Below are positions 1 to 64,000 of a stretch of 64,000 nucleotides of DNA, piece by piece. The translations under genes were made by a program, and so were the position numbers. Under the pieces are notes generated by a model, which was not told where the DNA came from, did no database searches, and was given only the letters and a program-made list of their open reading frames with translations. Location of the stretch: assembly GCF_013168275.1 (NCBI RefSeq), contig NZ_AP019547.1:2852001-2916000 (forward strand), given 5' to 3'. The DNA is from Candidatus Nitrotoga sp. AM1P. GTDB taxonomy: Bacteria > Pseudomonadota > Gammaproteobacteria > Burkholderiales > Gallionellaceae. Every line of letters starts with the position of its first letter. Position 1 is the first letter of the stretch.

Positions 1-328
1 AACTAACGAAAAATAAATGGTAATGACGACAATTAGCTTGACTATTAAATAGGACTCCTATATTATTTATATAATATGACTGTTCCTATACAAATTTCAT
101 ATACCAAAATGTTTTTGATTTTTTTAATCAATGACTTGACTGCAAACCATACATATTTCCATTGGTCTTTTCCACCAATATCAAAGAGAAGTAACTAATC
201 ACTATGGATTCAGCTTGGATATTTGGTTCTGGCACTGTCCATTAAGGTTAATTTTCTTACCTTCCAAATCAGTACATATAAATTGAGGGAATTTTTTAAG
301 GAACAAAATTATTCAAATCACAATCTGC
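1..328. other. Gene-free AT-rich stretch
   Basis: No open frame with coding character is visible on either strand. The sequence is AT-rich with TATAAT-like words near 60-80, so a promoter is possible, but none can be assigned. It precedes the broken protease gene. Confidence 0.4.
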
Positions 329-1775
329 ATGTTCTGCATTGTTCTTAGCTCGGAAATATTTGCAAAGGAAATACAAAATACGAATTCATCATTTATCAAA
401 GATGACCAAGGAAAAATACTCTATATTATTGATCTGATTGATAATGCAACTTTAGAATATTCTGAAAAAGAGATTATTCCAGGAAATTTGGATGATAAAG
501 ATGGATTGCCCAAGTGGCATAAGCCTGAAATGCGTCGCTTGGCGCGACATGTCCAAGCAATTCGATTTCATTCCAGTAAATATCGCAAGTTGGGTCGGAA
601 ACACCATTATTGCTTTTTTTAACACCACATCAAGTAGCAGAATTGCAAAAGGACAGTCGCGTGGCTCTCATTACACAAGACTCCATTGTGGACATGAGCA
701 GTGGCTGGGTGGATAGTACAATAGGCGATGAAACAACGTCTTGGGGCGTGATTGCTGTCGGTGGAGGAATGCAAATAAATCACTCAGGAACAGGTGTCAC
801 CGTCTATGTTCTAGATACTGGAGTCGGTTACCATGCTGATCTTGGCGGGTTTAATTCGTCTCAGGTCCAGCGTTTCAATCCTAATTTTTACATATCGAAC
901 CATGTTAAGTACCCTGCTAATACCGTGGGTTGTTATGCTCACGCTACTCATGTGGCGGGTATCATTGGCGCACAGACAAATGGTATTGGTACTAAAGGAA
1001 TAAACCCTGGGGTACCAATTGTGTCGGTAGGGACAAGAACATCCCCCAACGGGAATCCTAATCTTTGTTCAGGTGGTGACACAATCGATAGTTATGTTAT
1101 TGCTGGAATGGATTTAATTATGCAAAAAATTGCTACCTCTACTTCAGGTAAGCCCGGAATTGTAAACATTTCAATGAATAATTCGATGGGTTTATATAAA
1201 TATGGCCAAACTCTTGGCAATAAATTATTTGTCCTTTCTCAGCCTGGGCTAAAATATATTAACGGACAGCTCACCGCTTATTCAGGAGCTTTCGTTGCTC
1301 AGTCAGCGGGCAAGAACTATCAGGATGCATGCAACTTCGCTTTCGATGGCTTTAATCATCAAGGTGCTAATATTTATGATGGCATTATGGTAGTCGGTGC
1401 CATCATGAGTAATGGGTTTCCAGTACAGAAACCCGTGAGTGGGAATGGATTCATTAATTTTCCTTATGCAGGGGACGGAGCGGGATCGAACTATGGTCGG
1501 TGCGTCGATGTGTGGGCTCCGGGGAATATAATCAAGTCAACTTGGGCGAGTACTGTTTCTCCTTACACCCAGTTATCGAATGTTCCCTACAATAATTACG
1601 TTAACCTTTCAGGTACGTCAATGGCGGCACCACATATTGCGGGGTGGCAGCCTATCTTGCCGAAACTCTGAATCTCATAACTCCACAACAAATTGAAGCT
1701 GCCGTGAGAGCTCATTTTATTTGGTTAGGTAACTATGATACTGATTGGTATCCAGTGAATATGCCTGTTTTGTAA
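329..1775 (+). pseudogene. Subtilisin-like S8 serine protease, frameshifted
   Basis: The catalytic triad blocks of a secreted subtilase are all visible: Asp in VYVLDTGV, His in AHATHVAG (usually HGTHVAG) and Ser in GTSMAAPHIAG. An inhibitor-like prodomain, with the segment AFLTPHQVAELQKDSRVA, precedes them. The gene is split over three frames. One extra base near 553-554 and one extra T in the T7 run at 614-620 break the prodomain. One missing G in the run at 1641-1644 cuts the frame just after the catalytic Ser. Restoring that G continues GVAAYLAETL and on to a stop at 1773-1775. The first ATG lies inside a hydrophobic stretch, so the true signal-peptide start may be a non-ATG codon just upstream. 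As it stands it cannot give a full protease. Confidence 0.8.
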
Positions 1776-1896
1776 CATAATGTTTCATTTATTGTGCTCT
1801 TATTGTCAGTTAGTAATAATCGAGAAAGTTAATCTTGGTTATTGCTTCTTTTGACCTAATTTCAGGTGTGCAAAATCAACCCACGAGAGGTACCTT

Positions 1897-3771
1897 ATGT
1901 TGATTTCTTTGCAGGCTCGTCGCCAGTCCAAGATATTATTAGCGACCCTTTTACTGTTTTCAGGATTAGGTGCTCAAGCAGCTGTGCCGCAACTTGCAGT
2001 GGGTGATTCTCACTCCATCGCACTGAAGGGCGACGGCACAGCATGGACCTGGGGGAGCGATACCTGGGGACAACTCGGAAGCAACGCAATCCCGACTAGG
2101 AACCATCTAACCTCCTCTTCTGTGCCGGTACCGGTGACAGATTTGGGTTTCACCACATCCACTATGGCCAGTGCTCATTACTACAGCCTTGCGCTGAAGG
2201 GGGATGGCACGGTATGGGCCTGGGGTGATGCGGGACATTTCTCGTCAGGTTGGGCTACAACTGGACTGGGTGAGGCGCCTGTACAGATGGTTGGAATCAG
2301 TGAAATCACGGCCATTGCTGCAGGCTATTATAATACCGTGGTACTTAAAAGTGATGGCACCGTGTGGTCATGGGGATTGACAGACTTTAACCCCACAGAA
2401 GAGGAGATTCAATTTGCACCGCCAATGCAGGCAGCCGGCCTCGCCGGAATCAGGGCCATCGCCGCAGGTGCCCAGTATGGTGTTGCATTAAGAAGCGACG
2501 GTACAGTGTGGTCTTGGGGTGTTAATCCTTTCGGCATCCTCGGCAACGGCACTACTACTAGCGACTCCGACATACCAGTACGGGCGGCGGGCTTGGAAGG
2601 AATTATAGCCATCGCGGCAGGCGATCTACATACAGTAGCACTGAAAAACGACGGCACGGTGTGGGCTTGGGGGCACAACTCGAGCGGACAACTCGGTATC
2701 GGGACGACTACCGATTCAACTATACCGGTGCAGGTGCCGGGTATTGCCGGAGTAATACGCATTGCAGCGGCAGGGGGTAATACCGTTGCTTTAAAAAATG
2801 ATGGCACGGTATGGGTTTGGGGATACAACGCCGATGGGCAGCTTGGAAATGGCACCCATGTCAATTCATTAGTCCCAATACAGGTAGCGGGTCTGGATGA
2901 TGTTGAGGCCATTGCCGCAGGCAGCCGCAATATTGCCGCACTGAAGCGTGATGGAAGCGTATGGGAATGGGGTGACAATTCATCCGGCCAAAATGGAAAT
3001 GGCACTTATGTAAATTCCATCATACCTGTCCAATCTCTCATCAACCTCGGGATTGACAACAATCCATATACTGGACTCTGGTGGAATCCAAACGAATCTG
3101 GCTGGGGCATGAGCATCACCCAGCACAACGCTATGATTTTTGCCGCGCTCTACACGTATGACCAAGCCGGCCAGCCCACCTGGTATGTCATGTCCCGTTG
3201 CCCGGTTGCGGTCCACAGTTGTACGGGGGAAATCTACAAAGTGATGGGTGGTACACAACCAGTTGTTTCGTGGAACGGTTCCGGTAAAGTGGTCAGTAGC
3301 GTTGGTTCGGGCACACTGACGTTCGCCGATGCCAATAATGTGACGTTCAACTACACCCTTGAGGGCGTTGCCGGAACCAAATTTATCACGCGGCAGGTTT
3401 TTGCCATGGATAGCATTCCCTCGGCTGTTGATTACAGTGATTTGTGGTGGAACCCGAAGGAGTCCGGTTGGGGTGTTGCCATCACTCAGGAATACGGGAT
3501 GGCATTTGCCACATGGTACACCTATGACGCAAACGGCAAGGCAATCTGGTATGTGGCGTCCCGTTGTCCCGTGATCGGAAACGGTTGCACCGGGGATCTG
3601 TATCAAGTGACCGGTGGCTCACCATTTACTTCTCCATGGAATGGCTCGAACAAGGTTGTAACCGGGATCGGATCGGTGACTTTCACGTTCAGCGATGCGA
3701 ACAATGGCGTTATGGCCTATTCCATCAATGGTTCAGCCGGAAGTCGGAACATCACACGGCAAGGGTTTTGA
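1897..3771 (+). CDS. Secreted RCC1-repeat protein with duplicated C-terminal domain
   Basis: This 624-residue protein starts with a signal peptide ending near AQA (about residue 28). At least seven RCC1-type blades follow, to about residue 385, with the recurrent motif ALKGDGTVWAWG. RCC1 blades form a seven-bladed beta-propeller, usually for protein binding. The C-terminus holds two copies of a roughly 110-residue domain starting LWWNPNESGWG and LWWNPKESGWG. Each has two Cys (SRCPV...CTG) that could form a disulfide, and ends in ITRQ. This domain recurs in secreted proteins of Betaproteobacteria; its function is unknown to me. The start is preceded by GAGAGG. Export to the periplasm or outside is likely. 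The ligand cannot be told from sequence. Confidence 0.8.
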   Translation: MLISLQARRQSKILLATLLLFSGLGAQAAVPQLAVGDSHSIALKGDGTAWTWGSDTWGQLGSNAIPTRNHLTSSSVPVPVTDLGFTTSTMASAHYYSLALKGDGTVWAWGDAGHFSSGWATTGLGEAPVQMVGISEITAIAAGYYNTVVLKSDGTVWSWGLTDFNPTEEEIQFAPPMQAAGLAGIRAIAAGAQYGVALRSDGTVWSWGVNPFGILGNGTTTSDSDIPVRAAGLEGIIAIAAGDLHTVALKNDGTVWAWGHNSSGQLGIGTTTDSTIPVQVPGIAGVIRIAAAGGNTVALKNDGTVWVWGYNADGQLGNGTHVNSLVPIQVAGLDDVEAIAAGSRNIAALKRDGSVWEWGDNSSGQNGNGTYVNSIIPVQSLINLGIDNNPYTGLWWNPNESGWGMSITQHNAMIFAALYTYDQAGQPTWYVMSRCPVAVHSCTGEIYKVMGGTQPVVSWNGSGKVVSSVGSGTLTFADANNVTFNYTLEGVAGTKFITRQVFAMDSIPSAVDYSDLWWNPKESGWGVAITQEYGMAFATWYTYDANGKAIWYVASRCPVIGNGCTGDLYQVTGGSPFTSPWNGSNKVVTGIGSVTFTFSDANNGVMAYSINGSAGSRNITRQGF

Positions 3772-3879
3772 AAATTATTACCGAGCGCCCTTATCCTCCG
3801 GTTATCCTTCGTTTTTTAGGTTAAGCGTTCCATGACAAACCTCTTCCATTCAAGGCACACCATAGATAAATTGGGGTCA

Positions 3880-4130
3880 GACTCTGATGTCTCCCCTCAA
3901 AATTGCAGCGCAGGATGCTCATAACGCAGCCGTTCAAGGGCTGCACCAAGCTCATGCGGCGGGAATGCCGCCATACCATGTTGTATAAGCTGCAATGCCA
4001 AAGTAATCACAGAGAGAACCGGGCGCGAACGCCGCGTGTTGCTCTGGAATTTTAACTCCAACTGTCGCGCTTTACCCACCTCACCAATCAAGCGCAGTAC
4101 GAACGAGGCAAGACATGCGACCAGTAGTAA
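3880..4130 (-). mobile_element. IS4-family 3' end fragment
   Basis: The segment is a near copy of the terminal part of the complete IS4-type element at 35126-36468. It includes the outer end (GACTCTGATGTCTCCCC) and the last roughly 75 codons of the transposase (ending ALERLRYEHPALQF, stop at 3897). It stops at 4130, where the terminal repeat of an IS630 element begins. The rest of the IS4 copy is not found on the far side, so the fragment was truncated rather than simply interrupted. Confidence 0.85.
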
Positions 4131-5256
4131 TTCCATTTATATATCAATAGTGCAAAATTACCTGATCGAATAAACGGGGGGAGGTAATTCATGTCACGAC
4201 CACCGCGAGGCCAGGATGTACTTGCTATCGCACTCCAAGCCATTGCTTCAGCGACGACGATTGAACCGTTACGACAAGCACAGGCAGTGGTCTTGCCCCT
4301 TCAATACGGCATGAGTCTGGAGCAAACAGCACAGGTCATCGGATTGTCCAAAGGTTGGGCGTGCCGTTTGCGCAACCAGTTCATTGCGGGTGGAGCCATA
4401 GGCGATAAAGGTAAGTCCGTGCGCGGAGGGCGATACAGAGAACACTTCACCCCTGAGCGCGAAGCCGAACTGCTCAAACCGTTCCTGGAGCCTGCCCGTA
4501 TGGGCGGTATTTTGGTGGTCAGCCAGATCAAGCCCCAACTCGAAATAGCGCTGGGGCGGAAGATGGCGCTGTCATCGGTGTACAAATGACTGCATCGGCA
4601 CAACTGGCGCAAACTCGCACCTGACAAAAGGCATCCGCAAAGCAATCCTGTAGCCCAGGCAGACTGGGAAAAAAACTCCCCGAAACGCTCGCCGAAATCC
4701 GCCAGGACTGAGCAAGAAACGAACCGATCCGACTGATGCTTCAAGACGAGGCGCGTTTTGGGCGCATCAACGACGTACGTCGGTGTTGGGCTCCCAAGCC
4801 CGTACAACCACTATGCCAAGCGATGCTGACCCACGAGTACACCTACGCCTACGCGGCAGTGGAGGCCAAAAGTGGAGAGCTTGATTCTTTGATCTTGCCA
4901 TACGTCAATACCGACTGCATGCAGCTGTTTCTCGATGAGGTGGGTGCGCGCCACCCCAGCGACAAAATCGTAATGGTGCTCGATGGCACCGGCTGGCACG
5001 CCAGTCGGTTACTCAAACTACCACAGAGCATGAAACTGTTACCTTTGCCACCTTATGCGCCTGAGCTCAATCCCGTCGAACATGTGTGGGATGAATTGCG
5101 TGAGAAGCACTTCCATAACCGCGTCTTCGATAGTCTTGATGCACTGGAGGATCAGCTCGAAGTGACCCTGCATACCTTCGAGAATAATGCGCCAATGGTC
5201 AAGTCCATTGTGGCTTGGGAATGGATTATTAATGCTTTATTGAATTAAAAATGGAA
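4131..5256 (+). mobile_element. IS630-family insertion sequence (inactive)
   Basis: The ends are imperfect inverted repeats. The left end at 4131 starts TTCCATTTATATATCAATAG and the right end, read inward from 5256, starts TTCCATTTTTAATTCAATAA. Size (1126 bp) and transposase type fit IS630/Tc1-like elements, which insert at TA. The flanking dinucleotides no longer give a clean TA duplication. The left end abuts an IS4 remnant and the right end abuts an IS200 element. Confidence 0.8.
4191..5248 (+). pseudogene. IS630 transposase, two stops and a frameshift
   Basis: The N-terminal part has a helix-turn-helix (SLEQTAQVIGLSKGWACRLR). The C-terminal part has the DDE catalytic core: Asp in LQDEARFG, Asp in MVLDGTGWH, Glu in APELNPVEHVWDE. 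Between them the frame is lost. A TGA follows the SSVYK segment at 4587-4589, a base is missing from the A7 run at 4669-4675, and another TGA lies just before ARNEPIRLMLQDE. All three lesions must be undone to rebuild a roughly 350-residue transposase, so the element cannot move by itself. Confidence 0.85.
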
Positions 5257-5262
5257 TAAGTA

Positions 5263-5900
5263 TCCTCCGGCAAAGCCGGGGACTTTAATTTGTGAGCCGC
5301 TCAAAGCGGCTTAACGGGGTCGCTTACGCGGCCCTTACTCTTGTAGCCACCTTTCGGTGGCAGGTCAGCGCCATAACTGCATCTGCTCTAGACGCTTGTC
5401 TTCTTCCTCTTGATGCCGAATGTACTGCCGGATCGACTCTTCATCTCGGCCTACCATTGACACAAAATATCCTCTCGCCCAAAAGTGTTGCCCTACAAAA
5501 TTACGCTTGCGCTCACCATACACTCGCGCCAGATGGATTGCTCTTTTCCCTTTGATGTACCCGATGACTTGCGATACCGAATACTTCGGTGGAATCGATA
5601 TCAACATGTGTGCATGATCAGGCATCAGATGTCCTTCCTTTATCCGACTTTCTTTGTATTCGGACAGCCTCTTGAACACTTGCCCAAGGTGCGGCCTCAA
5701 CTGCTCGTACAACGTTTTACGTCTACACTTCGGAATGAATATCACGTGATATTTGCATTCCCATTTACTATGGCTTAGGCTTTCACTCTCGTCCATTTCG
5801 ATCCGCCCTTCTTCGTTTGCTTGGCGGCTCACGATTCAGAGTGTCGCAGATGGACTCCCATAAATGTCAAACTTCTTCTGTCACCCCGGCATAGCCGGGG
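5263..5900 (-). mobile_element. IS200-type insertion sequence
   Basis: A single small Y1 transposase gene is bounded by related hairpins. CCCCGGCataGCCGGGG lies at 5883-5899 upstream of the gene and CTCCGGCaaaGCCGGGG at 5265-5281 downstream. Further short hairpins at 5292-5308 (GCCGCTcaaAGCGGC) and 5347-5362 (GCCACCtttcGGTGGC) follow the gene end. IS200 elements lack inverted terminal repeats and use subterminal hairpins, which fits. Exact cleavage points cannot be fixed from one copy. Confidence 0.75.
5365..5796 (-). CDS. tnpA: IS200/IS605-family transposase TnpA
   Basis: This HUH-type single-strand transposase of about 143 residues appears intact. The metal-binding HUH motif is in MPDHAHMLISIP and the nucleophilic Tyr in SIRQYIRHQEEED. 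The N-terminal segment KYHVIFIPKCRRKTLYEQL is typical of the family. I prefer the internal Met (MDESES) as start, since an upstream Met adds 12 residues with no family counterpart. The protein excises and inserts single-stranded DNA at hairpin ends, usually on the lagging strand. The gene appears functional, unlike its IS630 and IS4 neighbours. Confidence 0.9.
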   Translation of the reverse strand: MDESESLSHSKWECKYHVIFIPKCRRKTLYEQLRPHLGQVFKRLSEYKESRIKEGHLMPDHAHMLISIPPKYSVSQVIGYIKGKRAIHLARVYGERKRNFVGQHFWARGYFVSMVGRDEESIRQYIRHQEEEDKRLEQMQLWR

Positions 5901-5985
5901 GATTTCCTATGCTGGGTTAATCCTCTTGAGTTCCGCTCTGTTGCATGTACTGAAGCACAGTTTCTTTTAATTTCTCTGCATATTT

Positions 5986-7003
5986 TTAGATATCATCTAT
6001 TTCAGTCAATTGAACTTTCTCTTCATCTTTGCCATTAAATAAACCAAGAGCTAGCCTGCTGGTGTTATTGAAACGTAATCTACAAATTGGTTTACGATTG
6101 TTGTCATCAAGGAGAATAGCGCAGTAGCTCTGAGCGTCTCTCATTGTGATTCTTCGAGAGGTTATTACATCGCGTAAAACTGCACGAATTATATGGAAGC
6201 CTTCAATTTCTTCAGGGCTTGTAATGATTTGTAGCGCATCAGGCTCTATGGCTTCATTGATAGCCTGCTCTTTCGTCTCCAAACTTCCATCTGGAGACAT
6301 TGCAACTTTTAATCGCTCGTTAATTCGATCACCAATAAGTTGCTTAAACGCACGTTTTGTAATTTGCGTGAATTGATCCTTAATGGCCGGTGTAAAACGC
6401 TTTCCAGCAAGAAACTCAGCAGAAACTAGACGAACAAACTCTTCTGATGGACTAGCCATCCAATCAGAAAGAACGTTTTGGATTGCGCGGGTATATTTAA
6501 GATCGTTCGCAGTAGTGAGTATTGTTTCTAAATCAAACGCAAGCTTTGTGAATTTTTTAACTCCTCAACATCTTGTTCCTTGAAATCAAGAATATTGAAC
6601 TCAAAAAATGGTTTTTCGTCCATTTTGTTCGGATGTTCTAAATCAGTAAAAAATCTATACACAATGCCGTTTGTAAGAACTCCAAATCTTGCCTCTGTGA
6701 CATGGAAATAACGAAACAACTGGGACGCATGGTTTATGTTTAGGTCGCCGCCACATTTTTTACATTCAAAAAGAATGATCGGCTTGCCCTCCATTAAAAT
6801 GGCGTAATCAACTTTCTCACTTTTTTTGTTCCAATGTCTGATATTAGTTCAGGCGTTACTTCAAGCGGATCAAAGACGTTATATCCCAGAGCTTGAATAA
6901 ACGGCATCACCATCGCATTTTTAGTTGCTTCTTCTGTTTGAACTATGCCTCTTGTATTTATGATACGCGCAGCTAGTGATTTTAGTTGATCGATGAAATC
7001 CAT
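5986..7003 (-). pseudogene. HsdR-N-domain (type I restriction-like) protein, frameshifted
   Basis: Three consecutive pieces form one roughly 340-residue protein. It begins MDFIDQLKSLAARIINTRG, continues through a PD-(D/E)XK-type core (ILFECKKC) and ends in a 157-residue C-terminal part starting MASPSEEFVRLVSAEF. This is the stand-alone type I restriction HsdR N-terminal-like family, with no helicase. Two single-base losses break it: an A is missing from the run at 6821-6827 and another from 6553-6558 (both read on the minus strand). Adding them back restores GTKKSEKVDYAILMEGKP and EELKKFTKLAFDLETIL. No HsdM or HsdS gene lies nearby. It was probably a solitary nuclease of an accessory island, now inactive unless slippage rescues it. 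Confidence 0.75.
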
Positions 7004-7434
7004 AAAGTTTCCCGTGGTTTTATTAATATCAATTCATCGACGAACGCTTAGTATAGAGTCCTTGCGCTGCGCCCAATTTGCGCCGCCAGCAAGAAAGCTA
7101 TGTTCGCCTAGAACATATGGCTAATGCAAGTTCATTAGGCGGATGCTTGACGAAAAACTGACTAAAAGTATGATCAGAACAAATTAAAAAATTTAGCGAC
7201 ATATACAGCTTATTGATACGGCCAAGTGAAGTTTGAAGTAGGAGGCGCCGTCACTGTGCGGTTTGACTGGTAGATAAATTCAAACATATCCTAGCCGGAT
7301 CGATAGTTAAAATAAGTATTCCATAATCTGACTACCTGAGTGCGGTTTTTTTACGTCAAGCAGAAAGCCAAAGGCGGGTACAAACGTGGGTAGATTTAAA
7401 TTAAGCCTTGGAATGTTTGTTTTTATTGGTTGTT
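7004..7434. other. Gene-free stretch between island and tRNA-Ser
   Basis: I see no coding frame, no integrase and no second copy of the tRNA 3' end. The only structure is the adjacency to the tRNA-Ser 3' terminus at 7435. Confidence 0.4.
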
Positions 7435-7525
7435 TGGCGGAGAGGGCGGGATTCGAACCCGCGTTAGGATATTATCCTAAACACGCTTTCCAGGCGTGCG
7501 ACTTAAACCGCTCATCCACCTCTCC
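7435..7525 (-). tRNA. tRNA-Ser (anticodon GGA)
   Basis: The reverse strand folds as a class II tRNA. The acceptor stem pairs GGAGAGG with CCTCTCC, followed by discriminator G and an encoded CCA. The anticodon stem-loop is CACGC-CTGGAAA-GCGTG, so the anticodon is GGA and reads UCC/UCU. The long variable arm (TAGGATAATATCCTA) and the T arm GCGGGTTCGAATCCCGC are standard. Its 3' end faces the accessory region at lower coordinates, a common arrangement at integration sites. Confidence 0.95.
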
Positions 7526-7580
7526 GAAGGTCGCGCAGAATAAACCAGAAAGGGCTTTATCGCAATCAAAAATAATTTTT

Positions 7581-8345
7581 TTAGAAATTATTTTTTAAGG
7601 TGCGCAGGGCAGTAAAGATACTGATTTCATCGGTCTCTTTAATTTGTGTCATGCGTAATGTGGTGGCGATAACGCTTGGCTCAGCGCAGCGCAAAAAAGG
7701 GTTGGTGTCTTTTTCCAAGGCAATAGTCGAGGGTAACGTTGGATGCCCGGCAGCGCGTAATGCCTGCACGTCTGCTTGACGTTGTTTGAGCCGAGCATTG
7801 TCGGGTTCACAGACTAATGCGAAGCGGATGTTAGCCTCAGTATATTCATGTCCGCAATATACTTTTGTTTCATCAGGTAACTTTGCAAGCCCTTGCAGGG
7901 AATAGAATAATTGCGTAGCGGTTCCTTCAAATAATCTGCCACAGCCACAACCGAACAAGGTATCGCCACAAAACACGCCGCCGGCGCCCAGATAAGCGAT
8001 ATGTCCGTGGGTATGGCCAGGGATATCCATAACACTCAGTTTTATTTTTAATTCCGGGAATTCAATTACATCACCTTCGCCAAGCATATGACTGATGCAG
8101 GGGATATTTTCAAGCTGTGGCCCATACACAGGCACGTTGTATAATTCAACAAGTTTACAGACGCCACCGACGTGATCATTGTGATGGTGAGTACACAGGA
8201 TGGCGGTGAGTTTGAGTTTATGTAAAGTGAGATAAGCCAGCACCGGTACTGCATCACCCGGATCGACCACTACCACATTTTGATGGTCATGCAACATCCA
8301 GATGTAGTTGTCCTTAAATGCAGGGATGGGAATAATATTTAACAT
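7581..8345 (-). CDS. gloB: Hydroxyacylglutathione hydrolase (glyoxalase II)
   Basis: GloB hydrolyses S-D-lactoylglutathione to D-lactate and glutathione, the second step of methylglyoxal detoxification in the cytoplasm. The metallo-beta-lactamase metal motif THHHNDHVGG is present, followed by DIPGHTHGHIAYL, CGDTLFGCGCGRLFEGT and the C-terminal YCGHEYTEANIRFA typical of GloB. Length (about 254 residues) is normal. The start is set at MLNIIPIPAF, the usual family N-terminus; a Met four codons upstream is also possible. It is divergent from the methyltransferase gene across a very short gap, an arrangement common in Betaproteobacteria. Confidence 0.93.
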   Translation of the reverse strand: MLNIIPIPAFKDNYIWMLHDHQNVVVVDPGDAVPVLAYLTLHKLKLTAILCTHHHNDHVGGVCKLVELYNVPVYGPQLENIPCISHMLGEGDVIEFPELKIKLSVMDIPGHTHGHIAYLGAGGVFCGDTLFGCGCGRLFEGTATQLFYSLQGLAKLPDETKVYCGHEYTEANIRFALVCEPDNARLKQRQADVQALRAAGHPTLPSTIALEKDTNPFLRCAEPSVIATTLRMTQIKETDEISIFTALRTLKNNF

Positions 8346-8378
8346 GGGAATGTCCATTTTTTATTTGGCTATACTCAA

Positions 8379-9155
8379 GTGAAAGAGTATTGCATGTCAA
8401 CCACAAATACGCTGAATGATTGGTTTGCCACGCCTCCAGGGAAATATTTGCTGGAGTGCGAGCAAACATTATTTGATCACAGTGTGTCTGATATTTTTGG
8501 CTTCAATGCGCTGCAACTCGGGCTTGCCGAGCATGATTTTCTGCGTGCCAGTCGTATGCCACTACGCACCATAGTGGGGAACGAGGCCGGAGTACAAGTC
8601 CGGCTGAATATGCACGAATTGTCATTCGAATGCAGTAGTTTGGATTTGGTGCTTCTGCCGCATGTATTGGAATTCAATTCCCATCCTCATCAAATTTTAC
8701 GCGAGGTTGAATGTGTCTTAAGACCGGAGGGAAATGTCATCATCAGCGGCTTCAATCCGCGTAGCTTATGGGGGGCGCGGCGCATATTGGGTTCGCGGAC
8801 AAATTTCCCCTGGCGCGGAGATTTTATTGCGTTGTCGCGATTGAAGGATTGGCTGGCATTACTGGGATTTGTAGTGGTAACAGGGCGTTTTGCCTGTTAC
8901 GCCCCTCCGCTCACCAATCCAAATTGGCTTAACCACTTTAATTTTATGGAGCCAGCGGGCGACCGCTGGTGGGCGGTGTGGGGCGGAGTATATTTTTTGC
9001 AGGCGATTAAGCACGTGCCGGGAATGAACCTGATCAAGCCAAAATGGAATGAGGGACTGGTTGGTAAGCTGCTACCAGCAACACCTAAGCTGAATAGGGA
9101 GATATCGCAGTGTAAAAAACGGAGTCCGAATGAACGAACTTGTGACAATGAGTGA
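8379..9155 (+). CDS. Class I SAM-dependent methyltransferase-like protein
   Basis: The protein has about 258 residues from a GTG start, or 253 from ATG at 8394. The core segment [41 protein letters not shown] matches motifs post-I to III of UbiE/COQ5-like methyltransferases. The glycine-rich motif I expected before it is not recognisable, so SAM binding may be altered. It sits divergent from gloB and overlaps the start of rnhA, forming a gloB | methyltransferase-rnhA-dnaQ cluster. Substrate unknown. Confidence 0.75.
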
Positions 9156-9603
9156 AGATATAGTAGAAATTTATACGGATGGGGCTTGCAAGGGGAACCC
9201 CGGCGTGGGCGGCTGGGGCGCACTATTACAAATTATGGGCAAGGAGCGCGAGCTGTGCGGTGGCGAGGCGCATACAACCAACAATCGCATGGAGCTGCTG
9301 GCCGCGATTCGCGCGCTGGAGGCATTGAAACGGCCATGCCGAGTGGTTCTGCATACCGATTCAAAGTATGTGCAGCAAGGCATTAGTATCTGGGTGCATA
9401 ACTGGAAGCAGCGTGGCTGGAAGACTGCCGACAAGAAGCCGGTCAAAAATGAGGACTTGTGGCGCACACTGGATGAACTAGCGAACAAGCATCATGTTCA
9501 GTGGGTGTGGATAAAAGGACATGCTGGGCATGATGGAAACGAGCGTGCCGATGAATTAGCCAATCGCGGGATTGAGCAATTTTTGAATGAAAGCATGAAA
9601 TGA
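9148..9603 (+). CDS. rnhA: Ribonuclease HI
   Basis: RNase HI cuts the RNA strand of RNA-DNA hybrids (R-loops, primer remnants). All catalytic residues are in place: Asp in [12 protein letters not shown], Glu in [10 protein letters not shown], Asp in LHTDSKYV and Asp in [12 protein letters not shown], with the substrate-handle segment [19 protein letters not shown]. Length is standard at about 151 residues. I place the start at the ATG at 9148, which overlaps the upstream stop (ATGAGTGA); an ATG at 9130 would add six residues. The gene is translationally coupled to the methyltransferase before it and to dnaQ after it. Confidence 0.95.
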
Positions 9604-10319
9604 GACAAATCGTATTGGATACCGAAACCACTGGCCTCGATCCCGGGAAAGGCCACCGCATCATTGAACTGGCAGCTATCGAATTATGCAACCGTAAAGT
9701 TTCTGATCGACGTTTTCACCGCTATCTTAATCCGGAACGCGAGATTGATGCGGGAGCGGCCGAGGTGCATGGCCTGACGCTGGAGCGTCTGCAGGACGAA
9801 CCCAAATTTGCTGAAATTGCACCAGCGCTACTCGAGTTTATCAGCGGTGCAGAACTCATCATTCACAATGCGCCGTTTGATATCGGGTTCCTCAATAAGG
9901 AGCTGGAACGTAGCGGGCTGCCTGTGTTAAATAACTATTGTGTGAGCGTCATTGACACACTGAAACTGGCCAAAGAGTTGCATCCCGGCAAGAAAAACAA
10001 TCTGAACGCTTTGTGTGACCGTTACCAGATAGATAATTCTCATCGCACTTTGCATGGCGCACTATTGGATACCGAGCTGTTGGCAGAGGTTTATCTGTCC
10101 ATGACGCGCGGGCAGAAAAGTTTGCTGGATGATGGGAGCAATGAACAGAAAGAAGAGCCGATCATGGTTTTTGCAGATTTATCGCGTTTGAAACTGCGTG
10201 TGCTGCCTGCTAGCACTGATGAACTGGCGCAACACGCGCAACAGTTGGCCGATATCGAAAAAGCCAGCAAAGGTGCATGTCTGTGGAAACAGTTGGAGCT
10301 TTTGGAGGTGCAGTCGTGA
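9600..10319 (+). CDS. dnaQ: DNA polymerase III epsilon subunit (3'-5' proofreading exonuclease)
   Basis: DnaQ is the editing exonuclease of the replicase core. The DEDDh signature is complete: Exo [11 protein letters not shown], Exo [16 protein letters not shown] and Exo [18 protein letters not shown]. The C-terminal tail, which binds the alpha subunit, is about 60 residues. Length is 239. The ATG overlaps the rnhA stop by four bases (ATGA), so the two are coupled; rnhA-dnaQ pairing is conserved in Proteobacteria, though often divergent in enterics. Confidence 0.95.
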
Positions 10320-10382
10320 TACATAATGTTAGAAGCATGGCCAAGCTGATAGGCTGTTAATAGTGGCTAGCTGCCTGTTGCA

Positions 10383-11633
10383 ATGAGTGTCAATGTGGAT
10401 GTATTGATCATCGGTGCCGGCGCAGCGGGCATGATGTGCGCTATCGAGGCTGCACGTCGAGGGCGTTCTGTGCAGTTACTTGATCACTCTAAAAAACTGG
10501 CAGAAAAGATTCGCATCTCCGGCGGTGGTCGCTGCAACTTCACCAATTTGTACGCCAAATCGGAAAATTACTTATCTGGCAATCCACATTTTTGTCGCTC
10601 CGCATTGGCGCGCTACACCCCCCAACATTTCATCACATGGCTTAACCAACAAGGCATTGGTTATCACGAAAAAAAACTCGGGCAACTATTTTGTGACGAA
10701 GGATCGGTAGCCATTATTGCGATGCTAAAAAACGAATGCGATGCAGCGGGTGTACGTTGGCTTATGTCTTGCGAAGTGCATAAGGTTGAGCGCCTCAATC
10801 CCTCTTTCCCGCAAGCAGGAGAAGGGTCAGATGTAAAAGACAATATGCGTCCATCAACCGAACGATTTAGTTGCAATACCAATCATGGCTCGTTTCGTGC
10901 GCAGTCCTTGGTGGTTGCCAGCGGTGGCCTGTCTATTCCCAAGATTGGCGCAACACCGTTTGGTTACCAAGTCGCGCAGCAGTTCAACATTCCCGTAACC
11001 AAACTCAGGCCGGGGTTGGTGCCATTGAGTTTTCATCCGGATGATTGGGCACCTTATGTTGATCTCGCCGGAATTTCCGTGGATGCGGTGGTAAGTTATG
11101 GGAAACAAATTTTTCGCGAAAATCTCCTTTTTACCCATCGCGGCCTCAGTGGCCCCGCCATCTTGCAAATCTCCTCTTATTGGGAACCGGGCCAGCCGCT
11201 GCACATTAATTTGCTTCCGGATCATGACACACTGAAATTGTTCACGCAGCAGCGAGACAGCCGCATGTTGCTGAGCAATTTTTTTGCACAATATTTGCCC
11301 AAACGATTTATTGAAACATGGTATGCCCAGTTGGCCGGGAATAATCTTTCCGGTAACATGCCGATTAACCAATATTCGGATAAAGAGATTGCTGCACTTG
11401 CTGCCAAATTGCATAATTGGCAAATTACGCCTAGCGGCACATTGGGTTATACCAAGGCAGAAGTTACCTGCGGGGGTGTTGACACCCATGCCTTATCGTC
11501 TAAAACCATGGAAGCCAATAAAGTGAACGGCCTGTATTTTATCGGAGAAGTAGTTGATGTAACAGGTCAGCTAGGCGGCTACAACTTTCAGTGGGCATGG
11601 TCATCCGGTTATGCTGCCGGGCAATATTGCTGA
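10383..11633 (+). CDS. NAD(P)/FAD-dependent oxidoreductase, HI0933/BaiN family
   Basis: This 416-residue flavoprotein has an N-terminal dinucleotide-binding fold (LIIGAGAAGMMCAIEAARRG), the family motif KIRISGGGRCNFTN, and a C-terminal FAD segment GLYFIGEVVDVTGQLGGYNFQWAWSSGYAAG. Family members are annotated as aminoacetone oxidase or BaiN-like; the physiological substrate is generally unknown. The frame runs intact through an A8 run at about 10669-10676, a useful contrast with the broken accessory genes. Confidence 0.88.
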   Translation: MSVNVDVLIIGAGAAGMMCAIEAARRGRSVQLLDHSKKLAEKIRISGGGRCNFTNLYAKSENYLSGNPHFCRSALARYTPQHFITWLNQQGIGYHEKKLGQLFCDEGSVAIIAMLKNECDAAGVRWLMSCEVHKVERLNPSFPQAGEGSDVKDNMRPSTERFSCNTNHGSFRAQSLVVASGGLSIPKIGATPFGYQVAQQFNIPVTKLRPGLVPLSFHPDDWAPYVDLAGISVDAVVSYGKQIFRENLLFTHRGLSGPAILQISSYWEPGQPLHINLLPDHDTLKLFTQQRDSRMLLSNFFAQYLPKRFIETWYAQLAGNNLSGNMPINQYSDKEIAALAAKLHNWQITPSGTLGYTKAEVTCGGVDTHALSSKTMEANKVNGLYFIGEVVDVTGQLGGYNFQWAWSSGYAAGQYC

Positions 11634-11916
11634 GCTTTTGATGGTTGTATTTGTATTGTAGAAGGTGATGATGGCTGTACATCAGGAAAAGCGATGCCGT
11701 TGCGAAAACGGGGCTACATTCATTGCTAGTTAGCGTCTCACACTCAAATTTTAGATACTCAGCTCCAATAGGAGTTTAGTTATGTCACCTTTCGGGTAAT
11801 GCAAAGGGAGAGGCTGAATGCCTAAGCTGAATAAAGTTAAGCATCTAAAAATTTAAATTTTTCAGATAGTTAGATTAAATTTTTGATACAAAATATTCTA
11901 TAGCGAGGAGAATACA

Positions 11917-12633
11917 GTGCTAAATAAAATAAATATGTCTACCGCATTAACAATATCTGGCTTATTGCTTTCTGGCCCAGTTATTGCCGCAAAAGATATA
12001 AACGATTTCCAAACATGGGGCACAGCAACGGCGGTGGGCAGCCTAGAAAATGTCAATCCGGCATTAAAGAATTTCAAATACTGGGCGGAATTTCAAGGGC
12101 GTTTTGGCGATGACACGTCGCGCTTTTCTCAGGCTATCATTCGCCCAGGGATAGGATATGCAATTAACAATACGACTAGTGTTTGGGCGGGTTATGCATT
12201 GGTTCCCACTGCAGAACCATTTTCCAAAACGACATTCAACGAACGGAGATTCTGGCAACAATTATTATGGAACAATAAATTTTCATTCGGATCAGTCACC
12301 AGTCGAAGCCGCTTGGAAGAACGTTTAGCACCTCGTTTGGGTGATGATACCGCTATACGTTTTCGACAAATGCTGAAAGTATCTGTACCACTGACTGCTG
12401 CTCCAGCTTATAGCATAGTGGCTAGCGATGAATACTTTCTAAATCTCAACAATAACGATTGGGGACCTCAAAAAGGATTCGATCAAAACAGAGCGTTCAT
12501 AGGGGTAGGCTATAATTTTAATAAAGAGATTAAATCTGAAATCGGCTATATGAATCAGTATATTAACCGGCCACTGACTTCAGTAAACCGGAACGATCAT
12601 ATTTTATCGATTAATTTTTATTTCAATTATTAA
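11917..12633 (+). CDS. DUF2490 outer-membrane-type protein
   Basis: This 238-residue protein has a signal peptide (cleavage near VIAA, about residue 25). Alternating beta-strand segments end in NFYFNY, consistent with an outer-membrane barrel with terminal aromatic residues. The pattern FQTWGTATAVGSL ... YWAEFQGRFGDD ... RSRLEERL matches DUF2490. The GTG start is chosen because GCGAGGAG lies 6-7 bases upstream. The 280-bp leader contains no other gene. Function unknown. Confidence 0.8.
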   Translation: MLNKINMSTALTISGLLLSGPVIAAKDINDFQTWGTATAVGSLENVNPALKNFKYWAEFQGRFGDDTSRFSQAIIRPGIGYAINNTTSVWAGYALVPTAEPFSKTTFNERRFWQQLLWNNKFSFGSVTSRSRLEERLAPRLGDDTAIRFRQMLKVSVPLTAAPAYSIVASDEYFLNLNNNDWGPQKGFDQNRAFIGVGYNFNKEIKSEIGYMNQYINRPLTSVNRNDHILSINFYFNY

Positions 12634-12738
12634 CTTCGGTAGATTTAAGCACTATATACAAAAAAGCACAGCTGAATGCCGCTTAAAGTCAAAAATATTC
12701 CACATAACGCAAGATATTTTCAACCAAAATAACTCGCA

Positions 12739-14115
12739 TCAGAATGGTAGTTTTAAACTTGGATTGGTATTCAGCAGCACGCGGCGAAAGTCTTGCTTAA
12801 TTCTGGTTAGTGCTTCTTCATTATCTGCTTCAAAGCGTAATACAACCACTGGCGTTGTATTACTGGATCGTATTAAGCCAAAACCGTCGGCATATTCCAC
12901 GCGCAGGCCATCTATGGTGATAATGTCCTGTACATCGGTAAATTTGGCATCCTTCTGCAGCTGTGTGATCAGTGCGTAGTTCTCTCCTTCCTTTAGCTTA
13001 ATTTGCAGTTCCGGTGTATTAATTGAATTGGGCAGGCCATTCAGCAGGCCATTTGCATCTGACTGTTTGCTCAAACATTCGAGCAAACGGGCACCCGCGT
13101 ACAGACCGTCATCGAAGCCATACCATCGTTCCTTGAAGAATATATGGCCACTCATTTCTCCTGCCAGTGATGCGCCGCATTCCTTCATTTTTGCCTTGAT
13201 GAAGGAATGGCCGGTTTTCCAGAGTGTCGGTTTACCACCATGCTGTGTGATCCAGCCAAACAACTTGCGCGTGGATTTAACGTCAAAGATAATTTCTGCA
13301 CCAGGATTACGTCCCAGCACATCGGCGGCGAACAGCATTAATTGCCTGTCCGGAAAAATAATATTGCCATTTTTAGTGACAACGCCCAAGCGATCACCGT
13401 CGCCGTCGAAGGCTAAGCCCAATTCGCTATCATTGCTGGAGAGTGCATGAATCAGATCTTGCAAATTTTCCGGTTGTGAAGGATCAGGATGATGATTAGG
13501 GAAATTGCCATCTACTTCGCAAAACAGTTCCGTGACAGTGCAGCCCAACTGGCGATACAAAGTGGCGGCAAAATCCCCGGCCACGCCATTGCCGCAATCG
13601 ACCGTGATCTTCATGGGCCGCGCCAATTTAATGTCGGAAACGATGCGTGCAATATATACGGGGCCTATATCAAATTGCGAATAAGCGCCCGCACCATGAC
13701 TGAGATTATTTTGCTCGATACGTGCGCGTAAAGCTTGTATGGTGTCACCAGAAAGCGTCTCGCCGCCCAGTACCATTTTCAGTCCATTATAATCGGGGGG
13801 ATTGTGGCTACCGGTGATCATAACCGCAGAATGCGTGTCCAGATGATAAGCTGCAAAATACACCATAGGCGTGGCAACACGGCCAACATCAATGACGTTG
13901 ATACCGCTCTTCTGAATGCCACGTGCTAAAGCGGCGGCAAATTCCACACCTGACAGACGTCCGTCGCGACCAATTGCAATCGTGTGCTGGCCACGTGCCT
14001 TGGCTTCTGAGCCAATAGCGTGGCCAATAATCTCGATAATTTCCTGGGTCAGTGATTTGCCGACAATGCCGCGAATATCGTAGGCCTTGAAAATTTCTTT
14101 AGGTAAGTTTTGCAT
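12739..14115 (-). CDS. Phosphomannomutase/phosphoglucomutase
   Basis: This is an alpha-D-phosphohexomutase, interconverting mannose- or glucose-6-phosphate and the 1-phosphate for nucleotide-sugar and polysaccharide synthesis. The phosphoserine loop TGSHNPP (Ser103), the Mg2+ loop AFDGDGDRLG and the sugar loop GEMSGHIFF are intact. Length (458) fits the AlgC/ManB dual-specificity group. The start has GGAGTAAAACC upstream. The gene stands alone, convergent with the DUF2490 gene. Confidence 0.9.
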   Translation of the reverse strand: MQNLPKEIFKAYDIRGIVGKSLTQEIIEIIGHAIGSEAKARGQHTIAIGRDGRLSGVEFAAALARGIQKSGINVIDVGRVATPMVYFAAYHLDTHSAVMITGSHNPPDYNGLKMVLGGETLSGDTIQALRARIEQNNLSHGAGAYSQFDIGPVYIARIVSDIKLARPMKITVDCGNGVAGDFAATLYRQLGCTVTELFCEVDGNFPNHHPDPSQPENLQDLIHALSSNDSELGLAFDGDGDRLGVVTKNGNIIFPDRQLMLFAADVLGRNPGAEIIFDVKSTRKLFGWITQHGGKPTLWKTGHSFIKAKMKECGASLAGEMSGHIFFKERWYGFDDGLYAGARLLECLSKQSDANGLLNGLPNSINTPELQIKLKEGENYALITQLQKDAKFTDVQDIITIDGLRVEYADGFGLIRSSNTTPVVVLRFEADNEEALTRIKQDFRRVLLNTNPSLKLPF

Positions 14116-14203
14116 GGTTTTACTCCATGGATTAGATAGGAATGCGGCATACCTGATGTGATCAACTTAAAGCGCGTCATGATTTTGCGCCTGGCGGGAA
14201 TTT

Positions 14204-14404
14204 TTAATGATGTCCTTTAGGTAATTCACCCTTGAACTTGTACAGGGTGCCGCAATAGGGACAGCGCGCTTCACCAATTTTGTCGACTGGAATGGCCACT
14301 CTGGGATGTGCATTCCATAGGCTCGTATTAGGCATGGGACAATAAAGCGGCAAGTCTGTGGCGGTCACTTCGATATAGCGTAGCTTGGCATGTTCGGTTT
14401 GCAT
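14204..14404 (-). CDS. Small zinc-finger protein (zf-CHCC type)
   Basis: This 66-residue protein has a putative metal site of Cys in LPLYCPMP, the His in WNAHPRV, and CPYCGTLYKF near the C-terminus. This is the C-x-H-x-C-x2-C pattern of the CHCC zinc-finger family related to mitochondrial NDUFS6. The start is the Met of MQTEHAKLRYIEV; a longer open frame exists but overlaps ilvE. It follows ilvE by ten bases and is likely cotranscribed with it, a common pairing in Betaproteobacteria. Confidence 0.85.
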   Translation of the reverse strand: MQTEHAKLRYIEVTATDLPLYCPMPNTSLWNAHPRVAIPVDKIGEARCPYCGTLYKFKGELPKGHH

Positions 14405-14414
14405 GTAATTCCCT

Positions 14415-15335
14415 TTAAACGTGTGCCAACCAATCGGCATATTGCGAATTTTTTCCACTGACACAATCAAAAAACAGCGCTTGCAGGCGCGTGGTGATCG
14501 GGCCGCGCGCACCATTGCCTATAGTACGGTTATCCAGTTCGCAGATCGGTGTAACTTCGGCCGCAGTACCCGTAAAGAAAGCCTCGTCGGCACAATATAC
14601 CTCATCGCGCGTGATGCGTTTTTCGATCAGTTCTATACCAAGATCAGCCGCCAGTGTGATGATAGAGTCGCGCGTGATGCCTTCCAGGCAGGAAGTCAGG
14701 TCTGGGGTATACAGCTTGCCTTTTTTCACAATAAAGATGTTCTCGCCCGCTCCTTCCGCGACATAACCATCCACGTCCAATAGCAACGCTTCGTCATAGC
14801 CATCGTGCGCTACTTCTTGATGGGCCAGAATGGAATTGGTGTAAGTACCGACCGATTTGGAACGGCACATATTAATGTTTACATGATGGCGGGTGAAACT
14901 GGAAGTTTTGACACGAATACCTTTTTCCATTCCCTCTACACCCAGATACGCGCCCCATGGCCAAGCTGCAACGGCGACATGGGTGCTAATAGCAGTGGCG
15001 GCGATACCCATAGCTTCCGAGCCATAAAACACAATAGGCCGAATATAGCAGGACTCCAGATTATTGGCGCGTACTACTTCACGTTGCGCCTCCATTAAGG
15101 TTTCTTTGTCGAAAGGCATCTTCATCTTGAAGATATAGGCTGAATTAAACAGGCGGTCGGTATGATCCTTCAGACGAAAAATTGCCGTGCCCTCAGTAGT
15201 TTTGTATGCACGTACCCCTTCAAACACTCCCATACCATAGTGCAGTGTATGCGTCAGCACGTGTGTTGTGGCATCTCGCCAAGGCACGAGTTTGCCGTCA
15301 TACCAGATAAAACCATCGCGGTCAGCCATAGACAT
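14415..15335 (-). CDS. ilvE: Branched-chain amino acid aminotransferase
   Basis: IlvE is a PLP-dependent fold-type IV transaminase for the last step of leucine, isoleucine and valine synthesis. Characteristic segments are HTLHYGMGVFEGVRAY, the CRSKSVGTYTNSILA segment (likely PLP lysine) and EGAGENIFIVKKGKLYTP, with EAFFTGTAAEVTPI for the cofactor phosphate. The 306-residue length is normal. AAGGAAATTCAACC precedes the first ATG, supporting that start. Confidence 0.94.
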   Translation of the reverse strand: MSMADRDGFIWYDGKLVPWRDATTHVLTHTLHYGMGVFEGVRAYKTTEGTAIFRLKDHTDRLFNSAYIFKMKMPFDKETLMEAQREVVRANNLESCYIRPIVFYGSEAMGIAATAISTHVAVAAWPWGAYLGVEGMEKGIRVKTSSFTRHHVNINMCRSKSVGTYTNSILAHQEVAHDGYDEALLLDVDGYVAEGAGENIFIVKKGKLYTPDLTSCLEGITRDSIITLAADLGIELIEKRITRDEVYCADEAFFTGTAAEVTPICELDNRTIGNGARGPITTRLQALFFDCVSGKNSQYADWLAHV

Positions 15336-15632
15336 GGTTGAATTTCCTTAAGAGTATTACAAAGATTTCAATTCTAACGTTTTCCGTGTACTTTATGAAG
15401 CAATAGTATTTTTCAAAAATGAAACAATAGGATTCAAGAAACGAGATTTTCAGCTGGTATCCTGAATTTTTCGAGCTTCTTCCATGAGGTAAGTTTAAAA
15501 AATGGCTATTTACGTTTTGTTAAACTTAAAACGAAGGTATCAAATTATGCAAAGAATACCGAAAACGATGTACAGCTGGAATCCATTACTGATAACCCCA
15601 CTTCAAATTACCCTAAATTGACTTAATGCATT

Positions 15633-16661
15633 CTAAGGCAGCAAAGGGATGCTGGTCAGCGCTGTCGTTTCAGGTAGACCAAACATAATATTCATATTCT
15701 GTACCGCTTGACCGGCCGCACCTTTAACCAGATTGTCAATTATTGACAATACAACCACAGTATTACCTTGTTGCGGCCGGTGTACCGCGATACGGCAGCA
15801 ATTCGCACCGCGTACAGTACGCGTTTCCGGATGGCTGCCGGCTGGCATTACATCCACAAATGTCTCATTGGCGTAACGCTGCTCATATAGCGCTTGCAGG
15901 TCGGCATCACATTGTAGGCGCGCATACAATGTGGCATGAATACCGCGTATCATCGGAGTAAGATGTGGCACAAAGGTCAAACCAATTTTCTGTTGTGCCG
16001 CTCGCGCGAGCCCTTGACTAATTTCTGGTAAATGGCGATGTCCAGATACGCCATAAGCTTTGAAATTGTCCGCTGCCTCGGAAAACATGATACTAACCTC
16101 TGCCTTGCGCCCCGCGCCAGACACACCTGATTTCGCATCGGCAATCAAACTGTTGCAATCCACAATCCCCGCTTCCAATAACGGAAGGAAACCGAGCTGC
16201 ACAGCCGTTGGATAGCAACCCGGATTGGCCACTAGCCGTGCATGTTTTATCTGCTCACGGTTGCTCTCTGGCAGACCATATATTGCTTCAGGAACCAGAT
16301 CAGGACAGACGTGGCTCATACCATACCATTTTTCCCAAACCGCCACGTCTTGAATACGAAAATCCGCCGCTAAATCTATTATCCGTACCCCTGCGTCAAG
16401 CAATGCGCGTGCATGATGCATGGCAATGCCATTGGGTGTGGCAAAGAATACTAAATCACATTGATCCAGACGTGACTCATCTTGGTGGGTAAAACATAAA
16501 TCCACATAGCCACGCAAACTGGGAAACATCTGGCTGACTGGCATCCCTTGGTCGGCGCGCGAGGTAATGGCGCACAACTCCACTTGTGGATGTTGTGCCA
16601 ATAACCGCAACAGCTCGACTCCCGTATAACCTGTTCCTCCAACGATGCCAACTTTGATCAC
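15633..16661 (-). CDS. argC: N-acetyl-gamma-glutamyl-phosphate reductase
   Basis: ArgC reduces N-acetylglutamyl phosphate to the semialdehyde with NADPH in arginine synthesis. The N-terminal NADP motif [17 protein letters not shown] and the catalytic Cys in [12 protein letters not shown] are present, with the late signature GHRHLPEI. Length (342) fits type I ArgC. The start is GTG (GTGATCAAAGTTGG). It lies downstream of the rplM-rpsI operon on the same strand, as in many Betaproteobacteria. Confidence 0.95.
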
Positions 16662-16885
16662 TTCTTTCCCCTATTTTGCGTTACCTATGGCAGATACATC
16701 TCAGCAGCTATTATCCCTGTAAGGCGGTCGACAGTGCCATAACCAATTGAAATCGCCATCACGAAAGATACAGGATCAACGATTACAGCCTGTTCTGCGC
16801 GCACTCAAACTGTCAGGGCATTGTTCCGGTTTATGAAGCGCTCAACTGTGCCAACTATTTATAAACGAAATAGTAGAACAAAAAT

Positions 16886-16910
16886 GAAAAACCGCCCAAA
16901 GGCGGCTTTT
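16886..16910 (-). terminator. Rho-independent terminator after rpsI
   Basis: Read on the minus strand, the hairpin GCCGCC-tttg-GGCGGT is followed by a T run. It sits about 20 bases past the rpsI stop and would end the rplM-rpsI transcript before argC. Confidence 0.85.
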
Positions 16911-16929
16911 CCAAACACTCCAAATACGC

Positions 16930-17322
16930 TTAACGCTTGGAGAATTGCTTGCGGCGGCGCGCCTTGCGCAAACCAACTTTTTTACGTTCAACTTCACGCG
17001 CATCACGGGTAACGAGTCCAGCTTTGCTCAACATTGGCTTCAAGCTCGCGTCAAAATCTATCAGAGCACGAGTGATGCCATGGCGCACCGCTCCCGCTTG
17101 ACCAGATTCACCACCTCCACACACGTTTACCATAATATCAAATTTGTTAAGCATGTCGGTCAGTTCCAGCGGCTGACGAACTATCATGCGACCAGTTTCT
17201 CTCGAAAAAAATATATCGAGTGGCTTATCATTTACCACGATATCACCCTTGCCTGGTTTAATGAATACACGAGCTACTGCGCTCTTGCGGCGACCGGTGC
17301 CATAGTTGTAAGTCACGTTCAT
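16930..17322 (-). CDS. rpsI: Small-subunit ribosomal protein uS9
   Basis: S9 has the typical N-terminus [16 protein letters not shown] and the conserved C-terminal tail ending [12 protein letters not shown], which reaches the P-site tRNA. Length (130) is standard. It starts two bases after the rplM stop, so the two are co-expressed from the promoter upstream of rplM. Confidence 0.98.
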
Positions 17323-17324
17323 GA

Positions 17325-17762
17325 TTAAGCTTTCAATAGATCAATAGGTTTAGGTTGCTGCGCCGAATGCGGATGTTCAGCACCACCATAAATCTTAAGC
17401 TTGCGCAACATGGCATAGCCTAACGGACCTTTTGGCAGCATACCTTTGACCGCTTTTTGCAGCACGCGGTCTGGATGACGTTCCTGCAACTTCATAAAAT
17501 TAGTTGTATAAATTCCGCCAGGATAACCAGTGTGACGGTGATAGACCTTGTCTTGCGCCTTGTTGCCGGTCACGCGCAGCTTTTCAGCATTGACCACGAC
17601 AATAAAGTCGCCCGTATCCACGTGCGGTGTATATATCGCCTTATGTTTGCCGCGTAGACGGGCTGCAATTTGGCTAGCTAAACGACCTAAAATCTTGTCG
17701 GCAGCATCTACCAAATACCAGTCATGCTGGACTTCATGGGGCTTAGCTGAAAATGTTTTCAT
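17325..17762 (-). CDS. rplM: Large-subunit ribosomal protein uL13
   Basis: The uL13 signature is clear: [30 protein letters not shown] and [27 protein letters not shown]. The 145-residue length is slightly above the E. coli form. It is the first gene of the rplM-rpsI operon, with a strong promoter just upstream and an AGGAAG ribosome site before the ATG. Confidence 0.98.
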
Positions 17763-17805
17763 GACGCTTCCTAAAACAAAAAATAGTAAACTTCGAAGGG
17801 CGCGA

Positions 17806-17835
17806 ATTTTATGTTAAAAGACTAGCCCCTGTCAA
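17806..17835 (-). promoter_or_regulatory. Sigma-70 promoter of rplM-rpsI
   Basis: On the minus strand a perfect -35 box TTGACA (17830-17835) is followed after 18 bases by TAAAAT (17806-17811), about 45 bases ahead of the rplM ATG. The match to the sigma-70 consensus and the position make this the likely operon promoter. Confidence 0.75.
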
Positions 17836-17967
17836 ACAAATTCAATCCTCGATTTCAGTATCGAAGGAGAATTGTTATTTATATAGCATGCTCTTTCTGA
17901 CACTTTGAGTTCAAGCAGATCGATCGTTGGGAAACTGATAATCTCAACCGCTTAACAGCAATTCTGA

Positions 17968-19488
17968 TTACGGGTTGGCGACTAGATCAAGATCAAGCTG
18001 GCTGACATCCTCGTCCGTATTTACCTTGCCATTTTCACGCGCCGCTTCAATTGCATCGAGATACTCTGATGTGACATCTCCAGTGATGTAATCACCATCA
18101 AAGCATGAAGCGTCGAAGTACTGAATATCCTGGTTCGTCTTGCGTACTGCCGCTTTGAGGTCATCAAGATCCTGATAAACCAATCTGTCTGCACCGATTT
18201 CACGACAAATTTCCTCATCACTGCGGTCGGTGGCAATCAGCTCTTTGCGGCTCGGCATGTCTATGCCATACACATTAGGGAAACGCACCGGGGGAGCGGC
18301 GGAGGCGAAGTACACCTTGCGCGCTCCGGCATCACGCGCCATTTGAACAATTTCACGGCTCGTGGTACCGCGTACGATGGAATCATCTACCAACAGGACA
18401 TTTTTACCCTTAAATTCCACGCTGATTGCATTTAGTTTCTGGCGCACCGATTTTTTCCGCATTGCCTGCCCCGGCATGATGAAGGTACGCCCTATATAAC
18501 GATTTTTCACAAAACCTTCGCGAAATGAGATACCTAAACGATTAGCCAATTGCAAGGCACTAGGGCGGCTGGAATCAGGAATGGGGATAACAACATCAAT
18601 ATCATGTTGCTGCCATTCGCGAGTAATTTTGTCGGCCAGGTTTTCACCCATATTCAAGCGTGTCTCATATACGGAAATTCCATTAATCACCGAATCCGGA
18701 CGCGCTAGATAAACATATTCAAAAATACATGGATTGAGTGTTGGATTTTCTGCACATTGCTGACTATGAAGATTCCCATCAAAGTCAACAAACACTGCTT
18801 CACCTGGTGCGATATCACGGAGAAACTTGAAGCCGAGCGTATCCAACGCTACGCTTTCCGAAGCAATCAAATATTCCGTGCCATTTTCAGTCTGATGACT
18901 ACCCAATACCAGTGGCCGAATACCATAAACATCGCGAAACGCCAACAAGCCATAACCCGCAATCATCGCGACCACTGCATAAGCACCATGACAGCGACGA
19001 TGCACCCCGGATACGGCGTCAAAGATATTCTTAATATCTAGGCGATAGCGCATTGTTGAATTAGCTTGTAATTCATGCGCAAGCACATTAAGCAGCACTT
19101 CAGAATCGGAATTGGTGTTGACATGACGCCTGTCTTCTAAAAACAATTCTTGCTGCAATTGCTCGGTATTGGTCAAATTACCGTTATGCCCAAGCACAAT
19201 GCCAAATGGCGAATTGACATAAAATGGCTGTGCTTCATTGTGATCAATGGCGGAGCCCGCAGTAGGGTAGCGCACATGAGCTATGCCCGCATTGCCTCGC
19301 AGCGCTCGCATGTTACGCGTACGGAATACATCGCGTACCAGGCCATTACCCTTGTGCAAGTGAAAGGTATTTCCTTCAATAGTAGCAATACCGGCGGCAT
19401 CCTGCCCGCGATGCTGCAGCACTAACAAGCCATCATATAGAACTTGATTAGCCAATGTTTGCGCAACAACGCCTAGAATGCCACACAT
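17968..19488 (-). CDS. purF: Amidophosphoribosyltransferase
   Basis: PurF makes 5-phosphoribosylamine from PRPP and glutamine, the first committed step of purine synthesis. The glutaminase domain starts at Cys2 (MCGILGVV) with [10 protein letters not shown]; the PRPP-binding loop is [13 protein letters not shown]. The 506-residue length is normal. It is the last gene of folC-SPOR-cvpA-purF, a conserved proteobacterial order, starting 16 bases after cvpA. Confidence 0.97.
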
Positions 19489-19504
19489 GTTTTAACCCCA
19501 ATAT

Positions 19505-20005
19505 TCATTTTCTTAATCCAAAATGCACACGGCGCGCCACGCTATCTGGCAACCAGACCAGGCTAGCTAGGGCCATACTTTCTAATGGCTTACTTAACTT
19601 CGCCTCGCGCCAAAACGGCTTTTTCGGCAAATCAGTCAATCCCGCTAGCAGAACCAACATCAGCACTAACAGCATGCCACGTAACATGCCAAATAGACTG
19701 CCGAATAGGCCGTCTATCCAACCGAGGCCGGTCAACTTGATTAATTTCGATAACAACCATATCACGATACCGCTCACGATCAAGGTCGCCACAAACAGCA
19801 AGATAAAAGCAACCGTAACCTTGATCGCATCTATCCCCAGCTCTGCCGGCATTAACGCTGCCACATTAACTGCCTGCCAACGTGCCACCGCGTAAGCTGC
19901 CACCCAACCGAGTAGCGACAACACTTCATACACAAAACCTCGCCACCATCCCAGCAACACCGACCAAACGGCAATTATAAAAACAGTATAATCAAACCAG
20001 GTCAT
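19505..20005 (-). CDS. cvpA: CvpA family membrane protein
   Basis: This is a small inner-membrane protein of about 166 residues with four predicted hydrophobic segments (for example ALMPAELGIDAIKVTVAFIL and LLVLMLVLLAGL) and the family start TWFDYTVFIIAVWSVLLGWWRGF. CvpA was named for colicin V production; it affects envelope homeostasis. Position between the SPOR gene and purF supports the call. Confidence 0.93.
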   Translation of the reverse strand: MTWFDYTVFIIAVWSVLLGWWRGFVYEVLSLLGWVAAYAVARWQAVNVAALMPAELGIDAIKVTVAFILLFVATLIVSGIVIWLLSKLIKLTGLGWIDGLFGSLFGMLRGMLLVLMLVLLAGLTDLPKKPFWREAKLSKPLESMALASLVWLPDSVARRVHFGLRK

Positions 20006-20007
20006 GC

Positions 20008-20622
20008 CTAATACGCTGGACTTACCGTCGGTTTCAGCCCTTGCGCCTCCAGCTTTTTATATACATTGTCTGCAGCTTCACGCGTGGCATAAGGGCCGGC
20101 ACGTACGCGAATTTTGTTACCTATCTTCTCGGTATAAACCTTAATATTTTGTTCACTCAATTTTTTCTGCCATTGGTGCGCGGTATCGGCATTGGCAAAT
20201 GCGCCAACCTGTACCACAAAGCCAGCGTGTGGCGTGATCTGCCTGTTCTCTATGTGAATATCCCCAACAGACTTAACTTCAGACTTGAGTGGAGCAAGCT
20301 TACTTTCAATCGCTTGTGATGCCGCGATGACCTGTTCTTTAATGACAGGCGGACTGGGCACAGCTGAAACAGGAGCAGCAACCGGTGAAGAAGCCGCAAG
20401 AACAGAGACAGACGGCATGTCCATCTTGGGCATGAACTCACCCACCTTATCTTTGTCCGGAATACGCAGCTCAATATCCTGGCCCCCTAGCTTGGGTTCG
20501 CTATCCAACACCATGGGCAGCAGCACCACAATTACGATGACAAGGGCTACTGCGCCAATCAACCGCCGTCTTGCTCGACGCTTCAGACTGACTTCATCAT
20601 CCATGAGTTGCTTTGCCATCAT
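20008..20622 (-). CDS. SPOR-domain inner-membrane protein (DedD-like)
   Basis: One N-terminal transmembrane helix (LIGAVALVIVIVVLLPMVL) follows a short basic cytoplasmic tail. A low-complexity Ala/Pro/Ser linker leads to a C-terminal SPOR domain (FVVQVGAFANADTAHQWQKKL). SPOR domains bind denuded peptidoglycan at the division septum. It overlaps the end of folC by four bases, and cvpA follows after two bases. E. coli DedD occupies the same operon position. Confidence 0.9.
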   Translation of the reverse strand: MMAKQLMDDEVSLKRRARRRLIGAVALVIVIVVLLPMVLDSEPKLGGQDIELRIPDKDKVGEFMPKMDMPSVSVLAASSPVAAPVSAVPSPPVIKEQVIAASQAIESKLAPLKSEVKSVGDIHIENRQITPHAGFVVQVGAFANADTAHQWQKKLSEQNIKVYTEKIGNKIRVRAGPYATREAADNVYKKLEAQGLKPTVSPAY

Positions 20623-21968
20623 GTGTCTCCGCGCAAATCAACGCGTAGCGCAGACTGCGCACGCATCACCTCTGCTACTGTATAGAATGAACCAAACGCT
20701 ATAATTCTATCATTTTCAACGGCCTCATTACAGGCATGCTGTAGCGCATCTGTTACTGTGACAAACGTCAACACCGCACTTTCCACTCCCTCGGCATATA
20801 ACACTCTGGACAATTCCGTGGCCGTTGCACCGCGCGGCGCGGCTATGCCAGCCACTAGCCAGACATCCACTTGCCCCTTGAGCGCACGCGCCACACTGGC
20901 CATATCCTTGTCCTTAAGCATGGCGAACACGGCGAAAGTCTTACGGCAAGGCGGCAAGTCGGCCAAATTTTGCGCCAACGAGCGTGCCGCTTGGGGATTG
21001 TGCGCCACATCTAAAATCAGCATCGGTCTGCCGGGCACAACCTGAAAACGACCTGGTAGCACTACCTCGACCAAGCCGCGTCGCACCGCTGCCATGCTCA
21101 CCGGTAATTTATTCTTTAGCGTATCCAGCACCGCCAGTGCGGCGCTGGCATTGTGCAATTGAAATGCTCCACGCAAAGCAGGATAGGGCAAGGCGCTGCG
21201 AGTACCACTCACGCCATGATAATTCCACTGTTGCGCGCCTGCCGTGAAACTGAATTGCTCGTCCAGACACCACAGCTGCGCGCCGACATGCTGCGCCTGT
21301 GTGCGAATCGTAATAGGCACATTCCTATCTCCAAACACCGCCACTTTCCTAGCACGAAAAATTCCCGCCTTCTCAAATGCAATTTGTTCACGTGTATCAC
21401 CGAGATACTCCATATGGTCCAAGTCTATGCTGGTAACTACCGCACAATCATGATCGAACACATTAACCGCATCCAGCCGTCCACCCAGGCCAACTTCCAG
21501 TATCGCCACCTCTACCGCTTGATCAATAAAACATTGCATCGCAGCCAGCGTGCCGAACTCGAAATAGGTTAATGAAATTTCTGATAATTCATCATTGCCC
21601 TGCAAGCTGGCATCCATGTTTTGCAAGGGTAGAGCAGCACGCGCCTGCTCTACTCGCTCGAATGCTGCACACAGCATCGCATCACTGGCCTGCCGCTGGC
21701 CGATGCGGACGCGTTCGTTGTAATCCAGCAAATGAGGCGAGGTGTAGCAGCCAACGCGATAACCCGCCGCGTGCAGTATGCTCTCGAGCATTGCACACAC
21801 TGAACCTTTACCGTTAGTTCCCCCTACAACAATGACAGGAAAAGTTGGCTTGAGTCCCAGCCGCTGTTTAACTTTTGCAACGCGCTCAAGACCCAGATCA
21901 ATGGCTTTAGGATGCTTGGTCTCAAGATAGGCGAGCCAGTCGCTCAATGCGCTATGCTCATCTAACAT
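20619..21968 (-). CDS. folC: Bifunctional dihydrofolate synthase/folylpolyglutamate synthase
   Basis: FolC adds glutamate to dihydropteroate and to tetrahydrofolate. The ATP loop GGTNGKGSVCAMLESIL, the segment TYFEFGTLAAM, DHDCAVVTSIDLDHMEYLGDT and the C-domain DVAHNPQAARSLAQNL are the family landmarks. Length (449) is typical. It is the first gene of the folC-to-purF operon here; accD, which often precedes it in related genomes, is absent. Confidence 0.95.
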   Translation of the reverse strand: MLDEHSALSDWLAYLETKHPKAIDLGLERVAKVKQRLGLKPTFPVIVVGGTNGKGSVCAMLESILHAAGYRVGCYTSPHLLDYNERVRIGQRQASDAMLCAAFERVEQARAALPLQNMDASLQGNDELSEISLTYFEFGTLAAMQCFIDQAVEVAILEVGLGGRLDAVNVFDHDCAVVTSIDLDHMEYLGDTREQIAFEKAGIFRARKVAVFGDRNVPITIRTQAQHVGAQLWCLDEQFSFTAGAQQWNYHGVSGTRSALPYPALRGAFQLHNASAALAVLDTLKNKLPVSMAAVRRGLVEVVLPGRFQVVPGRPMLILDVAHNPQAARSLAQNLADLPPCRKTFAVFAMLKDKDMASVARALKGQVDVWLVAGIAAPRGATATELSRVLYAEGVESAVLTFVTVTDALQHACNEAVENDRIIAFGSFYTVAEVMRAQSALRVDLRGDT

Positions 21969-22165
21969 AGCGACCTAACTTTTGGTTTTTTTGCGGATTT
22001 GTATGGGAAATTTCTCATGCCGATATTACGTGTGAACAATTTTAGCCGCAGATATTCGTTATCAAACAATACGGAATTTCTACTCTATTGGACAAGCTTA
22101 AATTCCGACTAAATTTCATGGTGTTGCTTTGACAAGCCAAAAGCTGTACAGACAGCATTCATTCA

Positions 22166-23635
22166 TCAGGATGAACAACTTACCACGACATGACGCGCCC
22201 AATCCGGTGCTGGCGCAGCATAATCTTCCATTTCTGGCTGCTCATCGAAGGGTCGGCTAAGCAATGCCAGCAAGCGATCTACTTCCGAAAAATCACGTTC
22301 CCGCTCCGCCAGGGCAATCGCACTTTGTGCCATGGAATTACGCAGAATATATTTAGGGTTGACCTTGTCCATGCGTATCTTTCGCTCCTTGTCCGTTCCC
22401 GGCTCACTTTGCAAGCGTGTACGATAAACGTCAGCCCATACGTCGAATGCCGCTCGATCGATGAATTGATCACGTAACTCGCTGTTTTTCTCATCCGGCG
22501 CGAATTTGAACAGACCTAAACTGCGAAACAGATTGGTGTAATCCAGCTGGCTTGCGCGCATCATTTCCAGCAGTGGGGTAACGAGAGAAGCATCTTCTTT
22601 ACTGACGTTGGTTAGTCCCAGCTTCTTGCCCATCAATTCAGTATAGTATTTGAAGTATGTCGGTTCGTAATTTTCCAGGGCCGCTTGTGCTTCCTCCACC
22701 GCGATAATAGGCGTCAAAGCCTGCGCCAGACAAGCCAGATTCCACAGGCCGATTTGCGGCTGCTGATCAAAGGCGTAGCGTCCTCCATGGTCGGAGTGAT
22801 TACAAATAAAACCCGGGTCGTAGGTTTCCATAAAGCCGAATGGGCCATAATCGAAAGTCAGTCCTAGGATCGACATGTTGTCCGTATTCATCACGCCATG
22901 TGCAAAACCGACAGCCTGCCATTTAGCCAACAGACTTGCGGTGCGCGTAATTACTTCATTCAAAAAACGCAAGTACTTGTCCGGCGCATCGCTGATATCC
23001 GGGAAATGCTTGGCAATAACATAATCAGCGAGCACGGCGATCGGCTCGTGCTGACCCCTATAGGCAAAAACCTCAAACGAACCGAAACGCACATGCGACG
23101 GTGATAAACGAGTAACCACAGCGGCGCTTTCGATAGTCTCACGGTACACCTCTGCATCGCTGCCCACAATGCACAAAGCACGAGAAGTAGGAATACCCAA
23201 GCCATGCATTGCTTCTGAACACAAATACTCACGAATGCTGGATCGCAGCACGGCACGCCCATCACCTTCGCGCGAAAACGGTGTGATACCGGCCCCTTTC
23301 AATTGAATATCCCAATACTCTCCATCGCTGTTTTTTATTTCACCAAGCAAAATTGCGCGTCCATCTCCCAGTTGCGGCACAAAGTAACCAAACTGGTGCC
23401 CGGCATAGAGCATCGATAACGGCTCGCTGCCGGGCAACAAACGATTGCCGATAAAATACTCGACGAAATCCGCGCGCTCAACTTCGGTTACATCCAGATT
23501 AATTAATTCGGCAGCACTCGCATTAAAACTAACCAAATAGGAATTGGGCAACGGCGTAGGATTCAGGCGACTATGAAAAATATCTGGCAGCCGAGAAAAA
23601 GTATTATCAAAATTCAATTGGTCAAGTTTTTTCAT
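22166..23635 (-). CDS. selO: Protein adenylyltransferase SelO (YdiU/UPF0061)
   Basis: SelO is a pseudokinase-fold enzyme that moves AMP from ATP to protein hydroxyl groups and is linked to redox stress. Landmarks are YAGHQFGYFVPQLGDGRAILLGE, DIQLKGAGITPFSREGDGRAVLRSS and HGVMNTDNMSILGLTFDYGPFGFM. The protein ends SCSS. That Cys occupies the place of selenocysteine in eukaryotic SelO and is the redox-active residue known from E. coli. I start at MKKLDQLNFDNTF; an upstream Met would add 16 residues. Confidence 0.93.
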   Translation of the reverse strand: MKKLDQLNFDNTFSRLPDIFHSRLNPTPLPNSYLVSFNASAAELINLDVTEVERADFVEYFIGNRLLPGSEPLSMLYAGHQFGYFVPQLGDGRAILLGEIKNSDGEYWDIQLKGAGITPFSREGDGRAVLRSSIREYLCSEAMHGLGIPTSRALCIVGSDAEVYRETIESAAVVTRLSPSHVRFGSFEVFAYRGQHEPIAVLADYVIAKHFPDISDAPDKYLRFLNEVITRTASLLAKWQAVGFAHGVMNTDNMSILGLTFDYGPFGFMETYDPGFICNHSDHGGRYAFDQQPQIGLWNLACLAQALTPIIAVEEAQAALENYEPTYFKYYTELMGKKLGLTNVSKEDASLVTPLLEMMRASQLDYTNLFRSLGLFKFAPDEKNSELRDQFIDRAAFDVWADVYRTRLQSEPGTDKERKIRMDKVNPKYILRNSMAQSAIALAERERDFSEVDRLLALLSRPFDEQPEMEDYAAPAPDWARHVVVSCSS

Positions 23636-23734
23636 CACAATCTTTTTTATCTTAGTCAATAAGTCCGACTTGCCGAAATCCATACCAGGTTATAAAAAAA
23701 TTGAGCACCGTGGCATATGCGCCACTCTTGAAAA

Positions 23735-24283
23735 TCATCGCCGCCGTGATGAACGCTTACGCCACTCCCATACCACAAGCGCACGCCACAACATGCGCAC
23801 ACTAAAATAACCCACAATAGCAAAACTTAACGCCAACAGCGGCAAGCCGGCAGCGAGAGGTCTGCCCAATGACACAATCCAATCCAGCATGACGGCAGGC
23901 CAGTTAACCCAAGTCATTTCCGGTAGGGAAAAACTCACGGGCGACTGGCCGTTATGATGCCCGGTAACAAATACACCAAGCTGATATGCCAGCGCATACA
24001 AAGGCACGATGGTAAATGGATTGGTGTACAGCGTAGTGACCACAGCCACCGGCAAATTAACGCGGAACAGCACTGCCAGCAAAGTTGCGCCAATCATTTG
24101 AAGCGGACCAGGAATCAGCCCGGTAAACAGCCCGACGGCTACGCCGCCCGACACTGAATGGCGGTTAAGATGCCATAGGTTGGGATGATGTAGCCAGCCA
24201 CCAAACCAACGCGCCCAACGGCTTTGTTTGAATGTTTCATGGCTGGGCAGGAGTTTTCTAAAATATTTTTTCGGCACGAGCAT
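23735..24283 (-). CDS. DUF2062 membrane protein
   Basis: This 182-residue protein has two to three hydrophobic segments and the DUF2062 hallmark HSVSGGVAVGLFTGLIPGPLQM ... NPFTIVPLYALAYQLG. Family members are inner-membrane proteins of unknown function. It is transcribed away from the P-type ATPase and towards selO. Confidence 0.85.
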   Translation of the reverse strand: MLVPKKYFRKLLPSHETFKQSRWARWFGGWLHHPNLWHLNRHSVSGGVAVGLFTGLIPGPLQMIGATLLAVLFRVNLPVAVVTTLYTNPFTIVPLYALAYQLGVFVTGHHNGQSPVSFSLPEMTWVNWPAVMLDWIVSLGRPLAAGLPLLALSFAIVGYFSVRMLWRALVVWEWRKRSSRRR

Positions 24284-24380
24284 TCGTTGAATAAGGCAAA
24301 ATCGTTACTGAGCAAAATCAGTAATAGTAGATTACCTGATTATATTTGATATACCAGCCCTCTTTGGGAAGTTTGCACAG

Positions 24381-26924
24381 ATGAGCCAGAAAATACCCGA
24401 TCCAACTGATATGAGTGGCCTGTCGTATGCCGAAGCACATCGGCGACTGCAAGCTGAAGGTAAGAATGAATTGCCCGCAGCCAGGAGTCGCAACATCCCG
24501 GCGATTGCACTAGAAGCGGTACGCGAGCCAATGTTCTTGCTGTTATTGGTGGCTGGAGTGATTTATCTGCTGTTGGGCGATGTCAGCGATGCACTGATGT
24601 TGCTGGGCTTTGTGTGCATGGTGATAGGGATCACCATTTATCAGAAGCTCAGGACGGAACGTGTGTTGGAGGCATTACGCGACATCAGCAGCCCGCGCGC
24701 GCTAGTGGTGCGTGAAGGTGTTGCGCAACGCATCGCCGGGCATGAAGTGGTGTGTGGCGATATTCTGATTCTGGCCGAAGGTGACCGGGTCTCGGCGGAC
24801 GCGGCACTGATTTCCTGCAATGATTTTGCGACGGATGAATCAATGCTCACAGGCGAATCGGTGCCGGTTCGCAAGATCGGTCAACCTGATGCCTTCAAGC
24901 TGCATCCGCCCGGCGGCGATAATTTGCCGTTTGTATATTCCGGCACGCTGGTGGTGCAAGGACGCGGCACCGCGCGTGTGCTGGCGACCGGACCACACAC
25001 CGAACTTGGCAAGATCGGCAAGGCATTACAGGTCTTGGATGACGAAACCACGCCGTTACAAAAAGAGATCAACAGACTGGTGCGCAACCTCGCCATTGTC
25101 GGCGTCCTGTTAAGCTTGCTATTGATAATAGCCTACGGCCTTAGCCGTGGTGATTGGCTTAACGGCTTTCTGGCTGGCATAACGCTGGCGATGTCAATCT
25201 TGCCGGAGGAATATCCATTTGTGTTGATCGTGTTCATGGCGATGGGGGCATGGCGCATTTCACGCCATCAGGTATTGACCCGCCGCATGCCCACGGTGGA
25301 AACGCTAGGCTCGGCCACTGTGCTGTGTGTGGACAAAACCGGCACACTCACGCTCAATCAAATGACAGTACAGCAATTAATCGCTGGCGATGCATCGTTC
25401 GTAGTGACTGCATCGCGCACTCCACTACCCGAGACATTTCATGAGTTGGTCGAGTTCAGTATTTTGGCGAGTAAAACCGATCCCTTTGACCCAATGGAAA
25501 AAGCCTTTCACAGGCTCGGCGAATATTATCTGACTGACACAGAACACCTACACCGTGATTGGGCGCTGGTGCATGAATATTCATTGTCGCCGGAGCTGCT
25601 CGCACTCTCGCACGTATGGCGGGCAAGCGACCGCAATGAATATGTAGTGGCAACCAAAGGCGCGCCGGAAGCAGTAGCCGATTTGTGTCATCTGGATGAG
25701 CATCAATTATCTAAACTCTCTACTCAAGTAAATATACTCGCTGCACAAGGTATGCGCGTATTGGGAGTAGCCAAGGCCAGCTATCGCGGTCGTGAATGGC
25801 CAGATGTCCAGCATGATTTCGAGTTCGAATTTATCGGCCTGATCGGGTTGGCTGATCCAGTCCGCCCTACCGTTGCAGCGGCGGTCAAAGACTGCACTGC
25901 GGCAGGCATTCGTGTAGTAATGATTACCGGCGATTATCCCGCTACCGCCGCCGCAATTGCCCAACAAATCTGCCTGCCCGGTGGATGCGACAACATTATT
26001 AGTGGTACGGAACTTAATAAAATGGATGATGCAACATTGCGCGAACGCATCCGTCACAACAATATTTTCGCGCGCATGGTACCAGAGCAAAAACTGCGAC
26101 TGGTAAACGCGCTCAAGGCAAACGGCGATATAGTGGCAATGACCGGTGACGGAGTAAACGACGCTCCCGCGTTAAAAGCGGCGCACATCGGCATCGCCAT
26201 GGGTGGGCGTGGCACCGATGTGGCACGCGAAGCAGCCGCACTGGTATTGCTGGATGATGATTTTGCTTCAATCGTGCGCGCCGTGCGTATCGGGCGCAGT
26301 ATTTTCGATAACCTGCGCAAAGCGATGGCGTATATTTTTGCGGTACACATACCCATCGCCGGCTTGTCGTTGATTCCATTGTTACTGGGCTGGCCAACGG
26401 TATTCGTTCCGGTTCATATCGTGTTTATGGAAATGATCATCAACCCGGCCTGCTCCATCGCCTTCGAAGCGGAACCGGCAGAGCACAATGTCATGCGGCG
26501 CCCGCCACGCAGCCCACGGGAGCATCTGTTCGGGAGACAGGTCATCCTGCTTAGCCTGTTGCAGGGTACGGTGCTGTTGCTGACCACACTCATAGTACTG
26601 GGCTATGCGCTGCATCATGGCGCAGCGGAAGAAGAAGCCCGCGCACTGACTTTTTCCACACTCGTCATCGGTAATATTGGGCTAATTTTGGTCAACCGTT
26701 CCTGGCAATTTAACATTTTCAGTTCGCTCAACAACAGCAATTCTGCCCTGTGGTGGGTGGTGGGCGGTGCACTTTCCTTCCTTCTGCTGACCCTGCATTT
26801 ACCCTTTTTACGCGGTATATTTCACTTCGCCCCTCTCACCCCCTCTCAACTCGCGCTGAGTTTTGCTGCCGGTCTGTGCAGCGTGCTCTGGTTCGAATTG
26901 TTCAAGCTCATTCGGCGGCACTAG
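24381..26924 (+). CDS. Cation-transporting P-type ATPase (P2-like)
   Basis: This 847-residue pump has the phosphorylation motif DKTGTLT (Asp318), the actuator motif TGESVPV, nucleotide-binding KGAPEAV, the hinge MTGDGVNDAPALKAAHIGIAMG and C-terminal membrane helices. The N-terminal cation ATPase domain (LSYAEAHRRLQAEGKNELP) matches P2-type pumps. The membrane site that reads PEGLP in Ca2+ pumps is PEEYP here (residues 275-279), so the ion cannot be assumed to be calcium. It is followed closely by comEC. Confidence 0.88.
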   Translation: MSQKIPDPTDMSGLSYAEAHRRLQAEGKNELPAARSRNIPAIALEAVREPMFLLLLVAGVIYLLLGDVSDALMLLGFVCMVIGITIYQKLRTERVLEALRDISSPRALVVREGVAQRIAGHEVVCGDILILAEGDRVSADAALISCNDFATDESMLTGESVPVRKIGQPDAFKLHPPGGDNLPFVYSGTLVVQGRGTARVLATGPHTELGKIGKALQVLDDETTPLQKEINRLVRNLAIVGVLLSLLLIIAYGLSRGDWLNGFLAGITLAMSILPEEYPFVLIVFMAMGAWRISRHQVLTRRMPTVETLGSATVLCVDKTGTLTLNQMTVQQLIAGDASFVVTASRTPLPETFHELVEFSILASKTDPFDPMEKAFHRLGEYYLTDTEHLHRDWALVHEYSLSPELLALSHVWRASDRNEYVVATKGAPEAVADLCHLDEHQLSKLSTQVNILAAQGMRVLGVAKASYRGREWPDVQHDFEFEFIGLIGLADPVRPTVAAAVKDCTAAGIRVVMITGDYPATAAAIAQQICLPGGCDNIISGTELNKMDDATLRERIRHNNIFARMVPEQKLRLVNALKANGDIVAMTGDGVNDAPALKAAHIGIAMGGRGTDVAREAAALVLLDDDFASIVRAVRIGRSIFDNLRKAMAYIFAVHIPIAGLSLIPLLLGWPTVFVPVHIVFMEMIINPACSIAFEAEPAEHNVMRRPPRSPREHLFGRQVILLSLLQGTVLLLTTLIVLGYALHHGAAEEEARALTFSTLVIGNIGLILVNRSWQFNIFSSLNNSNSALWWVVGGALSFLLLTLHLPFLRGIFHFAPLTPSQLALSFAAGLCSVLWFELFKLIRRH

Positions 26925-26931
26925 GCAAGCC

Positions 26932-29373
26932 ATGCGCTATGCCGTTTTATTTTTTGCACTTGGCGTATGGCTGTTGCAACAACAGGCAGTACTTCCCAAT
27001 TTCGCTTGGAGTGGACTGACTTTATTGCTCGCTGGTATTTTGCTACTACCACGTAGGACTCTTTTGCAGCGCAAAGCATACCCCGCTCTTCTTGCAACAT
27101 TTGCCTGTACCTTTGGTTTTTTCTACGCAGCATTTTTTGCCCAACAACGTTTATCCGATGCCCTACCTGCCGAATGGCAGGGCAAAGATATTCAAATCAT
27201 AGGCGTGGTAGCAAAGCTTCCCACACAGCATGAACACGGACTTCGTTTTGTATTTGATGTGGAACAGGTACTCACCCCCAATGCCATTGTTCCGCCACGC
27301 ATCCTGCTTGCCAGTTACGATGGTATACGGGAAGAGCCTCTTGACATCCACGCCGGTGAACGCTGGCGGCTCACAGTACGCTTGAAGCAGCCGCACGGCA
27401 GCAGTAATCCTCACGATTTTGATTTTGAAGCATGGATGCTGGAAAACAAGCTGCGCGCCAATGGTTATATTCATCGAAAGCAAGATAACGTGCGACTGGA
27501 TGCGTTAGTGCAATCGCCGGATTACTATATCCAGAGCCTACGCGAAAAAGTACGTGATCATATTCAGAAAACGTTAAACCCATTCCCCAATCAGCTTCAT
27601 CCATTACGAATTCCACACACCACAAGCGGGAAAGAAGTTCTCGATAGCGATGAAATGAGTGTCATCGAAAAAAATAATTACGTCGGCGTTTTAACCGCGC
27701 TTGCCATCGGCGACCAGGCCGGCATTCCAGCCACGCAGTGGCAGGTTTTCACGCGCACTGGGGTTAATCATTTAATGAGTATTTCAGGTCTGCACATCAC
27801 CATGCTGTCCGGTCTGGCGTTTGCTGCAAGCTATTGGTTATGGCGGCGCAGTGCGCGCCTCACGCGCGCGTTACCGGCACGCAAAGCTGCTGCACTCATC
27901 GGCCTGCTGGTGGCACTCGGCTATGCGCTACTGGCGGGTTATGGTGTGCCGGCGCAACGCACGGTATATATGCTGGCGACGATTGCCTCCGTGTTATGGC
28001 TCTCACGCACTGTCGCACCGTCGCAAATTCTTGCCGCCGCCTTGCTCGTGGTATTGCTGCTCGACCCATGGGCAGTGCTGTCGCCGGGATTCTGGCTCTC
28101 TTTCGGTGCGGTGGCATTAATTTTTTATGTAACGGCGCACCGTTTGCGCCCCCCGCACTGGTTAGTAACCTATGGTCGCGTACAGTGGGCTATGAGCATT
28201 GGGCTGATTCCGCCGCTGTTGGCAATGTTCCAGCAAGTTTCACTGGTGTCGCCCATCGCTAATGCTTTTGCCATTCCATTGGTCAGCTTCGTGGTAGTGC
28301 CGCTCACCCTGCTGGGCGCTATGCTTCCCTTCGAGTGGCCGCTGTGGCTGGCACATCAGGCCATGGGAGTGTGCGTCAACCTGCTGGAATGGCTGAATAG
28401 TCTGCCAGAGGTGGTATGGACACAGCATGCACCACCCACATGGAGCATAGTCATCGGTATGTTTGGTGTGTTATGGATGTTATTACCGCGTGGATTTCCT
28501 GCACGCTGGCTGGGGCTGATCGCCCTGCTACCGATGTTTCTGGTACTGCCCGCAGTACCGCCAGAAGGTACGTTACACCTGGTAATTTTTGATGTCGGAC
28601 AAGGCTTGGCGGTAGCCGCACAGACACACAACCATGCACTACTGTATGACACCGGTCCCAATTTTAATAGCGAGGCCAACAGTGGCAACCGTATTCTCAT
28701 CCCGGCGCTGCGCGGCATGGGCATCTCTCATCTCGACGGCCTGATTCTTACCCATGATGACAACGATCATACCGGCGGCGCATTATCTATTTTGCAAGGG
28801 TTGCCAGTAGGTTGGCTCTCATCCTCTCTCGCAGCAAACCATCCCCTGTTGCAACACGCTTCAAACACCCAACGCTGCATAGATGGGCAAACCTGGGAAT
28901 GGGACGGAGTGCACTTTGAAGTGCTATACCCGACAGCGGAAAGTTATGCGGAAGAAAAAATCCGCGACAATAACCGCAGCTGTGTATTGAAAATCAGCAC
29001 GGGCAAAAACAGCGTGTTGCTTGCCGCTGACATTGAAAAAGATTCCGAATGGCGGTTATTGAAACAACATGAGGAAGAGCTCCCCGCCACGATTTTAGTG
29101 GTGCCACACCATGGCAGCAAGACCTCGTCGGTGAATGCTTTTATAGCGGCCGTACATCCACGCTATGCTGTATTCACTGTGGGTTACCGCAATCGCTTTG
29201 GCCATCCCAAGGAAGAAATCGTCGAGCGTTACCGCGCGATTGGCAGCGAACTATTGCGCTCAGACAAGGACGGCGCAATTATGGTGAAAATGGATACGCA
29301 GAATGTTAGTGTGGAGCGATATCGCAAAAGCCACGCACGTTATTGGCAACAAGCAGTTGATGATGCACTTTAA
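26932..29373 (+). CDS. comEC: DNA internalization competence protein ComEC/Rec2
   Basis: ComEC forms the inner-membrane channel for single-stranded DNA during natural transformation. The protein (813 residues from MRYAVLFFALG) has N-terminal helices and a DUF4131-like domain. The Competence domain follows (GDQAGIPATQWQVFTRTGVNHLMSISGLHI), and the C-terminus carries a metallo-beta-lactamase domain with THDDNDHTGG and VPHHGSKTS. An upstream start at 26863 would overlap the ATPase gene. Other competence genes are outside the window. Confidence 0.93.
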   Translation: MRYAVLFFALGVWLLQQQAVLPNFAWSGLTLLLAGILLLPRRTLLQRKAYPALLATFACTFGFFYAAFFAQQRLSDALPAEWQGKDIQIIGVVAKLPTQHEHGLRFVFDVEQVLTPNAIVPPRILLASYDGIREEPLDIHAGERWRLTVRLKQPHGSSNPHDFDFEAWMLENKLRANGYIHRKQDNVRLDALVQSPDYYIQSLREKVRDHIQKTLNPFPNQLHPLRIPHTTSGKEVLDSDEMSVIEKNNYVGVLTALAIGDQAGIPATQWQVFTRTGVNHLMSISGLHITMLSGLAFAASYWLWRRSARLTRALPARKAAALIGLLVALGYALLAGYGVPAQRTVYMLATIASVLWLSRTVAPSQILAAALLVVLLLDPWAVLSPGFWLSFGAVALIFYVTAHRLRPPHWLVTYGRVQWAMSIGLIPPLLAMFQQVSLVSPIANAFAIPLVSFVVVPLTLLGAMLPFEWPLWLAHQAMGVCVNLLEWLNSLPEVVWTQHAPPTWSIVIGMFGVLWMLLPRGFPARWLGLIALLPMFLVLPAVPPEGTLHLVIFDVGQGLAVAAQTHNHALLYDTGPNFNSEANSGNRILIPALRGMGISHLDGLILTHDDNDHTGGALSILQGLPVGWLSSSLAANHPLLQHASNTQRCIDGQTWEWDGVHFEVLYPTAESYAEEKIRDNNRSCVLKISTGKNSVLLAADIEKDSEWRLLKQHEEELPATILVVPHHGSKTSSVNAFIAAVHPRYAVFTVGYRNRFGHPKEEIVERYRAIGSELLRSDKDGAIMVKMDTQNVSVERYRKSHARYWQQAVDDAL

Positions 29374-29466
29374 ATGAAAAAGATTTGGCATCGAGCGCTT
29401 GGTAAAAGAATGGTGTTGTTTACAAAAAAATATCAATGGGATTAGACTTAATAGATGAATCGAGTC

Positions 29467-30644
29467 CGACCCTGAGGTCTCCCCACAAAACCCCGTTGCA
29501 TTTCAATAAACTAGGGCGTACTGTCCGCACCAAAACAGCACATGCATGGCAGGTTTATTGTCTCTTTCGTAGTGACCAAACTGCGAAGGAAAACCCGCCA
29601 TGCATGCGATCACAACCTTACACCGCATTCTTTCCACAAGCTTCCCAGTAATTCACGCAAAACGCTTAGCCAGTTTACTGGCTGCTGTCGAGGCGGTGGT
29701 AACGGGTAGTCGGCTGACGTTAAGCGATATGGGGCGCGGGCTGACCGGCTCGGTCGCCGTCAAGCACAACATCAAACGCATTGACCGGCTGCTCGGCAAC
29801 AATTTGCTGCACACTGAAATATTCAAGTTGTATGAGGCACTTGTCCGGCAGTGCTTGAACGGAATATCGATGCCGCTGATCATCATCGACTGGTCAGATT
29901 TAACGCCTGATCGACAATGGCAATTGTTGCGCGCTTCGGTTGCTGTTGAAGGCCGTAGCATAACCCTGTATGAGCAGCTGTACCCCCAATCGCAGGCAAC
30001 ATCACCGCGCGTGCATCAGGCGTTTCTTACGCAACTCGCCACCATGCTGCCGACAGGTTGTGTCCCCATTCTGATTACCGATGCCGGTTTTCGTGGTGCG
30101 TGGTTCAGATTGGTCAACCGCATGGGCTGGTATTGGATCGGTCGTATTCGTAACCGCGACATGGTCAGTCCGGCAGATGTTGATACGTGGGCTGGCTGCA
30201 AAACACTCTATCCATTTGCTACAGCAAAAGCGAGGTCACTCGGTCAATTCAACTATGTACGAAATCATCCTGTGCCATGCCGTCTGGTGTTGATCAAACA
30301 CGCAAATCAAAAGCGCCACAAGAAGAGTCGCCTGGGTAAGCTGGACCATTCGAGCCGTAGCCTGAAGAATGCCCGCGCGCAACGCGAACCATGGCTGTTG
30401 GCAGTCAGCCCAAAACTTGATCACTTGAGTGCTCAAGCTGTCGTGGCCGTGTACGCCCAACGGATGCAGATTGAGGAGTCATTCCGCGATTTGAAGAGCG
30501 ATCATTTCGGCTTGGGATTCTCCGCCAGCCGATCCACGCAGAAAAACCGATTGGGTGTGTTACTGCTGGTCGCATGTCTTGCCTCGTTCGTACTGCGCTT
30601 GATTGATGAGGTGGGTAAAGCGCGACAGTTGGAGTTAAAATTCC
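29467..30644 (+). mobile_element. IS4-family element, 3' truncated copy
   Basis: The outer end (TGAGGTCTCCCCACAAAACC) and the following DNA match the complete copy at 35126-36468 almost base for base. Identity stops at 30644, just after the codons for ELKF. The last 55 or so codons and the other terminal repeat are absent. Orientation is opposite to that copy. Confidence 0.85.
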
Positions 30645-30664
30645 TTGATGATAAAAGCGGGTAA
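29600..30664 (+). pseudogene. IS4-family transposase, C-terminally truncated
   Basis: The first roughly 347 residues match the complete transposase at 35143-36336 with only a handful of substitutions. DDE-type landmarks include IIIDWSDLTPD, PILITDAGFRGAWFRLV and the YREK-like block YAQRMQIEESFRDLKSDHFGLG. The native C-terminus is replaced by LDDKSG. The catalytic core is complete, but loss of the tail and of one IS end makes the copy unlikely to transpose. Confidence 0.85.
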
Positions 30665-30809
30665 TAATGTGGCCCAGGTGCGGCGAGTAGACCAAAAAAT
30701 TCCTATTTGAAACAATAGGGTACTGCGACAGCTTTTCTATTTAAGCTTCTCGCCAAAATGATTGCAATGCTGTAGCCTGTTTTTTCTGATTTTTGAACTG
30801 CGAGACCTT

Positions 30810-31694
30810 ATGAAACCCAATATCGGTTACATCGGCTTGGGCGTGATGGGACATGCCTGCGCCAATAACTTGCTCAAAGCGGATTATCCGCTGTGGGTGT
30901 ATGCGCGTCGCTCCGAACAAATGCAGCAATTGGTGCAGGCCGGTGCGCAGGCATGCAACACCCCGCAAGCACTGGCAAAACATTGCGACCTGATCTTTAC
31001 CAATGTCTCCGATACCGAAGATGTACGGGAAGTTATCCTCGGCGAACAGGGCATCATTCACGGCGCACAAACCGGCAGCACGGTAATCGACATGAGCACC
31101 ATCTCACCTTCAGTCACCCGTCAAATAGCATCAGCGCTGGCGCAGAAAAAAATTAACATGCTTGATGCACCGGTTTCGGGTGGCAGCCAGGGAGCTATCG
31201 ATGGCACGCTCTCCATCATGGTGGGTGGTAAGGCCGATGTATTTCAGCAAGCATTGGTTGTGCTGCAAGTGATGGGAAAAAACATTGTTCATATCGGCGA
31301 TCATGGTGCCGGGCAAGTGAGCAAAGCGTGCAATCAGGTTGTGATAACACAAACGCTCGCCGCGATTGCTGAAGCCTTTACGCTGGCTGTTGCGTCCGGT
31401 GCGGATCCTGCAAAAGTAAGGCAAGCTTTGCTGGGAGGATCTGCAGGCAGCCGAATACTTGAAGTGCAGGGACAACGCATGCTTACGCATAATTTCACGC
31501 TTGGTTTCAAAGCCAAGCTGCATCAGAAAGACCTGTGCATCGTGCGGCAATTTGCAGATGAACTGGCTATTGAATTGCCGGGCACCAGGATGGCGACTAT
31601 TTATATCAATGCCCTTGTTGAGGCGGGAATGGGTGAAGAGGATTCATCTGCCATCGTTACTCTGTTTGAACAGAGGTTGGGTAAGAGATTTTAA
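30810..31694 (+). CDS. NAD(P)-dependent beta-hydroxyacid dehydrogenase
   Basis: This is a member of the 3-hydroxyisobutyrate/tartronate-semialdehyde reductase family. The N-terminal Rossmann motif is IGYIGLGVMGHACANNLL. The substrate-binding signature is DAPVSGGSQGAIDGTLSIMVGG, and the catalytic-Lys region GAGQVSKACNQVVI is present. Length is 294 residues from MKPNIGYIG; an in-frame upstream ATG at 30762 adds a non-family leader. Exact substrate (glyoxylate, tartronate semialdehyde or another) cannot be told. It lies between two IS4 copies. Confidence 0.88.
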   Translation: MKPNIGYIGLGVMGHACANNLLKADYPLWVYARRSEQMQQLVQAGAQACNTPQALAKHCDLIFTNVSDTEDVREVILGEQGIIHGAQTGSTVIDMSTISPSVTRQIASALAQKKINMLDAPVSGGSQGAIDGTLSIMVGGKADVFQQALVVLQVMGKNIVHIGDHGAGQVSKACNQVVITQTLAAIAEAFTLAVASGADPAKVRQALLGGSAGSRILEVQGQRMLTHNFTLGFKAKLHQKDLCIVRQFADELAIELPGTRMATIYINALVEAGMGEEDSSAIVTLFEQRLGKRF

Positions 31695-31776
31695 AACGTT
31701 TTTTTGATGGATCTTCTTACAGAATTTTCAAAGCGCGAGTAGTGATGTGTGGGTTGGACTACGAATTTCCGCGTTA

Positions 31777-33042
31777 TCAGCCGAAGCGCCGTTTTGCCTC
31801 TACCGCAAGACCGGCGCCAACGCTGCCGCACAAGTCGCCTTCCATACGCCGGGCCATAGGTAAGATTGCGGCAATGCGTTCGCGCAGCATGGGTACGCCG
31901 CTGGCACCGCCGGTGAAAAATATCGTATCCACCGCCTCGCTACGCACGCCAGCCTTTGCCAGCAAGGTGCTCAGAGTGTTGCCGATCTGTTCTACCAGCT
32001 CCGCCGACGCTTTTTCAAACTCAATGCGGGTCAGCGTGTGGCGCATGCCGGGTGCGAGTCTATCCAAATGTAGGGCTGCGCTATTGCCGGCGGACAGGGT
32101 GATCTTGGCTTCCTCCACCTGCACGGCCAACCAATGGCCGGCGCGGTCGCGGATCAGCTTGAGCAGGCGGTCCATGGCTTCAGGCGCCTGGGTGTTCAGG
32201 TACAGCTCCTGTAGTTCGGCCCAAGTGCGGCTGGTATAGACCTGGTTGATGGTGTGCCAGGTGGCAAGATTCATGTAGTAGCTGGAGGGCATGGTCAGGC
32301 CGCGCTTGAGCAGGCTGCCATAGCCCAGCAGGGGCATCACGCCTTCCAGGCTCAGCTGTCGGTCGAAGTTGGTGCCGCCGATGTGCACACCACTATTGGC
32401 CAACAGATCGTCGCGCCTGTCGGCTGCCAGTGCGCGTTGCGGCGAGAGCCGGATCAGGGAGAAATCGGAGGTGCCGCCGCCGATGTCAGCGATCAGCACC
32501 AGTTCCTCGTGGTTAATCTGGCGTTCGTAGTGATAGGCTGCGGCGATGGGCTCGTACTGAAAGTTCACCTCGCGGAAACCGGCGGTGCGGGCGATGGCTT
32601 CCAGCGTCACCTCAGCTTTATCGTCGGCCGCCGTATCGTCATCCACAAAAAACACTGGCCGACCAAACACGGCCTGGCCGAAAGAGCGGTCCGCCGCCGT
32701 TTCGGCGCGGTGCTTGAGTTCGGTGATGAATTGAGTCAGTAATTCCTTGTAGGGCAGCGAGCGGCCCTGGATTTCGGTTTTGCCTTCCATCAGGCTGCTG
32801 CCGAGGAGGCTCTTTAAGGCGCGCATCAAGCGGCCTTCGTAGCCATCCAGATATTCCTTGAGGCCGGCCTGGCCGACGCTTACGGTGTTTTCTTCGGCAT
32901 TGAAAAAAACTACGGAGGGCAAGGTGGGCTTGCCGTTTTCCAGTGCCAGCAGGGTAGGCTGGCCGGGACGCAGCCAGCCTACGGTGGAGTTGGACGTACC
33001 GAAATCGATGCCGCAGGTGCGGGCGGGAGTTTCAACAGACAT
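31777..33042 (-). CDS. Hsp70-family ATPase (YegD-like)
   Basis: This 421-residue protein has only the actin/Hsp70 ATPase fold: phosphate 1 GIDFGTSNSTVGW, phosphate 2 VLIADIGGGTSDFSLI and adenosine motif FFTGGASGVPMLRERI. There is no substrate-binding domain or C-terminal lid. This matches the YegD group of short Hsp70 relatives, whose role is poorly defined. Base composition looks more GC-rich than its neighbours. It is convergent with the dehydrogenase gene. Confidence 0.85.
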   Translation of the reverse strand: MSVETPARTCGIDFGTSNSTVGWLRPGQPTLLALENGKPTLPSVVFFNAEENTVSVGQAGLKEYLDGYEGRLMRALKSLLGSSLMEGKTEIQGRSLPYKELLTQFITELKHRAETAADRSFGQAVFGRPVFFVDDDTAADDKAEVTLEAIARTAGFREVNFQYEPIAAAYHYERQINHEELVLIADIGGGTSDFSLIRLSPQRALAADRRDDLLANSGVHIGGTNFDRQLSLEGVMPLLGYGSLLKRGLTMPSSYYMNLATWHTINQVYTSRTWAELQELYLNTQAPEAMDRLLKLIRDRAGHWLAVQVEEAKITLSAGNSAALHLDRLAPGMRHTLTRIEFEKASAELVEQIGNTLSTLLAKAGVRSEAVDTIFFTGGASGVPMLRERIAAILPMARRMEGDLCGSVGAGLAVEAKRRFG

Positions 33043-33489
33043 GGCAGGAGAGGGGTAAACCGAACCGATAGAAAATGGAGCGCGATGCTACCGCCCGCGC
33101 AGAAAAATGTCGAATGATAGCCAGAAATGGGCATTCAAAATTCTGCCCCAAAATGACAGCAGGGACCGATGATCTGCCCGTAATGACAAGAATGCCAACT
33201 GTCGTTTCATCAAGAGATCAATGCTACGTTTTCTGACAGGGGTGATTGGTTACGGACGCGGACCTGATAATGTACCGTTTTAAGTTTAACAAAACGGAGG
33301 TGTCTATTTCCTCCAGCCTACCTCATTGACAGGAGAGCGGTGGCTCATGGATACTTTAACTCCTGCGTTTGAAATTCCTATTCTTAATTCCTAGGCAAAT
33401 AAGCGCGTGCATCCATTTTAAGAACATGTGGGTTTTGTTTTTTGGTTCAGAAACGAAGTGAACAAAAACATCTTCAAAAAGGACGCACT
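33043..33489. other. Intergenic stretch without gene
   Basis: I see no coding frame. The segment at about 33115-33230 resembles the terminal non-coding parts of transposons (repeated TTCAAAATTCTGCCCCAAAATGAC style sequence), but no transposase remains. The last bases carry AAAAAGGACG, the ribosome site of the next gene. Confidence 0.35.
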
Positions 33490-35088
33490 ATGGAAAGTTT
33501 TAGCGCAGTACCCCGGATGTCCTGTTTTATTGCACCGCTTGTTGTTCTGTTTGCCGGCCTGTTGTCCGGCAATGCCGTTGCCGCCTGGTCAACCAACCCG
33601 GCGGTCAACAATGCGGTATCCACGGCCGCGAATCACCAATCTTATCCAATCATAATAAGCGACGGCAGCGGCGGGGCGATTATCACCTGGCAGGATGCTC
33701 GCAGCGGCACTAATGACATCTATGCCCAGCGGATAAACGCGAGCGGAGTGGTGCAATGGACCGCAGACGGAGTCGCGATATCCACGGCCGCAGAAGACCA
33801 AGTAAATTCAACCCTAACAAGCGACGGCAGCGGCGGAGCGATTATCACCTGGCAGGATAGTCGCAACTTTGGCCCTATCCCCTTTACTGGTCCTCGCATC
33901 GGCAGTACTGACATCTATGCCCAGCGGATAAACGCGAGCGGGGTGGTGCAATGGGCCGCAGACGGAATCGCGATATCCACGGCCGCAAATCACCAATCTG
34001 ATCCAACTCTAATAAGTGACGGCAGCGGCGGGGCGATTATCACCTGGCAGGATGCTCGCAGCGGCACTAATGACATCTATGCCCAGCGGATAAACGCGAG
34101 CGGAGTGGTGCAATGGACCGCAGACGGAGTCGGAATATCCAAGGCCGCAAATGACCAATTTAGTCCAGACATAACAAGCGACGGCAGCGGCGGGGCGATT
34201 ATCACCTGGTGGGATTTTCGCAGCGGCGCAAATTGGGACATCTATGCTCAGCGGATAGGCGCGAGCGGAGTAGTGCAGTGGGCCGCAGACGGAGTCGCGA
34301 TATCCACGGCCTCAGATGACCAATCAAATCCAACCATAACAAGTGACGGCAGCGGCGGGGCGATTATCACCTGGCAGGATTTTCGCAGCGGCACAAATCA
34401 GGACATCTATGCCTAGCGGATAAGCTCGAGCGGAGTGGTGCAATGGAACGCAAACGGAGTCGCGATATCCACGGCTGCAAATTACCAATTTAATCAAACC
34501 ATAATAAGCGACGGCAGCGGCGGGGCGATTATCACCTGGTCTGATATTCGCAGCGGCGCAAGTTGGGACATCTATGCCCAGCGGATAGGTGCAAACGGGG
34601 CATTCACCAGTCTGCCCGTCGTTGAGTTCTATAACACCAACCTGGATCATTATTTCATTACCGCCAACGCCGGTGAGGCTGCAGGCATCGACGGGGGTAG
34701 CGCGGGGCCTGGCTGGATTCGAACCGGAAATAGTTTCAAGTCGGGCGGCAGCACGCCCGTTTTCCGCTTCTACGGCAGCCAGGTCCCCGGCCCCAATTCG
34801 CATTTCTATACAGCATCGGCCTCTGAATGTGATGGCCTTAAGCAGCTTCAGACCACCACGCCCGCCGCGCAGAAGCGCTGGAATTTCGAAAGTCTGGATT
34901 TTGTTTCGACTCCACCGACCAATGGTATATGTCCGACCGGGACAGCGCCGGTCTACCGGGCCTATAACAATGGGTTTGCCCGCGGTGTCGACAGCAATCA
35001 TCGCATTTCCAGTGCTACAGCAGCTATTCAGGAAGTCGTCGCGCGCGGCTGGATCGATGAAGGTATAGTCATGTGCGCTCCGACTTGA
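33490..35088 (+). pseudogene. Secreted tandem-repeat protein with DUF5648-like C-terminus, internal stop
   Basis: From MESFSAVPRMSCF the protein has a signal peptide ending near AVAA. Six repeats of 54-64 residues follow, each with SDGSGGAIITWQDARSGTNDIYAQRI and ASGVVQWTADGVAIS. The C-terminal 150 residues (VVEFYNTNLDHYFITANAGE ... FRFYGS ... SHFYTASASEC) look like DUF5648. In repeat five the codon that is CAG in the other copies is TAG (34414-34416), a single C-to-T change. The frame continues unchanged to 35088. Without readthrough, a 308-residue product lacks the C-terminal domain. The repeats resemble propeller-like surface repeats; function unknown. Confidence 0.75.
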
Positions 35089-35125
35089 TTTGACCTAGAG
35101 TTAGAGGAATCAATGAATGGGGTCT

Positions 35126-36468
35126 GACCCTGAGGTCTCCCCTCAAAGTTGCAGCGCAGGATGATCATAACGCAACCGTTCAAGGGCTGCACCAAGCTCA
35201 TGCGGCGGGAATGCCGCCATACCATGTTGTATAAGCTGCAATGCCAAAGTAATCACAGAGAGAACCGGGCGCGAACGCCGCGTGTTGCTCTGGAATTTTA
35301 ACTCCAACTGTCGCGCTTTACCCACCTCACCAATCAAGCGCAGTACGAACGAGGCAAGATATGCGACCAGCAGTAACACACCCAAGTGGTTTTTCTGCGT
35401 GGATCGGCTGGCAGAGAATCCTAAGCCGAAACGATCGCTCTTCAAATCGCGGAATGACTCCTCAATCTGCATCCGTTGGGCGTACACGGCCACGACAGCT
35501 TGAGCACTCAAGTGATCAAGTTTTGGGCTGACTGCCAACAGCCATGGTTCGCGTTGCGCGCGGGCATTCTTCAGGCTACGGCTCGAATGGTCCAGCTTAC
35601 CCAGGCGACTCTTCTTGTGGCGCTTTTGATTTGCGTGTTTGATCAACACCAGACGGCATGGCACAGGATGATTTCGTACATAGTTGAATTGACCGAGTGA
35701 CCTCGCTTTTGCTGTAGCAAATGGATAGAGTGTTTTGCAGCCAGCCCACGTATCAACATCTGCCGGACTGACCATGTCGCGGTTACGAATACGACCGATC
35801 CAATACCAGCCCATGCGGTTGACCAATCTGAACCACGCACCACGAAAACCGGCATCGGTAATCAGAATGGGGACACAACCTGTCGGCAGCATGGTGGCGA
35901 GTTGCGTAAGAAACGCCTGATGCACGCGCGGTGATGTTGCCTGCGATTGGGGGTACAGCTGCTCATACAGGGTTATGCTACGGCCTTCAACAGCAACCGA
36001 AGCGCGCAACAATTGCCATTGTCGATCAGGCGTTAAATCTGACCAGTCGATGATGATCAGCGGCATCGATATTCCGTTCAAGCACTGCCGGACAAGTGCC
36101 TCGTACAACTTGGATATTTCAGTGTGCTGCAAATTGTTGCCGAGCAGCCGGTCAATGCGTTTGATGTTGTGCTTGACGGCGACCGAGCCGGTCAGCCCGC
36201 GCCCCATATCGCTTAACGTCAGCCGACTGCCCGTTACCACCGCCTCGACAGCAGCCAGTAAACTGGCTAAGCGTTTTGCGTGAATTACGGGGAAGCTTGT
36301 GGAAAGAATGCGGTGTAAGGTTGTGATCGCATGCATGGCGGGTTTTCCTTCGCAGTTTAGACGCTACGAAAGAGACAATAAACCTGCCATGCATGTGCTG
36401 TTTTGGTGCGGACAGTACGCCCTAGTTTATTGAAATGCAACGGGGTTTTGTGGGGAGACCTCAGACTC
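35126..36468 (-). mobile_element. IS4-family insertion sequence, complete copy
   Basis: The ends carry near-perfect inverted repeats: GACCCTGAGGTCTCCCC at 35126-35142 and, read inward from 36468, GAGTCTGAGGTCTCCCC. One transposase gene fills the interior. Two further copies in the window are partial (3880-4130 and 29467-30644). A clear target duplication is not visible. Confidence 0.87.
35143..36336 (-). CDS. IS4-family transposase
   Basis: This complete 397-residue DDE transposase has catalytic-block Asp in IIIDWSDLTPD, Asp in PILITDAGFRGAWF and Glu in the YAQRMQIEESFRDLKSD block. The N-terminus is MHAITTLHRILSTSFPVIHA. It is nearly identical to the truncated copy at 29.6 kb, so both moved recently or recombine. 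The stop is at the very edge of the terminal repeat. Confidence 0.92.
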   Translation of the reverse strand: MHAITTLHRILSTSFPVIHAKRLASLLAAVEAVVTGSRLTLSDMGRGLTGSVAVKHNIKRIDRLLGNNLQHTEISKLYEALVRQCLNGISMPLIIIDWSDLTPDRQWQLLRASVAVEGRSITLYEQLYPQSQATSPRVHQAFLTQLATMLPTGCVPILITDAGFRGAWFRLVNRMGWYWIGRIRNRDMVSPADVDTWAGCKTLYPFATAKARSLGQFNYVRNHPVPCRLVLIKHANQKRHKKSRLGKLDHSSRSLKNARAQREPWLLAVSPKLDHLSAQAVVAVYAQRMQIEESFRDLKSDRFGLGFSASRSTQKNHLGVLLLVAYLASFVLRLIGEVGKARQLELKFQSNTRRSRPVLSVITLALQLIQHGMAAFPPHELGAALERLRYDHPALQL

Positions 36469-36984
36469 AAAACCGATTAGCAAAAATCCATTAAACTTTA
36501 TTTTTAACCCGACCAACTCGCACCATCAAATCACCAAGTCCGTAATCGCTTCAGGCTCATACCTGAATTGGAAAATACTACTACAGCTTTTTCATATTTA
36601 TGATTAGGAGTCGAACGAAAGTTATATTTCAAACGAGGAATGAGTTTGAAGCGAACAAATTGAGGTCGAATTGAAGAAGTTGGTTGATCGTTGAAGGGAT
36701 GGCGAAATACTGGGCTGATAACATCGCTAATTCGAATACTTTGTGTTTTATAATGGTGAAGGTACGTTAGCCGACTAAATAATCGGACACTAAACGACGT
36801 GAGGCGAGGGCAAGCGAAGGTATGGCAAGAATATAGGCAATTTAGTAAGAGTGGGGGCAGCGTCATGCAGCTGCGTGCGGGTGGGTAATACAGTTTAAAA
36901 CAAGATAAGTGTTTGTTTTTACAAATTTGTACACTACTATATAGGGAGAAGAATTATGCAGCTGTTAATAGTGATAGGCGTAAT
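36469..36984. other. Intergenic stretch with leader of the Sel1-repeat gene
   Basis: No convincing gene is visible. A minus-strand open frame at 36531-36866 lacks family resemblance and a ribosome site, and I treat it as chance. At the right edge, AGGGAGAAGAATT precedes ATG at 36956, which opens an 11-codon frame (MQLLIVIGVIW) ending in TAG at 36989, overlapping the Sel1 start. Confidence 0.4.
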
Positions 36985-37668
36985 ATGGTAGCGCTAACAC
37001 AACCAGATTTAGCTGAGAACTTTGAGGAAGGAATGAAGTTTGTTGCTAACAAGGATTACACCCGAGCGGCAGAATTATTTAAGAAAATTGCAGAGCAAGG
37101 ACATGCTGAGGCGCAATTCTATTTAGGACTTATGTGTGAGGGGGGGCAAGGTATCACAAAAGATGAGCAACAGGCTGTATCTTGGTGGACCAAGGCCGCA
37201 GAACAAGGGCACGTACTAGCACAAAATAATTTAGGACTTATGCATGAACAAGGCCGAGGTGTTACACAGGACTACCAGAAGGCCGCAACTTGGTTCCGAA
37301 TGGCCGCAGAGCAAGGAGATGCGGAAGCACAATATACTTTAGGATTTATGTACGCAAATGGCGAAGGCGTTCCACGGGGCTATCAGCAAGCTATGTTTTG
37401 GTTGAGTAAAGCTGCAGAACAGGGAGATGTGGCGGCACAATTCAAGGTGGCTAAATTGAATCTAGGATCCATATACTCACCAGACAACGATGTTAAACAG
37501 GATTTTATTGAAGCATATAAATGGTTCCGCATTGCTGGCGTAGATGGGGACGAGAATGCAAAAGATGGGCTAGAGATTGCGGAATCGTACTTGACACCAT
37601 CCGCAATTGAAGAGGCGCAACGACGAGCAGATGAGTGGATGGCTATCAAGTCAAGTACTCGTTTATAA
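36985..37668 (+). CDS. Sel1-like tetratricopeptide repeat protein
   Basis: The protein has about 227 residues with four to five Sel1 repeats, each of the form AEQGxAxAQxxLGxMxxxGxGVxxDYxxAxxWxxKA. These are alpha-solenoids for protein contacts. I start at MVALTQPDLAENFEEG, but the best Shine-Dalgarno sequence in the leader belongs to an overlapping 11-codon frame whose hydrophobic residues look like the start of a signal peptide in the wrong phase. Either the short frame couples translation or a one-base shift removed an export signal. Confidence 0.78.
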   Translation: MVALTQPDLAENFEEGMKFVANKDYTRAAELFKKIAEQGHAEAQFYLGLMCEGGQGITKDEQQAVSWWTKAAEQGHVLAQNNLGLMHEQGRGVTQDYQKAATWFRMAAEQGDAEAQYTLGFMYANGEGVPRGYQQAMFWLSKAAEQGDVAAQFKVAKLNLGSIYSPDNDVKQDFIEAYKWFRIAGVDGDENAKDGLEIAESYLTPSAIEEAQRRADEWMAIKSSTRL

Positions 37669-38187
37669 AAATGTTTAACAAGTAAGTCTGGTTTTTGTCT
37701 ATCATTTTTGCAATGACATGGATGCGTGTCCGGTGATTCAAAGCACGCTGCGGGGTAGGGTGGTGATAGATATTGAAATAGGAGAGCCAGAGTAGTTATC
37801 TCCGGTTCTGTTGTTAAGGCGAGCAGGTTTGCCTGACTAGGCCGCTGATCTGCCCGCTGAAGAGTTTTATTATGCTATGGTTTAGACGACAGGCGAGTTC
37901 GATGCCTCTGTCAGCGCAGCTGAGATTTAACACATGCTTGTCCGTTAGATTCTTTCGTATCTCATCGGGGCGGCCTGTATCAGTCGGCGGCGTGGGTTTC
38001 AGTTTGATTGCGGTAGATATGGCTCATCGCATTGTGCGATCAATGACGACAAACAGATATCGACTCCACTCAATCTCCTTTATCTGGGTAGTGTCACAAC
38101 TTTGATGGGTGCCTCGTTTTTTCTGACTTTCAAGGAAAAAAACCAACGAAATAATAATGTTAACGCTCTAACTTAAAAATAAATATT
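37669..38187. other. Gene-free stretch
   Basis: The only plus-strand open frame (37872-38105) has no ribosome site or family resemblance. I see no repeats, tRNA or clear terminator in this stretch. Confidence 0.4.
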
Positions 38188-38460
38188 ATGTTTTTGCTGC
38201 CTTCCATATGGAACCTGATAATCTCTACTATCGTGTTTTTCATCGTCGCTTGGTATGTTCGCCGTTTTTTGAATGAACAGGGTATGCACAATGGCACAAA
38301 ACGCGGCATATTGGTATTTGCAATTGCCTCCGTGGTATCAATGGGTGCGGGAGAGGCGGTGGACTGGAGCCAAGAGAAAATAGAGGGGAAGAAACTGACA
38401 GCGAAAAGCTCCGCCGATCTGCCACACCTAATGAAGGTGATCAATCAGATACCGCAGTGA
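38188..38460 (+). CDS. Small membrane protein, unknown
   Basis: This 90-residue protein has a strongly hydrophobic first helix (IWNLIISTIVFFIVAWYV) followed by basic residues. A second possible helix is GILVFAIASVVSMGAGEAV, and the C-terminal tail is polar. I do not recognise the family. There is no clear Shine-Dalgarno sequence. It precedes the MscS gene by about 135 bases on the same strand, which may or may not mean coexpression. Confidence 0.5.
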   Translation: MFLLPSIWNLIISTIVFFIVAWYVRRFLNEQGMHNGTKRGILVFAIASVVSMGAGEAVDWSQEKIEGKKLTAKSSADLPHLMKVINQIPQ

Positions 38461-38596
38461 TTAATGTCCCGAATTGCAGGCGTTTTAAAAAATAGTACTT
38501 CTATAGATCCAAAACTGTCTCATGGGATACCCCATACATAGCCTAGTAATTCACAGGTTACTAAAATCATGTAATTAAACCAACGGGAATCAAACC

Positions 38597-39430
38597 ATGC
38601 AGAATCAACTCGCTGTCATCGAACAAGCGCAAAATACACTTATCGACTTAGGCATCAAATTTGGACCGAAGGTCGTTGTTGCTATCCTCATCTTGGTAGT
38701 AGGTTTTTATGCAGGGCGCTGGGTCGGTGCAGTCTTCAATCGCTGGCTTGGCAAGCTTCAACTCGAACCCCCGGTGCAATTACTTCTTGTGCGTCTCGCA
38801 CGTCTGATGGTGGTCGGTCTTTTCCTGATCATGGCGCTGCAAAATCTTGGTATTGAATTGCTGCCTCTGATCGCCGGGTTGGGTTTGGCTGGGGCTGGGG
38901 TTGCTCTTGCGATGCAAGGGGTGTTGGGCAATCTCGTGGCGGGGCTCACGATTATCTTTACCCAACCGTTTCGAGTGGGGGAGTATGTCGCTATAGTCGG
39001 CGTCGAGGGTCAAGTCGAGGAAATCGACCTTTTTTCCACCAAGCTGAGCCAAGGGGATTGCTCAATGGTTATAGTGCCCAACCGCAAAATTGTCGGGGAG
39101 ATCCTGCATAACTACGGCCATATCCGGCAACTTGACTTGCGTGTAGCCATCGCCCGAGCTGATGATCTTGAGCGAGCTCTCACGGCAATCGCCGAAGTGG
39201 TTAAGGCTAATTCACGCGTGTTGAGCCAGCCTGCGGCATTCATTGGAGTGAGGAACCTTACCGACGCATCAATCGGTGTCGCTGTCAAACCTTGGGTCAA
39301 GGCACCCGATTATAGCTCGGTGGGAGCGGAGATTAACCTGGCGATAATCGAGAAAATTCGCGCTGCCGGCGTGGACTACCCACCTTCCGAGCGCAAGATC
39401 CGCATTGTCAGTGTACAAGAGCCGCACTGA
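38597..39430 (+). CDS. Mechanosensitive ion channel, MscS family
   Basis: This 277-residue small-conductance channel has three N-terminal helices. The pore helix TM3 carries the Gly/Ala pattern GLGLAGAGVALAMQGVLGNLVAG, followed by the beta-domain FTQPFRVGEYVAIVGVEGQVEEIDLFST and PNRKIVGEILHNYG. It opens under membrane tension to release solutes in osmotic downshock. Length matches E. coli MscS (286). Confidence 0.93.
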   Translation: MQNQLAVIEQAQNTLIDLGIKFGPKVVVAILILVVGFYAGRWVGAVFNRWLGKLQLEPPVQLLLVRLARLMVVGLFLIMALQNLGIELLPLIAGLGLAGAGVALAMQGVLGNLVAGLTIIFTQPFRVGEYVAIVGVEGQVEEIDLFSTKLSQGDCSMVIVPNRKIVGEILHNYGHIRQLDLRVAIARADDLERALTAIAEVVKANSRVLSQPAAFIGVRNLTDASIGVAVKPWVKAPDYSSVGAEINLAIIEKIRAAGVDYPPSERKIRIVSVQEPH

Positions 39431-39621
39431 TTATTATTGATTTGGCCAGGATATGTGTGAACTTATCTGCCAGACTGCCTGCTCAACAATATTAATGATA
39501 GCAATTTTACTTAGCCGTATTAATTGACGGCGGCATCTAATTCAGATCTTGATCGTCTATTTACAAACAGTCCAACCCTGCTGTGTGTCGAAAACTGTCC
39601 GTTAAGCGTGCAGAATAATAT

Positions 39622-39858
39622 TTAACCAACAGCTTGAGCTTGTTGTAAATACAACTGCTCCACCTTCTTGCGGGCCCACGGCGTTCTGCGTAAAAATTTC
39701 AAGCTGGATTTTATGCTGGGATCGTGAGTGAAACATCGCACTGGCACAGCAGTGCCCATAGCTTCCCAACCCATGTTCTCGGATAGTTTTGTAATGATAG
39801 TTTCCAGGGTGATACCATCCAAACTGGGAGTTCTTACTGATTTTTTATTTGCATCCAT
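39622..39858 (-). CDS. VF530-type DNA-binding protein (DUF2132)
   Basis: This small 78-residue protein has the VF530 hallmarks LDGITLETIITKLSENMGWEAM and FTHDPSIKSSLKFLRRTPWARKKVE. The family has a known small fold with proposed DNA binding. It is a single gene between mscS and the RluF-like gene. Confidence 0.88.
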   Translation of the reverse strand: MDANKKSVRTPSLDGITLETIITKLSENMGWEAMGTAVPVRCFTHDPSIKSSLKFLRRTPWARKKVEQLYLQQAQAVG

Positions 39859-39929
39859 GTTCGTATTTTACATGTGATAGCTAGACTTGAGCATTTACAA
39901 TAGCCTTCCTTTTTTAGTATGCACTTGCC

Positions 39930-40649
39930 ATGGCAGCCCTTGCTCGTCTCTCGAAACGTCTTGTTGAATTAATCTTGTGTTCACGCCGGGAAGCCGAACT
40001 TTATATTGTAGGTGGTTGGGTAATGGTCGATGGACAAGTGGTGGAAAAACCGCAGGCCATGGTGTCACAGCAAGAGAAAATCGAGCTCCACCCTGAAGCT
40101 AGCCTCATTCCGGTTGTGCCAGTGACCATGTTGTTTCATCAACCGCTAGTCGCAGGTATGGATGCTAATTTTGCGCAGCAACTAATTTGCGCCGATACGC
40201 GGGCGGCTGACGATCCATCCGGAATTCACATCACCAAGCAACACTTTGCTCAATTGAAGAAAGGCACACCGTTAGAGAAAAATGCTAGCGGCTTGTTAGT
40301 ATTTACCCAGGATTTTCGAGTGATGCGTAAGCTGATCGATGATGCAGCCACGATTGAGCAAGAATATATTGTGGAAATTGTTGGTGAACTACCTTCTGAT
40401 GGGCTCAAACAACTCAGTCACGGACTTAGTTTTAATGGTCGGGCATTGGCCCCGATCAAGGTCAGTTGGCAAAACGAAACCCGGCTGCGCTTTGCCTTCA
40501 AGGGAGCGCAACCCGGGCAGATCACACATATGTGTAAAATTGTTGGGCTACAGGTGTTGGCCATGAAACGAATCCGAATCGGGCGAATATCGATGGCCAA
40601 ATTACAGCCCGGGCTGTGGCGTTATTTGATGCCGCATGAGCGGTTTTAA
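39930..40649 (+). CDS. RluF-like rRNA pseudouridine synthase, catalytic Asp replaced
   Basis: The N-terminus is an S4-type RNA-binding domain (RLSKRLVELILCSRREAELYIVGGWVMVDGQVV) and the rest is the RsuA/RluF-type pseudouridine synthase fold (EQEYIVEIVGELP ... ITHMCKIVGLQVLAMKRIRIGRI). The catalytic motif, normally RLDxxSxGLL, reads PLEKNASGLL here. The essential Asp is thus Glu116 and the preceding Arg is Pro. Either activity is lost or strongly altered, and the protein may act as an RNA binder. Length (239) is normal. Confidence 0.85.
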   Translation: MAALARLSKRLVELILCSRREAELYIVGGWVMVDGQVVEKPQAMVSQQEKIELHPEASLIPVVPVTMLFHQPLVAGMDANFAQQLICADTRAADDPSGIHITKQHFAQLKKGTPLEKNASGLLVFTQDFRVMRKLIDDAATIEQEYIVEIVGELPSDGLKQLSHGLSFNGRALAPIKVSWQNETRLRFAFKGAQPGQITHMCKIVGLQVLAMKRIRIGRISMAKLQPGLWRYLMPHERF

Positions 40650-40695
40650 CCTTGAATGTTGCAATAGTTGGCGTTTACTCTGTTCGATTTAAAGC

Positions 40696-41540
40696 TCACT
40701 GATTTGCACTCGTCACATACTTGGCTAGGCAAGCAACCATCGTGTTTCGGTGGATTTCAAGCACACGTTCCAACGGTGTCTGATAGCCACCAGCCAGATT
40801 CCAGACGAGCGGAATACCGATTTCTTTCGCAACTGAAAACACGATTCGATCTCGCTTTGCCAGTTCCTTCGTAGTCAGAAAATCACCAAGCGGATCATCG
40901 ATATGTTGATCGGCTCCGGCTTGATAAATCAGCAAGTCACAATCAGAAAAACTGCGTACGACTGCCGCTAACTTATCGACAAATCTCTTGGAATCGGATG
41001 CAGAGCAGTATTCCTCTGAGACATGACGAATCCAGTCAATAGCAAGTCGTGTAATGATTTCTGCAGTTCCATCACCGTAGTGCTGGTCGCAGTCCAGAAT
41101 GCCAACTCGCCTGACTTTTTTTCCGCTTTCAAAACCAGTGCAGTAACCATCAATCCATTAAAAGTACAGTAGCCAAAGCCTGATTTGTAGCTGGCGTGGT
41201 GAAACCCTGATGTAGGAGAGCATGCGACCAAACCATTATCCAGTGCACAACGAGCGGCTGACAGGATTGAGCCGGAAGTCCAAGGCAAGGATTCGGCAAC
41301 ATCCCTCTGCCGGCCACAAAATCCATTTCTCAAGTCGCAATCTAAAACGCCATGAACGTAACTTCGATCATGTGCATGCGCGATCTGCTTTCGTGTCACC
41401 GGAACCGGATCAATGATACGGATAGGTAGGCTTGTCTCAATCCAGTTGGCAACCACCAGCGCTGGCTTGCGAGGGCTTGGAGAAAATGTCTCCGGGTTGG
41501 AAATCTGCTTTGGTGAGAAATATACATCTATGAATTTCAT
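40696..41540 (-). pseudogene. Histone deacetylase/acetylpolyamine amidohydrolase family, frameshifted
   Basis: The N-terminal two thirds reads MKFIDVYFSPKQ ... HDRSYVHGVLDC ... GFHHASYKSGFGYCTFNGL, the zinc deacetylase fold with the His-His pair. The frame fails at an A7 run (41116-41122). Adding one base restores VGILDCDQHYGDGT and then LIYQAGADQHIDDPLGDFLT, with the metal-binding Asp and His residues, down to a stop at 40696. So one missing base breaks an otherwise complete gene of about 280 residues. It lies 31 bases after the next gene on the same strand, probably in one operon. Confidence 0.8.
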
Positions 41541-41571
41541 GGCTATCCCGATCTGTTAACCCGTGTCTTGC

Positions 41572-42003
41572 CTAAAAACTCTCGGCCCAGCGGTCCCAGA
41601 AATCTGGTTCATCATGATGAACATTATTCATGGCGGCATGAAGCGTCAAGGCAAAGAACCAGACACCCGGCCGGCGAGTGCTCCCATCGGGATTTTCCAA
41701 GTAGTTGAGGAGTTGCTGATAGACCGGATTCGTCTCCTCAAAGGGCACGTCGATATATATTTGCCCAGCGTAAGACCTCATCGAATTTGTGTCGGCAACA
41801 TCACAGCAGGATTGCCATCTGATCTGGTTATTGTTTAACCACTCGATGACCGATTGCCGACCTACCGATGATTCCCAGTTCCAACTGGAATTTGGTTTTT
41901 TGATTTCCCAATCCGGGTTATCTGGGTCGGAAAATTTGAGGAAGAGTACATCGCGCTGCTTTTGACGGGCGATGGCGTCGATGTGTTCAATCAACTGCGG
42001 CAT
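41572..42003 (-). CDS. Hypothetical protein next to the deacetylase
   Basis: This roughly 143-residue soluble protein starts MPQLIEHIDAIARQKQRDVL and ends FWDRWAESF. It is rich in Trp, Asn and acidic residues, with no signal or membrane segment. I do not recognise a domain. An upstream Met at 42027 would add eight residues. It precedes the broken deacetylase gene in the same direction with a short gap. Confidence 0.65.
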   Translation of the reverse strand: MPQLIEHIDAIARQKQRDVLFLKFSDPDNPDWEIKKPNSSWNWESSVGRQSVIEWLNNNQIRWQSCCDVADTNSMRSYAGQIYIDVPFEETNPVYQQLLNYLENPDGSTRRPGVWFFALTLHAAMNNVHHDEPDFWDRWAESF

Positions 42004-42126
42004 AATATTTCTCGTTTGATGGAACACCCATAGTTTCCATGCAGAAACGACGAAATGCGTCGCATATTGCCCGACAACGGAATCAGGACATCAGGTCAGG
42101 ACAGCGGGGGCAGGTCTCGCGCGGCG

Positions 42127-42444
42127 CTAGATGCCTGAAATGAGCATGTCCATCGCACCGAGTATTTCATATCGGATATGTTCCAGTGTTGTCACTTCGG
42201 ACTTTAAAATTGATTTTGGAACAGACGTTATTTGATGAGTAAGTAGTACAAAGCTTGTACCATCAATATCGATAATTGGACATAGATTCTTAACGTCAGT
42301 TTTTTGTAATGCCGTGTGTGGTGACAAAGGTATAACAACCCGTGAGTTTAAGTCATTGAGTAAAGTGTTTTGAATGTCAACGAAATATGGGTATGTCTCA
42401 TTAGAGGTGCTATCAACATTGCGGTAAAGAGTAAATTGGCTCAT
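42127..42444 (-). CDS. ccdB: CcdB-family toxin
   Basis: CcdB poisons DNA gyrase. The 105-residue protein has the family start QFTLYRNVDSTSNETYPYFVDIQNTLL, the middle block RVVIPLS and the C-terminal helix with ALGAMD-like LGAMDMLISGI. Its ATG overlaps the ccdA stop (TAATG), typical of the coupled operon. The terminal Trp-Gly-Ile of F-plasmid CcdB, needed for gyrase contact, reads SGI here. Confidence 0.92.
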   Translation of the reverse strand: MSQFTLYRNVDSTSNETYPYFVDIQNTLLNDLNSRVVIPLSPHTALQKTDVKNLCPIIDIDGTSFVLLTHQITSVPKSILKSEVTTLEHIRYEILGAMDMLISGI

Positions 42445-42689
42445 TAGAAATTTCGGTATGAATCAGAGAATAAACCATTTCTTTCAGCTAATTCATTCAA
42501 TGACTCTATAGCTTTTTTATTACTCTTAAGCCATTTGTCTCGCTCAGTAGTTCTAAGCTCATCTGCCAGTGCTCGCTCTAGGGTGGCTGATAGATTAATT
42601 TTTAATTCTCTTGCTTTTGACAGCAAGTCACTGTTAATGCTTAAGTTTGTTGCCTTTTTTGAAGCAGTTTCATCATAAAGCTGGAGCAT
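42444..42689 (-). CDS. ccdA: CcdA-family antitoxin
   Basis: This 81-residue antitoxin has an N-terminal ribbon-helix-helix DNA-binding part (KKATNLSINSDLLSKARELKINLSATLERAL) and a C-terminal toxin-binding tail (NKKAIESLNELAERNGLFSDSYRNF). AAAGGACC precedes the start. It should repress its own operon through the palindrome just upstream. Confidence 0.92.
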   Translation of the reverse strand: MLQLYDETASKKATNLSINSDLLSKARELKINLSATLERALADELRTTERDKWLKSNKKAIESLNELAERNGLFSDSYRNF

Positions 42690-42707
42690 GGTAACGGTCC
42701 TTTGGTT

Positions 42708-42732
42708 ATATGCGTATATAGTGTGCGCATAT
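42708..42732 (-). promoter_or_regulatory. Putative ccdAB operator
   Basis: An inverted repeat ATATGCG (42708-42714) and CGCATAT (42726-42732), separated by 11 bases, lies 19-43 bases upstream of the ccdA start. The AT-rich centre can host a -10 box. Position and symmetry fit autorepression by CcdA/CcdB. Confidence 0.5.
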
Positions 42733-42812
42733 TAAATGTAGCGGCATGATGTGTAAAGAAGGCGACGGGATTTACATGGCTGCATTAGAGCCGCCAAGAT
42801 AAAAACGCAAAT

Positions 42813-43440
42813 TTACTCATTCGCCACACCATGTGGCACATGCCCCGTAGCAACGTGCTGATAAGCGGATTCGCAATGTTTCTGCTGGTCATCAAAGAAA
42901 ATGTCCACCCCGAAAGCCTTCAGGAATTCGCCTTTGTCCTTTCCACCCAGGAATAGCGCTTCATCAATGCGGATGTGTTCCATGCGCGTAAAGTACGGAT
43001 GACGCGCTCGTGGGCGGGTGCGCCGCGCGCGGTGATGAGCGCGGTACGGATAGGTGAAATATTTCCCAGAGAGTCGAGTTGAATCTGGTGCAGCATGGCA
43101 AGGAAATTTTTGAACGGACCACCGGGTAGTGGCTGCTTGGCGGCAAGTATTTCGTTGCTTTCAAAAGCATCCAGCCCATCCCGTCTGTAGATGCGCTCAG
43201 ACTCATCCGAGAACAACACTGCGTCGCCGTCGAAAGCGATGCGCAACTGTTTGGGATTAACTTCAGCCAACGGCGCTGCCGACGAGGGCAGAATCGTCGC
43301 GGCAGCGAATCCAGCTTTCAGTGCCTTGCGCACGTCACTTGGATCAGCGGAAAGAAATAATTGCGCGCCGAATGCCGAAATATAGGGATGCGTACTCTCG
43401 CCTCGCGTAAATGCCGCCCGGCTGATATTCAGGCTATGGT
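42813..43440 (-). pseudogene. Cytosolic 5'-nucleotidase family protein, truncated and frameshifted
   Basis: Recognisable segments of a PF06189-type 5'-nucleotidase are IQHHSLNISRAAFTRGES, FGAQLFLSADPSDVRKALKAGFAAATILPS, RIAFDGDAVLFSDESE and RTALITARGAPAHERVIRTLRAWN. A two-base excess (ACAC) near 42973 shifts the frame; the original continues IRIDEALFLGGKDKGEFLKAF and ends GHVPHGVANE at 42813. The 5' part, including the start and first roughly 60 codons, is missing and the gene begins abruptly beside the repeat-protein gene. It is non-functional. Confidence 0.75.
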
Positions 43441-43463
43441 GCTGGATCGAGTAAATCTACTGG

Positions 43464-43784
43464 CTAATACAGGCGCAAAACCAGCTTTCCCGCTACAGCC
43501 AGTATGGAATGGTCACCCATGTCATATATGTTGGATGCATTTGCGCCATTCTTAGGCTTTATTTTTCGACTCTCTACCACCCAAGTATTGCTAGAAGAGG
43601 CGCCGCTCTTGGGTTTGAGTTCTTTACCGTCCCAAAGCCATGTGTTTGAAGAAGAAGCGCTAGTTTTTGGTTTAATTTCTTTGCCATCACATATCCAAGT
43701 ATTGGATGACGAAGCCCCACTCCTTGGCTTCAGTTCCCGTCCGTCACAAATCCAGCTTTTTGGAAAATCAACATCTAAACCCAT
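43464..43784 (-). CDS. Small protein of about 21-residue tandem repeats
   Basis: The 106-residue protein begins MGLDVDFPKSWICDGRELKP, then repeats a unit of about 21 residues four times. Each unit has a Trp, a short acidic turn (DGKE), the stretch KPKSGASSS and Asn. It ends in a non-repeat tail (ILAVAGKLVLRLY). The regular W-D-G-K spacing suggests a small beta-solenoid or stacked hairpins. AGAGAGG precedes the ATG. It is the last gene of the DUF2779-WYL-DUF262 run, about 70 bases after it. I do not know a function. Confidence 0.7.
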   Translation of the reverse strand: MGLDVDFPKSWICDGRELKPRSGASSSNTWICDGKEIKPKTSASSSNTWLWDGKELKPKSGASSSNTWVVESRKIKPKNGANASNIYDMGDHSILAVAGKLVLRLY

Positions 43785-43853
43785 GGTAAGCCTCTCTTTG
43801 ATGAATTATCGTCATCCATGGTATGCCAACAACAGTGAAAGTCATTTTCGCAA

Positions 43854-46085
43854 TTATTTAGGCATGATGGATTTGCACGCTTCGTAGTATTGGAAGTAGA
43901 GTCCCCGCGCCCTTCTGTGTACCGCACTTTGAAAGGCCTGCAAACGTGCTTCATTCCATGTTCGGTCCTCATTTCCATCGATATTGACATCGACATTGGG
44001 CGATGCTGTTTTCCATTCTTTTTCATGTTCAGGATAGTGATAGAGCAAGCTATCCGCATAGTACATCCCTGAATTGAGCTTTGAAGTAAGTGCAACATCA
44101 CCAAAGCTCCGATTCAGGCTGGATTCAAGCACGTGCAGATTGCCAATGCAGTTGCCCACATCATGTCTCCCCGCATGGAATTTTTTCATCACTTCCGATT
44201 TTTCATCAAAAGTTCTGATAATGTTGCGCCAGTCTGCGCCCCAATGGTTCTGTGGGCATAGATGGTCAAAATCGTAGGGAACGGTATCTTCGTCAGTTAA
44301 CCCTGCGAATTCGTTTTGCGACTTCTCGTTAAATTTCTGATGAACATAGGCGCGCTGCAACCAAAGTAATATGGGTTTCCGTCCCCAGCAGAAGCGCTTG
44401 TAGAGTTCTTTCTGCTTATTAGTTGAACTATCCGACTGCGACTGGAAAATTTCATCGCGTGATCGAAGAGATGCGCTAGTGTCTTGTTTTAAAATATTCT
44501 CTAATGCCTCATACGACATTAAAGGTAAGGCCAACCCGAACTGATCATCTTGGGCATCAATTAGTTTTTCGTAAAGATTTATTGCTGGGAAAGCGCCTAG
44601 GTCGCTACTGTTGATAATTTCAAACGCTTTTTTGCTTGCATTGTGTTCATCCCAAACATTCAGATACCAAAACAAGCTGAACGAAACGATTTTTTGTCGA
44701 TTGTCTTCGATGGTGTTTTGAGCGGGATTGAGCATAATCCAGCGCAACAACACTTGAATCAGTCCACGCGAAAGGTGGGGCATCATGGGCAATGGCAGAC
44801 CAATATCCTGTTCACCCTGGTAGCACAGTAATTTATATAGAGATTCGAAAGCCGAGGTTAAGCTGTTGCTTTCTTCAAGGTAGTCGCGTAAGGGTTTGCC
44901 TGACTCCCCCTTCTTGCCAAGAAGTCTGTCCAGATGGCGATGAAAATCATTGGGATTAGGACGTGGATTGTCAGCAATTTGTGCGCCCGGATCGTTATCG
45001 TTGTTTTTTTGTGCAGCCGCCAAGCGAAATGCGGACATGACGTAATCAGTTGCGCTCATGAACGCGCGAACTGATATCTTATCGTGAATTCCATTGACCA
45101 ATTCCTGTGCTTCTGGCCATTTTTGTTTGATCATTGAGAACAACAAATCTTCTGCACTCAGACTGGCACCGTTTCGCCCTATGCGCTCGAACAGCAAGAC
45201 CAATGGATTAGGCGTATCGTTTGGAGTGGCTGCCTCCGGTGAGCTAATATGCTCTGGGATCAATATTAGCGGGACTTCGAGCATTTCTAAATGTTTGAAA
45301 GCCTTGTGCAGGTTGGAAAACCTTCCATCCAGGTTAGAAAGCTTTTTATTATCCGCAAAGTGGCTTTTGAACAAATCTAGAAATGCCTGTTCGTCATTGG
45401 CTGTTTTTATGAATGCCTCCCACAAGTCCTTCACTTTGACGAAATGGTTTGATTCGCTCCCGGCTCTCCATGGGCGGGGTGGAGAATGTTCTGTTTTTAA
45501 ATCAAACAATTCATAGTCGGGTTTTTCTTTCTCTTCGCCAGAGGTGAGCTCGTCATAAATTTCTCTGGCTTTTTTTCGATCTGATCTCGAAAGTCGACTG
45601 TGTGAAGGGCGTTGGAAACCGAAGGGCTGCGTTTTGGTTGTAAGGCGGATATCAAACGGTGAGCCTGCATATCCCTCTTCAGCAAGGTCAATCCACAAGC
45701 AATGCTGGAGTTGGGTTGAATTTATGAATGGACAGCCGATCAGCATAGCCAGCGTTCTTTGTTGTCCATCAAGTAGCCCCATGGCTTCGCTGCTTATGTT
45801 TTCAGTCTTTTTTTCTTTAATAGTGAGAGTGCTTGCAACCTGCCCCTCTGACAGTTTGCTGAGCATCAGGCTGCCGATGGGCATTCCTCTTAACAAGGAA
45901 TCCCATAAATCAACAATCTGTTTGGGTTTCCATACGAAGCCACGCTGAATAGCCGGTAGTAAAAGCTCTTTTTCATACGTTTCGTTTCCAGTCGCCCACT
46001 TCAAATATTCCGGTAGTTTCATACCGCACACTTGGTTATTATCTGTAAAAGGCCAATTTTTACTGCTGCTCTTTTTGTTCTCCAT
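43854..46085 (-). CDS. DUF262/DUF1524 protein (GmrSD-type endonuclease-like)
   Basis: The N-terminal DUF262 (ParB/Srx-like) carries PAIQRGFVWKPKQIVDLWDSLL (from about residue 44) and the nucleotide-site motif LLDGQQRTLAML (DGQQR 106-110). The C-terminal DUF1524-like His-Me nuclease part has YDFDHLCPQNHW (Asp607-His608) and GNLHVLESSLNRSFGD (about 648-663). This two-domain plan is that of GmrSD-type modification-dependent endonucleases and SspE-like phage-defence effectors. Length is 743. It starts five bases after the WYL gene with GGAGAG upstream, so it is in the same operon. Probable role is DNA restriction; the trigger is unknown. Confidence 0.85.
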   Translation of the reverse strand: MENKKSSSKNWPFTDNNQVCGMKLPEYLKWATGNETYEKELLLPAIQRGFVWKPKQIVDLWDSLLRGMPIGSLMLSKLSEGQVASTLTIKEKKTENISSEAMGLLDGQQRTLAMLIGCPFINSTQLQHCLWIDLAEEGYAGSPFDIRLTTKTQPFGFQRPSHSRLSRSDRKKAREIYDELTSGEEKEKPDYELFDLKTEHSPPRPWRAGSESNHFVKVKDLWEAFIKTANDEQAFLDLFKSHFADNKKLSNLDGRFSNLHKAFKHLEMLEVPLILIPEHISSPEAATPNDTPNPLVLLFERIGRNGASLSAEDLLFSMIKQKWPEAQELVNGIHDKISVRAFMSATDYVMSAFRLAAAQKNNDNDPGAQIADNPRPNPNDFHRHLDRLLGKKGESGKPLRDYLEESNSLTSAFESLYKLLCYQGEQDIGLPLPMMPHLSRGLIQVLLRWIMLNPAQNTIEDNRQKIVSFSLFWYLNVWDEHNASKKAFEIINSSDLGAFPAINLYEKLIDAQDDQFGLALPLMSYEALENILKQDTSASLRSRDEIFQSQSDSSTNKQKELYKRFCWGRKPILLWLQRAYVHQKFNEKSQNEFAGLTDEDTVPYDFDHLCPQNHWGADWRNIIRTFDEKSEVMKKFHAGRHDVGNCIGNLHVLESSLNRSFGDVALTSKLNSGMYYADSLLYHYPEHEKEWKTASPNVDVNIDGNEDRTWNEARLQAFQSAVHRRARGLYFQYYEACKSIMPK

Positions 46086-46090
46086 TATTG

Positions 46091-47065
46091 TTACTCTCCA
46101 TGATAAATAGCAGCATCAGACCGCACCACCGCTGACACCGACTCTCCAAACCCCCTCAACCACCACTCCAGCATCGCCGAATCCACCACTGTCGCAGTAA
46201 TTTCGTAGGCATCCTCCAGTTCCACTACCGTCTGATCCGCAGACAGCGGCGATTCCAGCAAATGCAACCCGGCTTCCTTTTCAATGCGGAAGCTCAACCG
46301 AACGCGCTGTCCATCGCCATATCCAAAGCGTCCATCGTCGTCGTACTGCTTGAGGTCGAAATCTTTGGGACGTTCAAAGGTCAGGGTCGATGCGCGCGCT
46401 GAAAGGATACGATGCAGCGCGAGGCTTCTTTCGTTGTTGTAGCCATCAAAACGGCACACAAGATACATGCGTGGTCCTTGCTGGGCGAGTCCCAGCGGCA
46501 TCACGCGGGTTGAGGTTCGTTTACCGGCGGCGTTTTTGTAATCCACCTCCAGCCACTGGTTGCCGTAAAGCGCATTGCTGACCTGATCAAATACGATGGG
46601 ATCAACCTTGGGTGGCAGTAGCGGCTGGCTGGTGTTGACCACGCGTACTTTTTCCAGCCATTCACGATCACGCTGGGTCGTACTTTTGTCCCCCAGTTGG
46701 CTGCGCGCCTGGGTGAAGAAGCCTTCCATGGATTTCATCAATTTGGCGGGCAGCAAGTTGCTCAAGTGTTGCTCAGCCAGCATGAGTAGCAATGATTCCT
46801 GCGTGCTGAGGCATGGTAGCGACAGCCCCTTGGCGCAGGGTTTCCAGCTATATCGGTAGGGCTTGGTGCTGTCATCGCGGTCGATATCGAAAAACTCGGA
46901 AAGCGTTTCCAGTTGGCGCTGGATAGTGCGCATATCCCGCTCAAAGCCAGCGTCCGCTAGTTGTTGGCGCAGTTCAGGGGCTGTGATCGTGCGGCCTTTG
47001 GGTATGCGCCGTAATAGCTCATGAGAGAGCTGGAGCGTTTCCAGCGAATCTGGGCGTTTTGGCAT
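46091..47065 (-). CDS. WYL-domain transcriptional regulator
   Basis: This 324-residue protein has an N-terminal winged helix-turn-helix (LSHELLRRIPKGRTITAPELRQQL) and a central WYL domain (WLEVDYKNAAGKRTSTRVMPLGL ... RMYLVCRFDGYNNERSLALHRI). A WCX-like C-terminal part ends YHGE. Such regulators (CapW/BrxR relatives) often repress phage-defence operons until a nucleic-acid or nucleotide signal is sensed. The start lies three bases past the DUF2779 stop, so the genes are coupled. It most likely controls this operon. Confidence 0.88.
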   Translation of the reverse strand: MPKRPDSLETLQLSHELLRRIPKGRTITAPELRQQLADAGFERDMRTIQRQLETLSEFFDIDRDDSTKPYRYSWKPCAKGLSLPCLSTQESLLLMLAEQHLSNLLPAKLMKSMEGFFTQARSQLGDKSTTQRDREWLEKVRVVNTSQPLLPPKVDPIVFDQVSNALYGNQWLEVDYKNAAGKRTSTRVMPLGLAQQGPRMYLVCRFDGYNNERSLALHRILSARASTLTFERPKDFDLKQYDDDGRFGYGDGQRVRLSFRIEKEAGLHLLESPLSADQTVVELEDAYEITATVVDSAMLEWWLRGFGESVSAVVRSDAAIYHGE

Positions 47066-47068
47066 GGC

Positions 47069-48568
47069 TTATAGCTCCAAGTCAGTGCGGCCGGCAAATA
47101 CTTGCCATAGACGGACCATGGCGTAGGTATCGAGCTTGCAGTATTCAAGAAGTTGCTGTTCGATTTGGGCTTTGCGCTCGGCGCTGGTGTTCGGATGGAT
47201 GCCTTCGAGGAAGGCGCCCATTGCCATGCCGCCATCTTGCACGCCGTCGAGGGCATCGTAGCGCAGTTCCGGAACTACGGCGGGCAATACCTTCTTGATG
47301 CTCCAGCTGCCTTGTTGGCTGGGATGGTAGTAACGCTCGCGGGCGATGGGCAGCAGATCGACCACACGTGCGTTGATGGCCAGCAGCGATTCGCTCAAGC
47401 GCGGGTAACGTTCGGCCAGTTCGCGAATGCGCGCTTTCTCAAATCCAGCGTTGTACACGTACACGGGGCCTTGCTTACCACATGCAGCAATCAGCGCATG
47501 AGCGAAGGGTTCGGAAGGATTGTTTCCTGTAAGGTCAAGGAAGGCCGTCTGTTCAAGCTGGCCGAATATAGTAAGAGTGTGCAGGCTGAACTGGAAGGTA
47601 ATCTGCTGGTAGGGGCGGGTACCTTTCCAGATGGGTACGGCGAACTGGATGGTTTCGAAGTCGAGAAAATAGGCGGGAAGATCATGTGCAGCCAAATCTG
47701 CTGCGGCGCCAGCAGCATCGAAGAACACCTCATTGGCGAGGGTGTAATCTTTGACCCGCTGTTGTTTGTCGTTGAGCAGATCGTCTGGTACATCCTTTAG
47801 ATCGTAGACACCTTTTATGGCGAGCTCTTTTGCCTTTGCCGAGGAAAAGCGGGGCAGCCAACAGACCGGGTATTCCGACTTAGGCTCATCGCGATTGCAA
47901 TAATCGTAAAAACCGCATTCAAAGGGCGTGCCGCAATGGTCGCCAGTTCCAATAACAGGCTCGGAAGGCTCGGCGGCGATGCTTTGCGCTTGGGCAATCC
48001 AGCCTTTGACTTCATCGGTTCGAGAGAACGCCTCGGCTGTGAGATCATTTTCTTTTAGCAGCCCTCGGTAATCCTCATTTCCTGGATAGACCCATGAGCT
48101 ATCAATGTGCGCCAGGGCAATGGCTTCCAGCGAAACGCCCGCTGACTGAGCCACAAACGCCTGCACGGCCACGTCATCGCGGTGGTAATCTTTCACGCTG
48201 GTAGAGGATTTTACTTCGATCATGCGCCAGACCTGCTTGCCATCCTTTTGCACCGGCAGCATCACATCGGCAAAGGCAAGTGCGCCAGCAGAAGAGAAAC
48301 CCGCCTCAAAGATCGGTTGTGCTGAATGAAGTGATTCCGCGCTACGTTCGAACGCACGGTTGAATCCTTCGTTTTGTAAGTCGATCACGACACCACGCCC
48401 CTCTGGGTCATAAATGCGCTGGGCAATATCGCCAACTTGAAAACCGACCTGAAAATTTGCCTGAGTTGCGGACGAATCTTCGCGCAAGTCTGGGCGATGA
48501 ACTTCCAGCCATAAACGTTTGGGACACTGGCGGAGGGCCATGAGCTTGGACTTTGAGAATGCGCGCAT
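47069..48568 (-). CDS. DUF2779 protein: Cas4-like nuclease plus DEDDy exonuclease motifs
   Basis: This 499-residue protein has two visible nuclease parts. Residues 1-230 look like Cas4/RecB-family: SKSKLMALRQCPKRLWLE (Cys15), Asp101 in ALAFADVMLP, Glu118-Val-Lys120 (MIEVKSS), and a Cys cluster C212-x5-C218-x5-C224 that with Cys15 could hold an Fe-S cluster. Residues 298-495 have the three exonuclease motifs: FLDFETIQ (Asp303, Glu305), VYVYNAGFEKARI, and Tyr476-x3-Asp480 (YCKLD), the DEDDy form. This is the first gene of a tight operon with WYL and DUF262. The family has no agreed function that I know; DNA processing in defence is a reasonable inference. Confidence 0.82.
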   Translation of the reverse strand: MRAFSKSKLMALRQCPKRLWLEVHRPDLREDSSATQANFQVGFQVGDIAQRIYDPEGRGVVIDLQNEGFNRAFERSAESLHSAQPIFEAGFSSAGALAFADVMLPVQKDGKQVWRMIEVKSSTSVKDYHRDDVAVQAFVAQSAGVSLEAIALAHIDSSWVYPGNEDYRGLLKENDLTAEAFSRTDEVKGWIAQAQSIAAEPSEPVIGTGDHCGTPFECGFYDYCNRDEPKSEYPVCWLPRFSSAKAKELAIKGVYDLKDVPDDLLNDKQQRVKDYTLANEVFFDAAGAAADLAAHDLPAYFLDFETIQFAVPIWKGTRPYQQITFQFSLHTLTIFGQLEQTAFLDLTGNNPSEPFAHALIAACGKQGPVYVYNAGFEKARIRELAERYPRLSESLLAINARVVDLLPIARERYYHPSQQGSWSIKKVLPAVVPELRYDALDGVQDGGMAMGAFLEGIHPNTSAERKAQIEQQLLEYCKLDTYAMVRLWQVFAGRTDLEL

Positions 48569-48799
48569 GTTATTTATGAGTTGGGAGGGTGAAGAATAAA
48601 TGCCATTATCGTTCAGTATGCGTCATTTTGTGTCGTGTCAGAATTGCTCTTTCTTGACTACAAAGTGATACAGAGCTTGATGCGGTGCAACTGGCGTGCA
48701 GTGGGTCAACGCACCGGTAATGCGTTCTTCGCTTTGCGTGATAATGGCAGCATTAGGGCTGGTGCAATATCCGCTCAATTGCTGTACGCAGTGGCTTTC

Positions 48800-49369
48800 T
48801 CATTCATTCAAGGGCGAGGCTACGTCAACACTGGTGGTCGACCAAAGAGGCTGGCTGGTCGCTTCCAAATAGGTGAGGTAAGTCCGTAGGTCAAATTCCA
48901 ATTGGTGATAATCAGGCTCCATATGCTGGCACAGTTGATAGAAGGCTTTGTTGTGCTCGCGTTCTTTGATGTGTGCAAGTTCGTGAACAACGATCATGCG
49001 CAAAAATTCAAGCGGCGTCTCCTTGAACAATTCCGCTATGCGAATCTCACGCTTGACCCTAAATTTTGTGCCCTGTACTCGTGAGATGCGGGTGTGCGTG
49101 CCGAGTGCGTGCTGAATGACATGCAATTTGCCGTCGAACGCCACCTTGCTCAGCTGTCCGGCATTGCGCAGATATATGTTTTTGGCTTCCAGCACATAGT
49201 TATAAAGCGCCTTGTCAGAACGCACCGCGTGCGCGTGCGGGTACTTTTGCAGCAGTATGTTGGGCAGCAGGTCTTGTTCGATAAGCCGCTGCACTTGCTT
49301 TGCTAGTTCTATAGGGTAGCCAGCAAGGTAATTTTGCGTAGATTTCGCGCGCATAGCGGCATTCGACAT
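48800..49369 (-). CDS. YgjP-like zinc metallopeptidase
   Basis: This 189-residue protein has the zinc motif VVHELAHIKEREHNKAFYQLCQHM (HExxH plus a second-helix His), the signature of the YgjP/WLM-like M48-related family. The N-terminal part has basic, strand-rich segments (KVAFDGKLHVIQHALGTHTRISRV). Family function is not settled. It is upstream of the DUF2779 operon in the same direction, with a 230-base gap, so it may not belong to it. Confidence 0.85.
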   Translation of the reverse strand: MSNAAMRAKSTQNYLAGYPIELAKQVQRLIEQDLLPNILLQKYPHAHAVRSDKALYNYVLEAKNIYLRNAGQLSKVAFDGKLHVIQHALGTHTRISRVQGTKFRVKREIRIAELFKETPLEFLRMIVVHELAHIKEREHNKAFYQLCQHMEPDYHQLEFDLRTYLTYLEATSQPLWSTTSVDVASPLNE

Positions 49370-49415
49370 GGCAGATGAAAGGTCTGAGCGATATGTATCT
49401 GCCTTTTTAACTGCA

Positions 49416-49967
49416 TCAGACAGCGTGTTTTTTTACCCATGCGACATAATGGTCCATCCAGTTCTGGAAGAATTTTTTGCTGGCTGTACCGATGTCACCG
49501 ACTTCGTCAAACAACCCATCCTTTACATGAACGAATGCTTCGGGATAACCAAGTGTCGGTGCGTTTATATGGGAGAGAACGTTGCGTAAATGCTGTTGCG
49601 CCATGGCTGTGCCATACACCCCGGGAGATGCGCCCAGCACACCAGTGGGCTTACCCACCCAAGCACTTTGGCCATAGGGCCGCGAGGCGTGGTCGATTGC
49701 GTTCTTGAGCACTCCGGGAATAGAGCGGTTGTACTCGGGTGTAACAAATAGTAGACCCTGCGCTGCCAAAATCTCGTTTTTCAGCCGTTTGACGGACTCG
49801 GCCTGGTTCGCGTCGTCGTCTTGATTGTATAGTGGTAAGTCATCGATTTTCAATTCTTTAAATGAGAATTCCGATGGCGCCAGTTTTACAATGGCGTGCG
49901 CTAACTTGCGGTTGAAAGAATCCTTACGAAGACTGCCAACGATAATGGCAATTTGATATTGGCTCAT
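49416..49967 (-). CDS. NADPH-dependent FMN reductase family protein
   Basis: This 183-residue flavodoxin-like enzyme has the phosphate loop IVGSLRKDSFNRKLAHAI and the flavin contact TPEYNRSIPGVLKNAIDHASRP. Relatives reduce quinones, chromate or azo dyes with NAD(P)H and FMN. AAGGAGATCATC precedes the start. Substrate is not predictable from sequence. Confidence 0.88.
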   Translation of the reverse strand: MSQYQIAIIVGSLRKDSFNRKLAHAIVKLAPSEFSFKELKIDDLPLYNQDDDANQAESVKRLKNEILAAQGLLFVTPEYNRSIPGVLKNAIDHASRPYGQSAWVGKPTGVLGASPGVYGTAMAQQHLRNVLSHINAPTLGYPEAFVHVKDGLFDEVGDIGTASKKFFQNWMDHYVAWVKKHAV

Positions 49968-50062
49968 GATGATCTCCTTTTAAATACTATAGAAAAATTT
50001 AAACTACTCGACCATAGGTGCAGCAACACACCGTATGTCCTTCAACGCGATTGTTGGCCTTC

Positions 50063-50872
50063 TCAGTTTTTCTTGGTCGTATCGCCAACATAAAGCGCAT
50101 CGGCCAGAAATGCCATGCCTTCATCCCACGAAGCCTTGTCTGCTGCAGCGTTATAGGCCAGCGGCAGTTTGAACTCTTGACCATATTTATCTGCGTCCGG
50201 ATTGGTGAAGCTGTGCTTGGCACTGGGATAGGTCATCGCTTTGTAAGTCACGCCTGCCTTTTCCATTTCCTGTTTAAAAGCGGCGACCTGCGTAGCGGGA
50301 ATCATCGGATCGTCTTCACCAGTGAAGGACGCGATTCGTGCTTTAACCTTCCCTGTCTCAGCTGGGTGTTCAGTTCCCAGGTCACCGTGGAAACTCATCA
50401 CTGCTTTAAGAGGCTCACCGATTCGCGCCATGTGCAATACTACCGACCCGCCAAAACAATAGCCGATAGCTGCGATGCGGTTAGAGTCCACGGTCATTTC
50501 CTTGCTGATCAGGTTGTATGCGCTTTCGAATCGGGCCTTGGCAAGTTCAGTATTCTTGGCCAAATTGCTGGCAAGCTTACCCGCATCGTCCGGGTGATGC
50601 GCTTGTTGGCCATCGCCATACATATCAACTGCCAGCGCAGTGTAGCCTCGCTCCGCCAACATACGAGCGCGCTTGCGCGCATATTCGTTGTGTCCCCACC
50701 ATTCATGCACTACCAAAATACCTGGGCGTTTGCCCTTTATAGCATCGTCGTAGGCGATATAACCCTTGAGATTGATACCGTTGGCGTTATAGGTCACTTC
50801 CTTACCTTGCACGGCAGCGTAAGACGCAGAAGTTACAAACATCAGGCCCGCGAACAACAGAAATTTATTCAT
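50063..50872 (-). CDS. Dienelactone hydrolase family protein, exported
   Basis: This 269-residue alpha/beta hydrolase has a signal peptide (MNKFLLFAGLMFVTSASYAA). The Cys-Asp-His triad is visible: Cys in GYCFGGSVVLHMA, Asp in FTGEDDPMIP and His in PSAKHSFTNPDA. Cytosolic DLH enzymes open dienelactones; this secreted subgroup has unknown substrates. AGGAGG-like sequence lies before the start. Confidence 0.88.
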   Translation of the reverse strand: MNKFLLFAGLMFVTSASYAAVQGKEVTYNANGINLKGYIAYDDAIKGKRPGILVVHEWWGHNEYARKRARMLAERGYTALAVDMYGDGQQAHHPDDAGKLASNLAKNTELAKARFESAYNLISKEMTVDSNRIAAIGYCFGGSVVLHMARIGEPLKAVMSFHGDLGTEHPAETGKVKARIASFTGEDDPMIPATQVAAFKQEMEKAGVTYKAMTYPSAKHSFTNPDADKYGQEFKLPLAYNAAADKASWDEGMAFLADALYVGDTTKKN

Positions 50873-50991
50873 ATTTCCTCCTAAAAATTAGTTTGTTCAG
50901 TTTTGTTATTGAACCTCAAAATGAAACACATTCGGTAGGGTGATATACCAACCACGTGGAAGCGAAACCAATCTCACTTTGTGAAAGGGCA

Positions 50992-51624
50992 TTATTCGAT
51001 CAAGTGGTTCATGATTGCGTAACGTACTGCTTCAGCATTGTTTTTCAGTTTCATTTTTTCCAGTAAACGTGCGCGATAAACGCTGACAGTCTTGGCACTA
51101 AGCGACAGTGCTTCCGCCATTTCGCTGAGACTCTTACCTGATGCCATCAGGCACAGTGTTTGATATTCGCGGTTGGATAGGGTTTGGTGCAGTAATTCCT
51201 GATAGCCTTGTGACAGGCCATTGGCTAATTCTTCTGCCAGTTCGTTGCTAATGTATTTCTTACCACAGGCAACTTGGCGTATGGCATTAACCAGTTGTGT
51301 CGGGGCGCTTTGTTTGCTGAGGTAGCCTGCCGCCCCGGCCTTCAGAGAACGCAATGCATATTGGTTTTCCTCATGCATACTTAATATCAGTACCGGTAAT
51401 TGCGGATTATTGAGCTTGAGTTGTTTGAGCACATCGATGCCATTTTTATCAGGCATACTGATGTCCAGTAACACCAAATCGTAAATGTTTTCTTGCGTCA
51501 TTTTAATGGCTTGCATGCCATTTTCAGCTTCTCCGGTTACGCGTATATCCTCGGTGTCATTGAGGATCTGCTTCATGCCTTTGCGGATCAGTGCGTGATC
51601 ATCTACTACTAATATATCAATCAT
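50992..51624 (-). CDS. NarL/LuxR-family response regulator
   Basis: This 210-residue protein has a receiver domain with acidic pair Asp8-Asp9, phosphoacceptor Asp54 (LLDISMPD) and Lys104. A LuxR-type helix-turn-helix follows (about 140-205: LSNREYQTLCLMASGKSLSEMAEALSLSAKTVSVYRARLLEKM). It is the partner of the kinase 18 bases upstream. Targets are not visible, though the nearest divergent transcription unit is flhDC-motAB. Confidence 0.93.
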   Translation of the reverse strand: MIDILVVDDHALIRKGMKQILNDTEDIRVTGEAENGMQAIKMTQENIYDLVLLDISMPDKNGIDVLKQLKLNNPQLPVLILSMHEENQYALRSLKAGAAGYLSKQSAPTQLVNAIRQVACGKKYISNELAEELANGLSQGYQELLHQTLSNREYQTLCLMASGKSLSEMAEALSLSAKTVSVYRARLLEKMKLKNNAEAVRYAIMNHLIE

Positions 51625-51642
51625 GATTGATTTTAACAGTGT

Positions 51643-53172
51643 TTACCACAACAGTTTTTGCTGGAGCTGAGGCAAACAAAAGCTGTCAATGGCTGCTGGC
51701 TCAGGTTGATGCGGGATACATGCTTTAATTGTGGTTCCTGAGCCTGGCGTGCCGTTGATATGCACATTGCCGCCGAAATAGGCGACTCGTTCCTTAATGC
51801 CGCGCAGGCCGAAAGAGCGTGGTTTGATGCGGTCGGATTCGGTAAAACCGAGGCCATTGTCGCTAACGATCATTTCGACGTGAGTAGCTTGATTGTGTAG
51901 CGTTATTTGTACATTGCTGGCATGTGCGTGTTTCATGATATTGGTGAGCGTTTCTTGCAGGATGCGGAACAGCGCGATGGCGATATTGGGACCTAGAGTG
52001 ATATCTTCATCTGGGTGGTTAAATACGCAAGAAATACCGGTACGCTGTTCAAATTCATCCACTTCAATTTCCATTGCGGCGATGATTCCGAAGGAGTCCA
52101 GCGTGCTTGGGCGTAGGGAATGAGAGATGTCGTTGGCGGCGGCGGTACACTTATCAATCAGGTTTTCAACATCTTTAATTTTTGCAATCAGTTCAGGCGT
52201 TTCTTTACCCAGACGTCCACCCAGCCAAGCGATGTTGAGCTTAATGGCGGTAAGAGTACTTCCCAAGTCGTCATGCACCTCGCGCGCAATGTTAAGACGT
52301 TCCTGTTCGCGTACGAGCTGGATGTGAGAGGATAGTTCACGCAATTGCTCCTGTGAATATTTTATTTCGATTTCCGCCTGCTTGCTTTGGCTGATGTTGG
52401 ACATAATGCCTTCCCACTGAATTTCATTATGCAATGTTTTTCGAGGGCTGCAGCGTAAGTTAATCCATTTTATCTCGCTTTCTGGCAATATCACGATACG
52501 CCCTTCCCAGTTCCAGAAGGAAAGATTATCCGCTGAAGTGCGCATGGATTGTTCATATGAGATTCGATCATCCGGGTGCAGCATATTCATGAATAAGTGA
52601 GGATGTTTTTCTAAATCTTGCGGGTTTAAGTCGAGAAGAGCTTTGCTACCGTCACTGATATAAGGGAATGATATTTCACCGTCATGTTTTAGCAATACTT
52701 GATAAGCCATACCTGGCAAGTTGGTAATGAAGGCTTGCAGACGGGCTTGATTCTCCTGTAAGGCGATTTGCGCCTGTCGGTGTTCGTAACGAATACGTGC
52801 CTCGCGCAAATTATGCGCTATTGAGGGAGCGAGCCTATTTAAGCTTCCCTTAAAAATGTAATCGTTTGCACCGGATTGCATGGTATGAATGATGGTTTCT
52901 TCATGTAGGTCATGCGACAGGAATAGAAAAGGAAGATTCACTCCTGTCGATTGCATTAGCTGGAGCGCGGCAAGTCCACAAAATCCGGATTGGTCGTAGC
53001 TACACAGCACCACCTCCCACTCATTTTCAATCAAGGCAGCTTGCATGGTGGACGCATTATCTACTCGTCGATGTTCAACCTCATAACCGCTCTGTTCTAG
53101 TTTTGTGAGCGTGCGTTGAGCATCCTCTAGTGAGGTTTCCACTAATAAGACACGAAGTTTATTGGCAACCAT
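51643..53172 (-). CDS. Hybrid sensor histidine kinase with degenerate receiver (NarX/UhpB type)
   Basis: This 509-residue protein has no membrane helix. Residues 1-125 form a receiver-like domain in which the phosphoacceptor position is Ser58 (VVLCSYDQSGF) and the acidic pocket reads ET instead of ED, though Lys108 remains. A PAS domain (about 140-265) is followed by HisKA_3 with phospho-His300 (IAREVHDDLGSTLTAIK). HATPase_c motifs DNGLGF and SFGLRGIKERV close the protein. It would sense a cytosolic cue and phosphorylate the adjacent NarL-type regulator. The receiver is probably a non-phosphorylated regulatory module. Confidence 0.9.
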   Translation of the reverse strand: MVANKLRVLLVETSLEDAQRTLTKLEQSGYEVEHRRVDNASTMQAALIENEWEVVLCSYDQSGFCGLAALQLMQSTGVNLPFLFLSHDLHEETIIHTMQSGANDYIFKGSLNRLAPSIAHNLREARIRYEHRQAQIALQENQARLQAFITNLPGMAYQVLLKHDGEISFPYISDGSKALLDLNPQDLEKHPHLFMNMLHPDDRISYEQSMRTSADNLSFWNWEGRIVILPESEIKWINLRCSPRKTLHNEIQWEGIMSNISQSKQAEIEIKYSQEQLRELSSHIQLVREQERLNIAREVHDDLGSTLTAIKLNIAWLGGRLGKETPELIAKIKDVENLIDKCTAAANDISHSLRPSTLDSFGIIAAMEIEVDEFEQRTGISCVFNHPDEDITLGPNIAIALFRILQETLTNIMKHAHASNVQITLHNQATHVEMIVSDNGLGFTESDRIKPRSFGLRGIKERVAYFGGNVHINGTPGSGTTIKACIPHQPEPAAIDSFCLPQLQQKLLW

Positions 53173-53616
53173 ATTTATTTGTTATTTCATAAGGTTGAAG
53201 TTAAATTGTAATAATCCAGAAACCAGATTTTCAGGATAGTGTAGGGGTTATTATCGCTGAGCATAAATTAACTAAATTTTGCGGGATCCGAAATGTTACT
53301 GATGCAGGGTTGTAGGGCTAAGTTTAAATTTAACAGTACTAAACCTCTATAAAAATTTTCCTGATCAGCCCCTTTCAAAAGCTAAATTATTTAGCTAATC
53401 CGAGAATATGTGATTATTAGCCATGCCACCCTTTCAAGCAAATATCGGCAAGGTATTAAGTTTGCAGTTATGGGAAAAGCATGCTGTCCATAGTCCTATA
53501 GAGATAAATAATTAATATTTATCAATTACCTATGATATTAGGTACGCCATATGAAATATATTTCAAAAAAATTAAAGTCTTGTCATTGTCTGTCGATAAT
53601 AGAAACGTAAGCTTGA
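53173..53616. other. Divergent intergenic region between kinase and flhD
   Basis: No gene is visible. The region must hold promoters for the kinase (leftward) and flhDC (rightward), but no box pair with good spacing stands out. A structured leader follows at 53617. Confidence 0.4.
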
Positions 53617-53812
53617 ATTTGTCCCCTTGCAGATTCAGGTAAGCATGAAATCCTCCACTTACAACCTAATACGGGTAAGTGGAGGATTGTCTGTCCGTGT
53701 AGGAAAGTTTCTTACAAAAAGATCGGAAGTCTTCCGATTTCTTTCTATTCATTCGTATAGCAATATTCAACCGTCGAAAAAGACAGTGTTGTTAACTTGC
53801 AAGGGGACGAAT
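53617..53812 (+). promoter_or_regulatory. Structured 5' leader of flhD that can hide its ribosome site
   Basis: The segment ATTTGTCCCCTTGCA (53617-53631) is complementary over 15 bases (one G-U) to TGCAAGGGGACGAAT (53798-53812), which contains the flhD Shine-Dalgarno sequence and ends one base before its ATG. Inside this closing stem lie two hairpins. One is AATCCTCCACTTAC (53649-53662) with GTAAGTGGAGGATT (53675-53688), 14 perfect pairs. The other is ATCGGAAG (53722-53729) with CTTCCGAT (53731-53738). Together they form a three-way junction that would block translation initiation when closed. No protein is encoded here. Trigger, if any, is unknown. Confidence 0.6.
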
Positions 53813-53813
53813 C

Positions 53814-54134
53814 ATGAATACAGATCAACTTCATTTAGAAATTAAAGACGCTAATCTTTCTTATATGCTGCTTGCACGGCAGATGATCCAGGACGATAAG
53901 GAGGCAGCCATTTTTCGTCTTGGAATTAGCCAGGAAATGGCTGAACTCATCGCCGGGTTAAGCTCAGCACAATTACTCAAAATGGCGGCTTCCAATATGT
54001 TGTTATGTCGCTTCCGCTTTGATGAAAAACTTCTACTCAATATGATCACCGATTACAACAAGGACAGGATGATGTCACAAGCGCACACCACTATCCTGAT
54101 GACCGGACAGCCTTTGGAGGTTTTAGCTGCTTGA
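53814..54134 (+). CDS. flhD: Flagellar master regulator FlhD
   Basis: FlhD, with FlhC, forms the activator of class II flagellar genes. The 106-residue protein matches the family: IKDANLSYMLLARQMIQDDKEAAIFRLGIS and LLCRFRFDEKLLLNMITDY. The start has AAGGGGAC upstream, which is part of the leader stem. flhC follows after 33 bases. The presence of flhDC points to a beta- or gammaproteobacterial flagellar hierarchy. Confidence 0.95.
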   Translation: MNTDQLHLEIKDANLSYMLLARQMIQDDKEAAIFRLGISQEMAELIAGLSSAQLLKMAASNMLLCRFRFDEKLLLNMITDYNKDRMMSQAHTTILMTGQPLEVLAA

Positions 54135-54167
54135 TTTAAAATAAATTATTGGTGGAGGAAGAGCATC

Positions 54168-54725
54168 ATGCGAAACAAGAGTGTGGTCACTGAAGCTTAC
54201 CAAATTCAGATTGCCGTGGATTTAATCAAGCTTGGAGCACGTCTGCAATTACTACAGGAAGAAACTGCTTTAAGTCGTGAACGTTTGCTTAAGTTGTACA
54301 AGGAGGTAAAGGGTGTATCGCCGTCAAAGGGTATGTTGCCCTACTCAACTGACTGGTTCATGAGCTGGTCGCCTAACATTCATTCTTCGCTGTTTATGGA
54401 TATCCATCAGTTCCTGTTGAGGCATACCAGCTTAACGGGCGTCGAGGTACTAATTAAAAGTTATTTATTATATCTTGAGCAAATCAATGTTAGCGGCGAT
54501 GAGCCGATATTGAGTGTTACACGTGCTTGGTTTTTAGTACGGTTCTTTGATGCACAGATGCTGCAACTGACAGGCTGCACCGAATGTGGTGGACATTTCA
54601 TAGTGCATGCCAATGGACTATATTCTGGCTATGTGTGTGGTATCTGTCGTCCGCCTTCCCGTGCCGGCAAAACAAAAAGGAATGCTGCAGCATCAAATCT
54701 GTTGGCCTTAAGCGTGGCGAATTAA
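54168..54725 (+). CDS. flhC: Flagellar master regulator FlhC
   Basis: FlhC is the DNA-binding partner of FlhD. This 185-residue protein keeps the zinc cluster Cys137, Cys140, Cys157, Cys160 (CTECGG...CGIC), at the same positions as in E. coli. The N-terminal part (IAVDLIKLGARLQLLQEETALSRERLLKLYKEV) has the DNA-binding helices and MLPYSTDWF is conserved. GGTGGAGGAAGAG precedes the start. Confidence 0.95.
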   Translation: MRNKSVVTEAYQIQIAVDLIKLGARLQLLQEETALSRERLLKLYKEVKGVSPSKGMLPYSTDWFMSWSPNIHSSLFMDIHQFLLRHTSLTGVEVLIKSYLLYLEQINVSGDEPILSVTRAWFLVRFFDAQMLQLTGCTECGGHFIVHANGLYSGYVCGICRPPSRAGKTKRNAAASNLLALSVAN

Positions 54726-54916
54726 AGTTTTACTATCGAGTGTCGTTACCGTCACAAAAGGCTATGTGGAATAATCATGATGATATTTACGTTACCCAGT
54801 TGTGTGAATGTACGAAATAATATCAATTTATCCAACTTTTCCCCGAGGTTTTTACAGAAGCCGATACTACACTGCTATAAAAGATCGCTTTGTGCGCAAT
54901 TCAAGGGAGCTGGACC

Positions 54917-55771
54917 ATGTTGGTAATTGTCGGATATGTAGTAATTTTAATTTCTGTGTTCGGTGGGTATGCATTAGCGGGCGGGCATTTGGCTGCCTTG
55001 CTTCAGCCAATTGAGTTGTTGATGATAGCAGGCGCTGGTTCGGGCGCTTTTTTAGTGGGAAATAGCAGCAAAGCAATCAAGGCTACTTTGAAAGCATTAC
55101 CTAGTATATTTAAGGGCGCTAAATATACTAAGAGTCATTACATGGAACTAATGGCCCTGCTCTATGAGTTGCTTGGCAAAATTCGCAAGGAAGGATTGAT
55201 GGCCATTGAAAACGACATTGAAAATACAAATGAGAGCCCTCTCTTTGCCAAGTATCCAAAAGTAATGGCGGATCATCATGTAATTGAATTTCTGGCAGAT
55301 TATCTAAGAATCATGTTGGGCGGCAACCTGAATGCGATGGAAATCGAGAATTTGATGGATGTAGAAATAGAAACTCATCACCATGAGGCAATGGTGCCGT
55401 CGCATGTACTGGCCAAGTTTGGTGACGCCTTGCCAGCTTTCGGTATAGTTGCAGCGGTTATGGGGGTTGTGCACACCATGGGGTCTGTCGGAATACCACC
55501 TGCCGAATTGGGTGTGCTAATCGGTGCAGCGTTAGTAGGCACCTTTTTAGGTATCCTGCTGGCTTATGGTTTTGTCGGCCCCTTGGCGACTTTGCTGGAG
55601 CAAAAAGCAGAGGAGTCGAGCAAAATGTTCCAGACAGTCAAGGTTACATTGCTGGCCAATCTAAATGGCTACGCTCCGGCAATGGCGGTAGAGTTTGGTC
55701 GTAAGGTACTCAATTCTACTGAACGTCCCAGTTTCATCGAGCTGGAAGAGCACGTGAAACAAAAGCGCTGA
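54917..55771 (+). CDS. motA: Flagellar motor stator protein MotA
   Basis: MotA has four transmembrane helices and a cytoplasmic loop that pushes on FliG. The first helix is LVIVGYVVILISVFGGYAL, the loop includes EIENLMDVEIETHHHEA, and the last two helices contain ALPAFGIVAAVMGVVHTMGS and LIGAALVGTFLGILLAYGFVGPLA. The start ATG at 54917 follows AAGGGAGC; an upstream in-frame ATG at 54890 adds nine residues not seen in the family. Length is 284. Confidence 0.95.
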   Translation: MLVIVGYVVILISVFGGYALAGGHLAALLQPIELLMIAGAGSGAFLVGNSSKAIKATLKALPSIFKGAKYTKSHYMELMALLYELLGKIRKEGLMAIENDIENTNESPLFAKYPKVMADHHVIEFLADYLRIMLGGNLNAMEIENLMDVEIETHHHEAMVPSHVLAKFGDALPAFGIVAAVMGVVHTMGSVGIPPAELGVLIGAALVGTFLGILLAYGFVGPLATLLEQKAEESSKMFQTVKVTLLANLNGYAPAMAVEFGRKVLNSTERPSFIELEEHVKQKR

Positions 55772-55801
55772 ATAGAAAATTCACATTGAAAGAGCTGCAT
55801 C

Positions 55802-56761
55802 ATGGCGAGCGACGATAAAAGACTCATAGTAGTTAAGCGTATTAAGAAGGTGGCGGGCGGGCATCATGGCGGCGCCTGGAAAATTGCTTACGCTGATTTC
55901 GTTACTGCAATGATGGCATTCTTTCTGTTGATGTGGCTGTTGGGCTCGACCACTAAAGGTGATTTGAAAGGTATATCTGATTATTTTAATACGCCGCTCA
56001 AGGTTTCACTGTTGGGCGGATCTGGTAGTGGCGATAGCTCCAGCCTGATCAAGGGAGGAGGTAAAGATTTGACGCGCAGTGAAGGCCAAGTGAAGCAGGG
56101 GGAGCTTCCGACTGAAAAGAAGATAGTTAATCTGAAGGTGGCAACTGAAGAAGCTTTGCGTATCGAAAGACGCAACGAATTGGATAAGCTCAAGATGTTG
56201 AAAACTAGCCTGGAAAAAGCGATCGATGCCGATGCCAAACTGCAAAAATTCAAGAAACAGATTCTTCTTGACATTACCACTGAAGGCCTGCGCATTCAAA
56301 TTGTGGATGAAGAAAATCGCCCCATGTTTCAGAGTGGGAGTGCAAAACTCGAACCCTATACCATAGAAATTCTGCGTGAAATTGGCAAGATGCTAAATCA
56401 AGTACCAAACAAGGTGAGTTTATCGGGACATACAGATGCTCGGCCCTATTCTTTTGGTGAAAAGGGTTACAGTAATTGGGATCTGTCAGCAGATCGTGCT
56501 AATGCTTCGCGCCGTGAGTTGATTGCGGGTGGGATGGAAGAGGAAAAAATGGTACGAGTAGTGGGATTATCTTCTGCTGTGCTGTTCGACGAAAAAGATC
56601 CATTCAATCCAATTAACCGTCGCATAAACATTATTGTGATGAACAAAATGGCAGAAGAGTCTGTGCGCACTGATGGAGGTACAGTCGAGGTGGAAGCTGA
56701 AAGTGGACCGCCTGCCCCGCAATTGATAAAAAGCAGTATTGAGAGTAACAAGATCCATTGA
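55802..56761 (+). CDS. motB: Flagellar motor stator protein MotB
   Basis: MotB has one N-terminal helix with the proton-carrying Asp32 (AYADFVTAMMAFFLLMWLL). A plug/linker follows, then a C-terminal OmpA-like peptidoglycan anchor (LSGHTDARPY ... NWDLSADRANASRREL ... DPFNPINRRINIIVM). With MotA it forms the proton-driven stator. It follows motA by 30 bases and is closed by a strong terminator. Length is 319. Confidence 0.95.
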   Translation: MASDDKRLIVVKRIKKVAGGHHGGAWKIAYADFVTAMMAFFLLMWLLGSTTKGDLKGISDYFNTPLKVSLLGGSGSGDSSSLIKGGGKDLTRSEGQVKQGELPTEKKIVNLKVATEEALRIERRNELDKLKMLKTSLEKAIDADAKLQKFKKQILLDITTEGLRIQIVDEENRPMFQSGSAKLEPYTIEILREIGKMLNQVPNKVSLSGHTDARPYSFGEKGYSNWDLSADRANASRRELIAGGMEEEKMVRVVGLSSAVLFDEKDPFNPINRRINIIVMNKMAEESVRTDGGTVEVEAESGPPAPQLIKSSIESNKIH

Positions 56762-56779
56762 TAAATTGAGTTAGTACAT

Positions 56780-56819
56780 CCAAATGACAAGGCCAGCATA
56801 TGCTGGCCTTGTCATTTGG
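56780..56819 (+). terminator. Palindromic terminator after motB
   Basis: A perfect 40-base palindrome (20-base arms, CCAAATGACAAGGCCAGCAT and its complement) starts 18 bases past the motB stop. The stem is very stable; the T-tract is weak. It could work in both directions. Its core AAGGCCAGCA recurs in the terminator at 58014. Confidence 0.75.
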
Positions 56820-56823
56820 GTGG

Positions 56824-56948
56824 GGCGGATTTAAGTTCGAAGTGCAACAGCTGATGTTGGTTTGGTGTAGCGCATCGCCGCCTTTAATAGTACTTCATGC
56901 TGTGATCTAAAACCCAGCACTTTGCGTGGCCGATATTTGTTTGACTTA
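56824..56948 (-). pseudogene. IS30-family transposase C-terminal relic
   Basis: On the minus strand the residues YRPRKVLGFRSQHEVLLKAA followed by MRYTKPTSAVALRT and a stop match the C-terminal end of IS30-family transposases. The terminal repeat-like sequence (GGCGGATTTAAGTTCGAAG) follows. Nothing of the catalytic domain remains. Confidence 0.7.
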
Positions 56949-57539
56949 ATAAACGATTTGCTTATTTACTTTTTATAGCCATCGTCCTATCATGCGGCTC
57001 TCACTGATGTATATGTAAAGGTGGGCGCGTGAAACCGAGCGGGACTAAAGTTGACGATTGGTCGTCTTAATTAAAAATTAAAGATACTTGCCGGAAACTC
57101 CATGAAGTTGATCGTTGTGGTGTGAAAAGATGTATGTGAAGCTGCTGTAGACGGAGAGACTGTAAGACCGTTTATAAGCTACTAAATGTACTTATATCCA
57201 TGTAGTCTATGTATTCGATAAATGGGTATAGTGTTTTAATTAAAACAATATGTTACGCATTTAATAAAAGTGGAATAGGGATTTATCAGGAGAATACTTT
57301 ATACGTATGTTTTTTTCTGTAGAAGGTTAATCTTAATTTTAGTATCAATGAGTTATGTGGATATTGAACGAGATTTAGTTCAATAAATACTGTTTGATAT
57401 TATGGTGAACTTGTATATTAGTTTACTTCCATGATGATTATTTGCGCACTTAATGCAGTAGCAATAAAGCTTGTAGGAGTGAAGCACATTTCACCCCCAC
57501 TCAACTATCCTCGTAAGATTTGATATTAAGGAGCTTATA
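56949..57539. other. Non-coding stretch upstream of the His-rich secreted protein
   Basis: No gene is visible. The DNA is AT-rich and may contain the promoter of the next gene; AAGGAGCTT lies just before its ATG. Confidence 0.4.
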
Positions 57540-57974
57540 ATGAAAAAAACTGTTATGAATCTAGCTATCGTTTCCTGTTTTGCATTTGGCTTGTCAGTAG
57601 CACACGCTTCAACTCATGAGACGAATGGGCACGGAGCTGCTGCCAGTGCTGATGATGGGCATGCTCATGCTGCATCGGATGCGTATTTCAAGAAAGCAAC
57701 AGTATCTGGTCAGACACAAAATGTGCAGGTTGATGCCAAGGGAGTTCGTCTTCCCTATAATATGGCTCAAGACTTGCCAAGTGTAGGTGAGAGTGAGCAT
57801 GGGGTAAGGGCAATGCATGGCCAACCCAATCCATACCGTGTAGCCCGTAATGAAGTAAAGCCAACAGTTGAATCCAATAATTTTCACTGCATGGCAGGGA
57901 CGAATAATCCATCAGGATCTTGCTTTAATGTATACCCAACTAGTTCTGGAAGAAATTATTATCAAGGTAGATAA
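57540..57974 (+). CDS. Secreted protein of unknown function, His-rich N-terminus
   Basis: This 144-residue protein has a signal peptide ending near AHA (about residue 23). A His- and Ala-rich segment (STHETNGHGAAASADDGHAHAA) follows, then a polar domain with two Cys (NFHCMAGTNNPSGSCFNVYP) that may form a disulfide in the periplasm. I do not recognise a family. The His cluster suggests metal binding, but this is inference. A strong AAGGAGCTT ribosome site and its own terminator indicate a real, stand-alone gene. IS30 relics lie on both sides. Confidence 0.65.
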   Translation: MKKTVMNLAIVSCFAFGLSVAHASTHETNGHGAAASADDGHAHAASDAYFKKATVSGQTQNVQVDAKGVRLPYNMAQDLPSVGESEHGVRAMHGQPNPYRVARNEVKPTVESNNFHCMAGTNNPSGSCFNVYPTSSGRNYYQGR

Positions 57975-58013
57975 CACTTGGTAATATGGCACCATGATGT
58001 TTAAGTAGAAATT

Positions 58014-58051
58014 AAACTACAAGGCCAGCAGTGATGCTGGCCTTGTAGTTT
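58014..58051 (+). terminator. Terminator after the His-rich protein gene
   Basis: The hairpin AAACTACAAGGCCAGCA-gtga-TGCTGGCCTTGTAGTTT has 17 perfect base pairs and begins 39 bases past the stop. It shares the AAGGCCAGCA core with the motB terminator. The A/T ends of the stem allow bidirectional use. Confidence 0.8.
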
Positions 58052-58089
58052 ATGCATCGCATTTATTTTTGATTATTTAAAGCATGACA

Positions 58090-58797
58090 AGCAGTTGAAT
58101 ACTGAAGAGCGTGTGACGATTATGCTGAAAACGAGCAGGAAGTGAACTGAAGGAAATAGGGCGATTCTTGAAACGCTCTCCGAGCAGCATTTCAAACGAG
58201 ATTGCACAGGATTTTGGATGTGAGCCTGGCTACACGCCTCCTTGGCTTGCGAACAGGACAGGCACACCGTCTGCGAATCAAGCTCCGTAGATCATTGAAT
58301 TGACCCTAGACGGTTCCAGTGAAGCGCTCAGTGCTATTCCACCAGAACTACGCAAAACCTTCACCTAGGATTAGGGGCGCGAGATGGGCAAACACATGCA
58401 ACTGACTCAACGAATTGGGATGGCTGCTTACTTCTGCGACCTGCACAGCCCGTGGCAACGCAGTTTGAACGAAAATACGAACGGACTGCTGTGCCAGTAT
58501 TTGCCCAAGGGCAGGCCTATCGACTTACACGCCAGATTAGTTGGATGAAATTGCCTGGGGGTTTTTAGGGAGACGCTGATTAATTCAAAATTTCGCGGAA
58601 TTTCGCACGTAACTAATTTATTTTTAAATATGTTAAATTCTGAAACGCGAGTTAATCAGCGCTTCCTTAGTACACGTCCGAGGAAATCGCTCGAATTTCG
58701 AATATTTGTAGCGGTTTACAATGAGCTCCTGCTCAATATGGAACTCGCTAAATCTGCGACTAAACATTAACTGTTGTGGTTGAGTCTTGAATTTGCC
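58090..58797 (+). pseudogene. IS30-family element, decayed
   Basis: Plus-strand remnants appear in order. LNTEERVTIMLKTSRK and KRSPSSISNEI-like sequence mark the N-terminal helix-turn-helix. MGKHMQLTQRIGMAAYFCDLHSPWQR and NENTNGLLCQYLPKGRPIDL mark the catalytic core. LSTRPRKSLEFR and YNELLLNMELAKSATKH mark the C-terminus. Several stops and frame changes separate them, and a 98-bp MITE sits inside. The right end (CTGTTGTGGTTGAGTCTTG) looks like an IS30 terminal repeat. Confidence 0.78.
58569..58666. mobile_element. 98-bp MITE inside the IS30 relic
   Basis: Terminal inverted repeats GGAGACGCTGATTAATTC (left) and GGAAGCGCTGATTAACTC (right, inverted) match at 15 of 18 positions and enclose AT-rich non-coding DNA. 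The flanks are direct repeats TTAG (58565-58568 and 58667-58670), a 4-bp target duplication. No transposase is encoded, so it depended on a related IS elsewhere in the genome. Confidence 0.75.
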
Positions 58798-58984
58798 AAA
58801 TTTTTTATATAAATCGTTTTGTATAAAATAGTTACTTTATAACTCACCATTTTTATGAAAAATTTAGGATCGAGTTTTGTAGTTACAAAAAATAATTATC
58901 TATGTATCTAGGCTTTGGGCGCATCCACCCTCGCAAATCTGTCCTGTCGTCACAGGAGCCAAAGAAAATTGTGCCTTGAAAGTG

Positions 58985-60718
58985 TCAAAATCCGCTTGAA
59001 CGTACGTATCCTTCGTGTTCTAGTTTGAGCAAAATTTGCTGTACCGCCTCTTCTACGTTGATATTAGTAGTATCAATTACGAGTTCAGGTTTTTCCGGGG
59101 TTTCATAGGGGTCACTAATGCCGGTGAATTCCTTTACTAGGCCAGCGCGGGCTTTGGCGTAAAGTCCTTTGCGATCACGACCTTCGCATATGTGCAGTGG
59201 CGTGGCCACATGAATTTCAAAAAAACCGCCCAATGGTTCGATCATAAGCCGTACATCTCGGCGTGTGGCGTCATAGGGTGCAATCGGTGCGCAAATGGCA
59301 ATACCGTGGTTCTTGGTAATTTCGGAAGCTACGTAACCGATTCTCCGTACGTTTATATCGCGATGCTCACGCGAGAAGCCTAGCTCGCTGGAAAGATGCT
59401 TGCGCATGATATCGCCATCCAGCAAAGTAACTTGCCTGCCTCCCATTTCCAGTAGCTTCGTCATTAGGGCTTTGGCTAAAGTCGATTTTCCGGCGCCAGA
59501 CAAGCCTGTAAAAAATATCGTAAGACCCTGTTTATCACGGGCTGGGTAGGCTATACGTAATTCATTCAATACTTCAGGGTAAGAAAACCACTCAGGAACT
59601 TTTAGCCCTTCCGCTAGGCGACGTTTCAATTCCGTATCGGTCAAACTAGCGCTGAGTGTGCCTTCAGGTACTTCTTCCAGAGGTAAATATTGTGCGCGTT
59701 CTTCTATGTAAACCATGCGTGGGAATGGGATCAATTTTATGCCTACGGCATTGCGCTTCGCTGCATTGGCGGGTAAGCAGTATTCCTGAAACAAATCTAT
59801 TCCGCGTCGGGTACCCTCATCGTCTTTATATTCTCCGCCAACAATTAAATGAGAGCAGCCATAATTGCGTTGCACAATGGCTTTCCAAAAAACTTCACGT
59901 AAGCCGGATCCGCGAGGGTATAGGGGAAGTAAGGATATGGCCGTGGTCGTGGAAGAAAAACGCGGCATGATGGCTTGATAGCAGCGTATTAATGTGAAGT
60001 AATTGGGATGATCAGATTTTGCGTTGCCTATGACAGGGTGGATTAGCAAATTGGCTTCATAGGCCATGGCAGAACGCAACGTAAATTCATATTGAACACG
60101 ATGTAATGGTTGATGTGCCTGAAAAGCAATGATACGGCGCCACCCGCGCCGTGCGAAAGATTTGCGCAATTCTTCCGGGGTAAGATGGAGTGTCGGAAAA
60201 TCGTGGCGTAAGGGTAAGGATAGTCCTTCAAGACGTCCAGAAACAGCATACTGGCCTTTTTGTTGTAAAAGATGAGCAACCCCGGGATGGGCAGGGTCAT
60301 CTGAATTGAATAGAACTTGTGCTTCCATTCTTCTATCAGGCTGCCAAAGTTCTTCTACTGTGATGACGGCCAGCATGAAACCTTCTGGATCGCGCAACGC
60401 AAGACAGCTTCCAGGCACAAGTTGCTGGGCAACTGAACCTGGAATATCCAGAGTAATGGGCATAGGCCAAAACGTGCCATCGGCGAGGCTCATGTTATTC
60501 AGAACGCTGTTGTAGTCGGCCTGATTCATAAAGCCGCGTAATGGAGAGAATCCTCCGTTAAGTAGCAACTCCAAGTCTGATAATTGTCGCTGGTTTAAAT
60601 CCAATGATGGAAAGTGTATGGCTTCGTGGCATAGGGCTTCCGCACGCTTTTGGTCGACATTCAGATTGACCAAGTCGCCACCATAAGGTGTTATAAGTTT
60701 ATCTGTTATGTTAGTCAT
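58985..60718 (-). CDS. Bifunctional ATP-sulfurylase-like/APS kinase protein
   Basis: From MTNITDKLITPYGG the protein has 577 residues: a PUA-like and ATP-sulfurylase-like part (1-390) and an APS kinase (CysC) part with Walker A GLSGAGKS (405-412). APS kinase makes PAPS from APS. In the sulfurylase part the catalytic motifs are altered: the usual QxRN is QAHQ (200-203) and the usual HxxH is HRVQ (206-209). LLPLYPRGSGLREVFWKAI and RNYGCSHLIVGG are otherwise family-like. Synthesis of APS is therefore uncertain. A longer open frame runs upstream into the DHH gene; the ATG chosen overlaps that gene's stop. Confidence 0.83.
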   Translation of the reverse strand: MTNITDKLITPYGGDLVNLNVDQKRAEALCHEAIHFPSLDLNQRQLSDLELLLNGGFSPLRGFMNQADYNSVLNNMSLADGTFWPMPITLDIPGSVAQQLVPGSCLALRDPEGFMLAVITVEELWQPDRRMEAQVLFNSDDPAHPGVAHLLQQKGQYAVSGRLEGLSLPLRHDFPTLHLTPEELRKSFARRGWRRIIAFQAHQPLHRVQYEFTLRSAMAYEANLLIHPVIGNAKSDHPNYFTLIRCYQAIMPRFSSTTTAISLLPLYPRGSGLREVFWKAIVQRNYGCSHLIVGGEYKDDEGTRRGIDLFQEYCLPANAAKRNAVGIKLIPFPRMVYIEERAQYLPLEEVPEGTLSASLTDTELKRRLAEGLKVPEWFSYPEVLNELRIAYPARDKQGLTIFFTGLSGAGKSTLAKALMTKLLEMGGRQVTLLDGDIMRKHLSSELGFSREHRDINVRRIGYVASEITKNHGIAICAPIAPYDATRRDVRLMIEPLGGFFEIHVATPLHICEGRDRKGLYAKARAGLVKEFTGISDPYETPEKPELVIDTTNINVEEAVQQILLKLEHEGYVRSSGF

Positions 60719-61742
60719 TGTGACTGAATGTTGTGTTGAATATTTGATTGAACCGGTCGAATTGATTTTCCGGCAGACAATTAATACCCGCTGCCCCTTT
60801 TCTTCCTCCGCCCGTTTCAAATTGCTCGCATACTTTATCGGCACCACTTTTTGTGGCTAATGGCGCACGCACGCTAGCCACGAATCCTCCATTAGTGCGT
60901 TTGGTCAATATAGCATGAGCTTTAAAAGGGAATGTAGTGGCCAGGAGATTCCCGAATACACCGGAGATGCGCCGACTCCATGGTGCATCGGGAAGAAGGT
61001 AAATCGTCCCGGTGGTATTTTCTACTTCTGGTTTTAGTTTTTGGGCTAACGCAATATCTGCAATATAGCCATTTTTCAAAGTTTCAAAGGCTGGTTCTTC
61101 ATGGATAAAGGTAAATGGGTCGCGATGATGATGCATTATTTGATAAAGCTCGGCTGGATGAAAATACAAATCTTGTAATGATTCTCCATAAGCATTGTAA
61201 TTGATGCATTCTCCTAATTTTTGCAGTCTATCTAACTGGGTAGTGGTAAGTTGCAGCGTCTTTGATGCGTGAATGGCGGATTCATGCATATTGTCTCCAA
61301 AGGCGGCGACGACTGCCCAGATTAAAAATTGACCGTTAAGGTGATTGTTAACCAGCAAACTAGTACAGATGTTGGGGCAGGTGTCGATAAAAGTGGTTAG
61401 TTGAGGATGAGCGGGAATATCGCCAGGGATATGATGATCAAAATATCGCACTTGCGCTCCGCGATCCAATGCTGACAGTAAAGCCTCTCGGTTTTTGCTC
61501 ATGGCAATGTCCAAAACAGTAATTTTGTCACCGACTTCAGCTTGGACTTGCGCCAGTAATGAAATGTCCCGTTTGACACCCGTGACGAGAATGCTGTTAG
61601 CTGGATGAGCGAGACGCAGTTGGTGTAAGGCACAAATACCATCCGCATCGCCATTAAATATATCGTAAATGGTCACATTGCTCGCTATTATTTTAGCTAT
61701 CTGTTCAGATAAATAGGGATTGTATAAGTTGGCGGTTTCCAC
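60711..61742 (-). CDS. DHH-family phosphoesterase
   Basis: This 343-residue protein has the DHH-type motifs IFNGDADGICALHQLRL, VTVLD-like ITVLDIAMSKN and the signature RYFDHHIPGDIP, ending in a DHHA1-like glycine-rich GGGRKGAAGINCLP. The family hydrolyses phosphodiester bonds in nucleotides or nucleic acids. Its stop overlaps the ATG of the sulfurylase/APS kinase gene, so the two are coupled. One possible role is hydrolysis of PAP-like by-products of sulfate activation; this is inference from the pairing and from NrnA-type relatives. Confidence 0.8.
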   Translation of the reverse strand: METANLYNPYLSEQIAKIIASNVTIYDIFNGDADGICALHQLRLAHPANSILVTGVKRDISLLAQVQAEVGDKITVLDIAMSKNREALLSALDRGAQVRYFDHHIPGDIPAHPQLTTFIDTCPNICTSLLVNNHLNGQFLIWAVVAAFGDNMHESAIHASKTLQLTTTQLDRLQKLGECINYNAYGESLQDLYFHPAELYQIMHHHRDPFTFIHEEPAFETLKNGYIADIALAQKLKPEVENTTGTIYLLPDAPWSRRISGVFGNLLATTFPFKAHAILTKRTNGGFVASVRAPLATKSGADKVCEQFETGGGRKGAAGINCLPENQFDRFNQIFNTTFSHND

Positions 61743-61793
61743 TCAACATACAAATTGTGTTATGTATCACACTAATTTATGGATAAGCTTGTA

Positions 61794-63125
61794 TTAAGTG
61801 GAAGTTAACTTATTCTGAACTAAAAGAGGCTTCGAAAGCGCGGGGTTTTTCGCGAAATAGCTTTTGATGCCACTGAGAATGGCGCGCGCCATTTTCCCCT
61901 GATAGTCCTTGTCGTTCAGGCGCAGTTCTTCGCTGGGATTGCTGATGAACGCGGTTTCAATCAATATCGAAGGGATGTCTGGTGATTTCAGCACGGCGAA
62001 ACCAGCTTGCTGAACAGAATTACCATGTAGTGTATTGATGTTGCCCATCTCATCCAGCACATGTTTGGCCAGCTTCATGCTGTCGTTGATGGTGGCTGTT
62101 TGCGAAAGATCAAGCAATGTGCGCGCGAGATAGGGGTCTTTTACTGCGAGATTCACGCCGCCAATTAAATCAGCGTCGTTTTCTTTTTTTGCTAGCCAGC
62201 GCGCACTGGCGCTAGTCGCACCGCGTTCGGACAGGGCGAACACTGAGGAGCCGCGTGCATGAGGTTTAATGAACGCATCGGCATGGATAGAGATAAATAA
62301 GTCGGCGCGTACCTGGCGCGCTTTTTGTACACGTCCGTTCAGTGAAATGAAATAATCGCCCTCACGAATTAATACGCCATGCATGTCCGGGGTCTCATCC
62401 ATCAGTTCCTTCAATTTGCGCGCGATCGCCAGCGTGACGTTTTTTTCGTATGTGTCATTGTATCCTTTCGCGCCCGAATCCTCGCCGCCATGCCCAGCAT
62501 CAATAGCAATGATGAGTGGCCGTGTGCTTATCTCGGGCCTCAGGCGTGCCGTAGATTTGTTTGATCTAATGGTAGGCTGTGGAGTTGTTGGCGTACTTGC
62601 TATTTTATATTTTTTTGATTCACTCTCTTGAGGTAACTGATTTACCGTGGTTGAGGTGGATTCCAGGGTGTGCGTTGTTGGTTCCTCTTGCAACAGTGCC
62701 ATCATCGGATCCAATGGAACGGCGGGATAAATATCAAGAACCAGGCGGTGGTTGTATTTTGCCACCGGCAGAAGGTTGAATAATTGCGGCTTGACTTGGG
62801 ACTTAAGATCGAACACCAAGCGTGCTATGCCGGGTTTGAATCGGGCCACGCGTACACTCTTTATGTAAGGGTCGTCGCTGCGAATTTTACCAACGAGTTC
62901 ATTTAGAGGGCCGTTAGTTTCGACATCTTTTAGGTCAATGACGAGCCGATCAGGGTTTCTAATGGAAAACAGTTCATAGCGGATCGGTTTGGCTGATTCC
63001 AGCGTTAGGCGAGTGTATTCCAGTGCTGGCCAAACGCGAGCAGAACTGATAGCGATAGCTGCCTGTGCGTGGGGCAGCCACAGCAAAAGACCCAATAAGA
63101 CTAACTTTGCAATACTTTTAAGCAT
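61794..63125 (-). CDS. amiC: N-acetylmuramoyl-L-alanine amidase AmiC-type
   Basis: This 443-residue periplasmic amidase has a signal peptide (KLVLLGLLLWLPHAQA), an AMIN septal-targeting domain (about 25-130), a linker rich in Thr/Pro/Ser and a zinc amidase_3 domain. Visible landmarks are the zinc His in IAIDAGHGGEDSGAKG, the His in ISIHADAF and the catalytic Glu in IPSILIETAFISN. It splits septal peptidoglycan at division. It overlaps the end of tsaE, as in the conserved tsaE-amidase pair. Confidence 0.93.
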   Translation of the reverse strand: MLKSIAKLVLLGLLLWLPHAQAAIAISSARVWPALEYTRLTLESAKPIRYELFSIRNPDRLVIDLKDVETNGPLNELVGKIRSDDPYIKSVRVARFKPGIARLVFDLKSQVKPQLFNLLPVAKYNHRLVLDIYPAVPLDPMMALLQEEPTTHTLESTSTTVNQLPQESESKKYKIASTPTTPQPTIRSNKSTARLRPEISTRPLIIAIDAGHGGEDSGAKGYNDTYEKNVTLAIARKLKELMDETPDMHGVLIREGDYFISLNGRVQKARQVRADLFISIHADAFIKPHARGSSVFALSERGATSASARWLAKKENDADLIGGVNLAVKDPYLARTLLDLSQTATINDSMKLAKHVLDEMGNINTLHGNSVQQAGFAVLKSPDIPSILIETAFISNPSEELRLNDKDYQGKMARAILSGIKSYFAKNPALSKPLLVQNKLTST

Positions 63126-63592
63126 TCCCTGCCAGCCTGTGAAATTGCAAGAACCTCAATATTGCGACTATTACCTACTGCTTCAGTAGATAATATTTCG
63201 AGAGTGATTTCCATGTCTGCTTGCGGTATAAGACCTTGCGCTTTTTCTGGCCATTCCACTAGGCATACGTTCCGCCCGTCAAACTCGTCGCGGAAGCCAG
63301 CGGCATCCCATTCATTCGCGTCATGGAAGCGGTAGAGATCAAAGTGACGCAAGTGTAACCCACCAGCCTGATACAGCTCAAGTAAAGTATAGGTTGGGCT
63401 TTTAACCCGTCCAATATAGCCCATCGCATGCAGCAGTGCACGTACTAAAGTAGTTTTACCGGCGCCCAAGTTGCCGTGCAGATAAATCACCATGCCAGGC
63501 TTTATTCCTGGGGCTAGTCGTGTTGCAAACGCTACGGTAGCGACTTCATCGGCCAGCGGCAGGCTTATTCGGCTATTATTCTGATTATGCAA
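63101..63592 (-). CDS. tsaE: tRNA threonylcarbamoyladenosine biosynthesis ATPase TsaE
   Basis: TsaE is the ATPase that works with TsaB and TsaD to make t6A37 in tRNAs. The Walker A loop is YLHGNLGAGKTTLVRALL, followed by VKSPTYTLLELYQ, the switch region HFDLYRF and the Walker B-like VCLVEWPEKA. I place the start at a TTG at 63592 (HNQNNSRISLPL); the ATG at 63646 would run into the queG start and adds an unusual leader. Divergent from queG. Confidence 0.88.
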   Translation of the reverse strand: MHNQNNSRISLPLADEVATVAFATRLAPGIKPGMVIYLHGNLGAGKTTLVRALLHAMGYIGRVKSPTYTLLELYQAGGLHLRHFDLYRFHDANEWDAAGFRDEFDGRNVCLVEWPEKAQGLIPQADMEITLEILSTEAVGNSRNIEVLAISQAGRECLKVLQS

Positions 63593-63609
63593 ATCGAGAC
63601 ACCTCAATT

Positions 63610-64000
63610 GTGGATTACACCGCACTAGCCGCCAAAATAAAAGCATGGGGTAGGGAGCTTGGCTTTCAGGCAGTAGGCATCGCTGATATCAATCTTCACG
63701 ATGCCGAGGAGCGCTTGCTGGACTGGCTCGCGCGAGGTTTCCATGGCGAGATGGATTATATGGCAAAACATGGCGCTAAACGCACCCGTCCGGCGGAATT
63801 AATTCCGGGCACACTGCGCGTCATCTCTGTACGTATGGATTACTATCCCCCCACTGTTAAAGACGGTTGGGAAGTAATAGAGGATGGCAGCCGTGCTTTT
63901 ATTTCCCGCTATGCCTTGGGGCGTGATTACCACAAAGTTTTACGCAAGCGTCTGGAAAAATTGGCTCAAAAAATTCGCATTGAGGTGGGCGGTTTCAGCT
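63610..64000 (+). CDS. queG: Epoxyqueuosine reductase, 5' part
   Basis: The GTG start (VDYTALAAKIKAWGRELGF) opens a frame to the window end: 130 codons of a protein usually 350-380 residues long. GIADINLHDAEERLLDWLARGFHGEMDYMAKHG, RVISVRMDYYPP and SRYALGRDYHKVLRKRLEKLA are typical of QueG, the cobalamin-dependent enzyme of the last step of queuosine synthesis. The Fe-S cysteines lie beyond the window. It is divergent from tsaE by 17 bases. Confidence 0.92.
   Translation, partial: MDYTALAAKIKAWGRELGFQAVGIADINLHDAEERLLDWLARGFHGEMDYMAKHGAKRTRPAELIPGTLRVISVRMDYYPPTVKDGWEVIEDGSRAFISRYALGRDYHKVLRKRLEKLAQKIRIEVGGFS

Follow-up and report, generated by a model that had tools for sequence, protein, structure and literature searches.

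A DUF2779-WYL gene pair with a conserved 19-bp box as a probable two-gene header of interchangeable immune cargo

Which of the genes lying in one row between positions 43,464 and 48,568 of the window, i.e. the whole stretch of 64,000 nucleotides analysed, belong together? The sequence-only reading had placed four genes here on a single strand with gaps of 3, 5 and about 70 bases, and the open reading frames were found as placed, on the minus strand, with intergenic gaps of 3, 5 and 69 bases. The first gene (47069-48568) encodes a DUF2779 protein of 499 aa (PF11074, E 1.6e-41) and the second (46091-47065) a probable WYL-WCX regulator of 324 aa resembling DriD and PafBC (PF13280, E 6.9e-10); these two are here termed the header. 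The cargo behind them consists of a GmrSD/DUF262 protein of 743 aa (43854-46085; GmrSD_N, PF03235, E 3.9e-22), with the motifs QRG.VW, DGQQR and DH..P, and of rep (43464-43784), a 106 aa protein built of 19-residue repeats and hydrophobic at its C-terminus. A ribosome site had been ascribed to each gene; by eye, a stretch resembling one precedes three of the four, and none was obvious ahead of the DUF2779 gene. The row is real and defence-like, with a WYL regulator inside the unit and nucleases predicted in both the DUF2779 and the DUF262 protein, as first read; it was the border of the unit that had been misdrawn.

The row adjoins a CcdAB module and broken genes, also as first read and all on the minus strand. 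The ccdA and ccdB genes (42127-42689) matched PF07362 (E 2.3e-28) and PF01845 (E 2.4e-31) in the Pfam scan. Next to rep is the remnant of a 5′-nucleotidase gene (42780-43452), broken and shortened at its 5′-end, which matched PF06189 over part of the family (E 3e-43) and has a full-length relative in locus L144. A histone-deacetylase-like gene is broken into two ORFs (40696-41540), the pieces of which were compared by eye with a protein of L087 that matches PF00850. Between these, an ORF for a 143-aa protein (41572-42003) has a 146-aa look-alike in L106, judged by eye, and no Pfam match was obtained for its 151-aa reading.

Relatives of DUF2779 were gathered by similarity to the window protein from 398 genomes of the phylum (24 matched), 399 genomes of the order (45 matched), plasmids (29 records, 8 opened) and genome contigs (76 loci), the nearest in the contigs being those of Nitrotoga CP45 (93%) and SPKER (92%). 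Six duplicate loci were removed before counting, and DUF2779 proteins shorter than 450 aa were left out of the conservation and co-divergence sets. In loci whose DUF2779 end is intact and which extend 600 bp or more past it, a WYL gene on the same strand followed directly in 52 of the 76 relatives with at least 56% identity and was absent from that position in the other 24. It followed in 6 of the 26 relatives at 40-56% and in none of the 23 with lower identity; these frequencies refer to relatives gathered in this manner. DUF2779 and WYL co-diverge (Mantel r 0.785, n = 48, 0/999 permutations), also inside the close clade (r 0.52, n = 43, 0/999). DUF2779 is often preceded by a two-AAA ATPase (roughly 700 aa), which tracks its phylogeny as well (r 0.707, n = 16, 0/999). 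The frequency of the pair and the co-divergence of the three genes argue that DUF2779-WYL, with or without the AAA gene, is the inherited core. Neither header gene of SPKER is intact, which shows that the module can decay. Among the PADLOC matches no model names either header protein: DUF2779 gave only weak Cas4 matches (E 6.2e-4), and the WYL protein matched nothing more specific than the general models for CRISPR-associated WYL proteins (best E 2.6e-17), apart from weak others.

In an alignment of 109 DUF2779 sequences, residues C15, C212, C218, C224, D101, E118, K120, D303, E305, D404, Y476 and D480 were kept in at least 94% of those with a residue at the position. These near-invariant residues, namely four cysteines, a D/E/K set and a DEDD set including a tyrosine, fit an Fe-S Cas4-like nuclease fused to a 3′-5′ exonuclease. 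For the window protein (47069-48568, minus strand) the predicted make-up is a Cas4-like Fe-S PD-(D/E)XK domain followed by a DEDD exonuclease domain; the DUF2779 domain and both active-site sets are present and the Cas4-like part scores weakly. A section of PMC3985635 describes the PF11074/COG2251 family as a DUF83 (Cas4-like) domain joined to an RNase H-like domain, presumably a 3′-5′ exonuclease, and this make-up is what the header enzyme shares with such Cas4-DEDD fusions (the TM0106 and UU173 families). That section gives them no regulator partner, whereas a WYL partner is found here. No DUF2779 match was obtained in 50,697 phage records and one IMG/VR contig contained a match, while a pattern scan of viral contigs, which finds close relatives only, detected neither GmrSD nor rep.

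A 19-bp palindrome, TGCGACA-N5-TGTCGCA, was detected ahead of the gene that opens the unit. When up to 2 mismatches are allowed, 19 of 60 loci have it no farther than 220 bp from DUF2779, against a shuffled expectation of 0.02 of 60, and where the AAA gene heads the unit the box was upstream of AAA in 16 of 20 cases. In the 3 kb upstream, and among loci with at least 400 bp ahead and a complete start, 42 of 52 header loci contained it at the same stringency, whereas 20 permuted half-sites gave 0.85 loci on average and never more than 3; with at most 1 mismatch the count was 27 of 52 against 0.05 in the permuted controls. DUF2779 loci without a WYL gene directly behind had a box (up to 2 mismatches, 3 kb) in 20 of 66. 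The 36 whole genomes compared form two groups of 18, one with DUF2779 and one lacking it. The first group contained eight exact copies, in six genomes, and the second none; no copy was farther than 2.3 kb from a DUF2779 gene or, in one case, from fragments of such a gene. By allowing one mismatch, 21 copies were found in 8 DUF2779 genomes, 15 within 10 kb of DUF2779 and 6 far from it, and the reversed control pattern gave 7 copies.

The fetched loci contained 132 box copies (up to 2 mismatches), and in 117 cases a gene starts no more than 300 bp away. The targets with a label were AAA (n = 35), DUF2779 (n = 27), FtsZ-like (n = 12), deacetylase-like (n = 8), WYL (n = 4), x185 (n = 2) and PP2C (n = 1), and 80 assignments were unlabelled, two of ten scanned being DnaB-like. 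Boxes hence also precede genes atypical of defence, namely the DnaB-like, FtsZ-like and deacetylase-like ones. The distance from box to gene start (up to 1 mismatch) was 50-60 bp in 25 of 99 cases, and in L106 a box is found 55 bp ahead of the 146-aa look-alike of the window's 143-aa protein.

The candidate WYL box of the window itself is an imperfect 19-bp palindrome (48619-48637, given without strand) located 69 bp before the DUF2779 ATG. Having 3 mismatches, it is one of 2 such matches in the window against 3.5 expected, and at 3 mismatches the window genome has 162 forward matches against 148 for the reversed control, which is uninformative. This copy is weak and by itself no better than chance; as a candidate site it is significant through its conservation in relatives. 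A -10-like hexamer, GATAAT (48605-48610, minus strand), lies 8 bp past it, and similar hexamers, judged by eye, recur at comparable spacing in several relatives. The box overlaps the position where a -35 element would be, and no good -35 hexamer was seen by eye beside the -10-like element.

A profile of 41 WYL proteins matched 8tp8 (DriD, E 1.3e-10) and 6sj9 (PafBC, E 1.6e-9); the top-scoring row was 7u02 (E 2.9e-11), titled a WYL domain protein, which we take to be DriD. At E ≤ 0.01 this search gave 9 distinct sequences, from which the BrxR entries 7QFZ and 7T8K were absent, and the regulator, previously regarded as a CapW/BrxR relative, is in sequence closer to DriD and PafBC than to BrxR. 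Its WYL domain scored above the Pfam cut-off and WCX below it (E 6.7e-4, 20.4 bits against 23.9), and no HTH family was matched at a significant E-value. With DriD of Caulobacter and with PafBC and SiwR of mycobacteria it seems to share the WYL-WCX architecture, and the best sequence match is to DriD and PafBC. From a part of PMC12340889 the DriD consensus is ATACGAC-N7-GTCGTAT, and the box of the relatives has the same core, CGAC-N7-GTCG, at the same spacing, with different outer bases (TG against ATA); in the window copy one half is imperfect. The mycobacterial activator SiwR, in a passage of PMC10693628, uses an imperfect 19-bp palindrome spanning -35 to -10, which resembles the present arrangement. 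Because DriD and PafBC are nearest, the DriD core is equal and the SiwR palindrome is alike, this WYL protein most likely binds at the box. DriD, PafBC and SiwR differ from it in being described as regulators of DNA damage or stress and not as heads of swappable immune cargo.

That the WYL protein instead is a repressor of the CapW/BrxR kind, keeping a harmful operon off through a box placed over the promoter, is a substantial possibility, though the lesser one. The phage-defence WYL regulators named in PMC10693628 are repressors, and the overlap with the would-be -35 position would suit such a role; the sequence is nevertheless closer to the activators DriD and PafBC, the core of the box equals that of the DriD site, SiwR shows that an activator too may use a palindrome of this length from -35 to -10, and a good -35 hexamer is missing. 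Activation is thus regarded as a little more likely than repression. As to the ligand, a part of PMC11804915 lists six PafB residues needed for binding of ssDNA, and mapping by eye indicated that three of the six (Y201, R213 and R219) are apparently kept. PafB R211, one of the two arginines essential for ssDNA binding, corresponds by eye to a near-invariant alanine here (A216), in which the two proteins differ, and the WYL motif here lacks its tryptophan. With this key arginine replaced and only three of six residues seemingly kept, ssDNA is a plausible but weakened candidate for the ligand.

Behind WYL, the next gene was on the same strand in 41 of the 51 header loci where it is known, and 10 of 51 had no same-strand next gene. 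The gap was at most 150 bp in 30 of the 41 slots, and the cargo started no more than 20 bp from WYL in 12. GmrSD_N was found in the first or second gene of 10 of 41 slots (window, L087, L092, L122, L129, L135, L146, L147, L152 and L156). Five slots (L029, L142, L149, L154 and L175) contained PLD-helicase-type triples related to PDC-M27 or ZacABC, the matches in the scan at 1e-10 being the L142 helicase gene and the second genes of L154 and L175 only. PDDEXK_4/PDC-S26 nucleases were present in two slots (L144 and L141) and PDC-S02 in one (L184). Altogether at least 18 of 41 slots harboured GmrSD or a PADLOC family, a part of the slot genes having been scanned; several scanned genes gave no family match, and other slots contained FtsZ-like, deacetylase-like, Exo_endo_phos and Nmad3+Nmad2 proteins. 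Eight GmrSD cargos were mutually 22-55% identical and their DUF2779 headers 59-93%, and the two sets of distances were unrelated (r -0.06, n = 8, 516/999) in a comparison that omits the two-GmrSD loci L147 and L152 and the partial L182.

The exchange of cargo is directly seen among close relatives. The window, CP45 and SPKER, all of Candidatus Nitrotoga type, have the same chromosomal locus with flanks 89-94% identical and three cargos: GmrSD and rep in the window, another GmrSD (31% identical) in CP45, and a PDDEXK_4 nuclease in SPKER. Against SPKER identity breaks off at 46139 and against CP45 at 46146, with some 48-55 bases of the WYL ORF still to come; it is regained at 43455 or 43452, 9-12 bases past the repeat gene. 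The exchanged segment so delimited (43456-46138, minus strand), comprising the WYL end, GmrSD and rep, is absent from the same locus in CP45 and SPKER and cuts into the neighbouring 5′-nucleotidase gene. In G539 the whole locus occurs twice, with flanks 98.5-98.8% identical and different slot genes. Since the cargo starts near WYL and the junctions of the close pairs are at the WYL 3′-end, it is placed to be co-transcribed with the header. CcdAB was considered as a part of the system and rejected, being a separate insertion: a 708 bp piece (42072-42779) with ccdAB stands where the CP45 and SPKER loci have 29 bp.

A different interpretation is that DUF2779-WYL, with or without AAA, constitutes a self-contained system of defence or DNA repair, and that the cargo represents other systems of the island, at most read through by position. 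Islands collect defence genes, and the conservation of both predicted DUF2779 nuclease sites, the co-divergence of the AAA protein with DUF2779 and the ten loci without a same-strand next gene are all in keeping with it. Against it, the cargo starts within 20 bp of WYL in the 12 slots mentioned and the close pairs that were compared have their junctions at the 3′-end of WYL, and we regard this interpretation as rather unlikely.

The third candidate is the unit as originally drawn, with the DUF2779 and GmrSD nucleases as one restriction-type system under WYL control. The GmrSD part was only partly as described: its DUF1524 region stayed below the Pfam cut-off (GmrSD_C, PF07510, E 0.15, 12.3 bits against 23), and the DH..P and GNL motifs are present, as are the kept DGQQR and HNH-like motif residues. 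A single solved sequence relative was found at E ≤ 1, 7p9k (E 1.4e-9), deposited as a DUF262 domain-containing protein and presumably BrxU. The DUF262 domain with DGQQR and the C-terminal DH..P/GNL motifs resemble the GmrSD type IV enzymes BrxU, SspE, TgvB and GrwA; BrxU, TgvB and GrwA, however, are described with BREX, with type I restriction or in pairs, whereas the GmrSD gene here is the first behind a nuclease-WYL header.

Among the genomes of the order (n = 399), rep was detected in four, in every case adjoining DUF2779 or the end of that gene; the G589 match is a weak one (E 5.8e-8). It also stands beside DUF2779 in L126, L140 and L156, and partially in L192, to which no independent weight is given because these loci were fetched by DUF2779. 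The tie of rep thus seems to be with the header rather than with GmrSD. A relative is also present on a Salinibacter plasmid, where DUF2779 was not among the annotated neighbours within 5 kb. A dedicated four-gene restriction system with rep as the partner of the two nucleases is very improbable, and was rejected: the association of rep with DUF2779 and the presence of all four genes in the window, L156 and L092 speak for it, but the full set was found in those three loci only, conserved co-occurrence across genomes was not found, GmrSD was detected in only 10 of 41 slots, with the distances of eight GmrSDs unrelated to those of their headers, cargo is exchanged between close relatives, and rep follows headers without an adjacent GmrSD (L126 and L140) and may be placed before or after GmrSD.

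The pairing, the co-divergence, the exchange of cargo, the locus-specific conserved box and the kept active sites, all read from the sequences compared, point to DUF2779-WYL as probably a two-gene header controlling interchangeable immune cargo. Its working may be depicted as follows: The WYL protein would bind a dedicated 19-bp palindrome over the -35/-10 region, ahead of the header or of the two-AAA gene that often precedes it. A DNA-stress signal, most likely ssDNA as for DriD, PafBC and SiwR, would then through WYL alter, and perhaps activate, transcription of the unit, comprising the DUF2779 double nuclease, the WYL gene itself and whatever stands behind. In the window the cargo so controlled would be a GmrSD-type enzyme expected to cut modified invading DNA, such as that of phages, together with the small repeat protein. 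Points that tell against this reading are the weak box of the window, the close relatives with no WYL gene directly after DUF2779, the boxes at loci lacking that WYL gene, the one-mismatch copies far from DUF2779, the altered ssDNA-binding residues, the boxes ahead of genes atypical of defence and the broken header of SPKER.

Sections of PMC9122601 and PMC13373217 treat CapW/BrxR, CapH+CapP and CapK+CapS as controllers of associated or adjacent pathways. The likeness is that of small regulatory units beside the promoters of diverse immune operons; in those sections the regulators stand with a protease or kinase and with no nuclease, whereas here a Cas4-like/DEDD double nuclease precedes WYL and co-diverges with it. 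The header would be a variant of this theme with a nuclease as its fixed part. The term DUF2779 occurs 0 times in PMC9122601 and PMC12409362, and no account of the DUF2779-WYL pair was found in the literature searched, a search of titles and abstract openings with most subscription papers and bioRxiv outside its scope.

Controllers paired with many immune operons are a recent theme, and if true, the header reading would add one that has a nuclease built in and a defined, searchable operator. With the box and the slot behind WYL as a simple rule, new defence genes could be sought, and in this set the slot already holds relatives of GmrSD, ZacAB, PDC-M27, PDC-S26 and PDC-S02 and proteins without any family match. 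It would also become testable whether a WYL sensor works with an enzyme acting on its presumed ligand. A bolder extension, which we hold to be doubtful, is a closed loop in which the DUF2779 double nuclease makes or trims the ssDNA that its WYL partner senses, which would couple DNA processing to the transcription of a plug-in immune gene, and in which the two-gene unit spreads with exchangeable weapons, drawing AAA, FtsZ-like, deacetylase-like and DnaB-like genes under its box.

The repeat period of rep, first given as 21, was found to be 19 (39 self-matches at lag 19 and 11 at lag 21), with unit marks W11/W30/W49/W68/Y87. In ten pairs of five homologues the differences by codon position were 290/231/642, because of which the gene looks truly coding in this frame; the protein had no reliable Pfam match. 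A relationship to WD40/WRAP designer proteins was considered and rejected. The PDB matches (E about 1e-7) sum many weak repeat-to-repeat matches, with i-Evalues of 5.4-6.6 each in the one alignment shown, and were for this reason taken as composition. For the beta-flower proteins (PF21784-PF21786), six 19-residue-repeat proteins gave no match at E ≤ 10, most weak matches being filtered, and a profile comparison gave a probability of 1.6%; without sequence support, this relationship remains a lead only. By eye, the L087 protein has a hydrophobic C-terminus like that of rep. Both copies of the G539 locus carry a beta-flower-type protein, and the L087 one, built of 20-residue repeats, matches Bflower_3 (E 6.4e-26). 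The G539 neighbourhood contains a Pfam-recognised six-fold beta-flower protein.

The 19-bp palindromic box that is the candidate WYL site was also found ahead of genes other than the DUF2779-WYL header and the two-AAA ATPase gene among the relative loci. It was located approximately 50 bp upstream of the start of DnaB-like helicase genes (L123 3432-4187 and L150 6760-8109) and 56 bp upstream of the gene of a distinct, HTH-looking protein of 318 aa that precedes DUF2779 (L171 8969-9925 and L173 8971-9927). FtsZ/tubulin-like GTPases were repeated content of the islands (L029, L086, L087, L126, L133, L141, L145 and L148), and some of their genes had the box upstream or were divergent from the AAA gene.

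In the genome of Nitrotoga SPKER the DUF2779 and WYL genes were both in pieces (L144 10001-12457). A relative of the 19-residue-repeat protein with 48% identity was identified on a Salinibacter ruber plasmid (L033 1579-1827), near which no DUF2779 gene was annotated. In L126 (12819-13541) and L109 (6044-6745) the repeat gene was followed by that of a protein of 233-240 aa carrying the motifs GIEPG/GYEWG, which resemble those of uracil-DNA glycosylases; a Pfam scan gave no match for either protein.

Beside the four-gene row of the window, ccdAB was contained in a 708-bp stretch (42072-42779), the equivalent of which was 29 bp in two other Nitrotoga genomes. Remnants of a deacetylase-like gene (40696-41540) and of a 5'-nucleotidase gene (42780-43452) were also present, and longer relatives of both were found in the G539 islands (L086 and L087). 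Elsewhere in the window, positions 33698-34589 displayed a long tandem array of approximately four copies of a 165-bp unit.
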